Positions 1 to 64,000 of a DNA stretch of 64,000 bases are shown here, piece by piece (the stretch's first letter is position 1; each line of letters begins with the position of its first letter). The stretch is taken from NCBI GenBank assembly GCA_029858505.1, contig JAOUEW010000002.1:416851-480850 (forward strand), read 5' to 3'. This stretch comes from Deltaproteobacteria bacterium (lineage in GTDB: Bacteria > SAR324 > JACQKK01). The notes beneath the pieces are model-generated. The model ran no database searches. It was not told the DNA's origin and was given only the letters and a program-made list of their open reading frames with translations. A program made the position numbers and the translations under genes.

Positions 1-2
1 TG

Positions 3-599
3 CGGATGTACGCCACGCTGAACAAAGGTTACGTGACGGCGGAGGAAAACCACCGCGACCGCATTCCGGATGACGCCATCTACCTGGACAGCGTTCATAC
101 CCCCATCAAGCGGGTGAATTACGAGGTGCAAACCACCCGGGTGGGTCAAAAGACCGACTATGACAAGCTGATTTTTGAAGTGTGGACCAATGGTTCCATC
201 AACCCCCGGGAGGCCCTTTCTTTTGCCGCCAAAATCATGAAGGAGCACTTGATTCCGTTCATCGATTTTGACGAGCAGCAGATTGCCGCGCAACGCAGCC
301 TGGAACGCGCCGAGATGACCCAGGAGTTGAACGAAAACCTGTACAAATCCGTGGCCGAACTGGAACTGTCCGTGCGGTCCATCAATTGCCTGCAAAGCGC
401 CAAAATTGAAACCATCGGCGAATTGGTGCAAAAGACCGAAACGGAAATGCTGAAAACCAAAAATTTCGGTCGGAAATCTCTGAATGAAATTAAAAGTATT
501 TTGAACAACATGGGGCTTTCCTTGGGAATGCGGCTGGATGGTTTTGATCCCAATAACAAACCCGCCCCGGTTCCCCCCCCCACCACTGAAACAACCTGA
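3..599 (+). CDS. rpoA: RNA polymerase alpha subunit, C-terminal part (cut by window edge)
   Basis: The reading frame is open from the left edge, so the Met codon at 6 is internal. About 198 residues remain of a protein that is normally about 330 long: the end of the N-terminal assembly domain ([19 protein letters not shown]), a linker, and the alpha C-terminal domain with [19 protein letters not shown] and the helix-hairpin-helix segment [20 protein letters not shown]. The alphaCTD contacts UP elements and activators. A short Pro/Thr-rich tail ends the protein. rplQ follows after 13 bases, the usual order at the end of the S13-S11-S4-rpoA-L17 operon. Identification is secure; only the N-terminus is missing. 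Confidence 0.97.
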
Positions 600-612
600 G
601 GGCTGAACGACA

Positions 613-1155
613 ATGCGCCATTTGAAAGACGAAGCGGGGCTGGGGGTATCTCCCTCTCACCGTAAAGCGATGTTGCGGAACATGGTGACCTCCCTGCTGG
701 AAAACGAGCGGATTCAAACCACGGTGGTGCGGGCCAAGGCCTTGCGCCGCGTGGCCGAAAAAATGATTACCCTGGGAAAAAAGGGCGATTTGAACGCCCG
801 CCGCCGGGCCCTGGCCACGGTGAGAAGCAAACCAGCCATGGCCAATCTGTTTGGCGATTTGGCCGAGCGGTTTGCTTCCCGGAAGGGGGGTTACACCCGC
901 ATTCTGAAGGCGGGAAACCGCAAGGGCGACAACGCCCAACTGGCCTACGTGGTGCTGGTGGACGGCCCCCGGGACCCCATGACGGATAAAACCGTGGAGC
1001 CAAAAAAAGAAACCAAGGCCAAAGCCAGCAAGCCTCAGCCCGGGAAAAAAGACCAGAAAGAGAAGAAAGAAAAAAAAGCCCCCGCCGCCAAGGCTTCGGC
1101 CAAAGACGCGGGTGACAAAAAGAAAAGCAGCAAACCGAAAGCCAAGGCCAAGTAA
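613..1155 (+). CDS. rplQ: 50S ribosomal protein L17 with a long basic C-terminal tail
   Basis: Residues 1 to about 120 are a standard L17: it opens MRHLKDEAGLGVSPSHRKAM and contains LLENERIQTTVVRAKALR and the late GGYTRILKAGNRKGDNA motif. L17 binds 23S rRNA near the exit tunnel. Bacterial L17 is usually about 115-130 residues; here a further ~55 residues, almost all Lys, Ala, Glu, Ser and Pro, are added and are probably disordered and rRNA-binding. The gene sits directly behind rpoA and ahead of a strong terminator, so it closes the operon. Confidence 0.97.
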   Translation: MRHLKDEAGLGVSPSHRKAMLRNMVTSLLENERIQTTVVRAKALRRVAEKMITLGKKGDLNARRRALATVRSKPAMANLFGDLAERFASRKGGYTRILKAGNRKGDNAQLAYVVLVDGPRDPMTDKTVEPKKETKAKASKPQPGKKDQKEKKEKKAPAAKASAKDAGDKKKSSKPKAKAK

Positions 1156-1186
1156 GGCTACGGTAGAGATAAAAATAAAGGGTTGA

Positions 1187-1220
1187 AAAACCTCTCCCCC
1201 AAAGGGAGAGGTTTTTTTTT
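1187..1220 (+). terminator. Rho-independent terminator of the rpoA-rplQ operon
   Basis: An 8-bp stem (CCTCTCCC at 1191-1198 with GGGAGAGG at 1204-1211) is preceded by an A run and followed by nine T residues. It lies 32 bases after the rplQ stop and just before the 3' end of the opposite-strand HD gene. Confidence 0.92.
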
Positions 1221-1222
1221 GC

Positions 1223-2548
1223 CTAGGAAGGGACGGGAAGATGGTCGAGAATGGGGCGAATGAGGGACTCGGCTTTGGCTAGGTTTTCCTGGTCGCAGTG
1301 AATGTGGTCGATGCGGAAGGTGTGATTGTAATGCTGTAACAATTGAGAGGCCCTAGACAACGGATGGAGCAGGGTGCGGTTGAGCACCTGCTCCTCCACA
1401 TACAAGTATCCCATGGCGGGGTCTTGCTCCCCCAAGCTAGACAACCGGCGCTCTTCGGTAAGACGTAAAAAAGGGATGTTCGCGGCCTCTAGGGCGTGGA
1501 GCATGGCTTGCCGAGCGGCCTCGGGATGGTGGGCATCCAGCCGGATCAGCCGCGGCATGGTGACCCGCCGCACAATTTTACCGGCCCAGGGTTTTTGCCG
1601 GGCTTGAAACAACAAGTGCCCCACGGTGTCTTCCCTGGCGGCCAGCAGCCCCTCCATGCCTTCCAGGGGGAAGGAAATTTCTTTCGTTTCCACCGCCCTA
1701 CGGAGGTAATGGTCGAAGGGCAGAATGGTTTTGTGAAAATACACCTGCATGGCCATGTGAAACCGGGCCATTAAAAAATTTTCGTAGGCATATACCGAGC
1801 TTTGCCGCAGGGTCATCACCAGCCGGTCGCCCAGCACGGCGGCCCCCATGCCTTGAATCAGCCGGTCCAAGTCGAACAGCCCATAACTCACCCCCGCATA
1901 ATGAGAATCCCTCCGCAGGTAATCCATGCGGTCGGCGTCGATCTCTCCGCTCACAATCCCCCTCAACAGCGGGTGAATGGCCGGCACCCCCGGCCGCCCG
2001 GTTAACCGGGGGCTGGGAATCACCTCTTGGTGAATCAACGAGGAGGCGTCCTGGGCCTCTTCCATGCTCAACAAAGCCGGGGTTTCAGTGGCCAAGCGGT
2101 AAACCGCGGCCACCGAGTAATCTTCGTGGTTGGCTTGCCCCTGGATATACCCGGGGGGAAACCATTGGGGGGGAAGACCAACCTGATGTTTGAGGGGCAA
2201 CAGGGGTTCAAAGGCATGGGAAAAAGGGAAATGCCCGGCATCGTGCAGCAACCCGGCCACCCGCACCACTTGGCGAAACTCGGCCAATTCCGCCGGTGTG
2301 TACATGTCGGCCAAGGGAGAACGGGCCGCGATTTGGTCGAATACCTTTCCCGCCAAGTGCATCACCCCCAGGGCGTGGGTAAAGCGGCTGTGGGTCGCCC
2401 CTGGATACACCAAGCTGGCAAACCCCAACTGGCTAATAGAACGCAGCCGTTGAACCAGGGGGTGGTCCATCAGGGCCCGCTCCCTGGGCTGAAACGGAAT
2501 GGTGCCATGGAGGGGGCAACGAACTTCGTAGGGGGTGGAGGGGGTCAT
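1223..2548 (-). CDS. HD-domain phosphohydrolase (dGTPase-like, COG1078 type)
   Basis: About 441 residues from the ATG at 2548; an ATG at 2611 would add 21 residues that do not look family-like. The N-terminus resembles the family (CPLHGTIPF, ALMDHPLVQRLRSISQLG). The metal-binding HD signature is present: H in SRFTHALGVMHLA, HD in LLHDAGHFPFSH, and the later D in EIDADRMDYLRRDS. Such proteins hydrolyse (d)NTPs or related nucleotides with divalent metals; the true substrate here is unknown. It is a lone minus-strand gene, convergent with rplQ. Confidence 0.85.
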   Translation of the reverse strand: MTPSTPYEVRCPLHGTIPFQPRERALMDHPLVQRLRSISQLGFASLVYPGATHSRFTHALGVMHLAGKVFDQIAARSPLADMYTPAELAEFRQVVRVAGLLHDAGHFPFSHAFEPLLPLKHQVGLPPQWFPPGYIQGQANHEDYSVAAVYRLATETPALLSMEEAQDASSLIHQEVIPSPRLTGRPGVPAIHPLLRGIVSGEIDADRMDYLRRDSHYAGVSYGLFDLDRLIQGMGAAVLGDRLVMTLRQSSVYAYENFLMARFHMAMQVYFHKTILPFDHYLRRAVETKEISFPLEGMEGLLAAREDTVGHLLFQARQKPWAGKIVRRVTMPRLIRLDAHHPEAARQAMLHALEAANIPFLRLTEERRLSSLGEQDPAMGYLYVEEQVLNRTLLHPLSRASQLLQHYNHTFRIDHIHCDQENLAKAESLIRPILDHLPVPS

Positions 2549-2732
2549 AACCAAGGTTTCAGGGGCTGGAAGGGTAAAAGTCGTGAAACGACAGGATCGG
2601 TGAAAAATCATTGTCTACGGCGTGCTTTTTTGGTAAGTATAACCAGAAGCTGGCGCGAGGCAAGAAAACAATTATTCCCGCCATCCGGCTGTTTTCCGGG
2701 CAGGCAAGACCACACGATCCAGGAGAAATTCC

Positions 2733-3056
2733 ATGAGCGTTGTCCTTCACAATGTCCATAAAGACGTTAAAAATCAGGGTCGGTTCAGCCCTTCCACGGG
2801 CCGTTATGTTCCCATGGGCGGCGGTTCCCGCAGCAAGCTGCCCGTCCACAACAATGACATTCGCCGCTATCTGGGTTTTGTGGGCATGGATGATTCTCTG
2901 ACGGAGTCTCTGTTTACCATGGCGGCTCTGTACCAGCACTTGGGTGGCAAACCCACCATTCCTCCCGGCCCGGGGGGCGAACTGACCAAGCTGATGCTGT
3001 CGGATACGATTTGGTCTGGTGCAGACGAAGGTGAAGACGCGGTGGAAGGGGAGTAA
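2733..3056 (+). CDS. Unknown 107-aa protein
   Basis: I do not recognise a family. The ATG has a good ribosome-binding site (AGGAGAAA, 5 bases upstream) and the gene is followed by a strong hairpin, so it looks like a real single-gene unit. The protein is soluble, with a Gly/Pro-rich first half (GRFSPSTGRYVPMGGGSRSK), a central helical stretch (DDSLTESLFTMAALYQHLGG) and an acidic tail (GADEGEDAVEGE). There are no Cys residues, transmembrane segments or signal peptide. It is transcribed away from the HD gene. Confidence 0.6.
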   Translation: MSVVLHNVHKDVKNQGRFSPSTGRYVPMGGGSRSKLPVHNNDIRRYLGFVGMDDSLTESLFTMAALYQHLGGKPTIPPGPGGELTKLMLSDTIWSGADEGEDAVEGE

Positions 3057-3117
3057 GGAGAGTTTCCCCGGTGGATATTGTTTAGGTTGAATGGTTGAAT
3101 ACAACACATCAAAACCC

Positions 3118-3152
3118 AACGCCCGGTGAGTGATCGCCGGGCGTTGTTGTTT
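3118..3152. terminator. Bidirectional terminator hairpin
   Basis: A perfect 9-bp stem AACGCCCGG (3118-3126) with CCGGGCGTT (3137-3145) is followed by GTTGTTT on the plus side. It lies between the 107-aa gene and the end of the opposite-strand outer-membrane gene, so it can serve both. Confidence 0.8.
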
Positions 3153-3170
3153 GTGAAGTCTGAATCGAAT

Positions 3171-3782
3171 TTAAAACATGTAGGTCAACGCCAATCCGGC
3201 ACCGCTACCATTGTAGGTAGAACCGGCTTTGGTATAGTTCAAGGCGAAAATTCGAAGACCTACCAACAAGAGGCCGGAAGTACCATCGCTCGTGATAAAA
3301 TCTCCCTCTAGAAGAAGGCCGGGAGCGTTATTGAAGGTGGTGGATCCTGAGATCAAAGAACCACTGGCAGAAAGCACGGGAGAAATGTGGTAGGTCAGAC
3401 CACCTCCTAACCGGTAACCGTCCCCCCGGTAGAAAAACAGAACATCCAAGGGGTAGCGGGTAAAGTCAAAACTTTGATTGGTGGCGGTGATTGAATTGTT
3501 TTTCCAGGAGATAGAAATTTGGGTTTCAAAGTCCTTGCTGTCGTTCAGCATGGATACTCCACCCCCCAAGGAAATTTGCCCCCCCGCAGACATGGACTCA
3601 CTTCTTCCGGTGGAATATGTGATGGACGCCAATGAATCACCTCCTTCGTCTATATTCATAAACAAAAGACCCCGCGTTTCCCCAGCCACGACAAAAGACG
3701 GAAGACTTATGCAGGAGACCATGAGCAGTGCATAAACCCAGGCCCATCTTGTAATTCTTTTTGACGTTCGATGTGAATTCAT
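3171..3782 (-). CDS. Secreted, probable outer-membrane beta-barrel protein
   Basis: About 203 residues from the ATG at 3782, which has GGAAGGGA 5 bases upstream; a longer reading to 3836 lacks this. A Sec signal is clear: basic RTSKRITR, hydrophobic VYALLMVSCISLPSFVVAG. The mature part has alternating polar/hydrophobic strands, Gly/Ser/Tyr-rich (AGGQISLGGGVSML, LGGGLTYHISPVLSASGSLI) and ends in aromatic LALTYMF, a terminal Phe as in many outer-membrane barrels. No family is assigned. It lies downstream of FTR1 on the same strand with a 144-base gap, so a link to metal uptake is possible but unproven. Confidence 0.65.
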   Translation of the reverse strand: MNSHRTSKRITRWAWVYALLMVSCISLPSFVVAGETRGLLFMNIDEGGDSLASITYSTGRSESMSAGGQISLGGGVSMLNDSKDFETQISISWKNNSITATNQSFDFTRYPLDVLFFYRGDGYRLGGGLTYHISPVLSASGSLISGSTTFNNAPGLLLEGDFITSDGTSGLLLVGLRIFALNYTKAGSTYNGSGAGLALTYMF

Positions 3783-3926
3783 GATTTCCCTTCCAGGTTG
3801 GTTAACAGAGGACAGTCGTTCAGAAGCGCAACGCAAAGTGCGAAGCTACTCTTATTCCTTAGGTAAAGAAAAATAGAAAAAGTAAATAAAAAGACACAGG
3901 AGCGGAGGATAAGGGGGATAAAAATG

Positions 3927-4742
3927 TTATCGCATAGCCTCCTGGGGGCGGTTGGCCCACCAGGTGAGAAGAAACAGAATGGAGAAGGTGGCCAGATAAA
4001 ACACCACCTGAATGCCAGCGGGTTGTTCCATATAGCCCAGCAGAATGCGCAGAATTTGCCCAGGAATGGTGGCTTCAGGCAGCCACCTGGAGGAATCCCA
4101 CCAGGATTCTCCCAGGGAAGGCAGGTACCCAGCCATGAGCAGCTGCCCCGCCCCCTGGGCGGCCAGCCCAGAGGCCAGCGCCACAATAAGCCAGCTGGTG
4201 ATGACAAACACCCGCCGCCCCAGCCGCATCAAGCCAAAATACACGGCCATACTTAGCGCAACCCCCAGCCCCATGCCCAATAAACCGCCCACCAGCATAA
4301 GGGTGGAATTTTGTTCGCCTCCCGCCAGAATACCGTACAGGAACAACACCATTTCACCCCCCTCGCGCATCACGGCGGCCCAAACCACCAGGGTTAACCA
4401 GTACAGGGGGCGGGCTCCCCGTTCAACCTCGTGGCCAACTTGGTTCATCTGGGCAGACCATTGGCGGCCGTGCCGACCCATCCACAGGTTATGCCAGCCC
4501 AGCATGGCCACGGCCAGAAACAATACCCCCGCCTGAAAGGCTGCCTGGCCATTGCCCTGAAACAAATCCGACAGGCTTTCCCAGAACCACGCCAGAATGA
4601 CAGACCCGGCGGCCCCCAACGACGCCCCCAGCCAAACCCACCGCCCACGCCCGGTAACATGTCGAGAGGCCGCCAGCACAATGCCCACAATGAGCCCGGC
4701 TTCCATAAACTCTCGGAACACAATGATTAAAGTGCTGACCAT
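3927..4742 (-). CDS. FTR1-family high-affinity iron permease
   Basis: 271 residues with about seven hydrophobic segments. Two REXXE motifs typical of FTR1/EfeU are visible: REFME near residue 10 (IVFREFMEAGLIVGIV) and REGGE near residue 120 (AAVMREGGEMVLFLYGI). These Glu residues bind ferric iron during transport through the inner membrane. Neighbouring EfeO/EfeB or copper oxidase partners are absent. A sigma-70 promoter with an overlapping dyad lies 68-97 bases upstream, consistent with iron-dependent repression (inferred). A His/Lys-poor C-terminus ends in WANRPQEAMR. Confidence 0.88.
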   Translation of the reverse strand: MVSTLIIVFREFMEAGLIVGIVLAASRHVTGRGRWVWLGASLGAAGSVILAWFWESLSDLFQGNGQAAFQAGVLFLAVAMLGWHNLWMGRHGRQWSAQMNQVGHEVERGARPLYWLTLVVWAAVMREGGEMVLFLYGILAGGEQNSTLMLVGGLLGMGLGVALSMAVYFGLMRLGRRVFVITSWLIVALASGLAAQGAGQLLMAGYLPSLGESWWDSSRWLPEATIPGQILRILLGYMEQPAGIQVVFYLATFSILFLLTWWANRPQEAMR

Positions 4743-4793
4743 GGACCCTTTGGGTTCAGAAGATTGTTAGGCGAAAAAGCATATTCAAACTAG

Positions 4794-4839
4794 ATTGAGA
4801 CTTAATCTCAATATAATGGTTTTGGTGGGGTAAAGTCAA
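4794..4839 (-). promoter_or_regulatory. Sigma-70 promoter with overlapping operator dyad for FTR1
   Basis: Read on the minus strand, TTGACT (4834-4839) and TATATT (4810-4815) are separated by 18 bases, a near-consensus promoter. Directly over the -10 and the likely start lies the imperfect palindrome TTGAGATTAAGTCTCAA (4795-4811; one mismatched pair). The spacing and position fit a repressor site, most simply a Fur-type regulator, but the bases do not match the classical Fur box closely. Confidence 0.65.
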
Positions 4840-4863
4840 TCCCTGAAAATAGAGTGATATATT

Positions 4864-4915
4864 GAGACCTATGCGTAACCAGGGATTTTGATGGGAAAAG
4901 GCGAAGGGTTGGGAG
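4864..4915 (+). repeat. Decayed copy of the GAGACC-TIR element (R1)
   Basis: The left end GAGACCTATGCGTAACC (4864-4880) and the following GGGATTTTG...GGGAAAAGG match the element family listed at 6683 and 7202. The right inverted repeat is no longer recognisable. It lies in the 311-base gap between the J-domain gene and FTR1, just upstream of the FTR1 promoter. Confidence 0.5.
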
Positions 4916-5053
4916 AAGCCATCCATCAAATCCACCCCTGAATAGAAAAAAAGTGAGGCAAAAGCGTTTGCATTTTGGCCGCGTTGGACAGCGCTTTCCC
5001 CTAGAGTGAAGGGGCAGGGGGAAAACGGCTGATCGGAATTTACTTATGGGGAC

Positions 5054-6046
5054 TTAGATATTTTCTTCCAGGCGGGCGCGCAGCCATTGTTCGGCCAAGT
5101 CTCGGCAGGTGGCCAAATGTTGGAAGTCCTCGTGGCTTCCCCCCAGGTCGGGGTGGGCTTTTTTAGAGAGTGCCCGGTAGGCCGTTTGAACCGACTGCAG
5201 GGTGGCATCGTTTGGCAACAGCCCCAAATGGGCCAGGGCGACCTGAACATCCGGCGCGGGAAGCCCCGCTTGGTCCAGGGTGAACTTTCCGTATTCAAAC
5301 ACATGAGAACGTCGGCGGTCTTCTCCCAACCAACGGTGCAGCAATTGCTCTAGGGCGGTTTGGAACTGCTGAAGAGGTTTGGCGAGTTTTATTTTCAGGT
5401 GGGGCCCCCAGGTGGCCAGCACGGGGTGGTCTGGGTTGGGCAGGGTAATGGTGATGCGCCCCTCATCCAGCAGGGCTTCTTCCAAAAATTGAACCAGTTC
5501 TGCCCCCCTGCGCTGGCGGTAGGAATCTCCTTCAATATCGGCTCTCACCGAACGGAGTACCCGAGCCCACAGGGTGCGGCGGGCTTTCCACATGGCCAAG
5601 TCAAAGGGATAGCGCTTGAAAAAGTTCCGCCATTCGCCAGCAATTTCTTCGTCTTCCAGGGAAAGGGTTTGTTGAACCATTTCCTGGGCCATCCGTTCCC
5701 CAATATAGATGGCATTTCCAGCGGTAAAGAAATGCCCTTGGGCCATCAATATGGCTACATTGCAGCCAAAGGCCCGCTGGAAACATTCCACCAGGGTGTC
5801 GTCGTCAATGGGCTGCTGGGAAGCCTGGGGGGGGTGCGTCAGGTTGGCCATGGCCCCCGGTGCCGGGGTGAGAGAACCATGACGAGACAGCAAGGGAATC
5901 CGGTGGTGCAGCCCCCCATACAGTTGGGCCACGGGGAACCCGGCACTTTCCAAGGTGGCCAAACTTCTGGCTTGATCGCCCAGTTTGTTGAGCAGGCTCA
6001 ACACCCAGGCATCTCCCCATTTGGTTTCCTTTGCGGTGGTTTCCAT
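5054..6046 (-). CDS. Protein with a C-terminal J-domain
   Basis: 330 residues. The last ~65 residues form a J-domain: LGLLPNDATLQSVQTAYRAL leads into KKAHPDLGG with the diagnostic HPD tripeptide, then EDFQHLATCRDLAEQWLRA. J-domains stimulate the ATPase of DnaK. The first ~260 residues match nothing I recognise; they include a helical segment with WRNFFKRYPFDLAMWKARR and a basic FDL...RRTLWARVLRSVRADIEGD region. No Zn-finger or G/F region is present, so this is a specialised J-protein, not DnaJ itself. The gene stands alone between divergent/convergent neighbours. Confidence 0.75.
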   Translation of the reverse strand: METTAKETKWGDAWVLSLLNKLGDQARSLATLESAGFPVAQLYGGLHHRIPLLSRHGSLTPAPGAMANLTHPPQASQQPIDDDTLVECFQRAFGCNVAILMAQGHFFTAGNAIYIGERMAQEMVQQTLSLEDEEIAGEWRNFFKRYPFDLAMWKARRTLWARVLRSVRADIEGDSYRQRRGAELVQFLEEALLDEGRITITLPNPDHPVLATWGPHLKIKLAKPLQQFQTALEQLLHRWLGEDRRRSHVFEYGKFTLDQAGLPAPDVQVALAHLGLLPNDATLQSVQTAYRALSKKAHPDLGGSHEDFQHLATCRDLAEQWLRARLEENI

Positions 6047-6302
6047 GATGCTGCCGTGGTCTATTTTTTATAGGGTTCAATCGGGGCACAGGAAATATCC
6101 ACCGCCATGGTTGGGTGCTCAATGGCGCCCCTGCCTTTAAAGACTATCATGATTTTACCGGGGTTTCTAAAAATTGTCATGAATAACGGCTTAGCCTTGA
6201 CATCCCACTTGTTTTTTGAACATATAAAACCCATCGACCTTTTGGTTCCCAGGGAACCCAAGGTCACCCAACCGAACCTAAAACACCCATAGGATGAATC
6301 CC

Positions 6303-6416
6303 ATGAGTTTTACCCTTATGTTTGTCGCGGTGACCTACTTTTTGGTGGCGGCCGCGGCCTCTTATTATATTACCCTGAAATCCCTCGGGAAACTCCCTAA
6401 GTGGTTAGAAAAGTAA
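6303..6416 (+). CDS. 37-aa single-span membrane peptide
   Basis: The ATG follows AGGATGAATCCC, a fair ribosome-binding site. The product is MSFTLMFVAVTYFLVAAAAS plus YYITLKSLGKLPKWLEK: one hydrophobic helix (residues 3-22) and a short basic amphipathic tail. No family is recognised. It is followed after 62 bases by a second small membrane protein on the same strand, so the two may be a unit. Confidence 0.5.
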   Translation: MSFTLMFVAVTYFLVAAAASYYITLKSLGKLPKWLEK

Positions 6417-6478
6417 ACCCGTTTCCCTGGCCATCCTGCTTCAGGGAGGGCCGAATCCTTCATTTTGAGACAAAGAAC

Positions 6479-6634
6479 ATGGATACCTTTCTCGAAGTTA
6501 TTTTTATGGGTTTTATTTACACTTGGCTGTTAATTATTGCCACCATTCCTAACGTGTTCATGGGTGGCTTGACCAACGCGGTGGTGGCCACCGTGTTGAC
6601 CTACTTTAAGAAAGACAGCCCCCAGGGATTCTAA
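6479..6634 (+). CDS. 51-aa small membrane protein
   Basis: The frame is open further upstream, but the ATG at 6479 starts directly ahead of the hydrophobic part (MDTFLEVIFMGFIYTWLLII). A long hydrophobic N-terminal half is followed by a Gly/Asn break (PNVFMGGLTNAVVA) and a second hydrophobic stretch before the charged end TYFKKDSPQGF. One or two membrane spans are likely. No family is recognised. It pairs with the 37-aa gene just upstream. Confidence 0.5.
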   Translation: MDTFLEVIFMGFIYTWLLIIATIPNVFMGGLTNAVVATVLTYFKKDSPQGF

Positions 6635-6682
6635 GGGTAAGTGCGCTTTCGCGGAAGGAAAGCGCGCCAGAAAGGATGATAT

Positions 6683-6760
6683 GTGACCTTTGCACAACCC
6701 AGATTTTTGCCGTGAGAAGGGGGCAGGGGGATGGGTAAAAATAGGTTGTGCAGAGGTCTC
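6683..6760 (+). repeat. GAGACC-TIR element, short form (R2)
   Basis: 78 bp with terminal inverted repeats GTGACCTTTGCACAACC (left) and GGTTGTGCAGAGGTCTC (right). The inside carries TTTTTGCCGTGAGAAGGGGG and GGGGGATGGG. It is flanked on both sides by the perfect 5-bp duplication GATAT (6678-6682 and 6761-6765), direct evidence of a past transposition. No coding capacity. Confidence 0.88.
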
Positions 6761-6829
6761 GATATGGCTTTTAGCCGCGCTGAAGGGCGCGGCTATTTTT
6801 TTTCCCGAATCCTCAGGGCCCTGGGTGTT

Positions 6830-7117
6830 TCAGACCTTCCGTGATTTGGATTTGGTTTTAGAACCAGTTTTGTTGGAAGCCTTTCTAGATCCCTTTGGTT
6901 TGTCTACTGGGCCTGGATTTTCTTGTGGCGGAAGCAATGCTTCATCCAGCGGATGAGGATCCCGCCTGGGGGGAATGGGCAGACTAAAAGCAGTCCAAAG
7001 GGTGACCCCCATGGCTGCCACCAAGAAAAAGTTTTGTAGCGGGTTGTTTTCCAGCAGGGATGAACCAACCAACAGACCGACCACCAGCAAAAATCCGGGA
7101 AGCAACGGCATTTTCAT
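6830..7117 (-). CDS. 95-aa membrane protein with basic C-terminal tail
   Basis: The ATG has AAAAGGAATC directly upstream. Two hydrophobic segments (LLPGFLLVVGLLVGS, residues 4-20, and FFLVAAMGVTLWTAFSL, residues 30-46) precede a Pro-rich linker and a strongly basic tail (KPKGSRKASNKTGSKTKSKS). The layout suggests a small inner-membrane protein with a cytoplasmic nucleic-acid- or lipid-binding tail; no family is recognised. It is bracketed by two oppositely oriented copies of the GAGACC-TIR element. Confidence 0.6.
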   Translation of the reverse strand: MKMPLLPGFLLVVGLLVGSSLLENNPLQNFFLVAAMGVTLWTAFSLPIPPRRDPHPLDEALLPPQENPGPVDKPKGSRKASNKTGSKTKSKSRKV

Positions 7118-7201
7118 GATTCCTTTTGGATGGAAAGTGGGGAAACAGGAGAATTGGGGCGTGAAGAGGTGGAACAGATAAACCTAGAAAAAAAATGACC
7201 T

Positions 7202-7279
7202 GAGACCTTTGCATAACTGATTTCCCCCATCCTCCTGCCCCCTTTTCACGGCAAAAACCCCGGATTATGCAGAGGTCTC
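7202..7279 (-). repeat. GAGACC-TIR element, short form (R3), overlapping comF
   Basis: 78 bp with ends GAGACCTTTGCATAAC and TTATGCAGAGGTCTC. Its inside is the reverse complement of R2 (CCCCATCCTCCTGCCCCC, CACGGCAAAAACC), so R2 and R3 face opposite ways. No target duplication is visible (flanks GACCT and AACCG). Its right end supplies the last codons and stop of comF. Confidence 0.85.
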
Positions 7280-8104
7280 AACCGATATGGGATGGGATTC
7301 GGCACGCCCCCAGACCAGCACCCCCACCTGGGCCGCCCCCATTTCCTTGAGCACCCGCGCGCAAGCGTTTAAAGTAGACCCGGTGGTCATCACATCATCC
7401 ACCAGCAAAACGCGGCGTCCCTCCATGTCACCGTGGGTTCGTTCTGCGGTGGGGGCAAAGGCTGTTGCCACGTTGGTCAGGCGGGCTTGGCGTTGCAGGC
7501 TCATTTGGGGCTGGGTGTGAATCCGGCGGGTGAGCAGGTTGGGCCACAAAAGCGGGCGGGGCAACCCCCGCTTGTCCAGGGCGGCCCCCCAGGCCTGGGC
7601 CAGGGCCAAGGATTGATTGAAACCCCGTTTCAGCATGCGCCTGGGGTGGAGTGGAACCGGGATCATGGCGCGGGCCCAAGCCCCGGCGGCTTGGCCCGCT
7701 GGGCTGCGGGCGGCCAGATAACCCAGCATGCGCCGGCAGCCGTCTTGATGCTCATATTTCAGGTGGTGAATCCAAGTATCCAGCGGGGGCTGGTAGCCAA
7801 ACACGGCGAACACCTGATCAACCTCTGCGGGGCCGCAAGCGGGGCTGCTTGCAGGGCCTGAGGGTTGATGGGGAGGCTGGCCGCAGCGGGGGCACAGGGT
7901 TTTTTCGTCTAGCCAAGGCAGGGTATCCAAGCAGGTCTGGCACAGATAGGGGTAACCCTCCCCTTCGGATAGCCAATCATGGCAGCTTTGGCAAACGGGC
8001 GGCACCAGCCCCAAGGCCAAACGGCCTGCCCAATGGCCTAGCCAACGGTTGGCCTGGTGCCCCCAATGGGGAAACCGCTGGCGTGTTATCCAAGAAGAGG
8101 CCAC
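7265..8104 (-). CDS. comF: ComF-family phosphoribosyltransferase
   Basis: The GTG at 8104 is preceded by GGAGACATT, a good ribosome-binding site, and gives 279 residues; the frame upstream is antisense to the next gene. An N-terminal zinc finger is seen (CQSCHDWL, CQTCLDTL, CPRCGQP), followed by the PRTase core with PVPLHPRRMLKRGFNQSLAL and the PRPP-binding loop VLLVDDVMTTGSTLNAC near the end. ComF proteins act in DNA uptake or replication restart in other species; no competence genes are nearby. The last residues ETSA and the stop codon lie inside repeat R3, so the native C-terminus was probably replaced. Confidence 0.88.
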   Translation of the reverse strand: MASSWITRQRFPHWGHQANRWLGHWAGRLALGLVPPVCQSCHDWLSEGEGYPYLCQTCLDTLPWLDEKTLCPRCGQPPHQPSGPASSPACGPAEVDQVFAVFGYQPPLDTWIHHLKYEHQDGCRRMLGYLAARSPAGQAAGAWARAMIPVPLHPRRMLKRGFNQSLALAQAWGAALDKRGLPRPLLWPNLLTRRIHTQPQMSLQRQARLTNVATAFAPTAERTHGDMEGRRVLLVDDVMTTGSTLNACARVLKEMGAAQVGVLVWGRAESHPISVETSA

Positions 8105-8232
8105 AATGTCTCCAAGTAAAGTCTTATCTCTTTCATAGAGTCTGCAGGTCCATTTGTTTTTATCGCACAACAAACGGGTACAACGCACTTCTCCCCTGAA
8201 TCCTTCTTCTACTCGATTCTCATCTATTCCCC

Positions 8233-8790
8233 ATGAACCCTTCCCCCATGAACCAGACCTCTCCGGTGAATCCCTTGGCCGTCCGTCGAACCCGCATGAA
8301 GGGGGTGCTGATCTGCTTGGTATCCCTGGCCCTGGGGGGGGCCTTTGGGGCCGGGGTGCTGGCCCAATCCTATTGGGCCCTGGCGGTGCCAGTGGCCCTG
8401 GGGGTGTTGGCGGTGGTTTTTTTAACCACTTGGACCGGTTACACCCTGTATAGCATGGACCGGCAGGCCGCCACCACCGAACGCACCGAGGGGGAACCCG
8501 ATCATGTTCCCAAAGCCCATCTCTTAGAGCGTTGGCTGGCCAGGGCCTTGGCATTGATGTTGGCGGTGGCTGGCCCGACCGCCGGTGGGGTGTTTGTGGC
8601 GGGGGTGCTGCAACAGTCTTATTGGGCCCTGGCGGTTCCGGTGGGGGTCTTTCTGGCCGTGGGGTTGGGGTTGGTGTTTCGGGTGGGGTGGGCGGTGGCC
8701 TTCAGCCAGACCACTCTGCCGATGAAGGCCGCCGCCGATCGCCAGCGGGAGGCCGCCTTGACGGCCCGTTCGCTGGAGCAAAGGGGCTGA
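8233..8790 (+). CDS. Membrane protein with an internal duplication
   Basis: 185 residues with four hydrophobic segments arranged as two similar hairpins. Residues 39-54 (GAGVLAQSYWALAVPV) and 122-137 (VAGVLQQSYWALAVPV) are 14/16 identical, showing a duplicated unit of about 80 residues. An Arg/Glu-rich loop joins the halves, and the C-terminus is soluble and charged. The stop is 3 bases before the glycosyltransferase start, so the three plus-strand genes form an operon. Function unknown; a role in membrane anchoring or export of the glycan product is only a guess from position. The ATG at 8248 is an alternative start. Confidence 0.65.
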   Translation: MNPSPMNQTSPVNPLAVRRTRMKGVLICLVSLALGGAFGAGVLAQSYWALAVPVALGVLAVVFLTTWTGYTLYSMDRQAATTERTEGEPDHVPKAHLLERWLARALALMLAVAGPTAGGVFVAGVLQQSYWALAVPVGVFLAVGLGLVFRVGWAVAFSQTTLPMKAAADRQREAALTARSLEQRG

Positions 8791-8793
8791 GCG

Positions 8794-10026
8794 ATGAACA
8801 TCTGCCTGCTGACCTATCGGGGCAATCCCTTCTGCGGCGGCCAGGGTGTGTACATCGCGCGCCTGGCGGAGGAATTGATCCGGCAGGGGCACCAGGTACA
8901 CTGCATTTCCGGCCCGCCCTATCCGGCGCCAGTCAAGGGGATGGTGCTGCACCGGGTGCCGGGGTTGGGGCAGTCGGGCTGGCCAGAGCAGCTTTCTCCT
9001 GAGCTGGCCCTTGGCCCTTCTTTTTCTCCCTTGCACTTGTACGAACGGGCCGGGGCGGAACGGGGGATTTTTTCCGAAATCGCCGCCTTCAGTTTTCGCT
9101 CGTTCTTTTTGGCTTCCCGCCTGATGCGCCGCCATCGGTTCGATGTGTTCCACGACAACCAAACCCTGGGTTGGGGGACCTGGCTGCTGAAAAGCCTGGG
9201 GCGGCCCGTGCTTACCACCATTCATCATCCCCTTACAGTGGACCGCCAGCGGGGGTTCGAGGCCCCCACGTCGTTGGGGCGGCGGTGGGGCTCGACCCTG
9301 TTCTTTCCGGTGTGGATGCAAACCCTGGTGGCCCGCCGCATGGAACGCATGGTCACGGTGTCTATGGCTTCTCGCGGGCAGATCGCCCGAGACTTTGGGG
9401 TGAATCCCGCGCGGATTGACGTGGTGCCCAATGGGGTGGACCTGGAACGCTTTCGGCCCATGCCCCAGCAGGAAAAAATTCCAGGGCGCATGTTGTTCGT
9501 GGGGAACGTGTCGGACGCCAACAAGGGATTCCGGTTTTTGCTGGAGGCCATGGCCCGCATGAAACGCCAAGACACCCACCTGGCGGTGGTGAACGCCGGA
9601 CCCGCCCTGCCCGATTGGGTGGTGGGGGAGTCGGCCCGGCTGGGGGTGGCGGGCCGAATTCACGGTGAGCACCAGGTGCCGGAAGATGAACTGGCCCGGC
9701 ATTACAACCAAGCCGAGGTGATGGTGTCACCCTCTCTGTTTGAAGGCTTTGGCTTCCCCGCGGCAGAGGCCATGGCCTGCGGGCTGCCGGTGGTGGCCGC
9801 CAACGGCGGGGGGCTGGTGGAGGTGGTGGGGGAGGAGGGCCTGCGGGTGCCCATCCGCTCGCCCCAAGCCCTGGCCGATGCCCTGGACCGGCTGTTTAAC
9901 TCCCCCACCCTGCGGGAAAACCTGGGCCGCTCTGCCAGGGCCGCGGCGGAGCAGCGGTTCCGCTGGGACCATGCCGCCCAAAAGTTAGCGGGGATTTATC
10001 AGGAGATGATCCATGCTCACGGTTGA
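8794..10026 (+). CDS. Glycosyltransferase, GT4 family
   Basis: 410 residues with a GT-B fold pattern: N-terminal GGQGVYIARLAEELIRQGH for acceptor binding, and C-terminal VVPNGVDLERFRP, then SPSLFEGFGFPAAEAMACGL with the E-x7-E motif (EGFGFPAAE) that contacts the nucleotide-sugar. It transfers a sugar, probably with retention, onto a glycan or lipid; the substrate is not predictable. Its end overlaps the methyltransferase start by 14 bases. Confidence 0.9.
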   Translation: MNICLLTYRGNPFCGGQGVYIARLAEELIRQGHQVHCISGPPYPAPVKGMVLHRVPGLGQSGWPEQLSPELALGPSFSPLHLYERAGAERGIFSEIAAFSFRSFFLASRLMRRHRFDVFHDNQTLGWGTWLLKSLGRPVLTTIHHPLTVDRQRGFEAPTSLGRRWGSTLFFPVWMQTLVARRMERMVTVSMASRGQIARDFGVNPARIDVVPNGVDLERFRPMPQQEKIPGRMLFVGNVSDANKGFRFLLEAMARMKRQDTHLAVVNAGPALPDWVVGESARLGVAGRIHGEHQVPEDELARHYNQAEVMVSPSLFEGFGFPAAEAMACGLPVVAANGGGLVEVVGEEGLRVPIRSPQALADALDRLFNSPTLRENLGRSARAAAEQRFRWDHAAQKLAGIYQEMIHAHG

Positions 10027-10849
10027 CTTTGACCGGCTGGAACTGGTGCCCGGAATGGCGGTGCTGGATGCGGGGTGCGGGCCGGGTCGCCATGCCATGG
10101 AGTTGTTGCAGCGGGGCTGCCGCCCGGTGGCGCTGGATCTTTACCCCCCCGACCTGGCCGACGCCCTGGTTAACTTGAAGTGTACCTGGCTGGGGATGAC
10201 CTGGCCGGGCGGCCTGGATGGCCTGACGACCGGGCAGGAAGTCTCTTTGAGGGGCGACGCCATGACCCCCGTCTCCCGTAAGTCAGCGGAAAGTTCTCAA
10301 GCGGCGGCCCAATCTGCTGCCCAAGCAGCAACTCCGGCGGCCCTGCCCTGGCTGGTGCTGCGGGGAGACACCCTGCGGCTGCCCTTTGCCAGCGGGGCCT
10401 TCCCCCGGGTCATCTGCTCGGAAGTGCTGGAACACGTGGACGACCCGGCCCAGGCCGCGGCGGAACTGGCACGGGTGGCGGCCCCTGGGGGCATCGTGGC
10501 GGTGTCGGTGCCCACCCCCTACACCGAACGGGTGTTCGGCTGGGCCTCGGATGATTACTTCAACACCCCCGGCGGCCACGTGCGCATATTTACCCCCCGC
10601 ACCCTGGCCGCCGTGCTGGAGGCCCAGGGCCTCCACCCCTTCCACATTCACTTCGAACACTCCCTTCACTCGGTGTATTGGGGCATCCGCGCGGTGTTCG
10701 GCCTGCACCACGAAGCCCACTGGGCCGTCCGCGGCGCCAAACGCTGGATGGAGTGGTCGCTGTTCTCTCCCTTCCTCCGCCGGGTGGAACGGGGCCTCAA
10801 CTGGGTCATCCCCAAGGCCATGGTGCTCTACGCCCGAAAAAACGGGTAG
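10013..10849 (+). CDS. Class I SAM-dependent methyltransferase
   Basis: 278 residues; the start has AGGAGAT in the glycosyltransferase end. Motif I is MAVLDAGCGPGRHAMELLQR, followed by an acidic strand end (VALDLYPPDL). A ~60-residue Ala/Ser/Thr-rich insert (residues 65-110) separates it from the D-loop, after which the Methyltransf_11 pattern returns with ICSEVLEHVDDPAQAAAELA and PGGIVAVSVPT. Overlap with the glycosyltransferase suggests that it methylates the same glycan or a lipid precursor. The insert is longer than usual. Confidence 0.85.
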   Translation: MLTVDFDRLELVPGMAVLDAGCGPGRHAMELLQRGCRPVALDLYPPDLADALVNLKCTWLGMTWPGGLDGLTTGQEVSLRGDAMTPVSRKSAESSQAAAQSAAQAATPAALPWLVLRGDTLRLPFASGAFPRVICSEVLEHVDDPAQAAAELARVAAPGGIVAVSVPTPYTERVFGWASDDYFNTPGGHVRIFTPRTLAAVLEAQGLHPFHIHFEHSLHSVYWGIRAVFGLHHEAHWAVRGAKRWMEWSLFSPFLRRVERGLNWVIPKAMVLYARKNG

Positions 10850-10983
10850 AATTTCTATTGCGGGTGGGTAGATATTTGTTTAATTCCGGTTTCACAAATG
10901 GAATAGATGAAAAGATCGCTGGTAGATTCGAGGAAATAGCCAAGTGGTGGAAGACCCCAGGCAGTGAGGCTGTTGGATAGACA

Positions 10984-11001
10984 TGCCCCCGCAAGGGGGC
11001 A
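10984..11001. terminator. GC-rich hairpin between convergent genes
   Basis: A perfect 7-bp stem TGCCCCC/GGGGGCA with a GCAA loop, 3 bases beyond the stop of the minus-strand gene at 11005. There is no T run on either side, so its strength as a terminator is uncertain. Confidence 0.4.
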
Positions 11002-11004
11002 ATC

Positions 11005-13047
11005 TTAAGGAAGGCGGGAGATGCGGTACAGCACGGAGGCGGCGTGTTTTTCTTGGGGGCTCAATCCCTGGCGCACCACGCCGAAGGCGGAGTCGCCGGG
11101 GTTCTTTAGAAAATCCAACACTTTTTCTCCCAATTTTTCGCTGAGAGATTGAATGGGGTCGGCCAGCACCCCTGGGTTGTTGGCGCCCCGCAACAGGCCC
11201 TGGCTTTTGTCCAGCAGGGTTTCCATGAATTTTTTGGGCGACAATTTAATTTGGACCATGGCGTTGCGGATGTCGTGGTGCAGCCTGGGGTTGACCCCCT
11301 TGGGGGAGCGGCTGAGGATGGTGGCCAGGATTTTATCCACCACTTCTTTGGTGACGTTTTCTGGGGGAATGCGGAACACCTGGCTGGTGTGAATGGCAAA
11401 CAGCACCAGGGGCCCCAGAAAGCGTGGGTCCGGCCCGGCCAAGTAATCCATGTCGCGGGGGGAGATAGACTGCACTTCCACCCGCATTCCAGACACCCGC
11501 CAGCGGATGATGACCCGCTCGTCCATCAATTGGTCCACCGAGGGTTGGTAGGCATCGCCCTTGTCTTCTTCCCTGCGGTTTTGGGGGGCCTCGGTTTTCA
11601 CTTCCACCGCGGGTTTATTTGCCCCCTCGGCCGGGGTTTCTGTGGCCGGGGTTTGATCGTCCTGTGGTTCCGCTTGGGGCTGCCCCGTGGCCTGGGAATC
11701 TCCTCCGGTCATCCGGCCAGCGCCGCCACTTTCCGTTCGGCCAGCGGGTTTCCGGGAGGACGTGGTCGTCACCCCGGCCTTTTGGCCCTTGGCGTAACCC
11801 GGCAGGGCGTAGGTCTCTCCTTTTTGCTTCCGCAGTTCAATTTCCTCCCGAATGTTGCTGCCGATCATCAGGGTCATTTCATCGGCCCCATGGCCCATGC
11901 GGGTCAGCATCACGCTGAGAATGGGGGCGGGAATCCGGCTGAGCAGGGCCATTCGCGCGGCCAACGGCAGCAAGCGCAGCAGCAGCAGCGTGACCATCAT
12001 GCTGCGGGGTTGTTCTCCTGGGGCGGCGCCCTGGGGCAAGAACTTTTTGGTGGCATTGACCACATTTCCAGCGGAGAAAAACCTGAACTGGGCGAGGAAA
12101 TCCATCTCGTCCTCGGGGATGCGTCCTTCTACCCCCAATCCGTCCTCGTCTTCATCGTTAGACACTTCCCGGAACGACTGCCCCCCGGCACCTTTCTTTT
12201 CCATCAAATAGGCCGAGGCAATCATGATGTCCAGAAAGCCTTCATCCGGTTTTACCGACTGCAAGTCTTTTAAAACGGCTTCGGCCCGTTTGTCGTCTAA
12301 GTGAGACAAGCTGAAGTATTGGATGTATTGCAGGTACGTTCCGAAATAAAAGCACATGGGAAAGCGCAGGTGGGAATCACTGATGGTGGGTCCCAGCAGA
12401 AACTGTCCAATTTCCACGATTTTATCCACCGTAGACACCCGCTGCTTGGCCACGGGGATAAACTCCAGGCCGCTAGAGTGAATGTTGTTGTGGAAGTTAA
12501 ACTTGTTCCGATCGACCGACAGGAAGAAGGCCATGCACATTCGCCACAGCCACTTAAAAAACTCCTCGTCCATCAGGGCTTTCAACACCTTGCGGCGGTT
12601 CCCCGCCACCGAAGCGTGCCGCTTCAGCAGTGAGGTATAAAAATAAACCATGGAAAAGACAACCTCCAACGCCCCCAGGGGGTGGGAGAGGATGACCAGG
12701 TCTTCCTGCAGAGGCGAAACAATGGGCTCTTGGGGTTTAATCTTTTTATAAATCACCTCCAGCATCCGGTTCATGTCTCCCCGAATGCCATGGGAAACTG
12801 TGCTGGCGCTGTCGTCGCCCAGGGTGGATCCAGTGTACATCTTAAAGTCTTCCCCGAAGTCCCGTTCCATTTTGCGGCGGCTTAGAGACTTCATGATACC
12901 GGTGGCCTGGCGGCCCTCATCAATCAACTGGGCGTTCTGGGCGTGTGTCTGAAAGAAATATTCCTTGGCCGCCTGCAAACCCTCCTCAGAAAACAGGGTG
13001 CCGGGTTTCCAGGGGGGCATTGTTTTAATGTGGAGAAGGGTCTCCAT
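11005..13047 (-). CDS. Unknown 680-aa protein
   Basis: I recognise no family. Residues 1-300 are mixed helical, with hydrophobic stretches (LSHPLGALEVVFSMVYFYTS; CMAFFLSVDRNKFNFHNNIH; FPMCFYFGTYLQYIQYFSLS) that look like a folded soluble or membrane-bound helical domain. A second hydrophobic helix lies near residue 350-380 (SMMVTLLLLRLLPLAARMAL). A low-complexity linker (about 420-495; Gln, Thr, Glu, Pro) leads to a C-terminal domain of about 180 residues with VIIRWRVSGMRVEVQSISP and DMDYLAGPDPRFLGPLVLF. It stands alone in its unit and is well expressed-looking in codon pattern. Confidence 0.7.
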   Translation of the reverse strand: METLLHIKTMPPWKPGTLFSEEGLQAAKEYFFQTHAQNAQLIDEGRQATGIMKSLSRRKMERDFGEDFKMYTGSTLGDDSASTVSHGIRGDMNRMLEVIYKKIKPQEPIVSPLQEDLVILSHPLGALEVVFSMVYFYTSLLKRHASVAGNRRKVLKALMDEEFFKWLWRMCMAFFLSVDRNKFNFHNNIHSSGLEFIPVAKQRVSTVDKIVEIGQFLLGPTISDSHLRFPMCFYFGTYLQYIQYFSLSHLDDKRAEAVLKDLQSVKPDEGFLDIMIASAYLMEKKGAGGQSFREVSNDEDEDGLGVEGRIPEDEMDFLAQFRFFSAGNVVNATKKFLPQGAAPGEQPRSMMVTLLLLRLLPLAARMALLSRIPAPILSVMLTRMGHGADEMTLMIGSNIREEIELRKQKGETYALPGYAKGQKAGVTTTSSRKPAGRTESGGAGRMTGGDSQATGQPQAEPQDDQTPATETPAEGANKPAVEVKTEAPQNRREEDKGDAYQPSVDQLMDERVIIRWRVSGMRVEVQSISPRDMDYLAGPDPRFLGPLVLFAIHTSQVFRIPPENVTKEVVDKILATILSRSPKGVNPRLHHDIRNAMVQIKLSPKKFMETLLDKSQGLLRGANNPGVLADPIQSLSEKLGEKVLDFLKNPGDSAFGVVRQGLSPQEKHAASVLYRISRLP

Positions 13048-13464
13048 GGCATTCTTTCAGGTTGTGATGGGTTGAACAGGACCCGTAAAAAGCTTCTGTG
13101 AAGGTTATCGGTGAAATGGTCCAATTCTTAAAAAAATCTCGGGGATACAGGCAGATCGAAAGCCATCACCCGGAAAAAGGTTCTCTCTCTTTCTTACCCT
13201 GACTAACCTTTTTTGGATAGGGGGATAAGGGGAGGGGATAGAGAGGAAGGGAGGGGGGTGGGGGGAGCCTGGAAGTGGGAGGTGTTTTTTTCTCGGGTCA
13301 TTGTTATGGTTGCGTTAGATATAAAGACACACAATCACATAAAAAACTTATTCTCAAACCACATCAACCCCAAAAAATTTTGGCAACCATGGGTTACCCA
13401 AGGCGGAGAACGGGTACGAGGCAACAAAATTATGTGGGCCCAGCCCCTGTTCTCGCTGGAGGGC
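13048..13464. other. Intergenic region, 417 bases
   Basis: The gap lies upstream of the 680-aa gene and downstream of the DUF420 gene, both on the minus strand. It includes an AT-rich tract around 13310-13380 and a G-rich stretch at 13220-13275. I see no gene, RNA or clear terminator; it probably holds the promoter of the 680-aa gene. Confidence 0.5.
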
Positions 13465-13893
13465 TTACGCCGCTGGATAGCCGATGTACAAGAACCAATA
13501 CACCACCACCCCAGTCACCGAGACATACAGCCACATGGGCAGGGTGACATGGGCGATTTTTTTGTGGAGCGCGCGCTTTCCATCAGCACCGCGCTTCAGG
13601 GTAATGAGAATCAAAGGCACCATCACCACAGCCAATACAATGTGAGACAGGAGGATGGCGAAATAGACCGTGCGTATCGTGCCCTGCCCATTGAACGGGG
13701 TGGCCAACTGGGTGGCGTGGTAAATTAGGTAAGACACCAAAAACGCGGTGGACGACAAGAACGCCGACACCATGAAGGTCCGATGGACGGTTTCTTTTTT
13801 GAGTTTAATCGAGATGCCCCCCCCGATCAGCAGCAAAGCCGACAGGGCGTTCAGCGAGGCATTCAACGTGGGGTGCAAGGGAAGATGGTCCAT
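13465..13893 (-). CDS. DUF420 membrane protein (CtaM/YozB-like), cytochrome oxidase accessory
   Basis: 142 residues with four membrane segments. Family features are seen: HPTLNASLNALSALLLIGGG at the start, HRTFMVSAFLSSTAFLVSYL, YFAILLSHIVLAVVMVPLIL, and a final HVTLPMWLYVSVTGVVVYWF. DUF420 proteins accompany heme-copper oxidase assembly; CtaM is needed for the activity of an aa3 oxidase in Staphylococcus. It ends the ctaA-ctaB-ABC operon here. The ATG has AGGAAA upstream. Confidence 0.85.
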   Translation of the reverse strand: MDHLPLHPTLNASLNALSALLLIGGGISIKLKKETVHRTFMVSAFLSSTAFLVSYLIYHATQLATPFNGQGTIRTVYFAILLSHIVLAVVMVPLILITLKRGADGKRALHKKIAHVTLPMWLYVSVTGVVVYWFLYIGYPAA

Positions 13894-13932
13894 GGATTTA
13901 TTTCCTAGATTAGGGGTGAGGAAAGGGCTGTT

Positions 13933-14742
13933 TCACCCTTTAAGGGGGCGGTTGACCAACACCAGGGCGGCCAACATCACGACCAGGGTGGTGGCCGACA
14001 ACACAATGAGCGAGATTTCCAGGGAGGACTCTCCCAAGGCGGCGGCGGCTTGTTCGGGGAACAGGGTGGCCCGCAGAGCGGATAACCCATAAGACAAGGG
14101 ATTGGATTTCATGACCACCTGCATCCATCCAGAAGCCCCCGACACCGGGAAGATGGCCCCAGACAGCAGCCACAGGGGCATTAACACCAAGTTCATCACC
14201 GCGTGAAAACCTTGCACCGAGTCCATTTGCCAGGCGAAAAAGAAACCTATACCGCTGAGCAGGGTGGCGCAGAGAAACAACACCAGAATGGCCAGGGGCA
14301 GGCTGGCGACATCGGGCCACAGGCCCATCAACGGTGCCAGCAGCAGCAACAACAGCCCTTGAAACAGCCCCAGACTGGCCGAGCCCAGCACCTTGCCCAG
14401 CACAATGGCCCAGCGAGACACGGGGGCCACCAGCACCCCCTGCAAAAAGCCCTGGTTGCGGTCCTCGATGATGGAGATGGAGGAAAACACCGCCGTGAAC
14501 AGCACCACCATCAACAGCACCCCCGGAAAAAAGAAGTGGGTGTAGGCCATGCTGTCTTGACCGCCGGGGCGGACGGAACTGCCAAAGCCGGAGCCAAAAA
14601 ACACCAGAAACAACAGGGGAGTGGCCATGGCCCCAATCATGCGGTTGCGCTGGCGCAGAAACCGCACCCATTCCCGCAGGAACAGGCTATAAGCGGGCCA
14701 GAACACTCCGGCGGAAACCGGTTTGGGTGAAGGGGTTGTCAT
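13933..14742 (-). CDS. ABC-2 type transporter permease
   Basis: 269 residues from the ATG at 14742, whose ATGA overlaps the stop of the ATPase; the longer upstream frame is antisense of that gene. Six hydrophobic segments and the ABC-2 pattern are present: FLREWVRFLRQRNRMIGAM at the start, then FSSISIIEDRNQGFLQGVLV, LMPLWLLSGAIFPVSGASGW, and NPLSYGLSALRATLF near the end. It pairs with the ATPase; position between heme A synthesis genes and DUF420 suggests a role in oxidase maturation, though the substrate is unknown. Confidence 0.88.
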   Translation of the reverse strand: MTTPSPKPVSAGVFWPAYSLFLREWVRFLRQRNRMIGAMATPLLFLVFFGSGFGSSVRPGGQDSMAYTHFFFPGVLLMVVLFTAVFSSISIIEDRNQGFLQGVLVAPVSRWAIVLGKVLGSASLGLFQGLLLLLLAPLMGLWPDVASLPLAILVLFLCATLLSGIGFFFAWQMDSVQGFHAVMNLVLMPLWLLSGAIFPVSGASGWMQVVMKSNPLSYGLSALRATLFPEQAAAALGESSLEISLIVLSATTLVVMLAALVLVNRPLKG

Positions 14743-15716
14743 GCTTCCTCTTGGTTCAGGCGGTGGCCAGTGCGGGCCAGGAATACGTCCTCCAGGGTGG
14801 GGCGGGCCAGGGTCACCCGGGTCACCAGTTCCGGGTGGCGGTCCATGATTCGGGCGGCCTGGGCCAAGCTGGTTTTTCCCTCCAGGCGCAGGGTGCCGTT
14901 CACCACCTTGGGTTTCAGTTTCAGGCTGGCTTTCACCACCCTGGCCAGTTCTTCCGGGTGGGGAGAATCCAGGCTCACCACTTCGCCGCCAAGTTCCCGG
15001 CACAGGTCGTCCGGGGTGCCTTGGGCCACCATGCGGCCTTGGTCCATTAACCCCACCCGGTCGCAGCCTGCGGCTTCGTCCATCAGGTGGGTGGCCACCA
15101 GCAGGGTCAAGCCGGTGTCTTTACGCAGAGCGTTCAGCAGGGTCCACAGGTCCCGGCGGGCGGCCGGGTCCAGGCCTGTGGAGGGTTCATCAAGCAGCAG
15201 CAGACGGGGAGAGTGGAGCAGGGTTTTGGCCAACTCTACCCGGCGGCGCATGCCCCCCGATAACGCATCCACCCGTTCTTCGGCATGGGATTCCAGCTTA
15301 AACCGGTGGAGCAGTTCGCTAACCCGTTGCGTTAGAGCCGTGCCCCGGAAGCCGTATAAATAGCCTTGAAAGCGCAGGTTCTCTCGGGCGGTGAGTTTGC
15401 CGTCGAGGCTGGGGTATTGAAACACCACCCCCAGGCGGGTTCGGACGGCGGCGGGTTGGGTTTGCACGGCCAAACCGTCCACCTCTACCAAGCCAGAGGT
15501 GAACCCCTGAACGGTGGAAAGAATGCGGAACAGGGTGGATTTGCCGCTGCCGTTCGGGCCGAGCAGGGCGAAGGCTTGGCCTGGGGCCACGCTCAGGTTC
15601 AGGCCGTCCAACGCTTTGCGGGTGCCGTAGGAATGGGCCAGGCCTTCCACCCGGATCATGGGGGGAGCGGCCTGGGGAAGGGTGGTTGTTTTTTTGTTTC
15701 GGGGGGCCATGGCCAT
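14739..15716 (-). CDS. ABC transporter ATP-binding protein (DrrA/CcmA-like)
   Basis: About 325 residues from the ATG at 15716 (or 15710). Walker A is FALLGPNGSGKSTLFRIL, the Q-loop is VVFQYPSLDGKLTARENL, the signature is ALSGGMRRRVELAKTLL, Walker B is LLLLDEPSTGLDPAARRDLW, and the H-loop is LVATHLMDEA. A ~70-residue C-terminal domain typical of DrrA-type exporters follows. It powers the permease encoded next; the two are translationally coupled. It follows ctaB by 41 bases on the same strand. Confidence 0.92.
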   Translation of the reverse strand: MAMAPRNKKTTTLPQAAPPMIRVEGLAHSYGTRKALDGLNLSVAPGQAFALLGPNGSGKSTLFRILSTVQGFTSGLVEVDGLAVQTQPAAVRTRLGVVFQYPSLDGKLTARENLRFQGYLYGFRGTALTQRVSELLHRFKLESHAEERVDALSGGMRRRVELAKTLLHSPRLLLLDEPSTGLDPAARRDLWTLLNALRKDTGLTLLVATHLMDEAAGCDRVGLMDQGRMVAQGTPDDLCRELGGEVVSLDSPHPEELARVVKASLKLKPKVVNGTLRLEGKTSLAQAARIMDRHPELVTRVTLARPTLEDVFLARTGHRLNQEEA

Positions 15717-15757
15717 CCAAGAAAAGAAGAACAGGCAAGGTGAGTGAACGAAGAGAC

Positions 15758-16645
15758 CTAAGACCCCGCTGGCCAGACGCGGTCCAGGAACATCAGCAGA
15801 AACAACAGGGGCAGGTGAAATACCGAGGCTTTCATCACCCGTTTGGCCCACAGATGATCGGGGGTGCGAATCATGCCCCATACCACCCAGGCAAAAGCCA
15901 GCCCGGAAAGCAGCGCGCCGTAGAAATACACCTGACCGGTGATTCCCACCAGGGTGGGCACCAGGCTGGCCACAATCAGCAGCACGGTGTAGAGCACCAA
16001 CTGTCGGCGGGTTCGGCTGGCATTGGTGTCATCCACGGTAATCATTTTTAATCCGGCTTTTTTATAGTCGTTCCGGTACATCCAGGCGATGGCCAGGGTG
16101 TGGGGGTGCTGCCACACAAACATCATCAGAAACAGCACGCCTGGTTCCAGGCCAAATTGGCCCGTGGCCCCCACCCAGCCCAGCAAGGCGGGAATAGAGC
16201 CCGGAACCGCCCCCACCGGGGTGTTGACGGAAGTGAACCGTTTGAGGGGGGTGTACATTAACACGTAGGTGATGAGCACAGACAACCCCAACAGCCCGGC
16301 CACTGGATTGATATAGACATAGAGCAGCGTAACCCCGGCGGTTCCGCTGATGGTGCCCAGGACCAGGGCCAACCCCGGAGACACCCGCCCAGAGGGCAGG
16401 GGCCGGTTTTTGGTGCGGGGCATAAGTTTGTCGGTGTCAATCTCCAGGAACTGGTTCAGGGTGTTGGCTCCGGCGCTCACCAAAAAAGTGGCGACCAACA
16501 AAATGGCCACGAATCCCTCGCCATGGCCCTTCCCAGCCAGCAGGTAGCCCATCCAGGTGGAAATCACCACCAGTCCGGTGATGCGGGGTTTGGACAGCTC
16601 TAAAATATCTCGCCACGTGGTGGGGGCGCGCTTGGGGGAACTCAT
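15758..16645 (-). CDS. ctaB: Protoheme IX farnesyltransferase
   Basis: 295 residues, nine predicted membrane helices, UbiA superfamily. The first Asp-rich motif is NTLNQFLEIDTDKLMPRTKN followed by RPLPSGRVSPG; the second is NDYKKAGLKMITVDDTNASR. It adds the farnesyl chain to heme B, giving heme O for conversion to heme A. Its start overlaps the ctaA stop (ATGA), so it is translationally coupled to ctaA. Confidence 0.96.
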   Translation of the reverse strand: MSSPKRAPTTWRDILELSKPRITGLVVISTWMGYLLAGKGHGEGFVAILLVATFLVSAGANTLNQFLEIDTDKLMPRTKNRPLPSGRVSPGLALVLGTISGTAGVTLLYVYINPVAGLLGLSVLITYVLMYTPLKRFTSVNTPVGAVPGSIPALLGWVGATGQFGLEPGVLFLMMFVWQHPHTLAIAWMYRNDYKKAGLKMITVDDTNASRTRRQLVLYTVLLIVASLVPTLVGITGQVYFYGALLSGLAFAWVVWGMIRTPDHLWAKRVMKASVFHLPLLFLLMFLDRVWPAGS

Positions 16646-17574
16646 GATTTCCCCCAGTTGCTACTCATCACCCGGGCCCGCAGGGTCAGCCATCCGGTGG
16701 CCCCCAGCAGCAAGGCTCCGTTCACCAAGTGAAGAACCGTGATGAGTACGGCTTTTTCCGTCCAGATGATGGAGGCCCCCAGCAAGAACTGGGCGGTGAC
16801 CAGCAGCAGAATGGCCAGGGCCGGAACTTTCAGGAAGGGCCCCCCCCGCAGCAGAGCGGAAGAAGCCATGTGGGCCGCCAAACCCACCACCACCAGGGAT
16901 CCGATTCGGTGGGCGAAGTGAATGGCCACCGGGAAAGAATCCAGCGGGGGAATGATTTGCCCGTAGGCCAGGGGAAAGTCTGGAATGGCCAGCCCGGCGT
17001 TGTTGTGGCGGGTGGTGGCCCCCAGCACCAACTGCACCAGCAGCACCAGCACGGTCAGGGCCCCCATGCGGGCCGCCTTGCCGGTGTTTTCACGGTGAGA
17101 GGAAATGGTTTCCCAAGATGGGGCGCTTATTTGGGCCATCACCACGGTGGTGAGAAAGAACAACTGAGCGGTGAGGGCGTGCAGTACCGAGATGGGCTTG
17201 GAGATTTGCAACAGAACGGTGATGCCTCCCAGCAGCCCTTGGAACACCACCAGCCCCATGGCGATGATGGCCAACCGGCGGACCAGGGGGCGGGGCTCAT
17301 GGCGCAGCACCCAAACCAATAGAATGACCGTGAGCAGACCCACGGTGGTGGCCACCAGCCGGTGGCCGTGCTCGAACAAAATGCCGCCCTCCATGGGGGG
17401 GATCCATTGGCCATAGGCCAGGGGCCAGTCGGGAACGGCCAAGCTGGAACCGGTACTGGTGACCAGCGCCCCCGCCGCCAGCAGCACCACCGTGGCGCCA
17501 GCCAGCAGCAAAGAAAGAATAAACGTACCCTTCCGGCGCTGGGCAGCCTCGGCGGGAGATAACGATTTGACCAT
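16642..17574 (-). CDS. ctaA: Heme A synthase, COX15/CtaA family
   Basis: 310 residues with eight hydrophobic helices in two related halves. Conserved parts are visible: GALVTSTGSSLAVPDWPLAY followed by a heme-ligand region EHGHRLVATTVGLLTVI in the first half, and the repeat NAGLAIPDFPLAYGQIIPP with HFAHRIGSLVVVGLAAHM in the second. It oxidises the heme O methyl group to a formyl group. It starts the ctaA-ctaB-ABC-DUF420 operon; GGAG lies about 10 bases before the ATG. The matching terminal oxidase genes are not in this window. Confidence 0.95.
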   Translation of the reverse strand: MVKSLSPAEAAQRRKGTFILSLLLAGATVVLLAAGALVTSTGSSLAVPDWPLAYGQWIPPMEGGILFEHGHRLVATTVGLLTVILLVWVLRHEPRPLVRRLAIIAMGLVVFQGLLGGITVLLQISKPISVLHALTAQLFFLTTVVMAQISAPSWETISSHRENTGKAARMGALTVLVLLVQLVLGATTRHNNAGLAIPDFPLAYGQIIPPLDSFPVAIHFAHRIGSLVVVGLAAHMASSALLRGGPFLKVPALAILLLVTAQFLLGASIIWTEKAVLITVLHLVNGALLLGATGWLTLRARVMSSNWGKS

Positions 17575-17642
17575 GATTCAAAACTCCAATGCAGGAGGTG
17601 GAAAAACCTGGAAGGGAGAAACTCTTCAGGATGGGATGTATT

Positions 17643-18422
17643 CTACTGGGCTGTCAAGCCGCCGTCCACCACCAATTGAGCGCCGGTTAAGTTGGCGGGG
17701 GCTTGAGCGGCCAAAAACAGAATGGCCAGGGCCATTTCTTCGGGCTGGGCAATGCGTCCCAGGGGATGGGCTTCGGCCAGGGCCTGCAGATCGCGGGGGG
17801 TGGCCATGTATGGCGCGGACATGTTGGTCTTTACGGCACCAGGAAGTATGGCGTTGACCGAAATGGGGAGATTCTCCCGCGCGCAATATTGAGAGGCCGA
17901 CAGACTGAGCTGGTTCAAGGCCCCTTTGGTGGCGCTGTAAAAGGGCAGGTCTGGATCGCCCACCATGCCAGAAATGGAGCCCACGTTGATGATTCGCCCC
18001 CCGCCGGTTTTTTTCATGGAGCCGATGGCTTGGCGGATGCCCAGGAAGGGGCCATCTACGTTGACCTCACGCATGCGGCGCCAAGACTCCAGCGTCACGT
18101 TTTCCGGGGTGACCGGAGAGGCCACCCCGGCGTTGTTCACCAGAATGTGGATGGTCCCCAGGGCCAGTTGGGCTTCTTGCCAAGCCCGGGGCCATTGGTC
18201 TTCTCGCGATACGTCGAGAAAGATGAACACGGCTTTGCCGCCTTTCGAGGCGATGTCTTTGGCGGCCCGTTCTCCAGCGGAACTGTTGATGTCGGCCAGG
18301 GCCACCCTGGCTCCCTCCCGGGAAAACAACCGGGCGGTGGCTAGGCCAATGCCCGTGGCCGCCCCCGTGATGAAGGCGGTTTTTCCGAGCAATCGTTGGG
18401 TTGGGGGGTTCACGGTGGTCAT
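17643..18422 (-). CDS. SDR-family oxidoreductase (second of a tandem pair)
   Basis: 259 residues, classical short-chain dehydrogenase: cofactor motif AFITGAATGIGLATARLF, NNAG motif (ILVNNAGVASPVTPENV), catalytic Ser in INVGSISGMVG and YxxxK in FYSATKGALNQLS. The acidic residue after strand 2 (VALADINSS) predicts NAD(H) use. The start has GGAGG inside the end of the upstream SDR, which overlaps by 4 bases. Substrate unknown; the two genes are clearly paralogues. Confidence 0.9.
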   Translation of the reverse strand: MTTVNPPTQRLLGKTAFITGAATGIGLATARLFSREGARVALADINSSAGERAAKDIASKGGKAVFIFLDVSREDQWPRAWQEAQLALGTIHILVNNAGVASPVTPENVTLESWRRMREVNVDGPFLGIRQAIGSMKKTGGGRIINVGSISGMVGDPDLPFYSATKGALNQLSLSASQYCARENLPISVNAILPGAVKTNMSAPYMATPRDLQALAEAHPLGRIAQPEEMALAILFLAAQAPANLTGAQLVVDGGLTAQ

Positions 18423-19147
18423 GGTTTGTGCTGACCTCCATCCATGACCAGGCTGCTTCCCGTGATGAAGGCGGCGTCATCTCCCGCCAGAAACAAAATC
18501 GCCTGGGCGATGTCTTCCGGTTTTAGCCAGCGGATGGTTTCTTGCTCGGTAAAAAAGGACCGACCCACGGCGGTGTCTACCGCTCCTGGATGCACCGAGT
18601 TGACCCGGATGTTCAGTTTGTTTTTGGTGCAATACAATGCCGTGGATTTGGTGAGCAAGGTGACCCCGCCTTTACTGGCACTGTAAGCCGCCCAAAGGGG
18701 GTGCCCCGACAGCCCCGAAACGGAAGACACGTTTACAATGGCCCCACCCCCGGTTTTTCGCAGGGCTTTCAGCCCGTGTTTTGTGCCCAAGATGACGCTG
18801 TCCAAGTTCACGGTCATCAATTGCTGCCATTCCGACAGGGTGGTGTCCTCCAGGTTTTTCGGCAACATAGCCCCAGCATTGTTCACCAAAACATTCAGAT
18901 TGGAGAATTCACGCTCTACCATGGCCATGGCCGCGGCCCAATCGGCCTCTCGGGTGACATCCAGCGAAATGAACACCGCGGTACCCCCTTGCCGCTGAAT
19001 TTCCTCTACCACCAACTGCCCCTGATCGGGATGGAGGTCTGTTACCGCAACCCGCGCGCCTTCCCGGGCCAGCAGCAAGGCTGTGGCCTTTCCAATGCCG
19101 CTGGCGGCACCGGTGATCAACGCGGTTTTTTCCTCCATCCAACTCAT
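18419..19147 (-). CDS. SDR-family oxidoreductase (first of a tandem pair)
   Basis: About 242 residues from the ATG at 19147 (the ATG at 19138 is also possible; the longer frame to 19258 has an unrelated head). Motifs are ALITGAASGIGKATALLLA, VLVNNAGAMLPKNLEDT, VNVSSVSGLSG and YSASKGGVTLLTKS. Strand 2 ends VAVTDLHPD, predicting NAD(H). It overlaps the next SDR gene and shares most of its motif sequence, so the pair arose by duplication. No neighbouring pathway gene reveals the substrate. Confidence 0.88.
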   Translation of the reverse strand: MSWMEEKTALITGAASGIGKATALLLAREGARVAVTDLHPDQGQLVVEEIQRQGGTAVFISLDVTREADWAAAMAMVEREFSNLNVLVNNAGAMLPKNLEDTTLSEWQQLMTVNLDSVILGTKHGLKALRKTGGGAIVNVSSVSGLSGHPLWAAYSASKGGVTLLTKSTALYCTKNKLNIRVNSVHPGAVDTAVGRSFFTEQETIRWLKPEDIAQAILFLAGDDAAFITGSSLVMDGGQHKP

Positions 19148-19439
19148 CTCGTTCCGAATGAAAAAAGCAGAAACATTAGACGCGCGACTGATGAAACTAC
19201 GATGTCTTTTATTGAATAAAAAATCATCCAAAAAAATCAGATCCAAAAAAATATTCAAGAGGATAACCAGGAATGAGCCCCAAAATGGGTGCGCTTCCTG
19301 GGAGACCCATAGGGGGCAGGTCTCTCGGAAAATATGCCCAGGGGTTGAACACCTAGGGAACCATGCTATTCTAAAACCTGAACACCGGAGCCAAACCTTT
19401 CCGGTCTATCCCAATGGTTTACTTCTCAGACAAGGTATC
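19148..19439. other. Intergenic region, 292 bases
   Basis: Divergent region between the SDR pair and the 43-aa gene. It contains an A/T-rich stretch (about 19195-19260) likely to hold the SDR promoter and a small inverted repeat GAGACC...GGTCTC at about 19303-19326. No further gene seen. Confidence 0.45.
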
Positions 19440-19571
19440 ATGGAATCCTCTGGCGATCCGTTGGTTTATTATTACTGGTTTTTTTTCAAAGCCCTGATGG
19501 GTGTGCTGCTGTTGGCATTGCTGGGTGGAATTGGCTACCAAATTTGGCTGCGGGTGAAAAAGAAGGCCTAA
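19440..19571 (+). CDS. 43-aa single-span membrane peptide
   Basis: The ATG follows CAAGGTATC. The product is MESSGDPLVYYYWFFFKALM, then a hydrophobic helix GVLLLALLGGIGYQIWL and a basic end RVKKKA, so Nout-Cin topology by the positive-inside rule. Aromatic-rich YYYWFFF is notable. No family is recognised; small subunit of a membrane complex is possible but unsupported. Confidence 0.5.
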   Translation: MESSGDPLVYYYWFFFKALMGVLLLALLGGIGYQIWLRVKKKA

Positions 19572-19715
19572 GGTGTTGAAAGGTTAAGTAAACAAGACGG
19601 CGAACCCCTTGTGGATCGGGGGTGTTTGTTTCCGTGATGAATACTTCACCCAACCCTATTCCACCCCATTTTCAACCGCCCATTTCACTCCCCCTTCCCT
19701 CATTTCTATTTTGCT

Positions 19716-20987
19716 ATGCCCATTTTTATGAACCACCCCCGTTTGGCTGCCCGCTACCGCTTGATGGCGGTGTTGGTTTGGATGTGTTTATTGGCCTGGG
19801 GCGCGGTGCCCGGTTTCGCTGAACATCCGGCTACACGCTCGGGGGAACTGCGATTCGCGGTGGCGGGAGACATCATGGCCCATGAGTCTCAGTTGGAGTC
19901 CGCTTACGATGAAACTTGCGGCTGCTACAACTTTCAGCCGGTGTTTGCCGACGTGATGCCGCTGTTTAAAGAGGTAGACGTGGCCATCGCCAATTTGGAG
20001 ACCACCCTGCCGGGGAAGAATTATTCGGGGTACCCCGCCTTTGGCGCACCAGACACCCTGGTCGACGCCATTCAGTCTTCTGGAATTAACCTGCTGACCA
20101 CGGCCAACAATCATTGCATGGACAAGGGCAAAGACGCCCTCATTCGCACCCTGCGGGTGTTGGACGAAAAAAAAATTCCGCATCTGGGAACCTACGCTTC
20201 GCCAGCCGACTACAATCAGCATCATGTGTTTTTGCTGAAAAAAAATGACATGACGGTGGCCCTGCTGGATTACACCTACGGCACCAACGATATTCCCATT
20301 CCGGAAGAAGTGGTGGTGAGCCTGATTGATAAAGAAAAAATCAGCCAAGATATCGCCTCGGCCCGGAAGCAGAAGGTGGATGCCGTCATCGTGCTGTTTC
20401 ATTTTGGGCGGGAATATTTAAATTCGCCCGATGCCTTTCAGCGGGAAATGGTGGAATTCGCCTTGGAGAAGGGCGCGGATGTGGTATTGGGCGGGCACCC
20501 CCACCATGTGCAGCCCTACCAAAAACGCACCGTAAAAGACCAAGAGGGCCGGGAGACCCAGCGATTGGTGGCCTACTCGGTGGGGAATTTTGTGTCTGCC
20601 CAGCGAAAGCCCTATACCGATGGCGGGATGGTGCTCTACTTTACCCTGGTAAAAAAGTCTGACGCGGCGGGGGGGGGGACTTTAGATATTACTGGGGTTC
20701 ATCACAAGCTGGTGTGGGTGTATGTGGAAAGCGGCCCCAGACGCAAGCAGTTCCACATCCTTCCGGTGGAGTCCTATCTGGCTGCCCAGAAACCCCAACT
20801 GAAACCCCAGGCTCAAACAGCTCAAACAGCTCAAACAGCTCAAACAGCTCAACTAAAATTGCCCAAGAATGCCTTGCTGAGCATGAAGCAGTTCAACAAA
20901 CGGGTGGAAAAAGTATTGAAGGCCAAGGTGGGGCCAGCCCCCAAACAGCCCGTGGCCGGGCCCGAGAAGGAATTGACCGGGGGTTGA
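19716..20987 (+). CDS. CapA-family protein (metallophosphatase fold), secreted
   Basis: 423 residues; starts at 19716 or 19728. A signal sequence (RYRLMAVLVWMCLLAWGAVP, cleavage near GFAEHP) is followed by the CapA/PGA_cap domain: VAGDIMAHES, NLETTLPG, TANNHCMDKG, VIVLFHFGREY and the metal site LGGHPHHVQPYQ. The family was named for poly-gamma-glutamate capsule synthesis, but most members are uncharacterised periplasmic or surface metallo-enzymes. The C-terminus has a Gln-Thr-Ala repeat tract and a basic coiled end. No capB/capC partners nearby. Confidence 0.82.
   Translation: MPIFMNHPRLAARYRLMAVLVWMCLLAWGAVPGFAEHPATRSGELRFAVAGDIMAHESQLESAYDETCGCYNFQPVFADVMPLFKEVDVAIANLETTLPGKNYSGYPAFGAPDTLVDAIQSSGINLLTTANNHCMDKGKDALIRTLRVLDEKKIPHLGTYASPADYNQHHVFLLKKNDMTVALLDYTYGTNDIPIPEEVVVSLIDKEKISQDIASARKQKVDAVIVLFHFGREYLNSPDAFQREMVEFALEKGADVVLGGHPHHVQPYQKRTVKDQEGRETQRLVAYSVGNFVSAQRKPYTDGGMVLYFTLVKKSDAAGGGTLDITGVHHKLVWVYVESGPRRKQFHILPVESYLAAQKPQLKPQAQTAQTAQTAQTAQLKLPKNALLSMKQFNKRVEKVLKAKVGPAPKQPVAGPEKELTGG
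20811..20846 (+). repeat. 9-bp tandem repeat inside the CapA-like gene
   Basis: Four exact copies of GCTCAAACA, coding for (Ala-Gln-Thr) units in a flexible linker. Because the unit is three codons, copy-number change would alter linker length without a frameshift. Confidence 0.9.
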
Positions 20988-21121
20988 ATCGGCGTCACGT
21001 TCCGGGTTCCAGACGAAATCAAAAAAACATCAAAAACCGAGTGGTTTTTGATAGACTGCGGAAAAACCCGGCCAGGGCAAGGCTCAGGCCAACTGTCTTC
21101 CCCCCATTTCTCCTGCTCCCC

Positions 21122-21892
21122 ATGCGGATTCTCTCCATTCCCTGCCTGGTGGATAACTTTGCGTACGTGATCGTGTGCGAGGCCACGGGTGTGGCCGCGG
21201 TGGTTGACCCGGCGGAGCCGGGACCGGTAGCGGAAGCGTTGAAGGCGGGGGGGTGGACCCTGGGGGTTTGCTTGATTACCCACCACCACTGGGACCATGT
21301 GGGAGGGGTGGAAGATTTGTTGGAACAATGGCCGGAGGCCCAGGTGGCGGCCCATGCGGTAGAAAAAGACCGGGTGACACCCCTGCACCTGCCGCTGACC
21401 GATGGGGATACCCTGCAAGTGGGGCAAGTGGATGTTCGGGTGATACACACGCCGGGGCACACCAAGGGTGGGGTGTGTTTTGTAACCGATGGCGCGGTGT
21501 TCACTGGGGATACCCTGTTTGGCGCGGGCTGCGGGCGGCTATTCGAGGGAACCCCGGCCCAAATGCGGACGTCTCTGGGCAAACTGGCGGCCCTGCCCCC
21601 CCAAACCGCGGTGTATTTTGCCCACGAATACACAGAAAAAAACCTGACCTTTGCCCGACAGATTGAGCCAGACAACAATGCTGTAAAAAAGAGGCTGGAG
21701 GAAGCCCGAGCCGACAGGGCCGACAAACGTTCCACCAGCCCCTCAACTGTGGGGTTGGAGTTGGAGACCAATCCCTTTATGCGGGTGGCTCAACCGGGGG
21801 TCATTGCCCATGCCCAGGCGGCCCGCTCGGGTGTGGGGGCCAGCCCCGATGAAGTGTTCGCTGTCATCCGTGGATTACGGGATGTGTTTTAG
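21122..21892 (+). CDS. gloB: Hydroxyacylglutathione hydrolase (glyoxalase II)
   Basis: 256 residues from the ATG at 21122, where family similarity begins (MRILSIPCLVDNFAYVIVCE). The metallo-beta-lactamase metal site is complete: THHHWDHVGG, HTPGHTKGGVCF, GDTLFGAGCGRLFEG and the late FAHEYTEKNLTFARQIEPDN. It hydrolyses S-D-lactoylglutathione in methylglyoxal detoxification. The C-terminal HAGH domain ends FAVIRGLRDVF. No glyoxalase I gene is near. No clear Shine-Dalgarno sequence. Confidence 0.93.
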   Translation: MRILSIPCLVDNFAYVIVCEATGVAAVVDPAEPGPVAEALKAGGWTLGVCLITHHHWDHVGGVEDLLEQWPEAQVAAHAVEKDRVTPLHLPLTDGDTLQVGQVDVRVIHTPGHTKGGVCFVTDGAVFTGDTLFGAGCGRLFEGTPAQMRTSLGKLAALPPQTAVYFAHEYTEKNLTFARQIEPDNNAVKKRLEEARADRADKRSTSPSTVGLELETNPFMRVAQPGVIAHAQAARSGVGASPDEVFAVIRGLRDVF

Positions 21893-22004
21893 CGATCAAA
21901 TTCATTGACAAACTCCCCCCCTCCTACGTTTAATCAACTTAGAATCATTGGGGTCATGACCCCATGGCGCGTTAAATGGCTCACTCTTTTTCCGGGAGAA
22001 TCTC

Positions 22005-23234
22005 GTGGCCAAGATTAAGGTAAAGAACCCCGTGGTGGAATTGGACGGCGATGAAATGACCCGGGTGATATGGGCGGGCATTAAAGAAAAACTGATTCTT
22101 CCCCACCTGAATGTGGACCTGAAGTATTTTGACCTGTCCATTCAAAACCGGGATGGCACCGATGACCAGGTGACGGTGGCCGCGGCGGAGGCCATCAAAC
22201 AGCACCAGGTTGGGGTGAAGTGCGCCACCATTACCCCCGACGAAGACCGGGTGAAGGAATTTGGGCTGAAAAAAATGTGGAAAAGCCCCAATGGAACGAT
22301 ACGAAATATTTTGGGGGGAACCATTTTCCGCTCGCCCATTTTGTGCCGCAACGTACCCCGCTTGGTGCCCGCCTGGACCAAGCCCATTGTGGTGGGGCGC
22401 CACGCCCACGCCGACCAATACAAAGCCCAAGACGTGCGGGTGCCGGGCAAGGGGCGGCTGTTGCTTCGGTTTGAGCCAGAGGGCGGAGGGCAGGCCCAGG
22501 AGTGGGAAGTGAACCGCTTTTCCGGGCCGGGCATTGGAATGGGCATGTTCAATACCGATGAATCCATCGCCGATTTCGCCCGGTCGTGCTTTAATTATGC
22601 CCTTAGCGCGGGCTACCCGCTGTTTTTGTCCACCAAGAACACCATTTTGAAAACCTACGATGGGCGTTTCCGGGATATTTTCGCCGAATTGTATAACAAG
22701 GAATTCAAAGCGGCCTTTCAGGAGAAAAACCTAACCTACGAACACCGGCTGATTGATGACATGGTGGCCCAGGTGTTGAAGTGGGAAGGGGGCATTGTGT
22801 GGGCCTTGAAAAATTACGATGGGGATGTGCAGTCGGACACGGTGGCCCAGGGGTTCGGCTCGTTGGGGCTGATGACCAGCGTGCTGATGTGCCCGGACGG
22901 CAAGACCATCGAGGCGGAGGCGGCCCACGGCACGGTGACCCGCCATTGGCGCCAGCACCAGCAAGGCAAGCCCACCAGCACCAACCCGGTGGCCAGCATA
23001 TTTGCTTGGACCCGGGGTTTGGCTCACCGCGGCCGGTTAGACAACACCCCCGACGTGGTGCGCTTCGCCGAAGCCCTGGAAAACGTATGCGTGGAAACCA
23101 TCGAAGGCGGGAAAATGACCAAGGACTTGGCGGTGAGTATTTATAAAACCAACAACCCCGACCCCTCCACTTGGCAAACCACCGGGGCCTTCCTAGACAC
23201 CCTGGAAGCCGCCTTGCGGAAAAAACTGGCCTAA
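22005..23234 (+). CDS. icd: NADP-dependent isocitrate dehydrogenase, eukaryote-like type
   Basis: 409 residues from a GTG start with GGGAGAA upstream. It opens [20 protein letters not shown], has the substrate loop [20 protein letters not shown], metal-binding [20 protein letters not shown] and the NADP site [17 protein letters not shown]. It oxidises isocitrate to 2-oxoglutarate in the TCA cycle. The closest relatives by pattern are the homodimeric enzymes of mitochondria and many alphaproteobacteria and Bacteroidetes, not the E. coli type. It is followed by a ferredoxin gene after 107 bases. Confidence 0.95.
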
Positions 23235-23341
23235 CCTGTTGGGCTTTGGATTTTACAGAAAAAAACAGGTAGCCTGGAAACACGGTGGGCCTGGATTGCT
23301 GGCCGCCGAAACAACCGATCCCCCTTCAGGAGAATGCCCCC

Positions 23342-23647
23342 ATGACGTATGTGGTGACCCAATTCTGCGATAACTGCAAATACACAGACTGCGTGGAAGT
23401 GTGCCCCGTGGAAGCCTTTCACGAAGGCCCCACCATGGTGTATATCAATCCCGAAACCTGCATTGACTGCGATGTGTGCGTTTCTCAATGCCCGGTGGAG
23501 GCCATTTTCCCGGAAGATCAGGTGCCGGACCAGTGGGCGAAATACGCCAAGATCAACGCCGATGAGTGCCAGAAATACCCCACCATTTCTCAAAAGAAAG
23601 ACCCCTTGCCCACCGCCAAAACTTTGGACCAACTGAAAAAAGGCTGA
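23342..23647 (+). CDS. fdxA: 7Fe ferredoxin (FdxA type)
   Basis: 101 residues; AGGAGA lies upstream of the ATG. Cys pattern: CDNCKYTDCVEVCPVEAF (cluster I, 3Fe-4S/4Fe-4S type, with the extra spacing KYTDC) and CIDCDVCVSQCPVEAI (4Fe-4S). The C-terminal extension with WAKYAKINADECQKYPTISQ is standard in the FdxA family. It is a small soluble electron carrier. Placement behind icd suggests co-expression with the TCA cycle. Confidence 0.93.
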   Translation: MTYVVTQFCDNCKYTDCVEVCPVEAFHEGPTMVYINPETCIDCDVCVSQCPVEAIFPEDQVPDQWAKYAKINADECQKYPTISQKKDPLPTAKTLDQLKKG

Positions 23648-23693
23648 ACGGGCGGATGAGGATGGGCAGGAATAAGACCGGAGGTCTTCTGCC

Positions 23694-23885
23694 GTGAACC
23701 AGACCTACATCGACACCATGCGTTCCGCGAAAACGCTGTTGCGGAACCTGGAACGGCTGGAGGATGAGATTACCCCCGGACAACGGGAGGAGTTGAACCG
23801 CTTGCTGAGAAAACTGTCTGTCCGTGTGACGGGGTTTCTGGAGGGAGAGCGAAGCCATGAGGGAATCTGGATCGGCGAAGAGTAA
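23694..23885 (+). CDS. Unknown 63-aa helical protein
   Basis: GTG start with GGAGG 10 bases upstream. The whole product is amphipathic helix with regular charged residues (MRSAKTLLRNLERLEDEITP, EELNRLLRKLSVRVTGFLEG), predicting a short coiled coil. Its end overlaps the start of the DUF167 gene by 29 bases. No family recognised. Confidence 0.55.
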   Translation: MNQTYIDTMRSAKTLLRNLERLEDEITPGQREELNRLLRKLSVRVTGFLEGERSHEGIWIGEE

Positions 23886-24240
23886 GAAGAGCCCTGGTTC
23901 CCCGCCCTGGGGGCGCATGGATACCCCCGTTGGAAGTGCCCCCCGGCTGGTGCTGCGCCTGCGGGTGAGTCCTGGGGCATCCCGATCGGGTTGGGCCGGG
24001 TTGCATGGGCCAGACGCCCTGCGGTTGAAGGTTCAGGCCCCAGCGGTGGATGGCAAGGCCAATGAGGCGGTGAGAGAATTTGTGGCCGACTATTTTGGGG
24101 CCGCCCTGGGTCGGGTGGCGTTGACCCAGGGGCAGACCTCTCGGCTGAAGACGGTGGCGGTTCAAGGGGTGCCCCCAGAACGCTTCGCCGCCTTTCAGCG
24201 CATGATCGAGGATTCGGCCCTATCAGCGAGCCAATCCTAA
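23857..24240 (+). CDS. DUF167 (YggU) family protein
   Basis: 127 residues. After a ~25-residue N-terminal extension, the family core reads LRLRVSPGASRSGWAGLHGP, then ALRLKVQAPAVDGKANEAV and LTQGQTSRLKTVAVQGVPP. These small conserved proteins have known structures but no firm function. The extra head is Ser/Pro-rich. It overlaps the 63-aa gene and is likely co-translated. Confidence 0.85.
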   Translation: MRESGSAKSKKSPGSPPWGRMDTPVGSAPRLVLRLRVSPGASRSGWAGLHGPDALRLKVQAPAVDGKANEAVREFVADYFGAALGRVALTQGQTSRLKTVAVQGVPPERFAAFQRMIEDSALSASQS

Positions 24241-24326
24241 TGTTTCCATATTTTTAGCGCGCCCAAATTTTACCGATCCCATGTGTTTGGTTATTCATGA
24301 TCATCTCCTCCTTCCCAGGCTGACCC

Positions 24327-24968
24327 ATGCTTGATTTGCTTGCTTCAGGCCAAACCGCTCTGTTTTTCATTCTGCTCATTGCACTGGTGATTGCCTTCAC
24401 CTTTCACGAGTGGGGCCACGCGGTGACGGCGGTGATGTTTGGAGACGATACCCCCAAGCTGGCGGGGCGTCTCACCCTCAATCCTTTGGCCCACCTCGAT
24501 CCCATGGGGATTCTCATGGTGATTCTGGTGGGGTTTGGCTGGGCGCGGCCCGTGCCGTTCAACCCCTACAACTTTCGCCACCGCTGGGCAGATTTTTTCG
24601 TGTCTGGGGCGGGCCCCTTCATGAACTTGGTGCTGGCGTTTGTGTCCATCAACCTTTATGTGTTGGGGAAAAGCCAGGGGATGGAATTTGCGCAAAGCGC
24701 GGGGTTTGAAGCCTTCATCTCGTATTTCGCGGTGATGAACATGATTCTGATGGTGTTCAATCTCATTCCGCTGGGCCCTCTCGACGGCCATTACATGATG
24801 CCCTACCTGCTGCCAAAGCGATGGGGGGTGTATTACACCTATTTCAACGAGCGCTATGGCTCCATGGCGTTGATGAGCTTGGTGCTGTTGAGCATGTTGG
24901 GGGTGCCTGTGTTTCGCGCGGTGATGGGCTTGGGTCATATATTGCTTGAGGCCATTATTGTGGTCTGA
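24327..24968 (+). CDS. Site-2 protease family membrane metalloprotease (M50)
   Basis: 213 residues with six hydrophobic helices. The zinc site HEWGH lies near residue 30 (AFTFHEWGHAVTAVMFGD) and the third ligand motif is in NLIPLGPLDGHYMMPYLLP near residue 150. Family core SGAGPFMNLVLAFVSINLY is present. There is no PDZ domain, so it belongs to the compact S2P group found in many bacteria. It cleaves transmembrane substrates; the target is unknown. Confidence 0.9.
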   Translation: MLDLLASGQTALFFILLIALVIAFTFHEWGHAVTAVMFGDDTPKLAGRLTLNPLAHLDPMGILMVILVGFGWARPVPFNPYNFRHRWADFFVSGAGPFMNLVLAFVSINLYVLGKSQGMEFAQSAGFEAFISYFAVMNMILMVFNLIPLGPLDGHYMMPYLLPKRWGVYYTYFNERYGSMALMSLVLLSMLGVPVFRAVMGLGHILLEAIIVV

Positions 24969-25022
24969 AGGAATTTGACCTGTGAAAAAATAGCCTGAAA
25001 AAGTTGTGAGGAGAAGGATAAC

Positions 25023-25475
25023 ATGATGAAAACTGTATCCTTCAAATCGGTGGTCTTAAAAACAACGGTTCTTCATACGGGCACGTATTTGATCATTGGC
25101 GGTTTGGCCTATTTGCTGCTCGATTACCCACGAAAATATGCTGATCCATCCGTGGCGATCTTCATGCGCCAGACCAGCGATCCGTGGGTTCAGGCCGGGA
25201 TTCTGTTTCAACCCGTCCGGGGGTTTTTATTGGGGTGTGTGTTTTACGCGCTTCGAGATGTGATTTTTTCCCGCAAGGATGGATGGCTGAGGCTGTGGGC
25301 GATGCTTGTCATCGTAGGGGTCATCACTCCGTTTGGGCCAGCCCCAAGTTCCATTGAAGGGGTGGTCTATACCAATCTGCCCTTATGGTTTCACTTGATG
25401 GCACTTCCAGAAATATTCATTCAAACTCTTCTGCTGTCGTTTCTGACGCATGTCTGGGTCAATCGTTCCAGATAG
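25023..25475 (+). CDS. Unknown 150-aa membrane protein
   Basis: Good start signal (GAGGAGAAGGATAAC). About four hydrophobic segments: TYLIIGGLAYLLLDYP, FLLGCVFYALRDVIF, WAMLVIVGVITPFGPAP and FIQTLLLSFLTHVWVN. No family is recognised. It ends at a bidirectional terminator shared with the RNase E/G gene. Confidence 0.65.
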   Translation: MMKTVSFKSVVLKTTVLHTGTYLIIGGLAYLLLDYPRKYADPSVAIFMRQTSDPWVQAGILFQPVRGFLLGCVFYALRDVIFSRKDGWLRLWAMLVIVGVITPFGPAPSSIEGVVYTNLPLWFHLMALPEIFIQTLLLSFLTHVWVNRSR

Positions 25476-25503
25476 TCGAACCATCCTATCCCAGGACATA
25501 AAA

Positions 25504-25538
25504 AAACCGCCCCCGTGCTGAACGGAGGCGGTTTTTTT
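25504..25538. terminator. Bidirectional terminator
   Basis: Stem AAACCGCC (25504-25511) with GGCGGTTT (25527-25534), extended inside by CCGT/ACGG, with A6 on one side and T7 on the other. It separates the convergent 150-aa membrane gene and RNase E/G gene. Confidence 0.9.
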
Positions 25539-25572
25539 GTAGGATCACTGGACGGAAACTCTCAGGTGAAAA

Positions 25573-27885
25573 TTAATGAGATTCCGTGGGTGGCGGTTCG
25601 TGATGGGACACGAAAGTTTCTCCCACCACGGGGGCTTGGCTCTCGCCAGTGGGTTTGTTACGGCGGCCCCGGCGGCGGGCTGGCACAGGCACCAGGGGGG
25701 GCAGGGTCACGGGCTTGCCCTCCAAAGGTTCTGGGGAGTGGGGAGATTGATACATTTGCCCCACGGCCAGGTTCAGCGGGCGGCGGGCACCCCGGCGGCG
25801 ACCTCCAGGAGCCGGGGCCTCTGGGGTGGGCGTAGCCGCCATGCCAGCGGGGGCTTCTGAAGCCCCGGGGCGGACGGATTCCGATGCATGCGTTTCTGGT
25901 CGGGGGGTCTCAGCCGATTCCATCACCGGTTCTCCCGGACCTTTCCCACGGCCCCGGCCCCGGCCCCGGGGCGGGCGGCCAGATTTTTCCTTGCGGGGTT
26001 CTTCCGCCTTGGGGGCTTCGGCCTCCATGCGTTCTTTTCGCTCTGGGGGGCGTTCGCTCCGGTCGCGGTCTCTGCCCCGGCCTCGATCCCGGCCCCGGTC
26101 TCTGCCCCGATCCCGTCCTCGGGGGCGGTCTTCCCGGCTGGGCTCAGACTCTTTGTGCTCTCTCGGTTCCGCTGCCGGTACCACAGGCTTGGCCGGGGCA
26201 GGAGACGAGGAAAAGTCCGTTCCGTAATCTACCGGTGCTGGGGCACTGCGGCCCAGGCCAAACAAGCGCTTCCACAGGCTGGGCTTGGACGCTGCGGGGG
26301 AAGAAAATCGCCCGAAGGAGGTCGGCCTGCGATGGGAAAGGCTGCTAGACCGTGCGGCTTCGCGGCGGGCCAATTCAGCGGCCTGCCGAGATTCACGGAT
26401 TTCCGATTCGTCCCTGGGGTCTTTGCGGCCGGTCAATTTTAAGGGCATGCCCAATTGCAGGTCCGCGCGGCCTTCAATTCGCACTTCCACCGAGAATTCC
26501 TGCTCCAGGTCGGCAATGAACACCCGCTGTTCATTCAACAGATGATTGGACAGTTCCAGCGGAAGCTCTCCGTCGATGGCGGCGTACTTGCCCTGGGCGG
26601 CCAGGTCCCGCAGAGAGCGAAGCACTTGGTTCGAAGCCGTGGCCAGGGTGGGCACATGGCCGATTCCTCCGCAGACCGGGCAGTGGGTCTTGAGCCCCCG
26701 GGTGAGTTCCATGTCAATCCGTTGGCGGCTGAGTTCCAACAAGCCAAACTGAGAAATTTGCCCAACGGTGGTGCGGGCCTTGTCATTTTTCAAGGCATCG
26801 GCCACGGTTTTTTCCACCTTCCTCCGGTTGCCAGACGACTCCATGTCGATGAAGTCAATCACCACCAATCCCCCCAGGTTTCGCAGGCGCAACTGACGGG
26901 CAATTTCTTCGGCGGCTTCCAGGTTGGTGCGAAGGGCGGTGTCTTCGATGTCTTTTTCTTGGTTGGAACGCCCAGAGTTGACGTCAATGGAGACCATGGC
27001 TTCGGTGGGTTCGATGACGATGGACCCGCCGGATTTCAAGGGGACTTTGTCGGTGTCGAGGGCTTCCACCTGGGCTTCCACGTTATGGGCGGAAAACAGG
27101 GGGCGCTGCCCTTGATACAGTTTGAGGCGGCTGGAAAACTGGGGCATTTGCTGGTGGAAAAACTCTTCGGCTTCTTTCAGCACGCCTTCATTGTCTACCC
27201 ACACTTCGGCTACTTCATCGTTAAAGTAATCACGCAGCACCCGCACCACCACGCCGGCCTCTCGGAACAGCAGTCCGGGTTTTCGGTTGCCTTCAAACTT
27301 TTGCTGAATTTCCGTCCAGGTGCGGACGAGGTTTTGATAATCCCCCTTCAATTCTTCGGCAGAACGGGTAATTCCGGCGGTGCGGACAATCACCCCCATG
27401 CCATCGCTGGCCATTTCGTGAAGGGCTTCTTTCAGCCGCCCGCGGTTCTCGCCGTCTTCGATTTTCCGAGAGACCCCGGTGCGTTCGCTTTGGGGCATCA
27501 GCACCAGATAGCGGCCGGGAAGGGAGATGCTGGTGGTCAGGGCGGCGCCCTTTTCTTTTACGGCTTCTTTCAGCACCTGCACGATGACCGGCTGGCCTTC
27601 CTTCAAAACCGATTGGATTCGGGCTTTGCCCTTACCACCCGCGGCCTTTACCAGAGAACTGTGCAAATCGTTCAGCGAAAGGAACCCGTTCTTTTTCGAA
27701 CCGTACTCCACAAAGGCCGCCTGAAAGGCCGGGTTTACCTTGACCACCGTTCCCCGGTAGATGTTTCCCACCGTGCGGTCCCGGTCGGTTCGCTCCACAT
27801 GAAGGTCCTTCAAGATATTATCCTCCACCAGGGCGATTCGAATCTCGTCCTCGTGCAGGTCAATCAACATTTTCTTTTGAGCCAT
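25573..27885 (-). CDS. rng: Ribonuclease E/G family endoribonuclease with Arg-rich tail
   Basis: 770 residues. The N-terminal S1 domain (residues 1-115) contains VGNIYRGTVVKVNPAFQAAF and VEYGSKKNGFLSLNDL. The catalytic DNase-I-like part has MVSIDVNSGRSNQEKDIEDT and LVVIDFIDMESSGNRRKVEK, the metal-binding Asp positions, and the Zn-link HCPVCGGIGH. After about residue 500 the chain is low-complexity: a basic RGRDRG-type tract (about 26060-26120 in DNA) and Pro/Glu/Arg-rich stretches, probably RNA- or partner-binding as in the E. coli RNase E scaffold. It processes mRNA and rRNA. I cannot separate E from G by sequence alone. Confidence 0.93.
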   Translation of the reverse strand: MAQKKMLIDLHEDEIRIALVEDNILKDLHVERTDRDRTVGNIYRGTVVKVNPAFQAAFVEYGSKKNGFLSLNDLHSSLVKAAGGKGKARIQSVLKEGQPVIVQVLKEAVKEKGAALTTSISLPGRYLVLMPQSERTGVSRKIEDGENRGRLKEALHEMASDGMGVIVRTAGITRSAEELKGDYQNLVRTWTEIQQKFEGNRKPGLLFREAGVVVRVLRDYFNDEVAEVWVDNEGVLKEAEEFFHQQMPQFSSRLKLYQGQRPLFSAHNVEAQVEALDTDKVPLKSGGSIVIEPTEAMVSIDVNSGRSNQEKDIEDTALRTNLEAAEEIARQLRLRNLGGLVVIDFIDMESSGNRRKVEKTVADALKNDKARTTVGQISQFGLLELSRQRIDMELTRGLKTHCPVCGGIGHVPTLATASNQVLRSLRDLAAQGKYAAIDGELPLELSNHLLNEQRVFIADLEQEFSVEVRIEGRADLQLGMPLKLTGRKDPRDESEIRESRQAAELARREAARSSSLSHRRPTSFGRFSSPAASKPSLWKRLFGLGRSAPAPVDYGTDFSSSPAPAKPVVPAAEPREHKESEPSREDRPRGRDRGRDRGRDRGRGRDRDRSERPPERKERMEAEAPKAEEPRKEKSGRPPRGRGRGRGKGPGEPVMESAETPRPETHASESVRPGASEAPAGMAATPTPEAPAPGGRRRGARRPLNLAVGQMYQSPHSPEPLEGKPVTLPPLVPVPARRRGRRNKPTGESQAPVVGETFVSHHEPPPTESH

Positions 27886-28859
27886 GATGTTTTGTCCTTA
27901 TGAAATGAACAGCGTTTGAGCGGTCGAATGCGGATCAAGCCGGGAATGTTCCCGCGATCGGTTATTGCTGATGAGGAGTTCAAGGAAGGAAAGCAGGCGC
28001 CGCGAAACCATGGGCGGAAGAGAGAGACATTCGGGGGGAGGATTCACCAAGAGGAAGAAAGGTACATTCGGCGTGGAGTTCCGGGGAGGGCCTTTCGGCT
28101 GAGCAATCCGGGGGGTGATATACACCCGCCTCCACCCATCTTTGTATTTTTCTATCTTTCTTCCATCTTTCTTCAAGCCCATCCGGCTGGCCGGAAGGCC
28201 TTCCTGGTGATCTTTGTCCTCCCCCGTAAAACTCTCCGCGTTCCAAAACACGCAGCCGCGGCTGACTTTTTCCTTCCAGCCATTCTTTCTGTCTTTTCTG
28301 AAAGTCTTTTCTTCCAACCTGGATCGACTCGTTAGGTGAGCGCACCTGAACATGGTCTCTGATACAGCCAGGACTTGGGGGGCGACCCAAGGGTTGGTTG
28401 AATCTTTATGTCCGGGTTCGGGGGCCACTCCAAAGAATGCGACCCGAGAGCCGTTATGTTTTAACTGTTCTAGCCTTTCAATCTTTGGTGATAGCTGCCA
28501 TTGGTCATGGCGTTGATCGGTTGGGGGGAATTCGGTGGCCTTTGAGAACATCCTTGTTATGAAAGGCATTCATGAACTTTCACCGTTCCCAAGACAGGAT
28601 TTATAAGCCCCCTGAAAACAGGGTGTTTCCCGTCCATGTAGGGTTTTCACCCTAATTACACACGTTAGGGGCTATGGTCGGGAAAGTCAAACGCCTTTCC
28701 AAAGAATCTTTTCTTCACTTTTGGAGGATACCGTCTTGTTCTTTACGGAAAAACCGGGTAGGGATGAATAGGTTTTTGTTGCGTGGTACCCCCTTATAAC
28801 GGCCCTGATTTGGGCCGAAACAGCTTTTTGGCCCTATCCAAAAGACAGCGGAGACATCC
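27886..28859. other. 974-base region without a confident gene (RNase E/G leader side)
   Basis: It lies between the minus-strand RNase E/G start and the plus-strand PilZ gene. A 223-codon open frame (27898-28569, minus) has no recognisable motif and a polar, Pro/Arg/Lys-rich mix unlike neighbouring proteins, so I do not call it a gene. A structured segment at 28626-28685 is listed separately. A long untranslated leader for the RNase gene, as known for E. coli rne autoregulation, is possible. Confidence 0.4.
28626..28685. other. Structured 60-base segment with alternative inner hairpins
   Basis: The arms TTTCCCGTCCAT (28626-28637) and ATGGTCGGGAAA (28674-28685) pair at 11 of 12 positions. Inside, AGGGT-TTTC-ACCCT can form one hairpin and CCCTAA...TTAGGG another, and the two compete for the same CCCT. 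This could be a cis-acting RNA or a protein-binding dyad; direction of transcription is unknown. Confidence 0.4.
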
Positions 28860-29468
28860 ATGAGTAAAGCGATGACAAAATCTGTGGTTCGAAAACGTTC
28901 CACGGCTTTGGCCCATAAACCTAAAATTCTCGATATTTGGCTGCCGACCAAAAAAGGTGAAGACCGCGTGGGCCGCTGGGGCCGCTACCTGCCCCATCAA
29001 GGCGGATCCTTGGGTTGGTTTGAAGGCAAGGGCGTGCCGAAGACGGAACTGGCCAACAACTACCAATTTCATAACGTGTTCGACCCCTCGGAAATTCGCC
29101 CGAAGCTGTTTGAACGCTGGGGAAAAGACTTGGACCGCCGGTCGGAGCCCCGTAAAAATACGGCTCCCCGCTACCGGGTAGATGTGATCGAGAAATCGAC
29201 CACCTACAAGGGAGAAATCGTGGATATCTCCCCCCACGGAATGCGGGTGCAGTTCCCCAAGGCTGCCGCCCTGAAAAAAGGGGATACCATGAAGGTTCTG
29301 GTGTTTGGTGATCCCAAGCGCAAAGAACCCACCCTGAAACTGGACACCTTGGTGGTGTGGAGCGGGACCTCTAACATCAATGGTCGGTCGGTTTCCCGGG
29401 CTGGCTTTGGGTTCATGACCCTGAATGCCAAAGAAGAATCGGCGCTGAAAAAGCTTTCCCGCGAATAG
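28860..29468 (+). CDS. PilZ-like domain protein
   Basis: 202 residues; GGAG lies before the ATG. Residues 95 to about 200 carry the PilZ pattern: an Arg-rich entry (DLDRRSEPRKNTAPRYRVDV) and about 20 residues later DISPHGMRVQF (D/NxSxxG), followed by strands ending RAGFGFMTLNAKEESAL. PilZ domains bind cyclic di-GMP. The N-terminal ~90 residues (Lys/Trp/Gly-rich, PTKKGEDRVGRWGRYLPHQG) have no recognised family. Ligand binding is plausible since RxxxR-like Arg residues are present. Confidence 0.72.
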   Translation: MSKAMTKSVVRKRSTALAHKPKILDIWLPTKKGEDRVGRWGRYLPHQGGSLGWFEGKGVPKTELANNYQFHNVFDPSEIRPKLFERWGKDLDRRSEPRKNTAPRYRVDVIEKSTTYKGEIVDISPHGMRVQFPKAAALKKGDTMKVLVFGDPKRKEPTLKLDTLVVWSGTSNINGRSVSRAGFGFMTLNAKEESALKKLSRE

Positions 29469-29474
29469 CCAACA

Positions 29475-29603
29475 TAGACCTTTGCGTAACCTATGTTTTC
29501 CCATCCCCCTGCCCCCTTCCCTGGGGGAAGGGGGTTGATTTTTAGGGGGCTTCGCCACCATTCTTCCCGTTTACGGCAAAAACCCGGGTTATGCAGAGGT
29601 CTC
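29475..29603 (-). repeat. GAGACC-TIR element, long form (R4)
   Basis: 129 bp with ends TAGACCTTTGCGTAACC and GGTTATGCAGAGGTCTC. The outer parts match R3; about 50 extra bases in the middle include CCCTTCCCTGGGGGAAGGGGG (a palindrome) and TTAGGGGGCTTCGCCACC. The same inner module occurs in R6. No clear target duplication. It follows the PilZ stop by 6 bases. Confidence 0.82.
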
Positions 29604-29624
29604 AACCTGGGTTTGCTTGAAATA

Positions 29625-29656
29625 AAAAAGCCCGCCTGAAAAGGCGGGCTTTTTTA
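29625..29656. terminator. Bidirectional terminator
   Basis: Stem AAAAAGCCCGCC (29625-29636) with GGCGGGCTTTTT (29643-29654) and loop TGAAAA. A and T tracts on both sides serve the PilZ gene and the convergent M23 gene. Confidence 0.92.
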
Positions 29657-29693
29657 TTGGGTTCACCCTGAGGATGAACTGAACCACTAAGGA

Positions 29694-30761
29694 TTAATCA
29701 ATGAGATAATTCATGGGATTGACGGACAGATCATTCACCCGGATTTCGTAGTGCAAATGGGGACCGGTGCATTTGCCCGAACACCCGAGAGTGACCAGGG
29801 GATCTCCCCGTTTTACCCGGCGTCCTTCGCGCACCAGAAACGCTTCGTTATGGCCATATCGGGTGATGATGCCATAGCCGTGAGACAGCACCAGCATGTT
29901 GCCCATGGCGGGGTCTACGCCCGCAAAGGTGACAATACCATCGGCGGGGGCTTTAATAATCGTTCCCCTGGGGGCTACGATATCTATTCCATCGTGTTTG
30001 GTTTGCAGGCCGGTGAAGGGGTCTAACCGATAGCCAAAGGTGGAGGAAATAAACCCACGCACGGGCCAGCGGTGGGGGGTGCGTTCCAACAGGTCTTTGC
30101 GGTCTTCCAGAAAAGCTCTCAGATTGTTGAAAGATTCCTCTTGGTAATCGGCCATTTCCTTCAGGCGGGTCAGGTCCCGGTCCACCATGGTCATCAGGTT
30201 CATTTGGCCTGGGTCCATGCGGTCTAAGGAGTGATCGACCTCACCCTCTGAACCGCCAATGCCATAGGTGGCCGAGCCCGGGCGCTCCACCTCCAGGCCA
30301 GACACGATCCGGAGTTTATAGTCCAGTTCGCGCATGCGGTCTAACTGTTGGGTGAGTTGATCCATCTGGGTCGAAATCCTCCGTACCTCTACTTGATTGC
30401 GAAGGTACTCTGTCTGCATGGCGTGATAGCTATGCAACCTAGAGGATAGGGTGAGGGTACTGATCAATGAATAGGCCCCCCCCAACAACAACATCCCGCC
30501 AAAGCCAACCATGAGAAAAAACACGGGTTGGGGAATCCGTACCTTGTAAACCTTCCCCGCCTTCTGGGGGAGGATCATCAGGGTATACCAGTTTTTAAAC
30601 AGGGAAATGTAACCCGCTTTCAGCCGTTCCCATTGAAGAGCAAGGTTGGTGGCAGCGGCGTTGGCCAGTATTTTTATTTTGGCCAAAACGCGAAGGGGTT
30701 CTTTTTTAGGTTGAGCTTTTTCTTTGGCCAAGGGTCCTCTTGAGGGGGGGAACTGTTTGCT
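29694..30761 (-). CDS. M23-family peptidase, membrane anchored, with coiled coil
   Basis: About 355 residues from the ATG at 30761 (a TTG at 30782 is possible). A basic cytoplasmic head is followed by one membrane helix (PVFFLMVGFGGMLLLGGAYS), a coiled coil (residues about 110-215), and a LytM/M23 domain: FGYRLDPFTGLQTKHDGIDI, then LSHGYGIITRYGHNEAFLV and GPHLHYEIRVN. The Zn ligands H in KHDGIDI, D after it, and HLH are all present, so it should be catalytic. The loop before GPHLH reads LGCSGKCT, with two Cys residues, where GSTGRST is usual. It trims peptidoglycan in the periplasm. Confidence 0.88.
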   Translation of the reverse strand, partial: SKQFPPSRGPLAKEKAQPKKEPLRVLAKIKILANAAATNLALQWERLKAGYISLFKNWYTLMILPQKAGKVYKVRIPQPVFFLMVGFGGMLLLGGAYSLISTLTLSSRLHSYHAMQTEYLRNQVEVRRISTQMDQLTQQLDRMRELDYKLRIVSGLEVERPGSATYGIGGSEGEVDHSLDRMDPGQMNLMTMVDRDLTRLKEMADYQEESFNNLRAFLEDRKDLLERTPHRWPVRGFISSTFGYRLDPFTGLQTKHDGIDIVAPRGTIIKAPADGIVTFAGVDPAMGNMLVLSHGYGIITRYGHNEAFLVREGRRVKRGDPLVTLGCSGKCTGPHLHYEIRVNDLSVNPMNYLID

Positions 30762-31193
30762 CATCGCTGGGTGAAACGCCAACGGGATGTTGTTGGGCCT
30801 TTGCCCTCACGTGATCAAGCCATCTTGGAACCGACACGACGAAATCATATGTAATAACAGAAGAATGTTGTCCTTTGGCAAGATTCTTCGCGGCGTGTAT
30901 GGGTTCTCTTGGAGATGATCCGAGGAAAAAATATAGATGCCATAGTGGTTGTAATGGTATTTCGGGGGAAATTACCAAAGCATGGTCGCAGGAAAAGCGG
31001 CCCAGCCGTGGGAAATTCCATGATGGCTAACAGTTTTTATCATGTTTGCGGAAGGGGTGCAATTGCCCAGAAAGCCTGAAAGTTTAAGAAAATGGGTGGA
31101 CTAGAAAATTTCTTCCCTTTCCCCTATCTATTCGTGATATAGAATGGAAAACAAATCCAGAAATCACTTAAACGGAGTTGAATTTATTCCGCT
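30762..31193. other. 432-base divergent intergenic region
   Basis: Lies between the M23 gene (minus) and greA (plus) and must hold both promoters. An inverted repeat GAAGAAT (30860-30866) / ATTCTTC (30883-30889) is seen. No gene or RNA identified. Confidence 0.4.
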
Positions 31194-31670
31194 ATGTCGA
31201 ATGCTATTCCGATCACCAAAGCCGGATTTGAGTCCATCAAGGAGGAGTTAAAAGACCTCTTGACGGTGCAGCGCCCGCGCATTCAAAAAGAAATCGCGAC
31301 CGCTAGAGAGCATGGAGACCTGCGTGAAAATGCGGAATATCATGCGGCCAAGGAACGTCAGGGGTTTATCGAGGGACGGATTCAGGAAATCAACGGGAAA
31401 ATGCCCCACTTTCAGGTGGTGGAACCGGGCAAGATGAACAATTCATCGGTGGCTTTTGGGGCTACGGTCACCATTCAAAACACGGAAACCGAAGAGAAGA
31501 TTACCTATCAAATTGTAGGTCAGGAAGAAGCCGACGTGAAAACCAATCGGATTTCCTTTCAAACCCCCATTGCCAAAGCCTTAATTGGGAAAAAAGTAGG
31601 AGATGTGGTGGCGATTACGGTTCCCAAGGGAAAAATGGAAGTAGAAATTGTGGACTTATCCTGGTCTTAA
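31194..31670 (+). CDS. greA: Transcription elongation factor GreA
   Basis: 158 residues, the normal length. The N-terminal coiled coil contains IPITKAGFESIKEELKDLL and the tip motif REHGDLRENAEYHAAKERQG with the catalytic acidic pair. The C-terminal FKBP-like domain has VGQEEADVKTNRISFQTPIA and ALIGKKVGDVVAITVPKG. It rescues backtracked RNA polymerase by stimulating transcript cleavage. Confidence 0.96.
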   Translation: MSNAIPITKAGFESIKEELKDLLTVQRPRIQKEIATAREHGDLRENAEYHAAKERQGFIEGRIQEINGKMPHFQVVEPGKMNNSSVAFGATVTIQNTETEEKITYQIVGQEEADVKTNRISFQTPIAKALIGKKVGDVVAITVPKGKMEVEIVDLSWS

Positions 31671-31836
31671 AATCGTTGTTCAGATAGATGGGTTGACGCG
31701 GATGTTCGTTATATAATTGTTATGGCAGTATAATTCGTTGAATATTTTGTGAAGGTGTTGGGCTGGGGTGGTGAAACAGTGAACACGGTGGATGCGGGGA
31801 CCATCTCCACATCAGACGCATTCCTAGAGGGAGCCG

Positions 31837-32502
31837 ATGAAAGACCAAACCTTTAAACTTGTTTCAGATATTCCAGATGACTTGCTGTCTACCTATCTTT
31901 CTTCGGATATGATTGCCGTGGATACCGAGTTAGATGGTCTCCGGCCCGGACGAGATCAAGTCTGCCTGATTCAGTTGTGCGACCGTAGCGGGAATGTGTG
32001 CTTGGTGCGGCCAGAAGCCCCCAAAGCCCCGCCCAACCTGAAGCGTTTGATGACCGATCCCAAGGTGTTGAAGGTGTTTCACTTCGCGCTTTCTGACGCA
32101 ACTTTTTTGCAGTCCAGCCTGGGCATTATGTCTCATCCCTACCGATGCACCAAGGTGATGAGCAAGCTGGCCCGGACCTACACCAGTAGCCACAGTTTGA
32201 AGGCGCTGATGGATGAATTGCTAGGCATGACTTTAGACAAAGAAAGCCAGCAAACCAACTGGCGATCTAAGAAATTGACCCAAAAACAATTGGTTTACGC
32301 CGCCAGCGACGTACTGAACCTGTTGAAGGTGTATGACCAATTGAAGGCAATGATTGAAGACCGGGGGAAGATGCCCACGGGTATTTCTCTGGCCGACTTA
32401 AACGAGCGGGTGCAGGGGTTTATCCCCACCATGGTGGAACTGATCCTGAACGGTTACGGAGACAAGGACAGCGGATGGGAAACCTCGATTTACAGTCATT
32501 GA
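31837..32502 (+). CDS. RNase D-like 3'-5' exonuclease (DEDDy)
   Basis: 221 residues; GAGGGAG before the ATG. DEDD residues are visible: DTELDG (motif I), HFALSDATFLQ (motif II) and QLVYAASDVLNLL (motif III with the Tyr). It has only the catalytic domain and lacks the HRDC domain of E. coli RNase D, as in many other bacteria. It likely trims tRNA or other RNA 3' ends. Confidence 0.88.
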   Translation: MKDQTFKLVSDIPDDLLSTYLSSDMIAVDTELDGLRPGRDQVCLIQLCDRSGNVCLVRPEAPKAPPNLKRLMTDPKVLKVFHFALSDATFLQSSLGIMSHPYRCTKVMSKLARTYTSSHSLKALMDELLGMTLDKESQQTNWRSKKLTQKQLVYAASDVLNLLKVYDQLKAMIEDRGKMPTGISLADLNERVQGFIPTMVELILNGYGDKDSGWETSIYSH

Positions 32503-32572
32503 TATTTCGCAGGCCATATCTTCCTGCTCTTGCCCAATGGTTTTCTCCTCTGCCTTTCTCAACTTTTTCTCA

Positions 32573-32602
32573 AAAGCCCCTTCCATTCGAAGGGGTTTTT
32601 TA
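32573..32602 (+). terminator. Terminator after the RNase D-like gene
   Basis: Stem CCCCTTC (32577-32583) and GAAGGGG (32589-32595) with loop CATTC, followed by six T residues; an A tract precedes it. Confidence 0.82.
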
Positions 32603-32804
32603 TTTCTACGTGTTGTCTCTATCTTCTTCTCTGGTTTTCTTGTCCTATACTTTTCTATTCTAGCCTCTTCGTTTTGACCTGCCCCCAGTGATTTGGGGGG
32701 TCTCCTGCGGGGTGTGTTCCACAGGGAGGGGCGGTTCGATCCATCCGAATCTCAGACCATCTCCTGACAAAAAACGCTCAACATCCAATGGGGGCTGGGG
32801 AGGG

Positions 32805-33464
32805 TCACCGGGTTTCACGGGCCCCATTGCCCGTGGATAGTTCTGTTTCTTCCGGTTCTTGGGGAGAAGGGTGGGATGGGGGCTGCTGATAGCGTAGGTT
32901 GGGTGGTTGGTAAGAAGGGTAGGCTGAGGGGGTGGTCGGCAGACCGTATCGGGCGTAGGTGGACGGGATGGAAATGTTCGAGCGAGGGGTTGCGTTCGCC
33001 TCGAAACCATCTTCTCCGGGGGACAGATGTTCGATCTCAATGAGGCCAGTAACTGGAGCGGTTCTGCCATTCCCCCGGTTTTGGGCCGCCAGGGTGCTTT
33101 CTGGTTTGGCGGGGTTGAAGTTGAACATGGCAAGGCCAGAGACCAGGAACAACCCCGCCATGGCCGCGGCCAAAGGCAGCCGCATCCATGCGGATGCCGC
33201 GTGCCGCCGGGTTTCGGTTTGAAGCCTGGATTGGAAGGCGTTCCAGTCGGGCGGGGCCACCCGATGACGGGTTTCCCGCTCCAAACACACAAAAGCCGCC
33301 AGCGAACGTTCCAGCCCCCGCCACAGGTCTCGACAGGGTTGGCATTCTGCCATGTGGTTGCGCCATTCCGGGTGGGTGAGCACCTCCGGGTGGTCCACGG
33401 CCATCCGCTCAACAAGGGGGGTTTTATCGCAAACATGTTCAAAATGGGGGCGGTCTGTTTTCAT
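32805..33464 (-). CDS. Anti-sigma factor, zinc-finger type, membrane anchored
   Basis: 219 residues. The N-terminal ZAS motif is HPEWRNHMAECQPCRDLWRG, with H-x3-C-x2-C. A membrane helix follows (LPLAAAMAGLFLVSGLAMFN, residues about 107-127), then a Pro/Ser/Tyr-rich periplasmic part. It starts with ATGA overlapping the sigma gene. The protein should hold the sigma factor inactive until an envelope or redox signal is sensed. Confidence 0.85.
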   Translation of the reverse strand: MKTDRPHFEHVCDKTPLVERMAVDHPEVLTHPEWRNHMAECQPCRDLWRGLERSLAAFVCLERETRHRVAPPDWNAFQSRLQTETRRHAASAWMRLPLAAAMAGLFLVSGLAMFNFNPAKPESTLAAQNRGNGRTAPVTGLIEIEHLSPGEDGFEANATPRSNISIPSTYARYGLPTTPSAYPSYQPPNLRYQQPPSHPSPQEPEETELSTGNGARETR

Positions 33465-34126
33465 GGGGTCTGTTCCTTCCTGCTCCTTTGAGGATGGGAG
33501 AGGGTAAAAGGTTCAAGGTTTTTTTTCAGGTTGAGTCGGGCGTAATGCAGGCGTGATTTCACGCTCCCTTCTGGAATATCCAATATCTCGCTAATTTCTT
33601 TGGCTGAAAGCTCTTCCAGATAAAAGAGGGTCAGAATAATCCGGTGGGGGGGGCTTAATTGCTCCAAGCCTTTCCTCACCAAGCGACCCTCTTCTCCTTC
33701 CAGCACTACTTTTTCGGGGGATGGCCCCCGCTCGACCTGAATCAGGGTCGAGGGCAGATATTCCATGTCTTCTTCTTCCATGTGGGTCCAGCGGCGGGAG
33801 CGGTTCAATTGGCGCAGGGCTTCGTTGACCGCGATTCGGTATAACCAAGTGCGAAAGGATGAGCGCCCTTGGAATCCGTCTAAATGCCGGAAGACTTGAA
33901 GAAACACCTCTTGGGCCACATCCTGGGTCAGGGCGTCATCTTTTACGATGGAAAAGATCAGCCGGGCCGTGGCCGGGCTGTGGCGCTTGAACAATACCTC
34001 AAAGGCCCGGGAATCTCCCCGCACATGGGCCTGAATGAGAATGTCGTCCTCATTTTCCTCCCAGGCTTTCTTCGCTGGCGGAGCCTCTGCCGATGGCGAG
34101 GGAGGGTGGGGTGGGGGTTTGTCCAT
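33461..34126 (-). CDS. ECF sigma-70 factor (RpoE-like)
   Basis: 221 residues. Region 2 is FEVLFKRHSPATARLIFSIV, then AQEVFLQVFRHLDGFQGRSS and RTWLYRIAVNEALRQL; region 4 contains HRIILTLFYLEELSAKEISE and ILDIPEGSVKSRLHYARLNL. A Pro-rich head of about 25 residues is extra. It directs RNA polymerase to its own stress regulon and is coupled to the downstream anti-sigma gene by a 4-base overlap. Confidence 0.94.
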   Translation of the reverse strand: MDKPPPHPPSPSAEAPPAKKAWEENEDDILIQAHVRGDSRAFEVLFKRHSPATARLIFSIVKDDALTQDVAQEVFLQVFRHLDGFQGRSSFRTWLYRIAVNEALRQLNRSRRWTHMEEEDMEYLPSTLIQVERGPSPEKVVLEGEEGRLVRKGLEQLSPPHRIILTLFYLEELSAKEISEILDIPEGSVKSRLHYARLNLKKNLEPFTLSHPQRSRKEQTP

Positions 34127-34188
34127 CCCTTATCATCCGTTTGCTATGGTTTGGAATCAAGGGGGGGGGTTGGTCTTGTAAATAAATT

Positions 34189-34260
34189 GAGACCTCTGCA
34201 TAACCTATGATTTCCCATTCCCCCTTTGCACGACAAAAACCCAGGTTATGCAGAGGCCTT
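34189..34260 (-). repeat. GAGACC-TIR element, short form (R5)
   Basis: 72 bp with ends GAGACCTCTGCATAACC and GGTTATGCAGAGGCCTT. It is flanked on both sides by the perfect 5-bp direct repeat AAATT (34184-34188 and 34261-34265), a target-site duplication. It sits in the divergent promoter region between the sigma factor and the next plus-strand gene. Confidence 0.9.
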
Positions 34261-34402
34261 AAATTGAGTTTGCATCCCGTGGAGAATTGTTTCATTCTAG
34301 GTCGGGCGGCAGGGAACAAAGAATAAAAGAACATGAAAGTTTATGTGCCCTGAACGATGTATTTCTGACGGGGGCGGAACCCTTTTTCTCTACGATTCAA
34401 CC

Positions 34403-35086
34403 ATGGCTCAACAAATCACTTCCCCTCAGCTTTTTCTTTTGGGGGGCTACGGCGTGGCGCTGGGGGTTGTGGCGGCAACCGCGGAACTGACTCTTCGGCA
34501 AGTGAATCAACCTGGGGGGGCTGCTTTGCTGCCCTTGGCAGGCTTAATACAGGGGCGGGGACCCGAAATATTGCAAGGAGAAACTTGGCGAGAGGCCGCC
34601 ATAGTGGTGCTGATGTTTCTTCCCGTTTGGCTGGTGCTGGGGCGCTGGCAAGATAGAATCATGGCTTTTCTGGCTTTGGGCAGCCTGTCTGGGGTGACCC
34701 GGCTGGTGGTAGTGAAACAGGCCATCGGCTGGCCCACTTCGCCGGAAGAATTTGACCTTTTGGGGGTATTTCCCACGCTGCTGGCCGGTCCGGTTTGGGC
34801 GGTGATGGCCATGTATTTATTGGTGGGATTGTTTTCTCTGCTCTATATGTACTACCTCCCCATTCGCATCCCTCCGGTGGTTCATCCGGTACAAGGGGTC
34901 TCCGCGGCCCTGGGGGGAGTGCTTCTGTTTTGGTCGTTTGTGGGTGGGGGCGATAGGGTTCTTGCTGGAACCATGTCCGGAGATTTTTCTTTGATTCTAT
35001 ACAGTCTGGGATTTTTTCTGGTGCTGGGTGGGGGAGGGTCTTACATGACGGTGTATTTAAAAAAACCCCGAGCGCGGTTTCACTAA
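34403..35086 (+). CDS. Unknown 227-aa multi-span membrane protein
   Basis: The frame is open from 34343, but the ATG at 34403 starts directly before the hydrophobic part (MAQQITSPQLFLLGGYGVAL). About six membrane helices follow, such as IVVLMFLPVWLVLGRW, FPTLLAGPVWAVMAMYLLVG and LFSLLYMYYLPI. No family is recognised. R5 lies 143 bases upstream. Confidence 0.65.
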   Translation: MAQQITSPQLFLLGGYGVALGVVAATAELTLRQVNQPGGAALLPLAGLIQGRGPEILQGETWREAAIVVLMFLPVWLVLGRWQDRIMAFLALGSLSGVTRLVVVKQAIGWPTSPEEFDLLGVFPTLLAGPVWAVMAMYLLVGLFSLLYMYYLPIRIPPVVHPVQGVSAALGGVLLFWSFVGGGDRVLAGTMSGDFSLILYSLGFFLVLGGGGSYMTVYLKKPRARFH

Positions 35087-35096
35087 AGTCAGCAGG

Positions 35097-36662
35097 TCAC
35101 GGCTTGGTGGGCACGGGCTTTTTGGGGGCTGGTTTGGTGGGCACCGGTATAGAATTAGGCAGCCCATAGAGTTTTCCCACCCGTTCTCGAATCGTTGGAA
35201 TCTCATCGGCTTTGAGCACCAGTGACCCCCGGCCCCCGCCCATGGTTTCCACGACATGAAATCCCTCTAGGGGAGATTTCAGGGCCTGCCGCAGTGAAGC
35301 GAGGGATGTGACGGCACGGCCATTGACCCGGACCACCATGCTGTTGGCCGAACTTTCGTATCCCAGGGTGGAGGGATCTGGGAAGACCTGAGAAATGATC
35401 ACGATTTTTTCTGGATGATTCCCTTCCGCCATGCTGTTCAGGGCATATTCAATAATCAACCGTTGGGGTGCCCGCTGGGTCCATCCTTTTCCCCAGGCTC
35501 GCAGGGCATCCAGTTGCAACTCTTGAAACACCACTCCTCCCAGCACCTCATAGTCCGCCGGTCCGTCAAAAGCATAAGGCAGCACTCGGTAGTCGGCATC
35601 TCGGTAGCGGCGGCGAACCAAGTTGATATCGACCACATTTCCATTTCGCCACACCTTGGCGGGCAGGGTTTTGGCCGAAGGCAGGTCATTCAAAGCCAGG
35701 GTGAAGGCCACCCGCCCATACAGGGGGTGTTGAATCTGCCCTTCGTTGTTGATCAAGTATCCGTTGACCACCAACAGCACATCTCCTGGCCGAATTTCCC
35801 TGGCCCCGGTGCCTCCCGATAAGACTTCCGGAATCAACACCCCGGGTCCCCCTGGCCGCAAGCCCAGGGCCTGGGCCAGGGCTGGGTGGTCTGTGCGCTG
35901 CCAAGTGAACCCCCGGTGGGCAAAAAACCATCCTGGGTGGTCGGCTGCCGCCACAAAGGCCGCCAGCACCGGAGAGGGCGTCACCTGGATTTCCTGGTTT
36001 TGGCTGGTGATGATGCCCACCACTTGGCCGTCCAGGGTCAGCACCTCGGCCCAGCCCAGCCCCCCCATGTTGGTGTTGGCCCGCAGTTGGGGAATTTCCA
36101 TGTTTCCGTAGCGGGATGTTCCGGCACGCACATCCACCACTTCTCCCGTTCCCTGCTCGAACCGCCCGGTGGAACGCCAGCGGTTAATTAGGAAACGCCC
36201 TCCTGAAAGCGCCTGGGGGGCCAAGGGCAGGGCTTCCAGGTCTTTCCAAAAGTCGGGGCTGTCTACGCGCAGCAATGCCAAGTCGAGTTCATAGTCTACC
36301 CGGACCAGCCGGACAGGGGTGCTGGGGGTGCGGCCCAGTTTCCCCGCTTCAATCAGGGTGGCGTTCCTCACCATTTCGGCGGTGGTGAGCAACCAACCCT
36401 TGCGAATGACCAGGGCAGAGCCTTGGATGGTGTCTTCGTTTTGTTTTTGCCAGGGGGCCCTGGGGTCGAAGGCCTGGTTGGTGACCCGCAGAGACACCAC
36501 CCCCCTGGGCTCTTCCACCCGGGTGGGGGCTTGCCCGGTTTGGGGCTGGGTGGTCTGGGCCAAAACCGAGCTGGCCTGGGCAAAGATCAGGGTGGCCTGG
36601 AAAATGACCAGCCAGGGGAGGAACACCAAGCCAGAAACAAGGAGTTTTCGGGGGGGAGTCAT
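35097..36662 (-). CDS. HtrA-like protein with degenerate protease site (probable pseudo-protease)
   Basis: 521 residues; ATGA overlap with the upstream HtrA gene. A signal sequence (LLVSGLVFLPWLVIFQATLI) is followed by a trypsin-like domain whose key positions are changed: TTAEMV where TNAHVV is expected, an Asp still present in DYELDLALLRVDSP, and TNMGGLGWAEV where GNSGGPV is expected. So the His and Ser are missing. PDZ-like regions follow (GGPGVLIPEVLSGGTGAREI; YESSANSMVVRVNGRAVTSL). It may bind unfolded or PDZ ligands or regulate its paralogue. Confidence 0.8.
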   Translation of the reverse strand: MTPPRKLLVSGLVFLPWLVIFQATLIFAQASSVLAQTTQPQTGQAPTRVEEPRGVVSLRVTNQAFDPRAPWQKQNEDTIQGSALVIRKGWLLTTAEMVRNATLIEAGKLGRTPSTPVRLVRVDYELDLALLRVDSPDFWKDLEALPLAPQALSGGRFLINRWRSTGRFEQGTGEVVDVRAGTSRYGNMEIPQLRANTNMGGLGWAEVLTLDGQVVGIITSQNQEIQVTPSPVLAAFVAAADHPGWFFAHRGFTWQRTDHPALAQALGLRPGGPGVLIPEVLSGGTGAREIRPGDVLLVVNGYLINNEGQIQHPLYGRVAFTLALNDLPSAKTLPAKVWRNGNVVDINLVRRRYRDADYRVLPYAFDGPADYEVLGGVVFQELQLDALRAWGKGWTQRAPQRLIIEYALNSMAEGNHPEKIVIISQVFPDPSTLGYESSANSMVVRVNGRAVTSLASLRQALKSPLEGFHVVETMGGGRGSLVLKADEIPTIRERVGKLYGLPNSIPVPTKPAPKKPVPTKP

Positions 36663-38296
36663 GGAAGCCTCCGGTCGGAGGGAATGCCATAGTTGGCCAA
36701 AATTTCCCTGTGGGCCTGGGCGGCATCATCTCGGTCGATAAATATAAGCGCGTGGGAATGGGCCAAGCGGATGCGGGTGTACGCTCCGCGGCCGTTCTCC
36801 AGTGCGGCCAGGGCCTCCTGCAGGGTGTTGACCTTTCGTCCGTTGATTTCCTCCACGATGGACCCGCTCATGCCCCGGTAGGCGCTGTTGACCGGATGGG
36901 GCAGCACCCGGGTGAGCACCAGGGCTTGGGCGGGCAGATCGGGTTTTTCAACCCGCTTGTAAAAGTGATGATACAGCAGATTTTTCCCGGCCTGCTCCCA
37001 GTAGTTGCCATAGGTGGCTAGGTATTCTTTGTCGAGAGGCATGAATACCAGCCCGGCGTAGATCAGGTAATAGGGTTCATGGTCGAACTGGTTTCTCATC
37101 CGCTCGCTGTCGGCGTAGGGGCTTAAAGGGAAGAGCACGGTTTCCTCCCGCTTCTTCCGCCACAGGGTCAGGGTTACCCGTTCTCCCGCCTGCATTTCTT
37201 CCGCCCGTTGAGAAAAATTCACCCGATGGCCATGGTAAGCGATGGTGCCGTCGTTGGCCACCGGGTCGCCCTCAATGGCCATCACCACATCGCCGGGTTG
37301 AACAAATTTCTCCGCCGCGGAGCCCGGTAACACCCGGTCCACCACCACCCCAGAGCGCCCCGATGGCAGCCCCAGCCATTGGCGATAAGCGGGGTTTTCC
37401 AGGTTGCTGGTGACCACCCCCATTTCGCCAAAACCATGATAGGTGCCGTCTTGAATGTCATCAAGAAACCGGCGGATCACCGGCACGGGGATGAAAAACC
37501 CCACCGAGCTTAGTTGAGTGTTGGTTTGGAAGGCCACCCCCACCACCTTGCCCCCCTGCAACACGGGTCCGCCGCTGTTTCCAGGGTTGATGGCCGAGTC
37601 GGTCTGAATGGACAAATGCAGGTCCGCGCCGCTGTGAATGTAGCGGTTAAACTCTATCCGAGACACCACCCCTTCGGTGCGAGAGAGTTTTTCTCCCCCG
37701 GCCGGATAGCCATAGGTGCGCACGTTGGTTTGCAGGGTGGGCAGGCCGCCCAGTTTGAGGGGGGTTACCCGGGCAAAGGCGGGGTCGTCCACCCGCAGCA
37801 GGGCCAGGTCGCAGTCGTGAGCAATGAAGGCCACCTTGGCGAAATAGGCGGTGTCTTTGCCGCCTTGCCGCAGAATGATCTGCTTGGCGTCGCTGACCAC
37901 ATGGGCGTTGGTCAACACTTCTCCGGGGGCAATCACAAACCCCGATCCGGTGGCCCGTTCTCTGGCTTGGTGGTTCCAGGGGGTGGCCCAGTCTCCGTGC
38001 TGGCTGGTGACTTCGATGGACACCACGGCTTGCTCCAGAGCGTCTTCTCCCAAGGGCCGGCTCCATAGCAACAGGAACACCAAGCCAGCAAAAAGCAGTC
38101 CGCCAGCCCCAATGGCTGCCTGCTTTTGCGGGGTAGATAACCGCTGCCAGCGTGCGGCCACGGCCTTTCCCCCAGGGACCCGTTGAGCTTGGTGTTTTGC
38201 CCACGACAGGCTGGCTTGGCCCCATGGGATCATCCGCCGCAACCGGTGCCGGAACCCGCCAGGGGTTGCGCCGGTCGTTGGTTTCTTGGGGGCCAT
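36659..38296 (-). CDS. HtrA-family serine protease with PDZ domains
   Basis: About 545 residues from the ATG at 38296, which has AGGA 6 bases upstream. A basic head and one membrane helix (AAIGAGGLLFAGLVFLLLWS) anchor it. The catalytic triad is intact: His in EVLTNAHVVSDAKQ, Asp in IAHDCDLALLRVDD, Ser in AINPGNSGGPVLQGG. Two PDZ domains follow (SGVVVDRVLPGSAAEKFVQP; MSGSIVEEINGRKVNTLQEA). Acts as periplasmic protein quality control. Next gene downstream is its degenerate paralogue. Confidence 0.92.
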   Translation of the reverse strand: MAPKKPTTGATPGGFRHRLRRMIPWGQASLSWAKHQAQRVPGGKAVAARWQRLSTPQKQAAIGAGGLLFAGLVFLLLWSRPLGEDALEQAVVSIEVTSQHGDWATPWNHQARERATGSGFVIAPGEVLTNAHVVSDAKQIILRQGGKDTAYFAKVAFIAHDCDLALLRVDDPAFARVTPLKLGGLPTLQTNVRTYGYPAGGEKLSRTEGVVSRIEFNRYIHSGADLHLSIQTDSAINPGNSGGPVLQGGKVVGVAFQTNTQLSSVGFFIPVPVIRRFLDDIQDGTYHGFGEMGVVTSNLENPAYRQWLGLPSGRSGVVVDRVLPGSAAEKFVQPGDVVMAIEGDPVANDGTIAYHGHRVNFSQRAEEMQAGERVTLTLWRKKREETVLFPLSPYADSERMRNQFDHEPYYLIYAGLVFMPLDKEYLATYGNYWEQAGKNLLYHHFYKRVEKPDLPAQALVLTRVLPHPVNSAYRGMSGSIVEEINGRKVNTLQEALAALENGRGAYTRIRLAHSHALIFIDRDDAAQAHREILANYGIPSDRRLP

Positions 38297-38329
38297 GGAC
38301 AATCCTGGAAGAGGGATTTTGGCGGGAGG

Positions 38330-39085
38330 TTAGTTTTTCTTTTTGTAATGGGGCAGGAGGCGGTCTGGCAGAAAGCGGACCAGGGGCAGGCCAATCCATA
38401 GGGCCTGCCAGGGAAAGATATAGGTTTTCTTGTTTTTGCGAATGGCCCGAATGATGCGGCTCGCCGCTTTGGGCAAGGGCACCAGGAAGGGCATTTTGTG
38501 GGCGTTCAGGCCGGTTTGTTCACTTTCAATCCAACTGGGCGTTAGGGTGGTGACCATCACGCCCGTCCCCCGAAGGTGGGCCCGGTAGGCGTCCATCAGG
38601 GTTTTTACCGCGGCCTTTGAGGCACAGTATGCCCCCTTGTCTGGCAATCCCCGATATCCTGCCATGGACCCCATGGCCGCCAAGTGCCCGGACCTTTGCT
38701 GAATCATGGCCGGAATGAACGGAACCAACGTATGAATGACCCCCTGCACATTGGCGGCGATCAGCCGGGAGGCCTCTAAGGGGTCCCCCAGCTGGATTTT
38801 ATCCGCGCAGCTCAAGCCCGCGCTGGCCAGCACGATGTCAATTCCACCCGCTTCCTTTAGGAAGGCGCGGGCGGCTTGGCCCATGGCCTGGGCATCGGTC
38901 ACATCCACCGGAAAAAGAAACACTCTGGCCCCAGAGCGTTCTAATTCGGTCTTCAGGTTTTCCAACTGGGGCAGGCGGCGGGCAACCAGCCCGAACACCA
39001 TTCCGGGCATGGCCATTTGCCTGGCCACTTCCCGCCCGATTCCTGAACTGGCCCCTGTGATGAACACCCGCGTGGAGTTTGTCAT
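38330..39085 (-). CDS. SDR-family oxidoreductase
   Basis: 251 residues from the ATG at 39085; GGGAGGAT lies upstream inside the end of the DnaC-like gene. Motifs: VFITGASSGIGREVARQMA, the Ser region AAMGSMAGYRG and YCASKAAVKTLMDAYRAHLR. The usual NNAG is replaced by LASAGLS. The basic C-terminus (RFLPDRLLPHYKKKN) resembles membrane-associated SDRs acting on lipids. Co-transcribed between a DnaC-like ATPase and HtrA. Confidence 0.85.
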   Translation of the reverse strand: MTNSTRVFITGASSGIGREVARQMAMPGMVFGLVARRLPQLENLKTELERSGARVFLFPVDVTDAQAMGQAARAFLKEAGGIDIVLASAGLSCADKIQLGDPLEASRLIAANVQGVIHTLVPFIPAMIQQRSGHLAAMGSMAGYRGLPDKGAYCASKAAVKTLMDAYRAHLRGTGVMVTTLTPSWIESEQTGLNAHKMPFLVPLPKAASRIIRAIRKNKKTYIFPWQALWIGLPLVRFLPDRLLPHYKKKN

Positions 39086-39086
39086 G

Positions 39087-39929
39087 TTATCCTCCCACCG
39101 CTTCCCGCTCTCGCCGGTCCACACCCTCCAGCATCACAAAGTCGCACATTTCTTTGAGGCGGGAATGAATGCGGGTACCGACCCGGTCGGTAAGGGTGTC
39201 TCGGATGACTTTTTCTTCTTCTATTCGGTCTTTTCCCCGCACCCGTTCAGACAAAGTGGTATCGGCTCGGTCGGTGTAATTGGTGGTGAACAGGGTGGTT
39301 TTCCGCGCGTTGTAACGGTGAGAAATGAGCATATCCAGCACGGTGAGTTCCCACTCGGAATTTCTGCCCTTCCCCAATTCGTCCACCATTAGTACGTCCA
39401 CCTGATTCAGGGGGTCAATCAGGGCCTCCTCCGGCTCTCCGCGGGCATAGGTAGAACGCAGCTGCTTCAGCAACCCGGAGAAATCCTGAAAGATGACCCC
39501 CACCCCGTGGTGGAAGATGATTTCTCGAATGAACGCCGCCATCAGATGGGTTTTTCCCACCCCTGCCCGGCCCATCAACAGAATTCCCTTTTGCCCCCGG
39601 GTAAAGTTTTTTGCCATCAGGTTGAAGGTGTTGAATGCGTGAAAGTTGCCAGGGTCCCGCTGAGATTCGGTCAGTTGGGCGTTCACAAACCGGGCGGGGA
39701 CACCCGCTTGGTTGTAGAGGCGAACCCTCAACCGGCGGGTTTCACAGCCGCAGGGGCGGGCTTCTTCTTGTCCACGGGCGTTGCGGGTAAAAAGAAACCG
39801 AGAGCCGTGGCATTCTTCGCAAACTTTTACGCAGTCGCACAGGTTGGCCTGCACCACCGAACCGGCGGGGGTCAACAACACGCCTTCCCCAAAACAGCGG
39901 GAACAAGATTTCTTGGAAGGGGGGGTCAT
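39087..39929 (-). CDS. DnaC/DnaI-like AAA+ ATPase with zinc-binding head
   Basis: 280 residues. The N-terminal ~70 residues have paired Cys motifs (CSRCFGEG, CDCVKVCEECHG, CGCETRR), a zinc-binding module. The AAA+ core has Walker A (GRAGVGKTHLMAAFIREI), Walker B (VDVLMVDELGKGRNSEWELT) and sensor region (TTLFTTNYTDRA). IstB/DnaC relatives load helicases or assist transposases; no IS21 transposase is adjacent, so a chromosomal helicase-loader or other ATPase role is more likely. First gene of a minus-strand operon. Confidence 0.82.
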   Translation of the reverse strand: MTPPSKKSCSRCFGEGVLLTPAGSVVQANLCDCVKVCEECHGSRFLFTRNARGQEEARPCGCETRRLRVRLYNQAGVPARFVNAQLTESQRDPGNFHAFNTFNLMAKNFTRGQKGILLMGRAGVGKTHLMAAFIREIIFHHGVGVIFQDFSGLLKQLRSTYARGEPEEALIDPLNQVDVLMVDELGKGRNSEWELTVLDMLISHRYNARKTTLFTTNYTDRADTTLSERVRGKDRIEEEKVIRDTLTDRVGTRIHSRLKEMCDFVMLEGVDRREREAVGG

Positions 39930-40342
39930 GGCCGATGGGAAAAAGTACGGGTTGTAAGCAGGTTCGGGAACACGATGACCTTCTAGTCACGGCTTCTTTC
40001 TAACAAAGTAATCTAACCCCGGCGGCAAGACAATGGAAACCGCTTTCGGTGAGGTGGTTATTTTTTTCCCCCTCTCTGGTTTCTATTTCAATGTCGCCTG
40101 CTTGTCACGGCATGAATCGGAAGAATACAGGCTCGCAACCGGGTATCCTGACGTTCCCCTATCATGAATAAGCGACTATATAATAATAAATACATAACAA
40201 AACCATTGATATATGCATATATTAATATAAGGGCCGCCCTCATCCCAAAGAAAAAGGCCCCTCTCTTGCATCTCTTCTCCCTGAAATGGATTTCACGCTC
40301 GCCATGGATAGGTGACATAGGAAATCTGTTTGTAGGTGTGTC
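39930..40342. other. 413-base divergent intergenic region
   Basis: Between the DnaC-like gene (minus) and the small PilZ-like gene (plus). Very AT-rich at 40160-40235, with TATAAT at 40179-40184 but no convincing -35. It probably contains promoters for both sides; no gene seen. Confidence 0.4.
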
Positions 40343-40747
40343 ATGAGAAGCGGAATGCAGGCTCCCCGCTCGATTTTGAGCCGGGAACGAACAGCCTCTA
40401 CGATGGCGTTCTACCCCAAACCCTACCCCATGGTTGTGGGGATTCGCCCGTTGAATGCCGAAGAAATGACCGGGCTTGAAATGTATGAAGACGGAATTTC
40501 CTTCCGGTCTCCCCATCCCATGGATGGTGGGAAAATGGTGGAGGTTGTGCTCTGCCATGGAAAACTGGTGATGGAAGCCGAAATTTCTCACTGCAAGCCC
40601 TTGCATGATGATCAGGGTGGTTTTGTGGTGAGGGCTCGCTTTTTAAATCCCTCCCAGGAAATCAGCAACCTGTTGTGCGAGGAACTGGCCCAGGGTGAAG
40701 AGGAAATGCTTCACGCAACCAGCCCCAAACCCCATCGGATTGCCTGA
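40343..40747 (+). CDS. Small PilZ-like protein (tentative)
   Basis: 134 residues; GTAGGTG lies before the ATG, with an alternative ATG at 40403. From about residue 30 it reads as beta strands: VVGIRPLNAEEMTGLEMYED, then GISFRSPHPMDGGKMVEVVL and GGFVVRARFLNP. The order strand, acidic turn EDGISF, strand resembles PilZ domains (DxSxxG), but the defining Arg motif is unclear. Function not assigned. Confidence 0.5.
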   Translation: MRSGMQAPRSILSRERTASTMAFYPKPYPMVVGIRPLNAEEMTGLEMYEDGISFRSPHPMDGGKMVEVVLCHGKLVMEAEISHCKPLHDDQGGFVVRARFLNPSQEISNLLCEELAQGEEEMLHATSPKPHRIA

Positions 40748-41237
40748 AGGGGGCCCAGGCCCCTTTCAGGGGGGGATTTTCAATCTTCCTCCCTACTCTC
40801 CCGCCCCAGAATCCCTCGTTTTTCCCTTCATTTATTCCAGACACAAATCGCATTAATTATCAGGATTCAATATATATTTTCCCCATCTTGCGTCTCCCAA
40901 TTTACGGCGGAGAAAAAAAAACAATAATCTCCCTTGAATTTTACTCCCATAGTGATGTAAGCATTTGACGGCATGAAGGTGTGATCATGTCACACGATGA
41001 TTGTTTGTGTGTGCTGTGAGTCACCCCGCACCAGGGAAGATCAGGCTGGTTTTGAGGGCCTTGCTTTTCCCGGATGAGTGTGGTTTGACTATGTCCTCGT
41101 TTGTTGTGTTGTTCTGTTTGATTTGTGGTTTTTAGGAAAAAGATTTCATAAAGAATATGAATATTTTAGATGAGCCGACAGGCTTGTCTCATCACCAGGC
41201 AAACTCAAGGCAACGTTTTCAACACCAGAGACTCCGC
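40748..41237. other. Upstream region of the act operon
   Basis: About 490 bases. A hairpin AAGGGGGCC-CAG-GCCCCTTT after the previous gene has no T run. The middle is AT-rich, and the palindrome at 40979-40995 is listed separately. Reading frames open from 41157 exist, but no other gene is supported. Confidence 0.4.
40979..40995. promoter_or_regulatory. Perfect dyad GTGTGA-N5-TCACAC upstream of actA
   Basis: The arms GTGTGA and TCACAC are exact inverted repeats separated by TCATG. They resemble the TGTGA/TCACA arms of Crp/Fnr-family sites, but the spacer is 5, not 6. A TTGACG lies just upstream (40965-40970). It lies about 240 bases before the actA start. Confidence 0.45.
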
Positions 41238-41969
41238 ATGATGAATTTGAAAAAGGCCGGAGCCTATTCTCTCCCGGCTAAGATGAAGCACACGACGATT
41301 TCAAATCCCGCTTCCAAAGGGGCGCTTATTTCTGGGAAATGGGCAGCCCTGATGGGGCTCGCTTTGTTTCTGATGTTCGCGGCCTGCGCCGCCCAGGCCC
41401 AAAACGCCCTGAAAGACGAGGATGTGGCCAAAATTGAGGGCGGAGATCAGCCCATTAAATTTAGCCACCGCATTCACGCCGGGGTGAACCAGATCCCCTG
41501 CCAATATTGCCACATCTACGCGCGGCGCTCGTGGGTGGCGGGCGCTCCTCCGGTGAGTGTTTGTGCCGGGTGCCACCAAACGGTGAACCCCGACTTGGCG
41601 GAAGTGAAAAAGGTCATGAAGCACTGGGAGGAAAAGAAACCCATTGAATGGGTGAGAATTCATGACACCCCAGATTTTGTCCGCTTTCCTCACTGGAAAC
41701 ACGTCACGGCTAGCAACGAGGTCTTCCCGAACGGGGTTCCCTGTCAAAAATGTCACGGTCCCATTGAAACCTTGGATGTCGTAACGGTTCAAGAGAAAGA
41801 TTTCGGCCGGATGGGATGGTGTATGAAGTGCCACCTCACCCTTCCCGGAACCATGGAGCGCAAGCGGGCTTTCCCGGTTGCCGAAGGCAGCCCCCGCACG
41901 GCCAACGACATGCATCCCAAGGGATATCACCGGCCCTTGATGACCGACTGCCTCACCTGCCACAAATAA
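41238..41969 (+). CDS. actA: Alternative complex III subunit A, pentaheme cytochrome c
   Basis: Start uncertain (41157, 41238 or 41283); the signal/anchor helix is WAALMGLALFLMFAACAAQA. Five CXXCH heme motifs are present: CQYCH, CAGCH, CQKCH, CMKCH and CLTCH, plus family His residues (FSHRIHAGVN, FPHWKHV). ActA is the periplasmic electron-exit subunit. First gene of actABCDEF. Confidence 0.93.
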   Translation: MMNLKKAGAYSLPAKMKHTTISNPASKGALISGKWAALMGLALFLMFAACAAQAQNALKDEDVAKIEGGDQPIKFSHRIHAGVNQIPCQYCHIYARRSWVAGAPPVSVCAGCHQTVNPDLAEVKKVMKHWEEKKPIEWVRIHDTPDFVRFPHWKHVTASNEVFPNGVPCQKCHGPIETLDVVTVQEKDFGRMGWCMKCHLTLPGTMERKRAFPVAEGSPRTANDMHPKGYHRPLMTDCLTCHK

Positions 41970-41996
41970 TGAGATCCTAGAGGAGCCATCCATACC

Positions 41997-44972
41997 ATGA
42001 ACAACGGAACTGAGAACAACGGGATTCGCCGCCGGGATTTTTTTAAAGCCCTGGCCGCGGGTGGAGCCACGGCGGCGGTTGCCGCTGGGTGCGCCGACCG
42101 CACGGAAAACCTGATCCCCTACGTCATGCCGCCGGACAACATTGAGTTTGTTCCCGGTGTTCCCCTGGAATACGCCACCACCTGCGCCGAGTGCCCCGCG
42201 GCCTGCGGCATGGTGGTGAAAACCCGCGAAGGCCGGGCAATCAAGGCCGAAGGGAATCCGGACCACCCCTTAAGCCAAGGGGCGTTGTGCATTCGCGGTC
42301 AATCCTCGTTGCAGTCTTTGTATAACCCCGCCCGTATTTCTGCGGCGATGGTGCGTGAAGGCCAGGATTTTAAAGCTGTGGATTGGGAAACCGCGGAAAA
42401 AACAGCCGCCGAGCGCCTGCGCAAAGCCGGCAAGGGCCGCCAAGTGGTGCTGTGGACCACCAACCGCAGCGGCACCCGCAACAAATTCTTAGATCAGTGG
42501 GTGGGCGCTTTGGGTGGGACGAAGATCACCCTGGAACCCTTAGGGCAGCACAACCTGCGGGCCGCCAACCAGGCCGTGTTTGGCCGGAATGAGCTTCCCC
42601 TGTACCGGTTGGACCAATCGGACCTGCTGGTGAACTTTGGCGCGGATCTTCTGGAAACCTTTGGCAACACAGTGCGGAACAACCGCGATTTTGCCGCGAT
42701 GCACGCCATTGATGAAAAACGGATGACCAAGGGGAAAATGTTCCATGTGGCCCCCCACGTGTCGATGACTGGTGCCAATGCCGATGAATGGGTAAACATT
42801 GCCCCTGGCAGCGAAGCCGTGGTGGCTCTGGCCCTGGCGGCCCGCGTTTCGGCCAAGACCGGACGGGGCGGTGAGGTGCGTGGATTCCTTGCTGGATATA
42901 CCCTGGAAAAAGCCAGTCAGGCCAGCGGCGCTTCCGTGGAGGCCCTGACGGCTTTGGCCGATGAAATTGCCCGGGCCAAGGCACCCCTGGCCGTGGCTGG
43001 CGGAAACCTGACCGCCACCGCCCAGGGAACCCAAACCCACATTGCGGTAAACGTGTTGAACGCGGTCTCTGGCGCGGTAGGGAAAACCTACCTGCTGGGT
43101 GCCGGACAGGAAATTGACAACTCTGATTCTTTCAAAGCCCAAATGGACTTGGTGGCCCGCATGAAGGCTGGTCAAGTGAAGGCTTTGATCGTGGACGGTG
43201 CCAACCCGTTGTATCACCTGCCCAAGTCGGCGGGCGTGGCCGAGGCCTTGGCCAAAGTCGAAACCATCATCAGCGTGTCTTCCAGTTGGGATGAAACCAC
43301 CCGGCAGGCTCATGTGGTGCTGCCCAGCCTTTCGGCCTATGAAAGCTGGGGAGACGCCAACCCGCAAAAAGGGGTATGGTCTCTGATGCAGCCCGTGATG
43401 GCCCCGGTGTACAAAGTGAAGGCCTCGGAGAATACCCTGATTTCTCTGGCCAAGCGCCTGGGTGCTGGTGCCTTCCCTGCCGACTACAAAACTTATTTGC
43501 AAAATGCCTGGAAAGGCATTGCTGGTGGGTCGGCGGAAGCCTGGAAAAACGCCTTGCAAAAAGGCGGCGTGTTTAGCCAAACCGGTGGCAGCGGAGCCTC
43601 TCTGCGGGCCGCTGGCGTACGGGGCAATTTTGCCGCCCCCGCGCTGACCGGAGACGGCTTGGTGCTGCTGCCCGCCAACAACATGCGTGTGCGCGACGGC
43701 TCCAAGGCCCAAAACCCCTGGCTGCAAGAAATTCCGGATCCGGTGTCTCAGGTGGTGTGGACCGCCTGGGCCGACATCAATCCGGAAACCGGAAAAAAAC
43801 TGGGTCTTCGCCACGGTCAAAAAATTCGGATCACCTCTCCTCATGGCATGGTGGTTACCGCGGCGTTCTTCCATTACGGCATTCACGAGGACGCCATTGC
43901 CATCCCCATGGGCTATGGCCACCACGGATCGGGCAGCAAATCGGCCGATGATCACGGGGTGAACGTTCTTGATCTTCTGCCGGCTTCCTTCGACGCTTCC
44001 TCTGGCGAGTTTGCCTACGTGGCCACCCGGGTGAAGGTGGAAGGGATGGATGAAGACGCTTACTTTGTGCAGTTGGATGGAAACCCCCGCCAAGAAGGCC
44101 GTGGGTTGATTCAAACCATGACCCTGGAGCAGGTGAAAAAGAAAGAGCCGCCCCACCATGGTCACCATGCGATGCGCGAACGGCCGGATGACTTCTACCG
44201 CTACCGCCCACGGCCTGCTGGATATTACCAGCCTTACCGGTGGGGCATGGTGGTGGATGTGGACCGCTGCACGGGCTGTTCGGCCTGCGTGGCGGCCTGT
44301 TACGCCGAAAACAACATTCCCGTGGTGGGCCGTGAGCGGATGTGGCTGGGCCGTGAGATGTCTTGGATTCGCATCGAGCGGTTCTTGGAAGGCCGGGGTG
44401 ATTCGTACAAAACCCTGATGCAGCCGGCCATGTGCCAGCAATGCGGCAACGCGGGTTGCGAGCCCGTCTGCCCCATTTATGCCACCTACCACACCCCCGA
44501 AGGGTTGAACGCCCAGGTGTACAACCGATGCGTGGGTACCCGGTATTGCAGCAACAACTGCGTGTACAAGCAGCGGCGCTACAACTGGTTCCAGTTTGAG
44601 TTCGAAGCTCCCCTGCATCTTCAACTGAACCCGGATGTGTCGGTGCGCAGCCGCGGGGTGATGGAAAAGTGCACCTTCTGCAGCCAGCGCATTATGCGGG
44701 CCCGCCATGCGGCCAACGAAAAAGGCCGCGACGTGATGGACGGAGAAATTACCCCGGCCTGCGTGCAGACCTGCCCCACCAACGCTCTGGTATTCGGGAA
44801 CTTGGCCGACCCCACCAGCCGGGTGGCGAAGATTTCCCTGTGGAGCGACAAGGAAGACGAAGAAAAGCAGAAAAAAATGGTACGTCAATACCGGATGCTT
44901 GAAGAGTTGAAAGTGCTTCCGGCCGTAACGTACCTGAGAAAAGTGACCCACAAAGAAATTGAGGAGGGCTGA
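41997..44972 (+). CDS. actB: Alternative complex III subunit B (molybdopterin-like plus Fe-S fusion)
   Basis: 991 residues. A Tat-like signal (NGIRRRDFFKALAAGGAT) is followed by a molybdopterin-oxidoreductase-like domain starting TCAECPAACGMVVKTREGRA with a fourth Cys in GALCIRGQ, and by a C-terminal ferredoxin-like part with four Cys clusters: DRCTGCSACVAACYAENN, CQQCGNAGCEPVCPIY, CVGTRYCSNNC and KCTFCSQRI...CVQTCPTNAL. In known ACIII the first domain holds no Mo cofactor. It passes electrons from the quinol site to ActA. Confidence 0.95.
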   Translation: MNNGTENNGIRRRDFFKALAAGGATAAVAAGCADRTENLIPYVMPPDNIEFVPGVPLEYATTCAECPAACGMVVKTREGRAIKAEGNPDHPLSQGALCIRGQSSLQSLYNPARISAAMVREGQDFKAVDWETAEKTAAERLRKAGKGRQVVLWTTNRSGTRNKFLDQWVGALGGTKITLEPLGQHNLRAANQAVFGRNELPLYRLDQSDLLVNFGADLLETFGNTVRNNRDFAAMHAIDEKRMTKGKMFHVAPHVSMTGANADEWVNIAPGSEAVVALALAARVSAKTGRGGEVRGFLAGYTLEKASQASGASVEALTALADEIARAKAPLAVAGGNLTATAQGTQTHIAVNVLNAVSGAVGKTYLLGAGQEIDNSDSFKAQMDLVARMKAGQVKALIVDGANPLYHLPKSAGVAEALAKVETIISVSSSWDETTRQAHVVLPSLSAYESWGDANPQKGVWSLMQPVMAPVYKVKASENTLISLAKRLGAGAFPADYKTYLQNAWKGIAGGSAEAWKNALQKGGVFSQTGGSGASLRAAGVRGNFAAPALTGDGLVLLPANNMRVRDGSKAQNPWLQEIPDPVSQVVWTAWADINPETGKKLGLRHGQKIRITSPHGMVVTAAFFHYGIHEDAIAIPMGYGHHGSGSKSADDHGVNVLDLLPASFDASSGEFAYVATRVKVEGMDEDAYFVQLDGNPRQEGRGLIQTMTLEQVKKKEPPHHGHHAMRERPDDFYRYRPRPAGYYQPYRWGMVVDVDRCTGCSACVAACYAENNIPVVGRERMWLGREMSWIRIERFLEGRGDSYKTLMQPAMCQQCGNAGCEPVCPIYATYHTPEGLNAQVYNRCVGTRYCSNNCVYKQRRYNWFQFEFEAPLHLQLNPDVSVRSRGVMEKCTFCSQRIMRARHAANEKGRDVMDGEITPACVQTCPTNALVFGNLADPTSRVAKISLWSDKEDEEKQKKMVRQYRMLEELKVLPAVTYLRKVTHKEIEEG

Positions 44973-44974
44973 AC

Positions 44975-46342
44975 TTGAGCGCCATTACCTACGCGGATGT
45001 AAACAAGGATATTTTGCAGACCATGGTCCGCCCCAAACCGGCGTACTTTTTGGTGCTGTCTGGCGCGGCCCTGATGTTGTTGATTGGGGTTCTGTCGCTG
45101 GCCATCCAGATTGATACCGGGATGGGGCTGGTGGGTGTGACCCACCCCATCGGATGGGGCTTTTATATCACCAACTTCGTGTTCTGGATTGGGATTGGGC
45201 ACGCCGGAACGCTGATTTCGGCCGTGCTGTTCCTCACCCGGGCACCTTGGCGAAACCCGATTTACCGCGCCTCGGAAGCCATGACGGTGTTTGCCGTGAT
45301 GACCGCGGGACTCTTTCCGCTGATTCACGTGGGCCGCAACTGGTATGCCTACTTTCTGCTGCCCTACCCCAACCAACGGATGCTTTGGACGAACTTTAAG
45401 TCTCCTCTGGAGTGGGACGTGTTCGCCGTGACCACATACCTCTCTATTTCGGTCACGTTCTTCATCATCGGCCTGATCCCCGACTTTGCCGCCATGCGGG
45501 ACTCCTCGGTGGGAATTCGCCGACAAATCTTTACCTTGATGGCGGCCGGGTGGACCAACTCCTATCAGCATTGGCTCCACTACATGCGGGGTTACTTAAT
45601 TTTGGCGGCACTGTCCACTCCACTGGTGTTCTCGGTGCACTCCATCGTGTCGTTCGACTTTGCCATGTCGTTCATGCCCGGATGGCACACCACCATCTTC
45701 CCCCCCTACTTTGTGGCCGGGGCGATTTTCTCTGGCATGGCCATGGTGCTGACCATTATCATCCCCCTTCGCAGCATCTTTGGACTGGAAAAATATGTGA
45801 CCCACCACGTGCTGCAAAGCTCGGCCCGGCTGATTTTATTCACCTCGTTCATCGTGGGGTATGCCTACACCACCGAGGTCTTCATCGCCTGGTACTCTGG
45901 GGTGTCCTTTGAACGCTCTCTGTTCTACTTCCGTCTGTTCGGCGAGTTTGCCGACCGCACGCCCTACTCGGAAGGCCACCAATTGGGCGCGCCGACCCTG
46001 GCTTTCTGGGTGATGTACTTCTGTAACGTGATCTCTCCCTTGCCATTGTGGCGGTTCAAGATCAGGAACAATCTGATGGCGCTGTTCATCATTTCCATCC
46101 TGATTAACATCGGCATGTGGTTCGAGCGCTACAACATCATCGTGAGTTCCTTGCAGCGTGACTTCGATCCCTTCACCTGGGGAACCTATTGGCCCACGGT
46201 GATTGAAACCGGCGTAACGGTTGGCAGCTTTGGGTTCTTCTTCACCATGTTCTTCCTGTTCGTGCGGGCCATGCCCAGCATGGCCATCGCGGAACTGAAA
46301 GAAGGCTTGCCAGCACCAAGAAAAAACAAACAGGCTCATTAG
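44975..46342 (+). CDS. actC: Alternative complex III subunit C, NrfD-like quinol-binding
   Basis: 455 residues from a TTG start with GAGGAGG 8 bases upstream, 2 bases after the actB stop. About ten membrane helices; NrfD-like segments such as GWGFYITNFVFWIGIGHAGT, FPLIHVGRNWYAYFLLPYPN and SFMPGWHTTIFPPYFVAGAI. Forms the quinol-oxidising site with ActB. Confidence 0.95.
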   Translation: MSAITYADVNKDILQTMVRPKPAYFLVLSGAALMLLIGVLSLAIQIDTGMGLVGVTHPIGWGFYITNFVFWIGIGHAGTLISAVLFLTRAPWRNPIYRASEAMTVFAVMTAGLFPLIHVGRNWYAYFLLPYPNQRMLWTNFKSPLEWDVFAVTTYLSISVTFFIIGLIPDFAAMRDSSVGIRRQIFTLMAAGWTNSYQHWLHYMRGYLILAALSTPLVFSVHSIVSFDFAMSFMPGWHTTIFPPYFVAGAIFSGMAMVLTIIIPLRSIFGLEKYVTHHVLQSSARLILFTSFIVGYAYTTEVFIAWYSGVSFERSLFYFRLFGEFADRTPYSEGHQLGAPTLAFWVMYFCNVISPLPLWRFKIRNNLMALFIISILINIGMWFERYNIIVSSLQRDFDPFTWGTYWPTVIETGVTVGSFGFFFTMFFLFVRAMPSMAIAELKEGLPAPRKNKQAH

Positions 46343-46380
46343 AATCCCATTGGACCACAACACTGAAAGGAACCACACCA

Positions 46381-46917
46381 ATGATTAAACCGAAACCTTT
46401 CAAGGGCGTCTGGGGTTCGTTTGAATACCTGGACGAAACCTGCTCGGTCATCCGGAAACTTCGGGAGCAAAAAAAGGATTACAGCGTCCTTTCTCCCTTC
46501 CATCATTACGAGCTTCAGGAAGCCATGGGCAATCCCTCTAGCCGGATTCCCTTCATTACGCTGTGCTTCGGGGGGATGGGAATTTTCTTTGGCTACGGGT
46601 TTCCATCCTGGACGGCTTTGCAGTGGGTGTTGCCGGTGAGCGCCAAGCCCATTGTGTCTATTCCCCCCTTTACCATCATCGGGTTTGAGATGATGGTTCT
46701 GCTGGGTGGTCTTTCTACCGCGTTGGGCATGTTTGTGCTGGCCAACCTGCAGCTGCGGAAAGAGCCGCTGCCAAGTTCTGCGGCCTATAAAAACTATGGC
46801 CGTTTTTCCAATGACCGGTTTGGCGTGGTGGTTCGCTGCGGAGAGCAAGAAGCCGCGGAGGTGGAACGGTTGATGCGCGCCCATAGTGCTGAGGAGGTAA
46901 TCCGTGAAAGCAACTAA
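46381..46917 (+). CDS. actD: Alternative complex III subunit D (DUF3341)
   Basis: 178 residues; AAAGGAA upstream. A soluble N-terminal half starts GVWGSFEYLDETCSVIRKLR and has VLSPFHHYELQEAMG, then two helices (FITLCFGGMGIFFGYGF, FTIIGFEMMVLLGGLSTALG) and a C-terminal SNDRFGVVVRCGEQEAAEVE domain, the standard DUF3341 order. Structural membrane subunit of ACIII. Its end overlaps actE by 14 bases. Confidence 0.93.
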   Translation: MIKPKPFKGVWGSFEYLDETCSVIRKLREQKKDYSVLSPFHHYELQEAMGNPSSRIPFITLCFGGMGIFFGYGFPSWTALQWVLPVSAKPIVSIPPFTIIGFEMMVLLGGLSTALGMFVLANLQLRKEPLPSSAAYKNYGRFSNDRFGVVVRCGEQEAAEVERLMRAHSAEEVIRESN

Positions 46918-47524
46918 CCAACGGCGGAAAATCGCCATGATCGGCTGTTTGGCCGCCGCCATGGTGTTCGGAGGAGGGTTTTTAGCGGTGTCCTCGTTTG
47001 GTGGAAGTGAAGACGGTGAGGAAAAGCCGCAAAACTGGTCGAGTTACGATGAACGCCACCCTTGGTTTGATGGTGTTTATTGGGATTGGTTCCGGGATAT
47101 GTTTAACCAAACCTCTTTGAAGCCCCAAGAAGTGGGGACGATTCAGGAGTTTCCGTTGGATTCCGTTCCCCGCACCGGGGTAGAGGACCGCATTGACCCA
47201 CAAAACATGGGCCAGCGCTACTCGTCCCCTAAAAATCCCGTGGCGAAAACCGCCGAATCGGTGGCCCAGGGCCGGGTGATGTATGAAACCTATTGCGGCC
47301 CGTGCCACGGTAACGACGGAAAGGCCACGACCTCCATTTCTGAAAATTGGTTTTTTGCCCCCAATCTGGTGGATTTGAATCCGGAACTGACTGAGTCCCG
47401 GATTTACAATCAGATTCGATATGGCGGAGCGGTGATGCCTCCATATGCCATTCAGACGTCTCAGAAGGACCGGTGGAACATCGTCAACTACATGAAAAGC
47501 AAAGACTTCGGCAAAGGAAAATAA
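46904..47524 (+). CDS. actE: Alternative complex III subunit E, monoheme cytochrome c
   Basis: 206 residues from a GTG start with GAGGAGG upstream. An N-terminal signal/anchor helix (IAMIGCLAAAMVFGGGFLAV) precedes a cytochrome c domain with one CGPCH heme site (GRVMYETYCGPCHGNDGKAT) and the axial Met in GGAVMPPYA. Transfers electrons to the terminal acceptor. Confidence 0.94.
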   Translation: MKATNQRRKIAMIGCLAAAMVFGGGFLAVSSFGGSEDGEEKPQNWSSYDERHPWFDGVYWDWFRDMFNQTSLKPQEVGTIQEFPLDSVPRTGVEDRIDPQNMGQRYSSPKNPVAKTAESVAQGRVMYETYCGPCHGNDGKATTSISENWFFAPNLVDLNPELTESRIYNQIRYGGAVMPPYAIQTSQKDRWNIVNYMKSKDFGKGK

Positions 47525-47527
47525 CCC

Positions 47528-48811
47528 ATGAAGGACATTCTCCAACAATCCACGCTCCAGTTGAAACCCAACTGGAAGATGATCCTCCTGGCGATGGTGG
47601 GGGTCGGTCTATTGGCTTTCATCGCCGGTGTTTCCACCGGAAACGCCGAACGGGCCTGGGAAGCATTATTGCTGAACACCTTGTTTTGGGGCGGGATTGC
47701 CCAAGCGGGCGTCATGCTGGGGGTCATTTGGCAAATCACCGATGCCAAATGGGGCCGTCCGTTCAAGCGGGTGGCGGAAGGGTTTGCGGCGTTTCTGCCA
47801 GCGGCATTGGTCATGTTTCTGTTGATCATCCTGGTGGGAAATTCCTACTTGTTCGAGTGGGTAGAGCATCCCATGGAGGTGAAGAAGGCCTACCTGAACC
47901 TTCCGTTCTTCATTTCCAGGAACATCATTGGTTTTTCGCTGATGTACGGCATCAGTATGTTTTTCCTCATGGCCTCTCTGAAGCCAGACCTGATGCTGGC
48001 CCGTTCTTTGGTGCCCGGCTTTGGAGGAAAAATGGGTGATCGGGTGATGGCTTTGGCCAACAAACTGCTGAAGAATGGCGAACAAGACCCGGCCAAAGAA
48101 GCGATTCGGTTAGAGGCCTTTTCCCGCAAAGTGGCTCCTCTGCTGGGGGTGACCTACACCATCGTGATGACCATGGTGGCGGTTGATTTTGTGATGAGCC
48201 TGGATCAGGAATGGTTTTCCACCTTGTTTGGGGTGTATTTCTTCGTGGGTAATATTTACACCACCCTGGCCATGATGCTGATCGTGATGTATTTTGTCCG
48301 GCAGAAACCAGGGGTAGCCGAGTACGTCACCATCAACCGGATGCACGACCTGGCGAAGCTGACCTTTGCTTTTGCCATGTTGTGGACCTACATGACGTTC
48401 GCTCACTATCTCATTATTTGGTATGCCAACGTTCCAGAAGAAACCCCCTTCATGGTCACCCGTGCCTGGGCAGACACCCCCTGGAGACCCGTGTTCTGGA
48501 CTCTGCTTGGTGTGCTGTTTATTTTCCCCTACCTGGGGCTCATGTCTCGCACGGTGTGTCGAACGCCGGCCGCTACCGCGGTGGTTGGCACCATTTTGGT
48601 GTGCGGGCAGTTTATGTCCCATTACATGATGGTGGTGCCTTCCATTCAAGACCGCCACGAGCACCCCACGTTCCTGATGGGGTATCCTGAAATTTTGGTG
48701 ACCTTGGGCTTTGCCGGAGGGTTCTTCCTGTGCTTCATGCTGTACATGTCTACCGTTCCCATTCTGCCGATTTCAGACAAGCATTTGTGCAAGTCGTGGC
48801 ACGGAAGATAG
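47528..48811 (+). CDS. actF: Alternative complex III subunit F, membrane protein
   Basis: 427 residues; AAAGGAA upstream, 3 bases after the actE stop. About ten helices; family-like segments include RAWEALLLNTLFWGGIAQAG, FFISRNIIGFSLMYGISMFF and LDQEWFSTLFGVYFFVGNIY. ActF is related to ActC but lacks the main quinol site. It closes the operon; a perfect terminator follows. Confidence 0.93.
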   Translation: MKDILQQSTLQLKPNWKMILLAMVGVGLLAFIAGVSTGNAERAWEALLLNTLFWGGIAQAGVMLGVIWQITDAKWGRPFKRVAEGFAAFLPAALVMFLLIILVGNSYLFEWVEHPMEVKKAYLNLPFFISRNIIGFSLMYGISMFFLMASLKPDLMLARSLVPGFGGKMGDRVMALANKLLKNGEQDPAKEAIRLEAFSRKVAPLLGVTYTIVMTMVAVDFVMSLDQEWFSTLFGVYFFVGNIYTTLAMMLIVMYFVRQKPGVAEYVTINRMHDLAKLTFAFAMLWTYMTFAHYLIIWYANVPEETPFMVTRAWADTPWRPVFWTLLGVLFIFPYLGLMSRTVCRTPAATAVVGTILVCGQFMSHYMMVVPSIQDRHEHPTFLMGYPEILVTLGFAGGFFLCFMLYMSTVPILPISDKHLCKSWHGR

Positions 48812-48840
48812 TCAAAAAAAGACGATTCTGTAGATTGAAA

Positions 48841-48880
48841 CAACAACGCCCTCTCCAACCGGAGAGGGCGTTGTTGTTTA
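48841..48880. terminator. Strong bidirectional terminator of the act operon
   Basis: A perfect 16-bp stem, CAACAACGCCCTCTCC (48841-48856) with GGAGAGGGCGTTGTTG (48861-48876), loop AACC, followed by TTTA. It separates actF from the convergent antiporter gene. Confidence 0.9.
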
Positions 48881-48907
48881 TGGGGAAGGCTTGTCGCAAA
48901 GGGAGCG

Positions 48908-50227
48908 TTAGGCGGCCTTCACGGCTTTGGCCTTGCCCAACATCCATTGTAGGGCCGCCGGGCCCACCAATTCGTTCACGGCGATGACGGCTAGCAATAC
49001 GGCAGAGGCTTCCATCCCCCAATCGGGGATTCGACGAGACACCTCCATGGCCAATAAGATGCTAACCCCGGCTTGGGGAAGAAATGCCCGTCCATACAAA
49101 CCCCGTAATGACGGGGTTTCACCCCCCATCCAGGCGGCCAAACGGGACCCCGCTTCCAACCCTGCCCAGCGAACAAGGAAGACCAAACCGGCCAGCGGCC
49201 AATGATCCGCCAGCACATCCAACCGCATAACGGCACCAGCCATGGCAAAGAACACCACAAACACCGGAATGGAAAGCCAAGTGATGGCTCGCTCGAATTC
49301 CTCTGGCGCGCGGCTTGCGTTCCGCAGGTACACCCCAGCCACCAGGCAAACAATGATGGGTTCAATATGGAAGGCGAATTGGTAATGAACCATGAGGTAC
49401 ACGGTGGTCTGCCGGGTCACAGAGGCCAGGGCTAACGCCGAAACCACCAGCCAGAACCGGGCCATGGCCGGGCCATGACCTCCACCACGGTTAAGAAGCC
49501 AGCCCAATATTCCACCCAACCCAAGGGAGACCACCAGTTCTGCCACCATGCTGGCTTCTGTGTAGTTTGTGTGGGGCAGGCCATCGGCCGTTCGAGCGAG
49601 AATCAAGGCGAACAGTACGATGACCACCAGGTCCACGGCCACCACAATCGACAACACCGTTTCAGAGAAGACCCCCTTGCTCCGCATGCCCCGGATAACG
49701 GCGATGGTGCTGGCAGGCGATAGGCTCATGGCTACACCGGCCAGCAGCAGGGGAAGGCTTTGGGTCATGGCCGGGGGAAACCCAGCCAGCAGTGCGTTCC
49801 CGGCGAAAAAGAAAAGACCCATGATTCCAGTGAATACCAACAAGGGGAGAAATCCTACAAACAGGGTTACCAAATAGATTTTTGGCCGCAACACGCTCCA
49901 CTCCAGGTGCATGCCAGCCCCATAGGCAATCAACCCCAAAGCCAAATCATTGACCGAAGTTAAATCTTCCAACTCGTTTTTCCCTACCCAATGTAAGCCA
50001 CTACCCCCCAGCAAAATGCCCGCAGCCAGGTAACAAACCACCCGAGGTAATCGAGCCAAGGAACCCAATTCACCTAAAAAATATCCAGACAGGAACAATA
50101 CCCCCAGATGGAGAATGGTTTGCGCCCATCCTCCTTCTGGGAAGGCCTCCTGCAAAACCAGAAAATATCCACCCAATACCAGCAGCAAACCGGTTCCGTT
50201 GGATAGCAATCGGCGAACAAAATTCAT
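48908..50227 (-). CDS. Cation:proton antiporter, CPA2/KefB type
   Basis: 439 residues with about 12 hydrophobic segments and no RCK/TrkA domain. Family-like stretches include LPRVVCYLAAGILLGGSGLH, VNDLALGLIAYGAGMHLEWS and VAMSLSPASTIAVIRGMRSK. Exchanges Na+ or K+ for protons in the inner membrane. Follows the IMPase gene on the same strand after 147 bases. Confidence 0.85.
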   Translation of the reverse strand: MNFVRRLLSNGTGLLLVLGGYFLVLQEAFPEGGWAQTILHLGVLFLSGYFLGELGSLARLPRVVCYLAAGILLGGSGLHWVGKNELEDLTSVNDLALGLIAYGAGMHLEWSVLRPKIYLVTLFVGFLPLLVFTGIMGLFFFAGNALLAGFPPAMTQSLPLLLAGVAMSLSPASTIAVIRGMRSKGVFSETVLSIVVAVDLVVIVLFALILARTADGLPHTNYTEASMVAELVVSLGLGGILGWLLNRGGGHGPAMARFWLVVSALALASVTRQTTVYLMVHYQFAFHIEPIIVCLVAGVYLRNASRAPEEFERAITWLSIPVFVVFFAMAGAVMRLDVLADHWPLAGLVFLVRWAGLEAGSRLAAWMGGETPSLRGLYGRAFLPQAGVSILLAMEVSRRIPDWGMEASAVLLAVIAVNELVGPAALQWMLGKAKAVKAA

Positions 50228-50374
50228 AAGATGAAAATCGCTTTCTTTATAAAATTCGAGAATATTTTTTTCATTACATCCCTTAAGGGGGCGTCACCCA
50301 TCGTAAAGGGGGGGTTTTTATATGAAATACGAGGGAAAGATAGATTATCATCCCCTGAAAAAAAGAGATAATGA

Positions 50375-51151
50375 CTAGATTTGTAACAAAGAAACGACAC
50401 GGGACACCCGTTCGGGGGGGCCAATGACCAAAGGTTGGGCAATGCGCCAACGGCGATCGGGATTGGCCAATATCTGCTTCAGGGAAAAGGGGGATCCATC
50501 TATGTATTGCTCAATCAATCCTTGGGCGCGGGTAAAAGCCAAGCCAGCGGCAATGTCCCATAGGCTGCAAGTGGGGGTAATCACGGCCTCTGCCCGGCCG
50601 GCCGCAACCGCCATGATATGATACAACGTGCTTCCAAAATCTCTAAGTTTGTACTCTTTCAACCGGTGAAGTGGAAGTTGGTGGTGAAGCTTGGACCCCA
50701 CCATCAGTTGGGTGTTGTCAGGCAGCAGCGTGGCGGGAGGCGGGGGTAGCGGTTGGCCGTTGAGCAATCCCTTTCCCTCGTGAAACCGATAGGATTCCCC
50801 CACCATGGGAAAACGGAGATAACCGGCCACGGGCTGATCTCCCTCCAGCAGCCCCATCCCCAGCCCCCACAGAGGAAACCCGCGAGAGAAAGAAGCGGTC
50901 CCGTCCAAGGGGTCCACCATCCACAAGCGGGGGGATTCAGCCTGCCAAGCTTCGGGTTCTTCTTCGCACACAATCCCATCCTTCGGGAAGGTCTGTTTCA
51001 AGCGCTCCAACACTAGGGCGGAAACCGCTCTATCCACCTCGGTAATAATCGAACCGTCTGGTTTGGCCTCGGCCCTTGCTTGGCGAATGCCATCCAGGGT
51101 CAACCGATCAAATTCTGAAAATAACGCATCAAAAAAATCAGGGGAGTTCAT
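50375..51151 (-). CDS. Inositol monophosphatase-family protein
   Basis: 258 residues. Metal-site motifs: GIVCEEEPE (acidic pair), MVDPLDGTASFSRGFPLWGL (family WxDPxDGTxNF) and the late CSLWDIAAGLAFTRAQG. Acts on sugar or nucleotide phosphates (IMPase, CysQ or histidinol-phosphatase are all possible). DGTASF replaces the more usual DGTxNF. Confidence 0.85.
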   Translation of the reverse strand: MNSPDFFDALFSEFDRLTLDGIRQARAEAKPDGSIITEVDRAVSALVLERLKQTFPKDGIVCEEEPEAWQAESPRLWMVDPLDGTASFSRGFPLWGLGMGLLEGDQPVAGYLRFPMVGESYRFHEGKGLLNGQPLPPPPATLLPDNTQLMVGSKLHHQLPLHRLKEYKLRDFGSTLYHIMAVAAGRAEAVITPTCSLWDIAAGLAFTRAQGLIEQYIDGSPFSLKQILANPDRRWRIAQPLVIGPPERVSRVVSLLQI

Positions 51152-51359
51152 GGGTATCGGTAAAGCATAAGGGGTTTTCCAAAAAAACCATGTGGGGTTT
51201 TTGCTGGTGAAAGGGGTTCATTCGCTGGTAATATATGCCCATTGTTCAAGTTTATGATATTTTAGTGGCTATATTGATTTGTCGTTATGCTGTTGATTTG
51301 TTACTGTTTAATTGTGGTTTATTTATTCTCTTGTTCACCCTTACAAAACGCATCCAGCC

Positions 51360-51887
51360 ATGTCCAAACTCCCCATTGTTACCTTCACCATGGAAAACGG
51401 CGGCGTGTTTAAAGCCGAGTTATATCCTGACCAAGCCCCCAACACGGTGAATAACTTTATTTCCTTGATCAACAAAGGTTACTACAACGGCGTGATTTTC
51501 CACAGGGTGATTCCTGGTTTTATGATTCAAGGCGGGTGCCCCCAGGGAACCGGCACCGGAGGCCCCGGGTATTCCATTCGGGCGGAATTCTTGAAGGATC
51601 CCAAGGATAAAAAAAGTTTTATGCCCCATAAACGGGGAGTGCTTTCCATGGCCCGCACCATGAACCCAGACAGCGCGGGCAGCCAATTTTTCGTCATGGT
51701 GGCCCATTCTCCGCACCTGGATGGCCAGTATGCCTCGTTTGGACTGGTTACGGAGGGATTAGAAGTGGTGGATGCCATTGTGGCCCAACCCGCCGATTAC
51801 CGGGACCGCCCGGAAAAAGACCAACGGATGGCCAAGGTGACGGTTGAAACTTTCGGCCAAACCTACCCTGAACCTGAGAAGGTTTGA
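51360..51887 (+). CDS. Peptidyl-prolyl cis-trans isomerase, cyclophilin type
   Basis: 175 residues from the ATG at 51360. Core motifs: FKAELYPDQAPNTVNNFISL, FHRVIPGFMIQGGCPQGTGT, LSMARTMNPDSAGSQFFVMV and HLDGQYASFGLVTEGLEVVD. Catalyses proline isomerisation during folding; no signal peptide, so cytoplasmic. The MFS gene starts just behind its stop. No Shine-Dalgarno sequence is obvious. Confidence 0.93.
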   Translation: MSKLPIVTFTMENGGVFKAELYPDQAPNTVNNFISLINKGYYNGVIFHRVIPGFMIQGGCPQGTGTGGPGYSIRAEFLKDPKDKKSFMPHKRGVLSMARTMNPDSAGSQFFVMVAHSPHLDGQYASFGLVTEGLEVVDAIVAQPADYRDRPEKDQRMAKVTVETFGQTYPEPEKV

Positions 51888-51898
51888 TCGGCTCCTGC

Positions 51899-53239
51899 AT
51901 GCCCCCTCGTCGAACCTACCGCCAAGCGGTTTCCACCCCGGCTCGGATCGGCTGGGTGATGTATGATTGGGCCGATAGCGCCTTTGCCTTGGGGATCATC
52001 ACCGTATTGGGGCCAGCGTTCTTCCTTGGGGTGTTTCACAAGGCAGCCACACCGGAGGGGCTTTCGGTGGGTGGGGCTACGGCCATGAACCTGGGGGGCG
52101 TGTCTGTCACCGGAGAGGCCGCCTGGGCCTTTCTGATCTCTCTTTCTGCCCTGGTGGTGGCTGTCAGCTCGCCATTTTTGGGGGCCTTGGCCGATTTGGG
52201 GGGCTATAAACGCCGATTGCTGGGCCTGTTCTTTTTGTCTGGGGCCGCGGCCACCGCCGCGGTCGCCCTGGGGGTTTCCTGGTGGTGGACGGGGCTGTGC
52301 ATGCTGTTGGCCAACATTGGGTACGAGGGCGCCCATGTGTATTACAATGGGTTTCTGGCCGAGATGGCCAGCGAAGAAGACCGGCCGTTATTGTCTAGCG
52401 CGGGGTTTTCATTGGGGTATTTGGGGGGCATGGTGGCTCTGCTGGGCGCCTTGGCATGGTTTGTTCCCCCCCACGGAGACATCCATCACGCCTTTCTGTG
52501 GATTGGAGCTTGGTGGGGAGGGTTTGGCTTGATCACATTGCTTTTGGTGCGGGATGCCGCCGTTCAGGGGCGGGCCCACAGTTGGGGCAATCAACTGAAA
52601 ACCGCGCGCCAAGAACTCGTTCGTACCCTCAAGGGTCTGCGGAATCACCCTCAAGCGTTATGGTTTTTGGGGGCGTTCCTGCTGTACAACGATGGCATTA
52701 CCACCCTGATCACCGCCATTACACCGTTTGCCCTGCAAAACCTGTATGTAGACGAGGCCCGAACCCTGCACCCCCAGGTGAAGGACCTCATTCCGGCCAT
52801 TCTCCTTTCTCAAATCGTGGCCATTCCCGGATCTTTGGCGACTGGTTGGCTGGCCTCCCGCTGGGGTGAAAAAGCCTCGTTGTATCTATGTCTGGCCATA
52901 TTGTGTTTTGTGCTGTTTTACGGCCAGGTCATCCAAACCATGCGAGAACTCATGGTGATGGCAGGCTTGGTGGGGTTGGTGCTGGGGGGATCTCAGGCCA
53001 TCAGCCGCTCGTTGTATGCCTCGTTTATTCCCCCCGGGAGAAGTGCCGAATTTTTTTCTTTCTACGCGTTAAGCCACAAGGTTTCTTCGGTGTTCGGCCC
53101 GTTGTTGTATGGCGTCATTTTGCTATTTACTGGCCAAACTCGAACGGCCTTGCTGGGGATGTGCGTGTTGTTTGTGGCGGGGGGAGTGCTGCTATGGCGG
53201 GTGGATGTACCCCTGGGGCGGGCCCAGCGGGAGGTTTAG
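51899..53239 (+). CDS. MFS transporter, UMF1/Atg22-like family
   Basis: About 446 residues from the ATG at 51899; a TTG at 51884 overlapping the cyclophilin stop is also possible. It opens with the family motif YDWADSAFALGIITVLGPAF and has about 12 helices, with LYNDGITTLITAITPFAL and LGGSQAISRSLYASFIPPGR. Transported solute unknown; Atg22 relatives export amino acids. The stop overlaps the end of the opposite-strand regulator gene by 4 bases. Confidence 0.87.
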   Translation: MPPRRTYRQAVSTPARIGWVMYDWADSAFALGIITVLGPAFFLGVFHKAATPEGLSVGGATAMNLGGVSVTGEAAWAFLISLSALVVAVSSPFLGALADLGGYKRRLLGLFFLSGAAATAAVALGVSWWWTGLCMLLANIGYEGAHVYYNGFLAEMASEEDRPLLSSAGFSLGYLGGMVALLGALAWFVPPHGDIHHAFLWIGAWWGGFGLITLLLVRDAAVQGRAHSWGNQLKTARQELVRTLKGLRNHPQALWFLGAFLLYNDGITTLITAITPFALQNLYVDEARTLHPQVKDLIPAILLSQIVAIPGSLATGWLASRWGEKASLYLCLAILCFVLFYGQVIQTMRELMVMAGLVGLVLGGSQAISRSLYASFIPPGRSAEFFSFYALSHKVSSVFGPLLYGVILLFTGQTRTALLGMCVLFVAGGVLLWRVDVPLGRAQREV

Positions 53240-54162
53240 GGCGATTTTCGGATGACCAGGGAAACTTTGTTTCCCTTGGGGTTGAAGTTAACCTCGTCCA
53301 AGAACGTTCTGGCCAGTAAAATTCCCCGTCCGCTGGTGGCAAACAGGTTTTCCATGGCCGTGGGGTCCAGCAGGGCGTTCACATCGAAACCATTCCCCTC
53401 ATCCTCTATTTCTACCAAAGCTTGGTCTTTTTGAATGGTTGAAGTAATTTTGACGAACCTGTTTTTGTATTTTGGGTCTGCTTCTCTTCGTTTGATTTCA
53501 TCTTGGTAAACGTTTTCTCCCCTGCCTTTCAGCTGGATTTTTTCCTGGCTGGTGATACCCAGGTTTCCATGCTCAATGGCGTTGGTGATGATTTCGATCA
53601 TTCCCAGGGCCACGTTTACCATGCTGTCTTCTTTGCAAACCCCCACCGACACCATGTGCCGGGCCAGGCGAAAAGCCAGGTGGTTCACCCATTCAAGATT
53701 GTTTGGAATCATGAATTTCATGCGGTCAATGCCCACCAAAAATTGTTCGATGGCCTTTTCCCGCTCTCGTTCCCGCCGCTCCTCCTTGATTAAGCGGTAA
53801 CGGTTGGCTTCCATGTAAATGACCGACTCTAACTCGGAAAAATCATAGGGTTTTCGAATGAAGTTTCGGGCACCAAGCCTCAGGGCAGAGATAATTTCGT
53901 CTGATTCGGCATGACCGCTGACCACGATGAACCCGATATCTGGGGCAATGTCACGGGCCTGTTCAATCAACTCTAACCCGTTGAGCAAAGGCATGCGGAT
54001 ATCGGTTACCGCCACGTGAATATCGTTGTTTCCCCGGAGGATGTTCAGCGCTTCTTTTCCGCTATTGGCGGTATACACATGGAGCCGGTCTTCAAAGCGG
54101 TCTCGGAAGGTAAAACAAATATCTTCTTCGTCATCCACGAACAGCACGGAAAAATGTTTCAT
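53236..54162 (-). CDS. Response regulator with HATPase (anti-sigma-like) output
   Basis: 308 residues. Receiver domain 1-120: acidic pair in VLFVDDEEDI, phospho-Asp in VAVTDIRMPLLNGLELIEQA, Thr/Ser in VVSGH and Lys in IRKPYDF. After a coiled linker, residues 170-305 form a HATPase_c_2/RsbW-like fold: NVALGMIEIITNAIEHGN, EDEGNGFDVNALLDPT and GRGILLARTFLDEVNF. Output is probably control of a sigma or anti-sigma partner, not DNA binding. Downstream of a histidine kinase in the same direction. Confidence 0.85.
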   Translation of the reverse strand: MKHFSVLFVDDEEDICFTFRDRFEDRLHVYTANSGKEALNILRGNNDIHVAVTDIRMPLLNGLELIEQARDIAPDIGFIVVSGHAESDEIISALRLGARNFIRKPYDFSELESVIYMEANRYRLIKEERREREREKAIEQFLVGIDRMKFMIPNNLEWVNHLAFRLARHMVSVGVCKEDSMVNVALGMIEIITNAIEHGNLGITSQEKIQLKGRGENVYQDEIKRREADPKYKNRFVKITSTIQKDQALVEIEDEGNGFDVNALLDPTAMENLFATSGRGILLARTFLDEVNFNPKGNKVSLVIRKSP

Positions 54163-54270
54163 AAGAAGGTTTTCGTGGAGTGAGAATAGAGGAAAAATAA
54201 TTGATCCTTTTGTGTATCACAAGGTGCGTGAACGACGCAATGCAAGAATAAAATGCGCCCCGATGAATGA

Positions 54271-54314
54271 ATAGCCTGGTCAGAAGAGCAGATCATAAGA
54301 CCCAGGCTATTTTT
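54271..54314. terminator. Hairpin at the end of the histidine kinase gene
   Basis: Stem ATAGCCTGG (54271-54279) with CCAGGCTAT (54302-54310), 22-base loop, overlapping the kinase stop codon. On the plus side TTTT follows; on the minus side no T run is seen. It may limit read-through into the regulator gene or be an attenuator. Confidence 0.4.
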
Positions 54315-55947
54315 GAAGGGGAAGAACCACCTCAATTTGTCCTCCCTTTTGGGGATGGTTGCGGATGTTCAGTTCCCCCTGATGACTTTCAACAATGGCC
54401 TGAGAAATGGCCAGCCCCAAACCGGTGCCTTTTTCGGCGGATTTGGTGGAAAAGAATGGCAACACGCCTCGTTGCAGAATTTCTGGGGGGAAACCCGTCC
54501 CGTTGTCGGTGACGCGGATGATGAGTGTGTTTTCCTTGATTTCCATGTCTAGGAAGATAGAGGGGGTGTCCTGCCCCTCTACGGCGTCCATGGCATTGGA
54601 AAACAGGTTAAGCATGACCTGCTCCATCCGTTGGGGGTCTATTTCCACCAGGGGAAGGGTTTCTGGAATTTGAACGAGCAGAGAAATTCCCCGGGTTTCC
54701 AGTTGACTGGTGAGGTAGGTTTCCCGGATTCCCTGAAACCATTCCACCATGGAAACCGGCGAGAACCGGAACTCATCGGCGCGGGAATAGGTGCGCAGGT
54801 GATTAACGATGCCCATCAGCCGATCAAGATTGCGTTGGCTGCGCTCTCGGTATTCCGACAGGTTTTCTTTCAGTTTTGTAAAACGACCGGCTTCGATATG
54901 GTCTAAAATATTGGACAAAAAATTAGCCAAGGCGGTAATGGGCTGGCGAAGTTCGTGGGCCATGCCGGCTGCCATTTCACCCAGAGCGGCCATTTTCCCG
55001 GCGTCTTGCATGCGTTTTTGGGCTTGTTTCAGCACATCATAGGTTTGGGACAACGATTGGGTGGTGATGGCGTTTTCTGCCAGCCTGCCGATTTTAATGA
55101 AAATTTCCGTGGCGTCATGGCGAAAGGTGTCTCCGGGATCGTTTGGAAACAAGGTCAGCACCGCGCCAAACCCGCCGATTCCGTCTATCCAGGCGGTTTC
55201 CCAAGAAATACCGGCACGGGTCAGTCCATCGTCCAGGGCAAACAGGGGCTCCCTGTTCCGCTGAAAGCGATAGACCAAACCGGCTTCGGCGGCTTCTTTG
55301 AATACATCCGCGTCCAAGGCTTTCGGCTCATGTTTAAACCATTGGAGAACCGCCTGGATTTCTTCCGGGGTGAATCCCGTGTGGGCACCCAGCCCCAACC
55401 GGCGGTCTGGTCCACGCCACAGCAACAAAATTTTATGGGCATGAATAAACCCGGCCGCCATGTCTAACAAGTCGTTCAGTATGGGCGAACCCTGGGCGTT
55501 TTCTTGCGTGAGAGGGTGGATTTCCTTTAAAAGTTCCTGAACCGGCACCGAGGCAATCCGCAGCATTAATTCCCGCTGAAAACCATGGGCCAACGGTTGC
55601 CAGGAGGGCGGATTCAATTGTAGTAGCCACAGGGATTTCCCCTCGGGCTCACGGCGAAGGGGGGTGCTTTTTACTCGAAGGCCATGGTAGGGCAGGCCCA
55701 GGGTGCTCAAGAGACGGAGGGGTTTTTGAGTCTGGAAGTCCTCTAACCAAAAGGGAATGGAGTCCGGTGGGGAGTCTAAAAAATCGGTCAGGTTGGCGTT
55801 TTGAGACTGGAAAAAGGGAAACAGGCGCACGGCTTCATCGGAGGCGGATAGGATTTCTCCCCGCTCATCCACCAGCAGCAGGGGATAATCCAGACTTCCG
55901 TACACCTGAAAAAAGGAATCAACTTCTTTTGGAGAATCTTTTGCCAT
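54307..55947 (-). CDS. Sensor histidine kinase, soluble, PAS/GAF type
   Basis: 546 residues, no membrane helix. Order: PAS-like (YPLLLVDERGEILSASDEAV, residues about 15-110), a GAF-like middle (ILLLWRGPDRRLGLGAHTGF), coiled segment, dimerisation H-box GMAHELRQPITALANFLSNI, then N-box (MLNLFSNAMDAVEGQ), G1 (VTDNGTGFPPEI), F-box (PFFSTKSAEKGT) and G2 (GTGLGLAISQAI). The natural partner is the downstream regulator. Signal unknown. Confidence 0.88.
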   Translation of the reverse strand: MAKDSPKEVDSFFQVYGSLDYPLLLVDERGEILSASDEAVRLFPFFQSQNANLTDFLDSPPDSIPFWLEDFQTQKPLRLLSTLGLPYHGLRVKSTPLRREPEGKSLWLLQLNPPSWQPLAHGFQRELMLRIASVPVQELLKEIHPLTQENAQGSPILNDLLDMAAGFIHAHKILLLWRGPDRRLGLGAHTGFTPEEIQAVLQWFKHEPKALDADVFKEAAEAGLVYRFQRNREPLFALDDGLTRAGISWETAWIDGIGGFGAVLTLFPNDPGDTFRHDATEIFIKIGRLAENAITTQSLSQTYDVLKQAQKRMQDAGKMAALGEMAAGMAHELRQPITALANFLSNILDHIEAGRFTKLKENLSEYRERSQRNLDRLMGIVNHLRTYSRADEFRFSPVSMVEWFQGIRETYLTSQLETRGISLLVQIPETLPLVEIDPQRMEQVMLNLFSNAMDAVEGQDTPSIFLDMEIKENTLIIRVTDNGTGFPPEILQRGVLPFFSTKSAEKGTGLGLAISQAIVESHQGELNIRNHPQKGGQIEVVLPLQK

Positions 55948-56040
55948 GGCCCTCGTTTGGCGTTAAATTTTTATCATACATAGCATGTTAAAGATCATCC
56001 GCAACCCGTTTACACAGTTGGAGGCTTTTACATCACCGAG

Positions 56041-56133
56041 AATTTTACGGTGAATTGGGGGAGGGGGGGGCGAAGCCCCTAAAAAAACACTTCCCCCCAG
56101 GGAAGGGGGTAGGGGATGGGAAAAAGGGGTATG
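56041..56133 (+). repeat. GAGACC-TIR element, long form, left end lost (R6)
   Basis: The right end GGTATGCAGAGGTCTC (56118-56133) and the inner module (GGCGAAGCCCCTAAAAA, CCCCCCAGGGAAGGGGG, GGGGATGGGAAAA) match R4. The left inverted repeat is not recognisable. It lies directly upstream of recN. Confidence 0.7.
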
Positions 56134-56220
56134 CAGAGGTCTCCGTTTTCCAATATCGTGGTCCATGGTACATACAAGGATGAAAAAACAGCCTTTCAGA
56201 CCGACACCCCGGGTTCTCTC

Positions 56221-57903
56221 ATGCTGACGCAAATCACCATTTCCAATCTGGCCACCATCCAATCTCTCACCCTCAGCTTGGCGGAGGGATTCACCGTGTT
56301 GACCGGAGAGACCGGCGCCGGAAAATCGATTCTCACCGACGCGGTGCGGCTGGTGTTGGGCTCTCGTGGGAGTTCCGACATGGTTCGCACGGGAGAAAAG
56401 CAGGCCGTGATCGAAGCGGTGTTTCACATTCAAGGATTGAACGAAGTAACGGTACTTTTGGATGAGCTGGGCATTCCAGGGGGGGAAGAACTGGTCATCC
56501 GCCGTATATTGGCCGACAACGGGCGCAGCCGGGCCGTGGCCAACGATTGCAGCATCAGCCAACCCAAGCTGGAGCAACTGGGCCAATACTTGATTAACAT
56601 TCACGGCCAGCACGACAACCAGATGCTGTTAAACCCGGCCACGCACCTCGATTTTTTAGATGGGTACGGACAGCTTCTTCCGCTGCGGCAGGCGGTGGGG
56701 CAGCGATTCCGCCAATACACCCAACTGGCCAAACAAAAACAGGAAGCTTTGGAACAGGCGGGCAGGCGGGACGCCCGGCTGGAAGAACTGAACCATACCG
56801 TGACCGACCTGGAGCAGGCTCAGCTTCGCCAGGGAGAGATGGAGGAGTTACGGCGGGAACACACCTTGCTGACCCACTCCAGCGAACTGGCCAGAATTAC
56901 TGGCACCCTGGCCCAGCTTTTATACGAGGGAGAAAGCGCGCTTCACACTCAGGCGGGGGAAGCCGTTCACCTGATGGACCAGGCCGCGGCTTTTGACCCC
57001 GCCTTGGAGGAAGCTGGCGCAGCCCTGAAAGCGGTTCGCTCTCAGGTGGAAGACGTGTACCGGGTGGTGGCTGGCTCGGCCCACCGCCTGGATGTGGACC
57101 CCAACCGGCTGGATCAGGTGAACGAGCGGCTGGCGTTGCTGGAAAAGTTGGCCCGCCGCCATGGTGGAACCGTGGAAGCGGCTATGGAAACCCTGGCCAA
57201 AGCCAAGGAGGAACTGGACCGGTTGATGGATTATGACGTGACCCTGCAAGGATTGGAAAAAGAATTAACCCGGGCGGCCCAGGAGCTTCATGAACAGGCC
57301 CGGGTGTTGTCGGAGCGCCGCCGGGAAGCGGCGGCAGCCCTGGACCCCCTGGTGAACGGGTTGCTGGCTGAATTGGGCATGGAAAAAGCCCAATTCCAAA
57401 CCAAAGTAGAGCCAGCCCGAACCTCCACCGGGATGACCCCCGCTTATACCTCTCTGGGAATGGATCAGGTGGAATTCTTACTGGCATCCAACCCAGGGCA
57501 ATCCCCCCGCCCCCTGGCCCGCATTGCCTCTGGCGGAGAGTTAAGCCGCATCATGCTTTCCCTCAAGTCGGCCTTGGCCAAAGCCGACCCCACCCGCACG
57601 CTTATATTTGATGAGGTAGATCAAGGAATTGCTGGCGCGGTGGCCGACCGGGTGGGGCAAAAACTGCGGGCCCTGGGGCAGTCCCATCAGGTGGTGTGTA
57701 TTACCCACCTTCCCCAAATTGCCGCCCAGGGGACCCACCATATTCTGGTGCAAAAAGACGTGATCGAGGGGCAAACCTATACGCGGGTGCGTGTTTTGCA
57801 TGGACCAGACAAAGTGGAAGAAGTCGCCCGGCTGATGAGCGGCATGGATATTACCCCCCAGACCCGCCTGGCGGCCCAGGAAATGCTTTCCAGACAGGGG
57901 TAG
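56221..57903 (+). CDS. recN: DNA repair protein RecN
   Basis: 560 residues from the ATG at 56221, where family similarity begins (MLTQITISNLATIQSLTLSL); an upstream frame start lies in repeat R6. Walker A is TVLTGETGAGKSILTDAV; a long coiled coil (about residues 150-370) precedes ARIASGGELSRIMLSLKSAL (signature) and TLIFDEVDQGIAGAVADRVG (Walker B). SMC-like protein of double-strand break repair. fliJ follows 11 bases later, an unusual join of a DNA repair gene to flagellar genes. Confidence 0.95.
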   Translation: MLTQITISNLATIQSLTLSLAEGFTVLTGETGAGKSILTDAVRLVLGSRGSSDMVRTGEKQAVIEAVFHIQGLNEVTVLLDELGIPGGEELVIRRILADNGRSRAVANDCSISQPKLEQLGQYLINIHGQHDNQMLLNPATHLDFLDGYGQLLPLRQAVGQRFRQYTQLAKQKQEALEQAGRRDARLEELNHTVTDLEQAQLRQGEMEELRREHTLLTHSSELARITGTLAQLLYEGESALHTQAGEAVHLMDQAAAFDPALEEAGAALKAVRSQVEDVYRVVAGSAHRLDVDPNRLDQVNERLALLEKLARRHGGTVEAAMETLAKAKEELDRLMDYDVTLQGLEKELTRAAQELHEQARVLSERRREAAAALDPLVNGLLAELGMEKAQFQTKVEPARTSTGMTPAYTSLGMDQVEFLLASNPGQSPRPLARIASGGELSRIMLSLKSALAKADPTRTLIFDEVDQGIAGAVADRVGQKLRALGQSHQVVCITHLPQIAAQGTHHILVQKDVIEGQTYTRVRVLHGPDKVEEVARLMSGMDITPQTRLAAQEMLSRQG

Positions 57904-57914
57904 AAAGGGCTGTC

Positions 57915-58352
57915 ATGTTCAAGTTTTCCCTGCAAACGGTGTTGGAAGTGCGGGAACGATTTGAACGGATTAAATATAAGGAATACGGCGCTGAATTGTT
58001 TATCCTGCAAAACCTGGAGGATGAACATAAACAATTGGCAGAAGGCCTGAATCGCTCGGCCCAAGACATGAACTCCCTTAAAGCCACCAGCCCCGTGGCG
58101 GTACCGTTTCAATGGTTTGGGGCCTATAAACAGCGGATTCGGGAAAAAATGGAACGGTTGGAAGCCCGCATGCGAGAGCAAGGGGAAGTGGTGGAGTTGA
58201 AGCGGAAAGAATTGGTGGAGGCCCGCCGCTCTCACAAAGCGTTGGAAATTTTAAGAGACAAGGAAAAATCCCGGTACGACACCCAACAAAACCGGCTGGA
58301 ACGTACCGTGATGGATGAAATTGCCGCCAATTATCATATTTTTAACCGGTGA
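57915..58352 (+). CDS. fliJ: Flagellar export chaperone FliJ
   Basis: 145 residues; AAAGGG upstream. Almost entirely helical, starting MFKFSLQTVLEVRERFERIK, then EMERLEAR-type heptads and a basic end (LEILRDKEKSRYDTQQNRLE). FliJ sits in the flagellar type III ATPase complex. Placement ahead of motE-like, fliK, flgD and flgE supports the call, as sequence identity in this family is low. Confidence 0.85.
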   Translation: MFKFSLQTVLEVRERFERIKYKEYGAELFILQNLEDEHKQLAEGLNRSAQDMNSLKATSPVAVPFQWFGAYKQRIREKMERLEARMREQGEVVELKRKELVEARRSHKALEILRDKEKSRYDTQQNRLERTVMDEIAANYHIFNR

Positions 58353-58359
58353 GGCCAGG

Positions 58360-58995
58360 ATGGATAGGAACAAGTGGGCGAAATGGTTGATTCCCTCCGT
58401 GATTGCCATGGCCATGGTTCTATTTTTTGTCACCGTGCCAGCACGGCCCGGAAATAGCATGTCTCAGATTAAAACGTGGGTGAACAAAGTTCGCCCCGGA
58501 ACCTTTCCAGACATGGAGTCTGGGAAACCCTTGGAGGCCCCCCAACAGGATCAACCCCTGACGGAACAGGAAGAAGAGGACAAACTCTTCACCGAAACCG
58601 AACGGACGATTCTGCTTAGGTTGATGGAGCGTAAGCGCCAACTAGACGAGCGCGAATCCATGCTCAATCAACGCGAGGAACAGTTGAGGGCCCTCCGCGA
58701 TACCATCCAAAACCAGATTTCCGCCCAGAAAAAGATTCAACAGGAAATCGAGGCCGGCATTGAAGCAAAAAAGGCATTGGATGACGCCAACCTGAAAAGG
58801 ATGGTGGCCTTGTTCGACAAGATGGACGCCAAGAAAGGCGCCGACAAGCTCCAAGCGTTGGAGCCCCGTTACGCGGCTGGAATCTTGATGTCGATGAATC
58901 AACGGAAAGCCTCTGCGGTCTTGGGAGAAATGCCCGCCGACAAAGCGCGGCTGATCACCGAGGAAATTGTCCGCAAAGGGCCTTCCAAACCCTGA
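58360..58995 (+). CDS. MotE-like flagellar protein (MgtE-N-like)
   Basis: 211 residues from the ATG at 58360; one N-terminal membrane helix (LIPSVIAMAMVLFFVTVPA), a long coiled coil (residues about 80-150, LDERESMLNQREEQLRALRD) and a C-terminal MgtE-N-like part (LFDKMDAKKGADKLQALEPR, ILMSMNQRKASAVLGEMPAD). MotE acts in motor assembly in other bacteria. The gene sits 7 bases after fliJ. Confidence 0.8.
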   Translation: MDRNKWAKWLIPSVIAMAMVLFFVTVPARPGNSMSQIKTWVNKVRPGTFPDMESGKPLEAPQQDQPLTEQEEEDKLFTETERTILLRLMERKRQLDERESMLNQREEQLRALRDTIQNQISAQKKIQQEIEAGIEAKKALDDANLKRMVALFDKMDAKKGADKLQALEPRYAAGILMSMNQRKASAVLGEMPADKARLITEEIVRKGPSKP

Positions 58996-59054
58996 TTCTC
59001 ACTTGTCTGAACAGTTGGGCTGCCCTTACCCTTTTCCATCCAATAGAGGCCGCC

Positions 59055-60770
59055 GTGATTGGAGGAATTCAAATCAAAAACAATTCGGTGGAAGATAAAT
59101 CTTCCGCCAAACAGGCACCCCGTCCGTCTGCCACCAAATTCCGCGATGAATTCAAGCGGGCCCAGGGCCGCGAGCTGGCCGATGTCCGCGCTCCCCAAGA
59201 AAACGAACGCCCCGTGGCGACCAAATTGAGCCGTGGGATTCCCGATGCCGAACAGGCCGTGGGAAAATTGCCTTCCGAGCAAGGCGCCCAAGAAGCTCAA
59301 TCCCAAGATCAAGAGAAATCTTCTCCCAACGATCCGATGGGCGATCAGTCCTCCGCCCTGACGGCGGCGGTGCTTCCGGCCCAGGTTCCCCAACCGGGAG
59401 ATGCTCCCCAAATGACGGAGGCCGGGTTTGCCGTGACCGATGGGGTGACGATGAACGAACCCACGTTGCCCAACAAAGCGGTGGAGTCTCAATGGGGAAG
59501 AATTGCCCATGATTTGTCTTCCCATAGCATCGAAGAGCAGGCCGCGGCGGGGAACATGAAGCCGGAAGCCCCGGTGGAAGGAACCCTGTTGGATGCCTCG
59601 GACATGATTCAAACCGCCACCGTGTTGGAGCGGGCCCGTCGCCAAGCCCGGGCTGGTGAAATGGAATCGGCCATGCCCCAGGGCGCAGGAAAAGCTGAAG
59701 TGCTGACGCTTGCTTCTCAAATGCCTGGCATTGACCAAGGAATCACCCCAGACGGCAAGCCTGCCAGCGCAACCTCTGCCATGGCCCGCCAAGACATGCT
59801 GACGCGCTCTCAGGCAGCCCCTGGCCAGGACCAAAGCGCTGCCCTTCATCCGGCGTTAAGAGAGGCCCAGTTGAAAGGCCAGGACCAAGCGGGTGCCCAG
59901 GCCGATCGCTGGTCTCAGGTTCCCGTGTTGACGACCCCCCAAGGGCAAACCGGGGCGGCTCAAACCACCACTCAACCAGACAACCGCACAGCCGTCAGCT
60001 CCGCGGGGATCACGGCTTCGTTGGTGGGATCACAGCCAGCCCAGCAAGCCCAGACCGTGGAGGTCAATGACCCCGCGGGTCAAGGGAAGCCCGCGTTCCA
60101 AGCCCAACAGGGAGATTCATTGAACTCTCCTCTGGGCAGCCTGCAAGGGGCGGCGGGAACCCATGGCGGTCACGAGCAATCCCGGTTTTCCGACCTGATG
60201 AACGGAAAAAACCAAGGCCAGGGAAACCCAGGAACCCCTGGACCTGAGGCCTCGATGGATGCTTCCACGGCGGTTCAAGCCACCCAGGCGGGTCTCGCCA
60301 CGGCGGGTGCCGATGCCGTGGCCCCCAAGGACGCCACCCCCGTGAGCGATAAAAACCTGGTGGACCGATTGGTGCAGGATGTCCGCTGGAGTTTGGCAAA
60401 CAATCAAAAAGAAGTGTTGGTGCGCTTGAACCCGGAAAACCTGGGCCATATGGAAGTGAAGGTCTCCCAGAAGAAGGGCAAGGATATTTCCGTGGAACTT
60501 TCGGTGGAAAACAATTTGTCTCGGCAAATGGTGGAGTCTCGCTTGATCGAGCTTCGCCAACGGCTGGAAGCCGAGGGATACACCAACCCGGAAGTAACCG
60601 TCCGCAGCGATTTAAACCGCCAAGGCGGGTGGGAAGGTTCCCGTCAGTTTTCACAAAACCAAGGGCAAACCCAGGGATTGGGCGGAATGTTTCAACAGCC
60701 CGCCATGGAACAGGTGGTTCAACCTACCCGCCCCACCTGGGGAAATTCCGGCGTGGGGTTATACGCCTGA
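59055..60770 (+). CDS. fliK: Flagellar hook-length control protein FliK
   Basis: 571 residues from a GTG start, AGAGG upstream. A long Gln/Ala/Pro/Ser-rich, low-complexity ruler part (residues 1 to about 430) is followed by the C-terminal Flg_hook domain: EVLVRLNPENLGHMEVKVSQ, then ISVELSVENNLSRQMVESRL and RLEAEGYTNPEVTV. FliK switches export specificity when the hook reaches its length. Identified by the C-terminus and context. Confidence 0.88.
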   Translation: MIGGIQIKNNSVEDKSSAKQAPRPSATKFRDEFKRAQGRELADVRAPQENERPVATKLSRGIPDAEQAVGKLPSEQGAQEAQSQDQEKSSPNDPMGDQSSALTAAVLPAQVPQPGDAPQMTEAGFAVTDGVTMNEPTLPNKAVESQWGRIAHDLSSHSIEEQAAAGNMKPEAPVEGTLLDASDMIQTATVLERARRQARAGEMESAMPQGAGKAEVLTLASQMPGIDQGITPDGKPASATSAMARQDMLTRSQAAPGQDQSAALHPALREAQLKGQDQAGAQADRWSQVPVLTTPQGQTGAAQTTTQPDNRTAVSSAGITASLVGSQPAQQAQTVEVNDPAGQGKPAFQAQQGDSLNSPLGSLQGAAGTHGGHEQSRFSDLMNGKNQGQGNPGTPGPEASMDASTAVQATQAGLATAGADAVAPKDATPVSDKNLVDRLVQDVRWSLANNQKEVLVRLNPENLGHMEVKVSQKKGKDISVELSVENNLSRQMVESRLIELRQRLEAEGYTNPEVTVRSDLNRQGGWEGSRQFSQNQGQTQGLGGMFQQPAMEQVVQPTRPTWGNSGVGLYA

Positions 60771-60806
60771 ACCACTTGGACAACAACGTTCCTATATAGG
60801 TGAAAG

Positions 60807-61580
60807 ATGAGCAATCCTATCCAAACCCGGAATCAACTGCAGGAAGCCGGGAATTCCATGGTGAACAGCACGTCTGCCAAACCAGGTAAGGGTGAAAACC
60901 TGGGGAAGGATGACTTCATCAAACTGATGATGACCCAGATGACCAATCAGAACCCTTTGGATCCCATGGATTCCAAGGGGATGATGGAACAGTTCGCCCA
61001 GATGGGAACCATGGAACAACTGCAGAACCTGAACAAGCAGGTGGAAGAAATGAACCGGAACCAATTGGATTTGGTTCGGGCCCAGGGCTTCCAATACCTG
61101 AACAAAGACGTGACGGTTCGGGGCGGCATGATCAATGTCAACGGCGGCATCGCCCAGCCGTTGAGCTTCAAACTGCCCGAAGCCGCCCAGGTATCGGCCT
61201 TCATTACAGACAACAGCGGGAACACCATCCGCAGCATGGATTTGGGAAGCAAACCGGCTGGAAGTCATTTGATTCCTTGGGATCACAAGGACTCCAAGGG
61301 AAACCAAGTGAACGATGGTCAATACCGCGTTTCTGTGATTGCCAAAGGCATGGACGAAAAGAAAATAGAGATCGACTTGTTCATGACCAGCCGGGTGTCT
61401 GGCGTGCGGTATGACAACGGCAAGGCCATGCTGAAAATTCAAGGCGGCGAGGTGGATTCTAGAGAAGTGATGGCGGTTTCCAACGAATCGGAACGGAACC
61501 TGAACACCCGGGAACCCAAACCCATCATTCGTGAATTGGCCCCCAAACCCCCGTTGGAAAAGGAACGGGGCATGCATTAA
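60807..61580 (+). CDS. flgD: Flagellar hook cap protein FlgD
   Basis: 257 residues; AGGTGAAAG upstream. Signature DDFIKLMMTQMTNQNPLDP near residue 35, then MEQFAQMGTMEQLQNLNKQV and the C-terminal Ig/tudor part (SAFITDNSGNTIRSMDLGS; HLIPWDHKDSKGNQVNDGQY). The C-terminal extension of ~40 residues is longer than usual. Cap that guides hook polymerisation. Confidence 0.93.
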   Translation: MSNPIQTRNQLQEAGNSMVNSTSAKPGKGENLGKDDFIKLMMTQMTNQNPLDPMDSKGMMEQFAQMGTMEQLQNLNKQVEEMNRNQLDLVRAQGFQYLNKDVTVRGGMINVNGGIAQPLSFKLPEAAQVSAFITDNSGNTIRSMDLGSKPAGSHLIPWDHKDSKGNQVNDGQYRVSVIAKGMDEKKIEIDLFMTSRVSGVRYDNGKAMLKIQGGEVDSREVMAVSNESERNLNTREPKPIIRELAPKPPLEKERGMH

Positions 61581-61774
61581 AGCAAAAGGAATGTTGAAGT
61601 TTTTTCTAGTCCGGTTTGGATGGATCCGAACCGGCCGGCTTTGGCTGGGAATATTCGCACATGGATTCGTGCACTCGTTGGAAAGCCCAGGGAATGGGTT
61701 TTCCGTTGGCATCCGCACGGAGGCGTTGTTGCCGGGCGGCACGAAGGTAAAACGGTATCCACTGCGAGGATTCC

Positions 61775-63241
61775 ATGTTTGCATTGCACACGGGCGCCAG
61801 CGGCCTGACCACTTACGGCGAAGCGATGACCGTCACCGGTTCCAACATCGCTAACGTCAACACGCTGGGATATAAAGGGAACCGAGTAAACTTCCACGAC
61901 ATGGTGGCCACGGGAATTCGTGGCACCGATGCCAAAGTAGGCAAAGGTGTCATGATCGGTTCGGTTCAGGCCGACTTTTCCCAAGGCAACATGCAAGGCA
62001 CCACACAAACCACCGACATGGCCCTGGACGGCGATGGGTTCTTTACCGTCAAAGACCCCGCCGGCCGTACCTTTTATACCCGGGCTGGAAACTTCCGCTA
62101 CGACGACAAGGGGTATTTGGCCACCACCGAAGGGCAACAGGTGCTGGGTTGGCAGGTTGATCCGGCCACTGGCGAAAACCTGGGGTTTGCCAAACCCATG
62201 CAGTTGGTGGGCTTTAGCGATCCGCCCAAGGCGACTGGCGATGGGATGAACGGTACGGGTGTGACCCTTGCCGCCAACCTGGATGCCGACGCCACCATTC
62301 GGGAAACGGAGTTTGATCCCACCAACGTTCAGTCGGATATGTACAACTTCTCCTCCACGGTGAACGTGGTGGATGCCAACGGATCGGAGCACACCATGAA
62401 CGTGGTGTTCCGCCGTCTGAAAGACCAGCCTGCTCAAATTGATCCGGCCACTGGTCAGGCCATTCCGGGAACAGCCCACACCAACCGCTGGGCCTGGTAT
62501 GTGGTAACCAACGCTGGTGAGTTTGGCGGAACCCCTGGGGTGAACATTGCCCTGGGCGGCGGGTTCGCCGACTTTACCTCGAACGGCCGCTTGCTGAAAG
62601 TGACCAACGGTCGGTTCGTTCAACCGCCCCCCCCGGCGGGTACCCCAGCGGGCCAGCCTGTGTTGCCTCAACCGCCTGTGCTGGTGGAGTCTCCCGTGGA
62701 CCCCAACATTGGCATGCCCCAGGTGACCCTGCCCTATGGAGAGAACCCGATGATCGTCGGGATCAACTTCGGCAAGGGTTCCAACCCCATGGATCCCATG
62801 GATGCCCGCACCGGTTTGGACGGCCTGACGTCCTTCTCCTCGGAGTCGAAGATTCTGAAACTGGAGTCCGACGGCCGCAAAGCGGGAATTCTGGAAGACA
62901 TCGAGGTGGGCAAAGACGGTACCGTGCAAGGCCACTTCGACAATGGCCAGGTGCGTTCCCTGTATCGGCTGCAGCTGACCCGCTTCGTGAACCCGGGCGA
63001 CTTGCTGCGAAAAGGGGAAAACATGTTCGAAGAATCCATCACCTCTGGCAAACCCTTGCAGGGAAGCGGAGGCAAAGGCGGATTCGGCAACGTGCGCACC
63101 CGAAATCTGGAACGGTCCAACATCGATCTGGCTCACGAATTCGTGAAGATGATCGAAACCCAGCGGGCCTTCCAGTCGAACGCCAAGTCCATCACCACTT
63201 CCGACGAAATGTTGCAGGATCTGGTGAGCATGAAACGTTAA
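61775..63241 (+). CDS. flgE: Flagellar hook protein FlgE
   Basis: 488 residues; GAGGATT upstream of the ATG. N-terminal flg_bb_rod: ALHTGASGLTTYGEAMTVTG, SNIANVNTLGYKGNRVNFHD; then MALDGDGFFTVKDPAGRTFY and TRAGNFRYDDKGYLATTEGQ; C-terminal NLERSNIDLAHEFVKMIETQ and RAFQSNAKSITTSDEMLQDL. Forms the hook outside the cell. A 194-base gap separates it from flgD. Confidence 0.96.
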   Translation: MFALHTGASGLTTYGEAMTVTGSNIANVNTLGYKGNRVNFHDMVATGIRGTDAKVGKGVMIGSVQADFSQGNMQGTTQTTDMALDGDGFFTVKDPAGRTFYTRAGNFRYDDKGYLATTEGQQVLGWQVDPATGENLGFAKPMQLVGFSDPPKATGDGMNGTGVTLAANLDADATIRETEFDPTNVQSDMYNFSSTVNVVDANGSEHTMNVVFRRLKDQPAQIDPATGQAIPGTAHTNRWAWYVVTNAGEFGGTPGVNIALGGGFADFTSNGRLLKVTNGRFVQPPPPAGTPAGQPVLPQPPVLVESPVDPNIGMPQVTLPYGENPMIVGINFGKGSNPMDPMDARTGLDGLTSFSSESKILKLESDGRKAGILEDIEVGKDGTVQGHFDNGQVRSLYRLQLTRFVNPGDLLRKGENMFEESITSGKPLQGSGGKGGFGNVRTRNLERSNIDLAHEFVKMIETQRAFQSNAKSITTSDEMLQDLVSMKR

Positions 63242-63270
63242 TCGCGGTTAACGTAAATTCAATTCAATTG

Positions 63271-63307
63271 AACACCCCCTGCCCGTCCGGACAGGGGGTG
63301 TTTTTAT
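63271..63307 (+). terminator. Rho-independent terminator after flgE
   Basis: Perfect 11-bp stem AACACCCCCTG (63271-63281) with CAGGGGGTGTT (63292-63302), followed by TTTATTTA. Ends the recN-flagellar transcription unit. Confidence 0.92.
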
Positions 63308-63407
63308 TTATGGGGAATGTATTTCACAAATGGGTGATTTAAAGCAAAAATGAAATAGAAGTATCCATTGGGATGATCTGAGAACTAAAAACGAGGAGAT
63401 TCTGAAC

Positions 63408-64000
63408 ATGCCTTCCCATGCGGAGGACCTGCAAAAAGCATTTGACTTGATTGACCAAGCCAACTCAGGGGATCCCCAGGTGGAAGATCACCAGGGCAAA
63501 TCTGCCCCCAAGGCGGTGTTGTATGGCCAGCGGATGAGCCAATGGCTGGAGCGGGTGGAACCACAGGCGAGTATGGCCCTGCGGCTGGCCGCCCGGGCCC
63601 AGCATATCCAGCGGTGGAGTATTCCTCGGGAGACCTATCCGGAGGGGAAAAAGGGCTATCACCAATGGCGGACGGCCCTGGGGCGGTTTCACGGAGAAAA
63701 AGCAGGGGAGATTCTGGCGGCCTGTGGGTTTGGCGGGGACCTGATCCAACGGGTGGCGGCCCTGTTGCGAAAAGAGGGCTTAAAAACCGATCCCGAGACC
63801 CAGACTCTGGAGGATGTGATTTGCCTGGTGTTTTTGCAGTACGAATTGGCTGAGTTTGCCCGCAAGCACGACAGGGAAAAACTGGTGGATATTCTGAGAA
63901 AGACTTGGGGGAAGATGTCTGCCCGGGGCCAAGCCCTGGCCTTGGCGCTGGAATACCCCCCAGAACTTCGGGCTGTTTTGAACAGTGCCCTAAGCGCGAA
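63408..64000 (+). CDS. DUF4202 protein, 3' end beyond window
   Basis: Starts at the ATG with GAGGAGA 7 bases upstream and remains open to the edge (197 residues seen; the family is about 200). Family features: AFDLIDQANSGDPQ at the start, VLYGQRMSQWLERV, LAARAQHIQRWSIPRETYPE, WRTALGRFHGEKAGEILAAC and QTLEDVICLVFLQYELAEFA. His, Asp and Glu residues in conserved places suggest an HD-like or metal-dependent enzyme, but no function is known. Confidence 0.85.
   Translation, partial: MPSHAEDLQKAFDLIDQANSGDPQVEDHQGKSAPKAVLYGQRMSQWLERVEPQASMALRLAARAQHIQRWSIPRETYPEGKKGYHQWRTALGRFHGEKAGEILAACGFGGDLIQRVAALLRKEGLKTDPETQTLEDVICLVFLQYELAEFARKHDREKLVDILRKTWGKMSARGQALALALEYPPELRAVLNSALSA

Follow-up and report, generated by a model that had tools for sequence, protein, structure and literature searches.

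Why should a bacterium keep, directly downstream of an intact HtrA protease gene, a full-length paralogue that has lost its catalytic residues? The question is raised by two adjoining genes in a 64,000-nucleotide stretch of a SAR324 genome (positions 416,851 to 480,850 of contig JAOUEW010000002.1, GenBank assembly GCA_029858505.1; hereafter the window), which we call gene A (the upstream, active copy) and gene B (the downstream, dead copy). A first-pass annotation made from the sequence alone had proposed that B was retained under selection for a non-catalytic role, such as substrate presentation or regulation of its active partner.

An active protease and its degenerate paralogue

Both genes lie on the reverse strand. 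Gene A (36659..38296) encodes a membrane-anchored HtrA/Deg protease of 545 amino acids, with a transmembrane (TM) helix followed by Trypsin_2, PDZ and PDZ_3 domains, while gene B (35097..36662) encodes a pseudoprotease paralogue of 521 amino acids, with a degenerate Trypsin_2 domain, PDZ and PDZ_3. The stop of A and the start of B share the four nucleotides ATGA (36662..36659, reverse strand), an overlap already reported by the first-pass annotation and indicative of translational coupling. The same annotation read the upstream triad correctly: H132 (LTNAHVV), D163 (DCDLALL) and S241 (NPGNSGGP) are all in place in gene A and the oxyanion glycine is also intact, which places the protein among the S1C (HtrA) serine peptidases. 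When gene B is aligned to A, its triad columns hold E (LTTAEMV), D (ELDLALL) and W (TNMGGLGWAEV), so that TTAEMV and TNMGGLGWAEV do indeed stand where the His and Ser motifs belong, and B falls outside the intact-triad definition of S1C.

Gene B is nonetheless a single open frame with no internal stops. It had been described as long, in-frame and PDZ-bearing, or more exactly it bears PDZ plus PDZ_3: Pfam recognises Trypsin_2 (5.9e-7) and PDZ_3 (3.7e-20), and the PDZ match, at 21.5 bits, is slightly below the Pfam cut-off of 23.2. The two proteins are paralogues, with 26% identity over 470 aligned columns (2e-35), and share the domain order Trypsin_2-PDZ-PDZ_3, which is that of the Deg9/Deg2 type.

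Structure prediction, suggested as a check at the outset, was carried out on A and B singly. The AlphaFold2 model of A contains an N-terminal TM helix at residues ~59-78, and that of B has a mean pLDDT of 81.6; Foldseek searches with the B model returned Deg9/Deg2 as top matches (TM-score 0.82-0.83 by target length), and plant Deg9 and Deg2 are also the nearest PDB entries in sequence to A and to B alike. The fold is therefore of the plant Deg9/Deg2 kind and differs from that of DegP. Plant Deg9 and Deg2 are active enzymes, and we know of no description of either that mentions a co-encoded dead paralogue. The hydrophobic helix at the N-terminus of the B model reads as a putative signal peptide, and both proteins would face the periplasm.

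Distribution and residue patterns of the pair

Across 52 SAR324 genomes, A and B were both present in 32 (10/10 in the family of the window and 22 in a sister family) and jointly missing from 19, namely 11 genomes from two other families of the class, six from a single genus and two further drafts; one 74% complete draft (G029) held only a fragment of B, at a contig edge. Wherever the residues were visible in SAR324 pairs, A had H, D and S, and B was without Ser and His throughout; a ‘Q’ at a catalytic column in L037 comes from a frame truncated where the contig stops and is likely to be artefactual.

A search of 383 genomes for PDZ_3 (PF17815) turned up 19 with matches beyond SAR324; five of these had adjacent pairs, each with the upstream copy active and the downstream copy dead (5/5). 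Whole-phylum searches then detected PDZ_3 in 26/58 genomes of a phylum that we label Y, each with at least two matches and nearly all of these adjacent pairs, and in 74/195 genomes of a phylum Z, with ~43 counted as having pairs; from one member, Akkermansia muciniphila (genome G549, one of whose M60 peptidases is identical to PDB 7sci across 253 aligned residues), we infer that phylum Z is Verrucomicrobiota. A check for TIGR02145, made to see whether phylum Y might be Fibrobacterota, gave no match. In the 40 pairs read from these searches, B lacked Ser in 40/40 and every scorable A (39/39) was intact. The pair is thus present in SAR324, Verrucomicrobiota, Spirochaetota and phylum Y, as well as in genomes G239 and G306, and in at least four bacterial phyla its order is always active then dead. 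The view that it is an oddity of SAR324 was rejected, as pairs occur in other phyla. Adjacent active and dead paralogues kept together across relatives make this an active/inactive HtrA pair, and the split between the two exceeds chance, because the same split appears in every relative scored.

No dead copy without an active partner was found among the genomes read, which included part of those with a single hit. In the first survey, unpaired PDZ_3 proteases had His and Ser in 15/15 cases and Asp in 14/15, with Glu in one, and ten further matches outside the listed pairs all had the Ser motif (L229 among them is an A gene located where a contig stops, and in L233 the His search pattern was unmatched). 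Judged by their motifs, the unpaired proteases examined look active.

Residues were counted in 76 sequences of B and 75 of A. Ser was kept in 75/75 A and 0/76 B; His was kept in 74/74 A sequences with a residue at that column and in 1/76 B. The survey of relatives that had been proposed at the start therefore yielded no second gene with an intact triad. The sole dead copy with the catalytic His (LTTEHLLR; L213, 2101-4344, forward strand) has lost Asp and Ser. The first-pass annotation had also stated that the downstream gene keeps the fold and the Asp region; the fold stood, as did the Asp in the window's own gene B, but most relatives have lost that residue, which is kept in 11/76 B sequences and replaced by Asn in 58/76. 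The Ser column of B differs widely from one lineage to the next (among the residues seen are W, Q, A, T, F, Y and D, with Thr in 5/76). Other positions are almost fixed: a B-specific Asp four residues ahead of the former catalytic Asp is found in 74/76, and a Pro-Trp ahead of the protease domain occurs in 76/76 B and is nearly invariant in A too. A potential gene overlap is common as well: in 42/71 pairs, an in-frame candidate start for B is placed so as to give an overlap of exactly 4 nt with A, and a candidate start lies ≤24 nt from the end of A in all but one of the 71.

Two pairs come from well-known hosts. In Akkermansia muciniphila (L223, genome G549), the active A frame ends at 3257 and B occupies 3263-4843, starting with a lipobox-like LGGC; a literature search on Akkermansia HtrA and on a mutant library gave nothing about the pair. 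In Leptospira interrogans, a plasmid-collection search found adjacent genes annotated as ‘S1C family serine protease’ and ‘PDZ domain-containing protein’, which scored 570.7 and 416.0 bits against our own A and B group models, respectively. We identify these as LIC20143 (triad columns H/D/S) and LIC20144 (S/N/F), because their layout matches the operon, including adenine phosphoribosyltransferase on chromosome II, that was reported for LIC20143/LIC20144 in an in silico study (PMC7709667). That study found no protease domain in LIC20144 and described it as PDZ-only (PMC7709667), so its degenerate protease domain went unrecognised; this is the same kind of pair, published as an operon only. The study also suggested a heterodimer for LIC11112/LIC11111, an overlapping protease/PDZ-only couple on chromosome I (PMC7709667), and LIC11111 could likewise conceal a degenerate protease domain.

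Selection and origin of gene B

In five close SAR324 comparisons, dN/dS was 0.16, 0.13, 0.065, 0.15 and 0.20 for B, and 0.17, 0.12, 0.05, 0.10 and 0.08 for A; the dead protease domain of B by itself gave 0.07-0.23 (the L056/L057 comparison was set aside, its dS of 0.02 being too small). We also looked for frame-breaking decay of B, which the first-pass annotation had named as evidence against its proposal, and found none. With neither intact-triad relatives nor frame decay, and with the catalytic Ser and His gone almost everywhere under such low dN/dS, there is good support for the view that selection has retained B for a non-catalytic role.

Mean column conservation in A was 0.66 for the protease domain, 0.49 for PDZ and 0.45 for PDZ_3; the corresponding values in B were 0.40, 0.43 and 0.45. 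This profile indicates that the extra constraint imposed by catalysis is gone from B and that constraint on its PDZ parts is kept.

In a 62-row tree, a single branch (98/98, present in 100% of bootstrap trees) separated all dead copies from the other sequences. Several dead copies in this tree have long branches, and those of the copies from outside SAR324 could help draw them together. When the analysis was restricted to PDZ and PDZ_3 columns (132 rows), a branch again set the dead copies apart (97), and another did so for the unpaired proteases (98), so the grouping is not due to shared loss of catalysis. Recent independent duplication in each lineage was rejected in three non-SAR324 pairs, where AU tests ruled against A and B of the same genome as sisters (p = 0.0097, 0.0016 and 0.00013). 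These trees, whose root is not fixed, are most simply read as one ancient duplication, after which the unit was co-inherited or transferred. By all these sequence comparisons, B is an old pseudoprotease under selection.

Proposed role of gene B

The dead site, the selection on B, the strict order and adjacency, the co-occurrence and the grouping of dead copies in the tree are direct observations, and recurrence of the same ordered pair in at least four phyla argues that the dead sister is kept for a job other than cutting. As translation of the two genes is coupled and their co-occurrence is strict, we favour, with a probability of roughly 65%, a role for B as a non-catalytic subunit or regulator of the envelope protease A, much as MamO serves MamE. 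Under this proposal, A and B would be a conserved, co-translated two-gene unit derived from one Deg9/Deg2-type ancestor through an old duplication, after which B would have lost catalysis while keeping the parts used for HtrA assembly and peptide binding (the N-terminal Pro-Trp, PDZ and PDZ_3). B would most likely join A, whether by mixing with it in the same oligomers or by forming oligomers that stack on it, and would control substrate access to the active sites of A or the timing of its activity, as MamO does for MamE. HtrA proteins form oligomers of protease-domain trimers, with higher assembly needing PDZ in several cases, and Deg5 and Deg8 assemble into 1:1 hetero-oligomers (PMC4877387).

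Activation, restraint and substrate presentation are all plausible by analogy with MamO/MamE. Co-transcription and co-occurrence fall short of proving contact, and we infer the physical A-B complex, along with the direction of control and the substrates. How A and B meet may vary, because a lipoprotein-like N-terminus of B is seen in certain lineages and is apparently absent from the rest; a lipobox-like motif was seen in 8/76 dead copies, Akkermansia included, and membrane attachment of B may differ among lineages accordingly. A stronger version, to which we give somewhat less than an even chance, is that the pair is an obligate two-subunit HtrA, in which the A-B complex would be the working enzyme: a heteromeric envelope protease-chaperone that arose in one ancient duplication and was carried through several phyla.

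Three known systems offer partial parallels. The pair resembles MamE/MamO in joining an active HtrA to a degenerate HtrA-fold partner in one gene cluster, and MamO is needed for MamE-dependent proteolysis with its own triad dispensable (PMC4794232). However, MamO carries a TauE-type transporter domain and sits in magnetosome islands, and the dead copies of magnetosomes have three separate origins, whereas that of the present pair apparently has one. Identity with magnetosome MamE/MamO was rejected, as scores were far below the curated cut-offs for both MamE and MamO; against the MamE model, P0001 and P0002 reached 60.8 and 20.8 bits, the cut-off being 800. Plant Deg7 fuses active and inactive halves, the inactive half reportedly serving trimerization (PMC3473262), and in layout the present pair resembles a two-gene version of this protein, itself a single polypeptide that carries four PDZ domains. 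The third parallel, PflC of the Campylobacter flagellar motor, is HtrA-like, lacks catalytic residues and acts as a structural lattice protein (PMC11482838); it is a motor scaffold, and an overlapping active partner gene is absent from its description.

PflC also serves as precedent for the idea that B has a non-catalytic job of its own (as a scaffold, a chaperone, or a binder of peptides or metal), apart from A and co-expressed with it for related envelope work, and MamO likewise binds metal independently of MamE activation (PMC4794232). We consider such independence unlikely, since it leaves unexplained why no partnerless dead copy was found and why order and overlap are fixed across phyla. 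Two other accounts fare far worse. The loss of catalytic residues is what a recent or decaying pseudogene would display, yet the frame is full-length in dozens of genomes, dN/dS is low, B-specific residues are conserved and the dead copies share a single tree branch. These results contradict that account, and we regard it as ruled out by the dN/dS values and the full-length frames, with a negligible residual probability. That B might still be enzymatic by means of other residues draws some encouragement from conservation of its pocket region inside lineages and from the occasional Thr at the Ser column; the wide variation of that column between lineages and the absence of His from 75/76 make a shared new mechanism improbable, and we give this account very little credence.

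The genomic neighbourhood bears on one further alternative. At lower window coordinates than the pair lie a forward-strand gene for a membrane protein with no Pfam match (34343..35086), whose homologues are likewise placed in several genomes of the family, and then, beyond it and on the reverse strand, a gene for an ECF sigma factor (33461..34126) that overlaps one for a probable anti-sigma factor (32805..33464), the two together spanning 32805-34126. The probable anti-sigma factor has no Pfam match and carries HxxxCxxC and one hydrophobic TM segment. The sigma gene is syntenic with the pair inside the window's SAR324 family, adjoining it in eight genomes, the window included, and the anti-sigma homologues have HxxxCxxC and one hydrophobic segment in 8/8. 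Taken with the membrane anchor of A, this synteny makes a link to sigma signalling possible within that family, where the pair might release the ECF sigma factor through cleavage of the membrane anti-sigma factor, B serving as a sensor or brake in the manner of DegS/RseB. We hold this to be improbable and a lineage-specific use at most, because the sister SAR324 family and other phyla have different neighbours: in the sister family, BacA (undecaprenyl-diphosphatase) flanks the pair on one side, and on the other a gene for a polyprenyl synthase precedes what look like RimP, NusA and IF2 genes. A comparison of neighbours and their Pfam domains found no genes common to pairs across phyla, and as neighbours differ between lineages, no shared pathway is visible for the pair. 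Elsewhere in the window (41997-48811, forward strand), genes for a molybdopterin oxidoreductase bearing Fe-S domains, together with two NrfD-like membrane proteins, resemble an alternative complex III-type or related respiratory cluster.

Active/dead HtrA pairs have so far been known mainly from magnetosomes and from fused eukaryotic proteins. The pair described here, with an apparently single origin and a range of at least four phyla, has been largely unrecognised, in part because annotation labels the dead copy ‘PDZ domain-containing protein’. The age and spread of the pair go well beyond what a single window could reveal, and the reading that B has a non-catalytic role is supported in its general form. 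As its hosts include Leptospira and Akkermansia muciniphila, a gut bacterium available in culture, control of a quality-control protease by a pseudoprotease can be tested outside magnetosomes.
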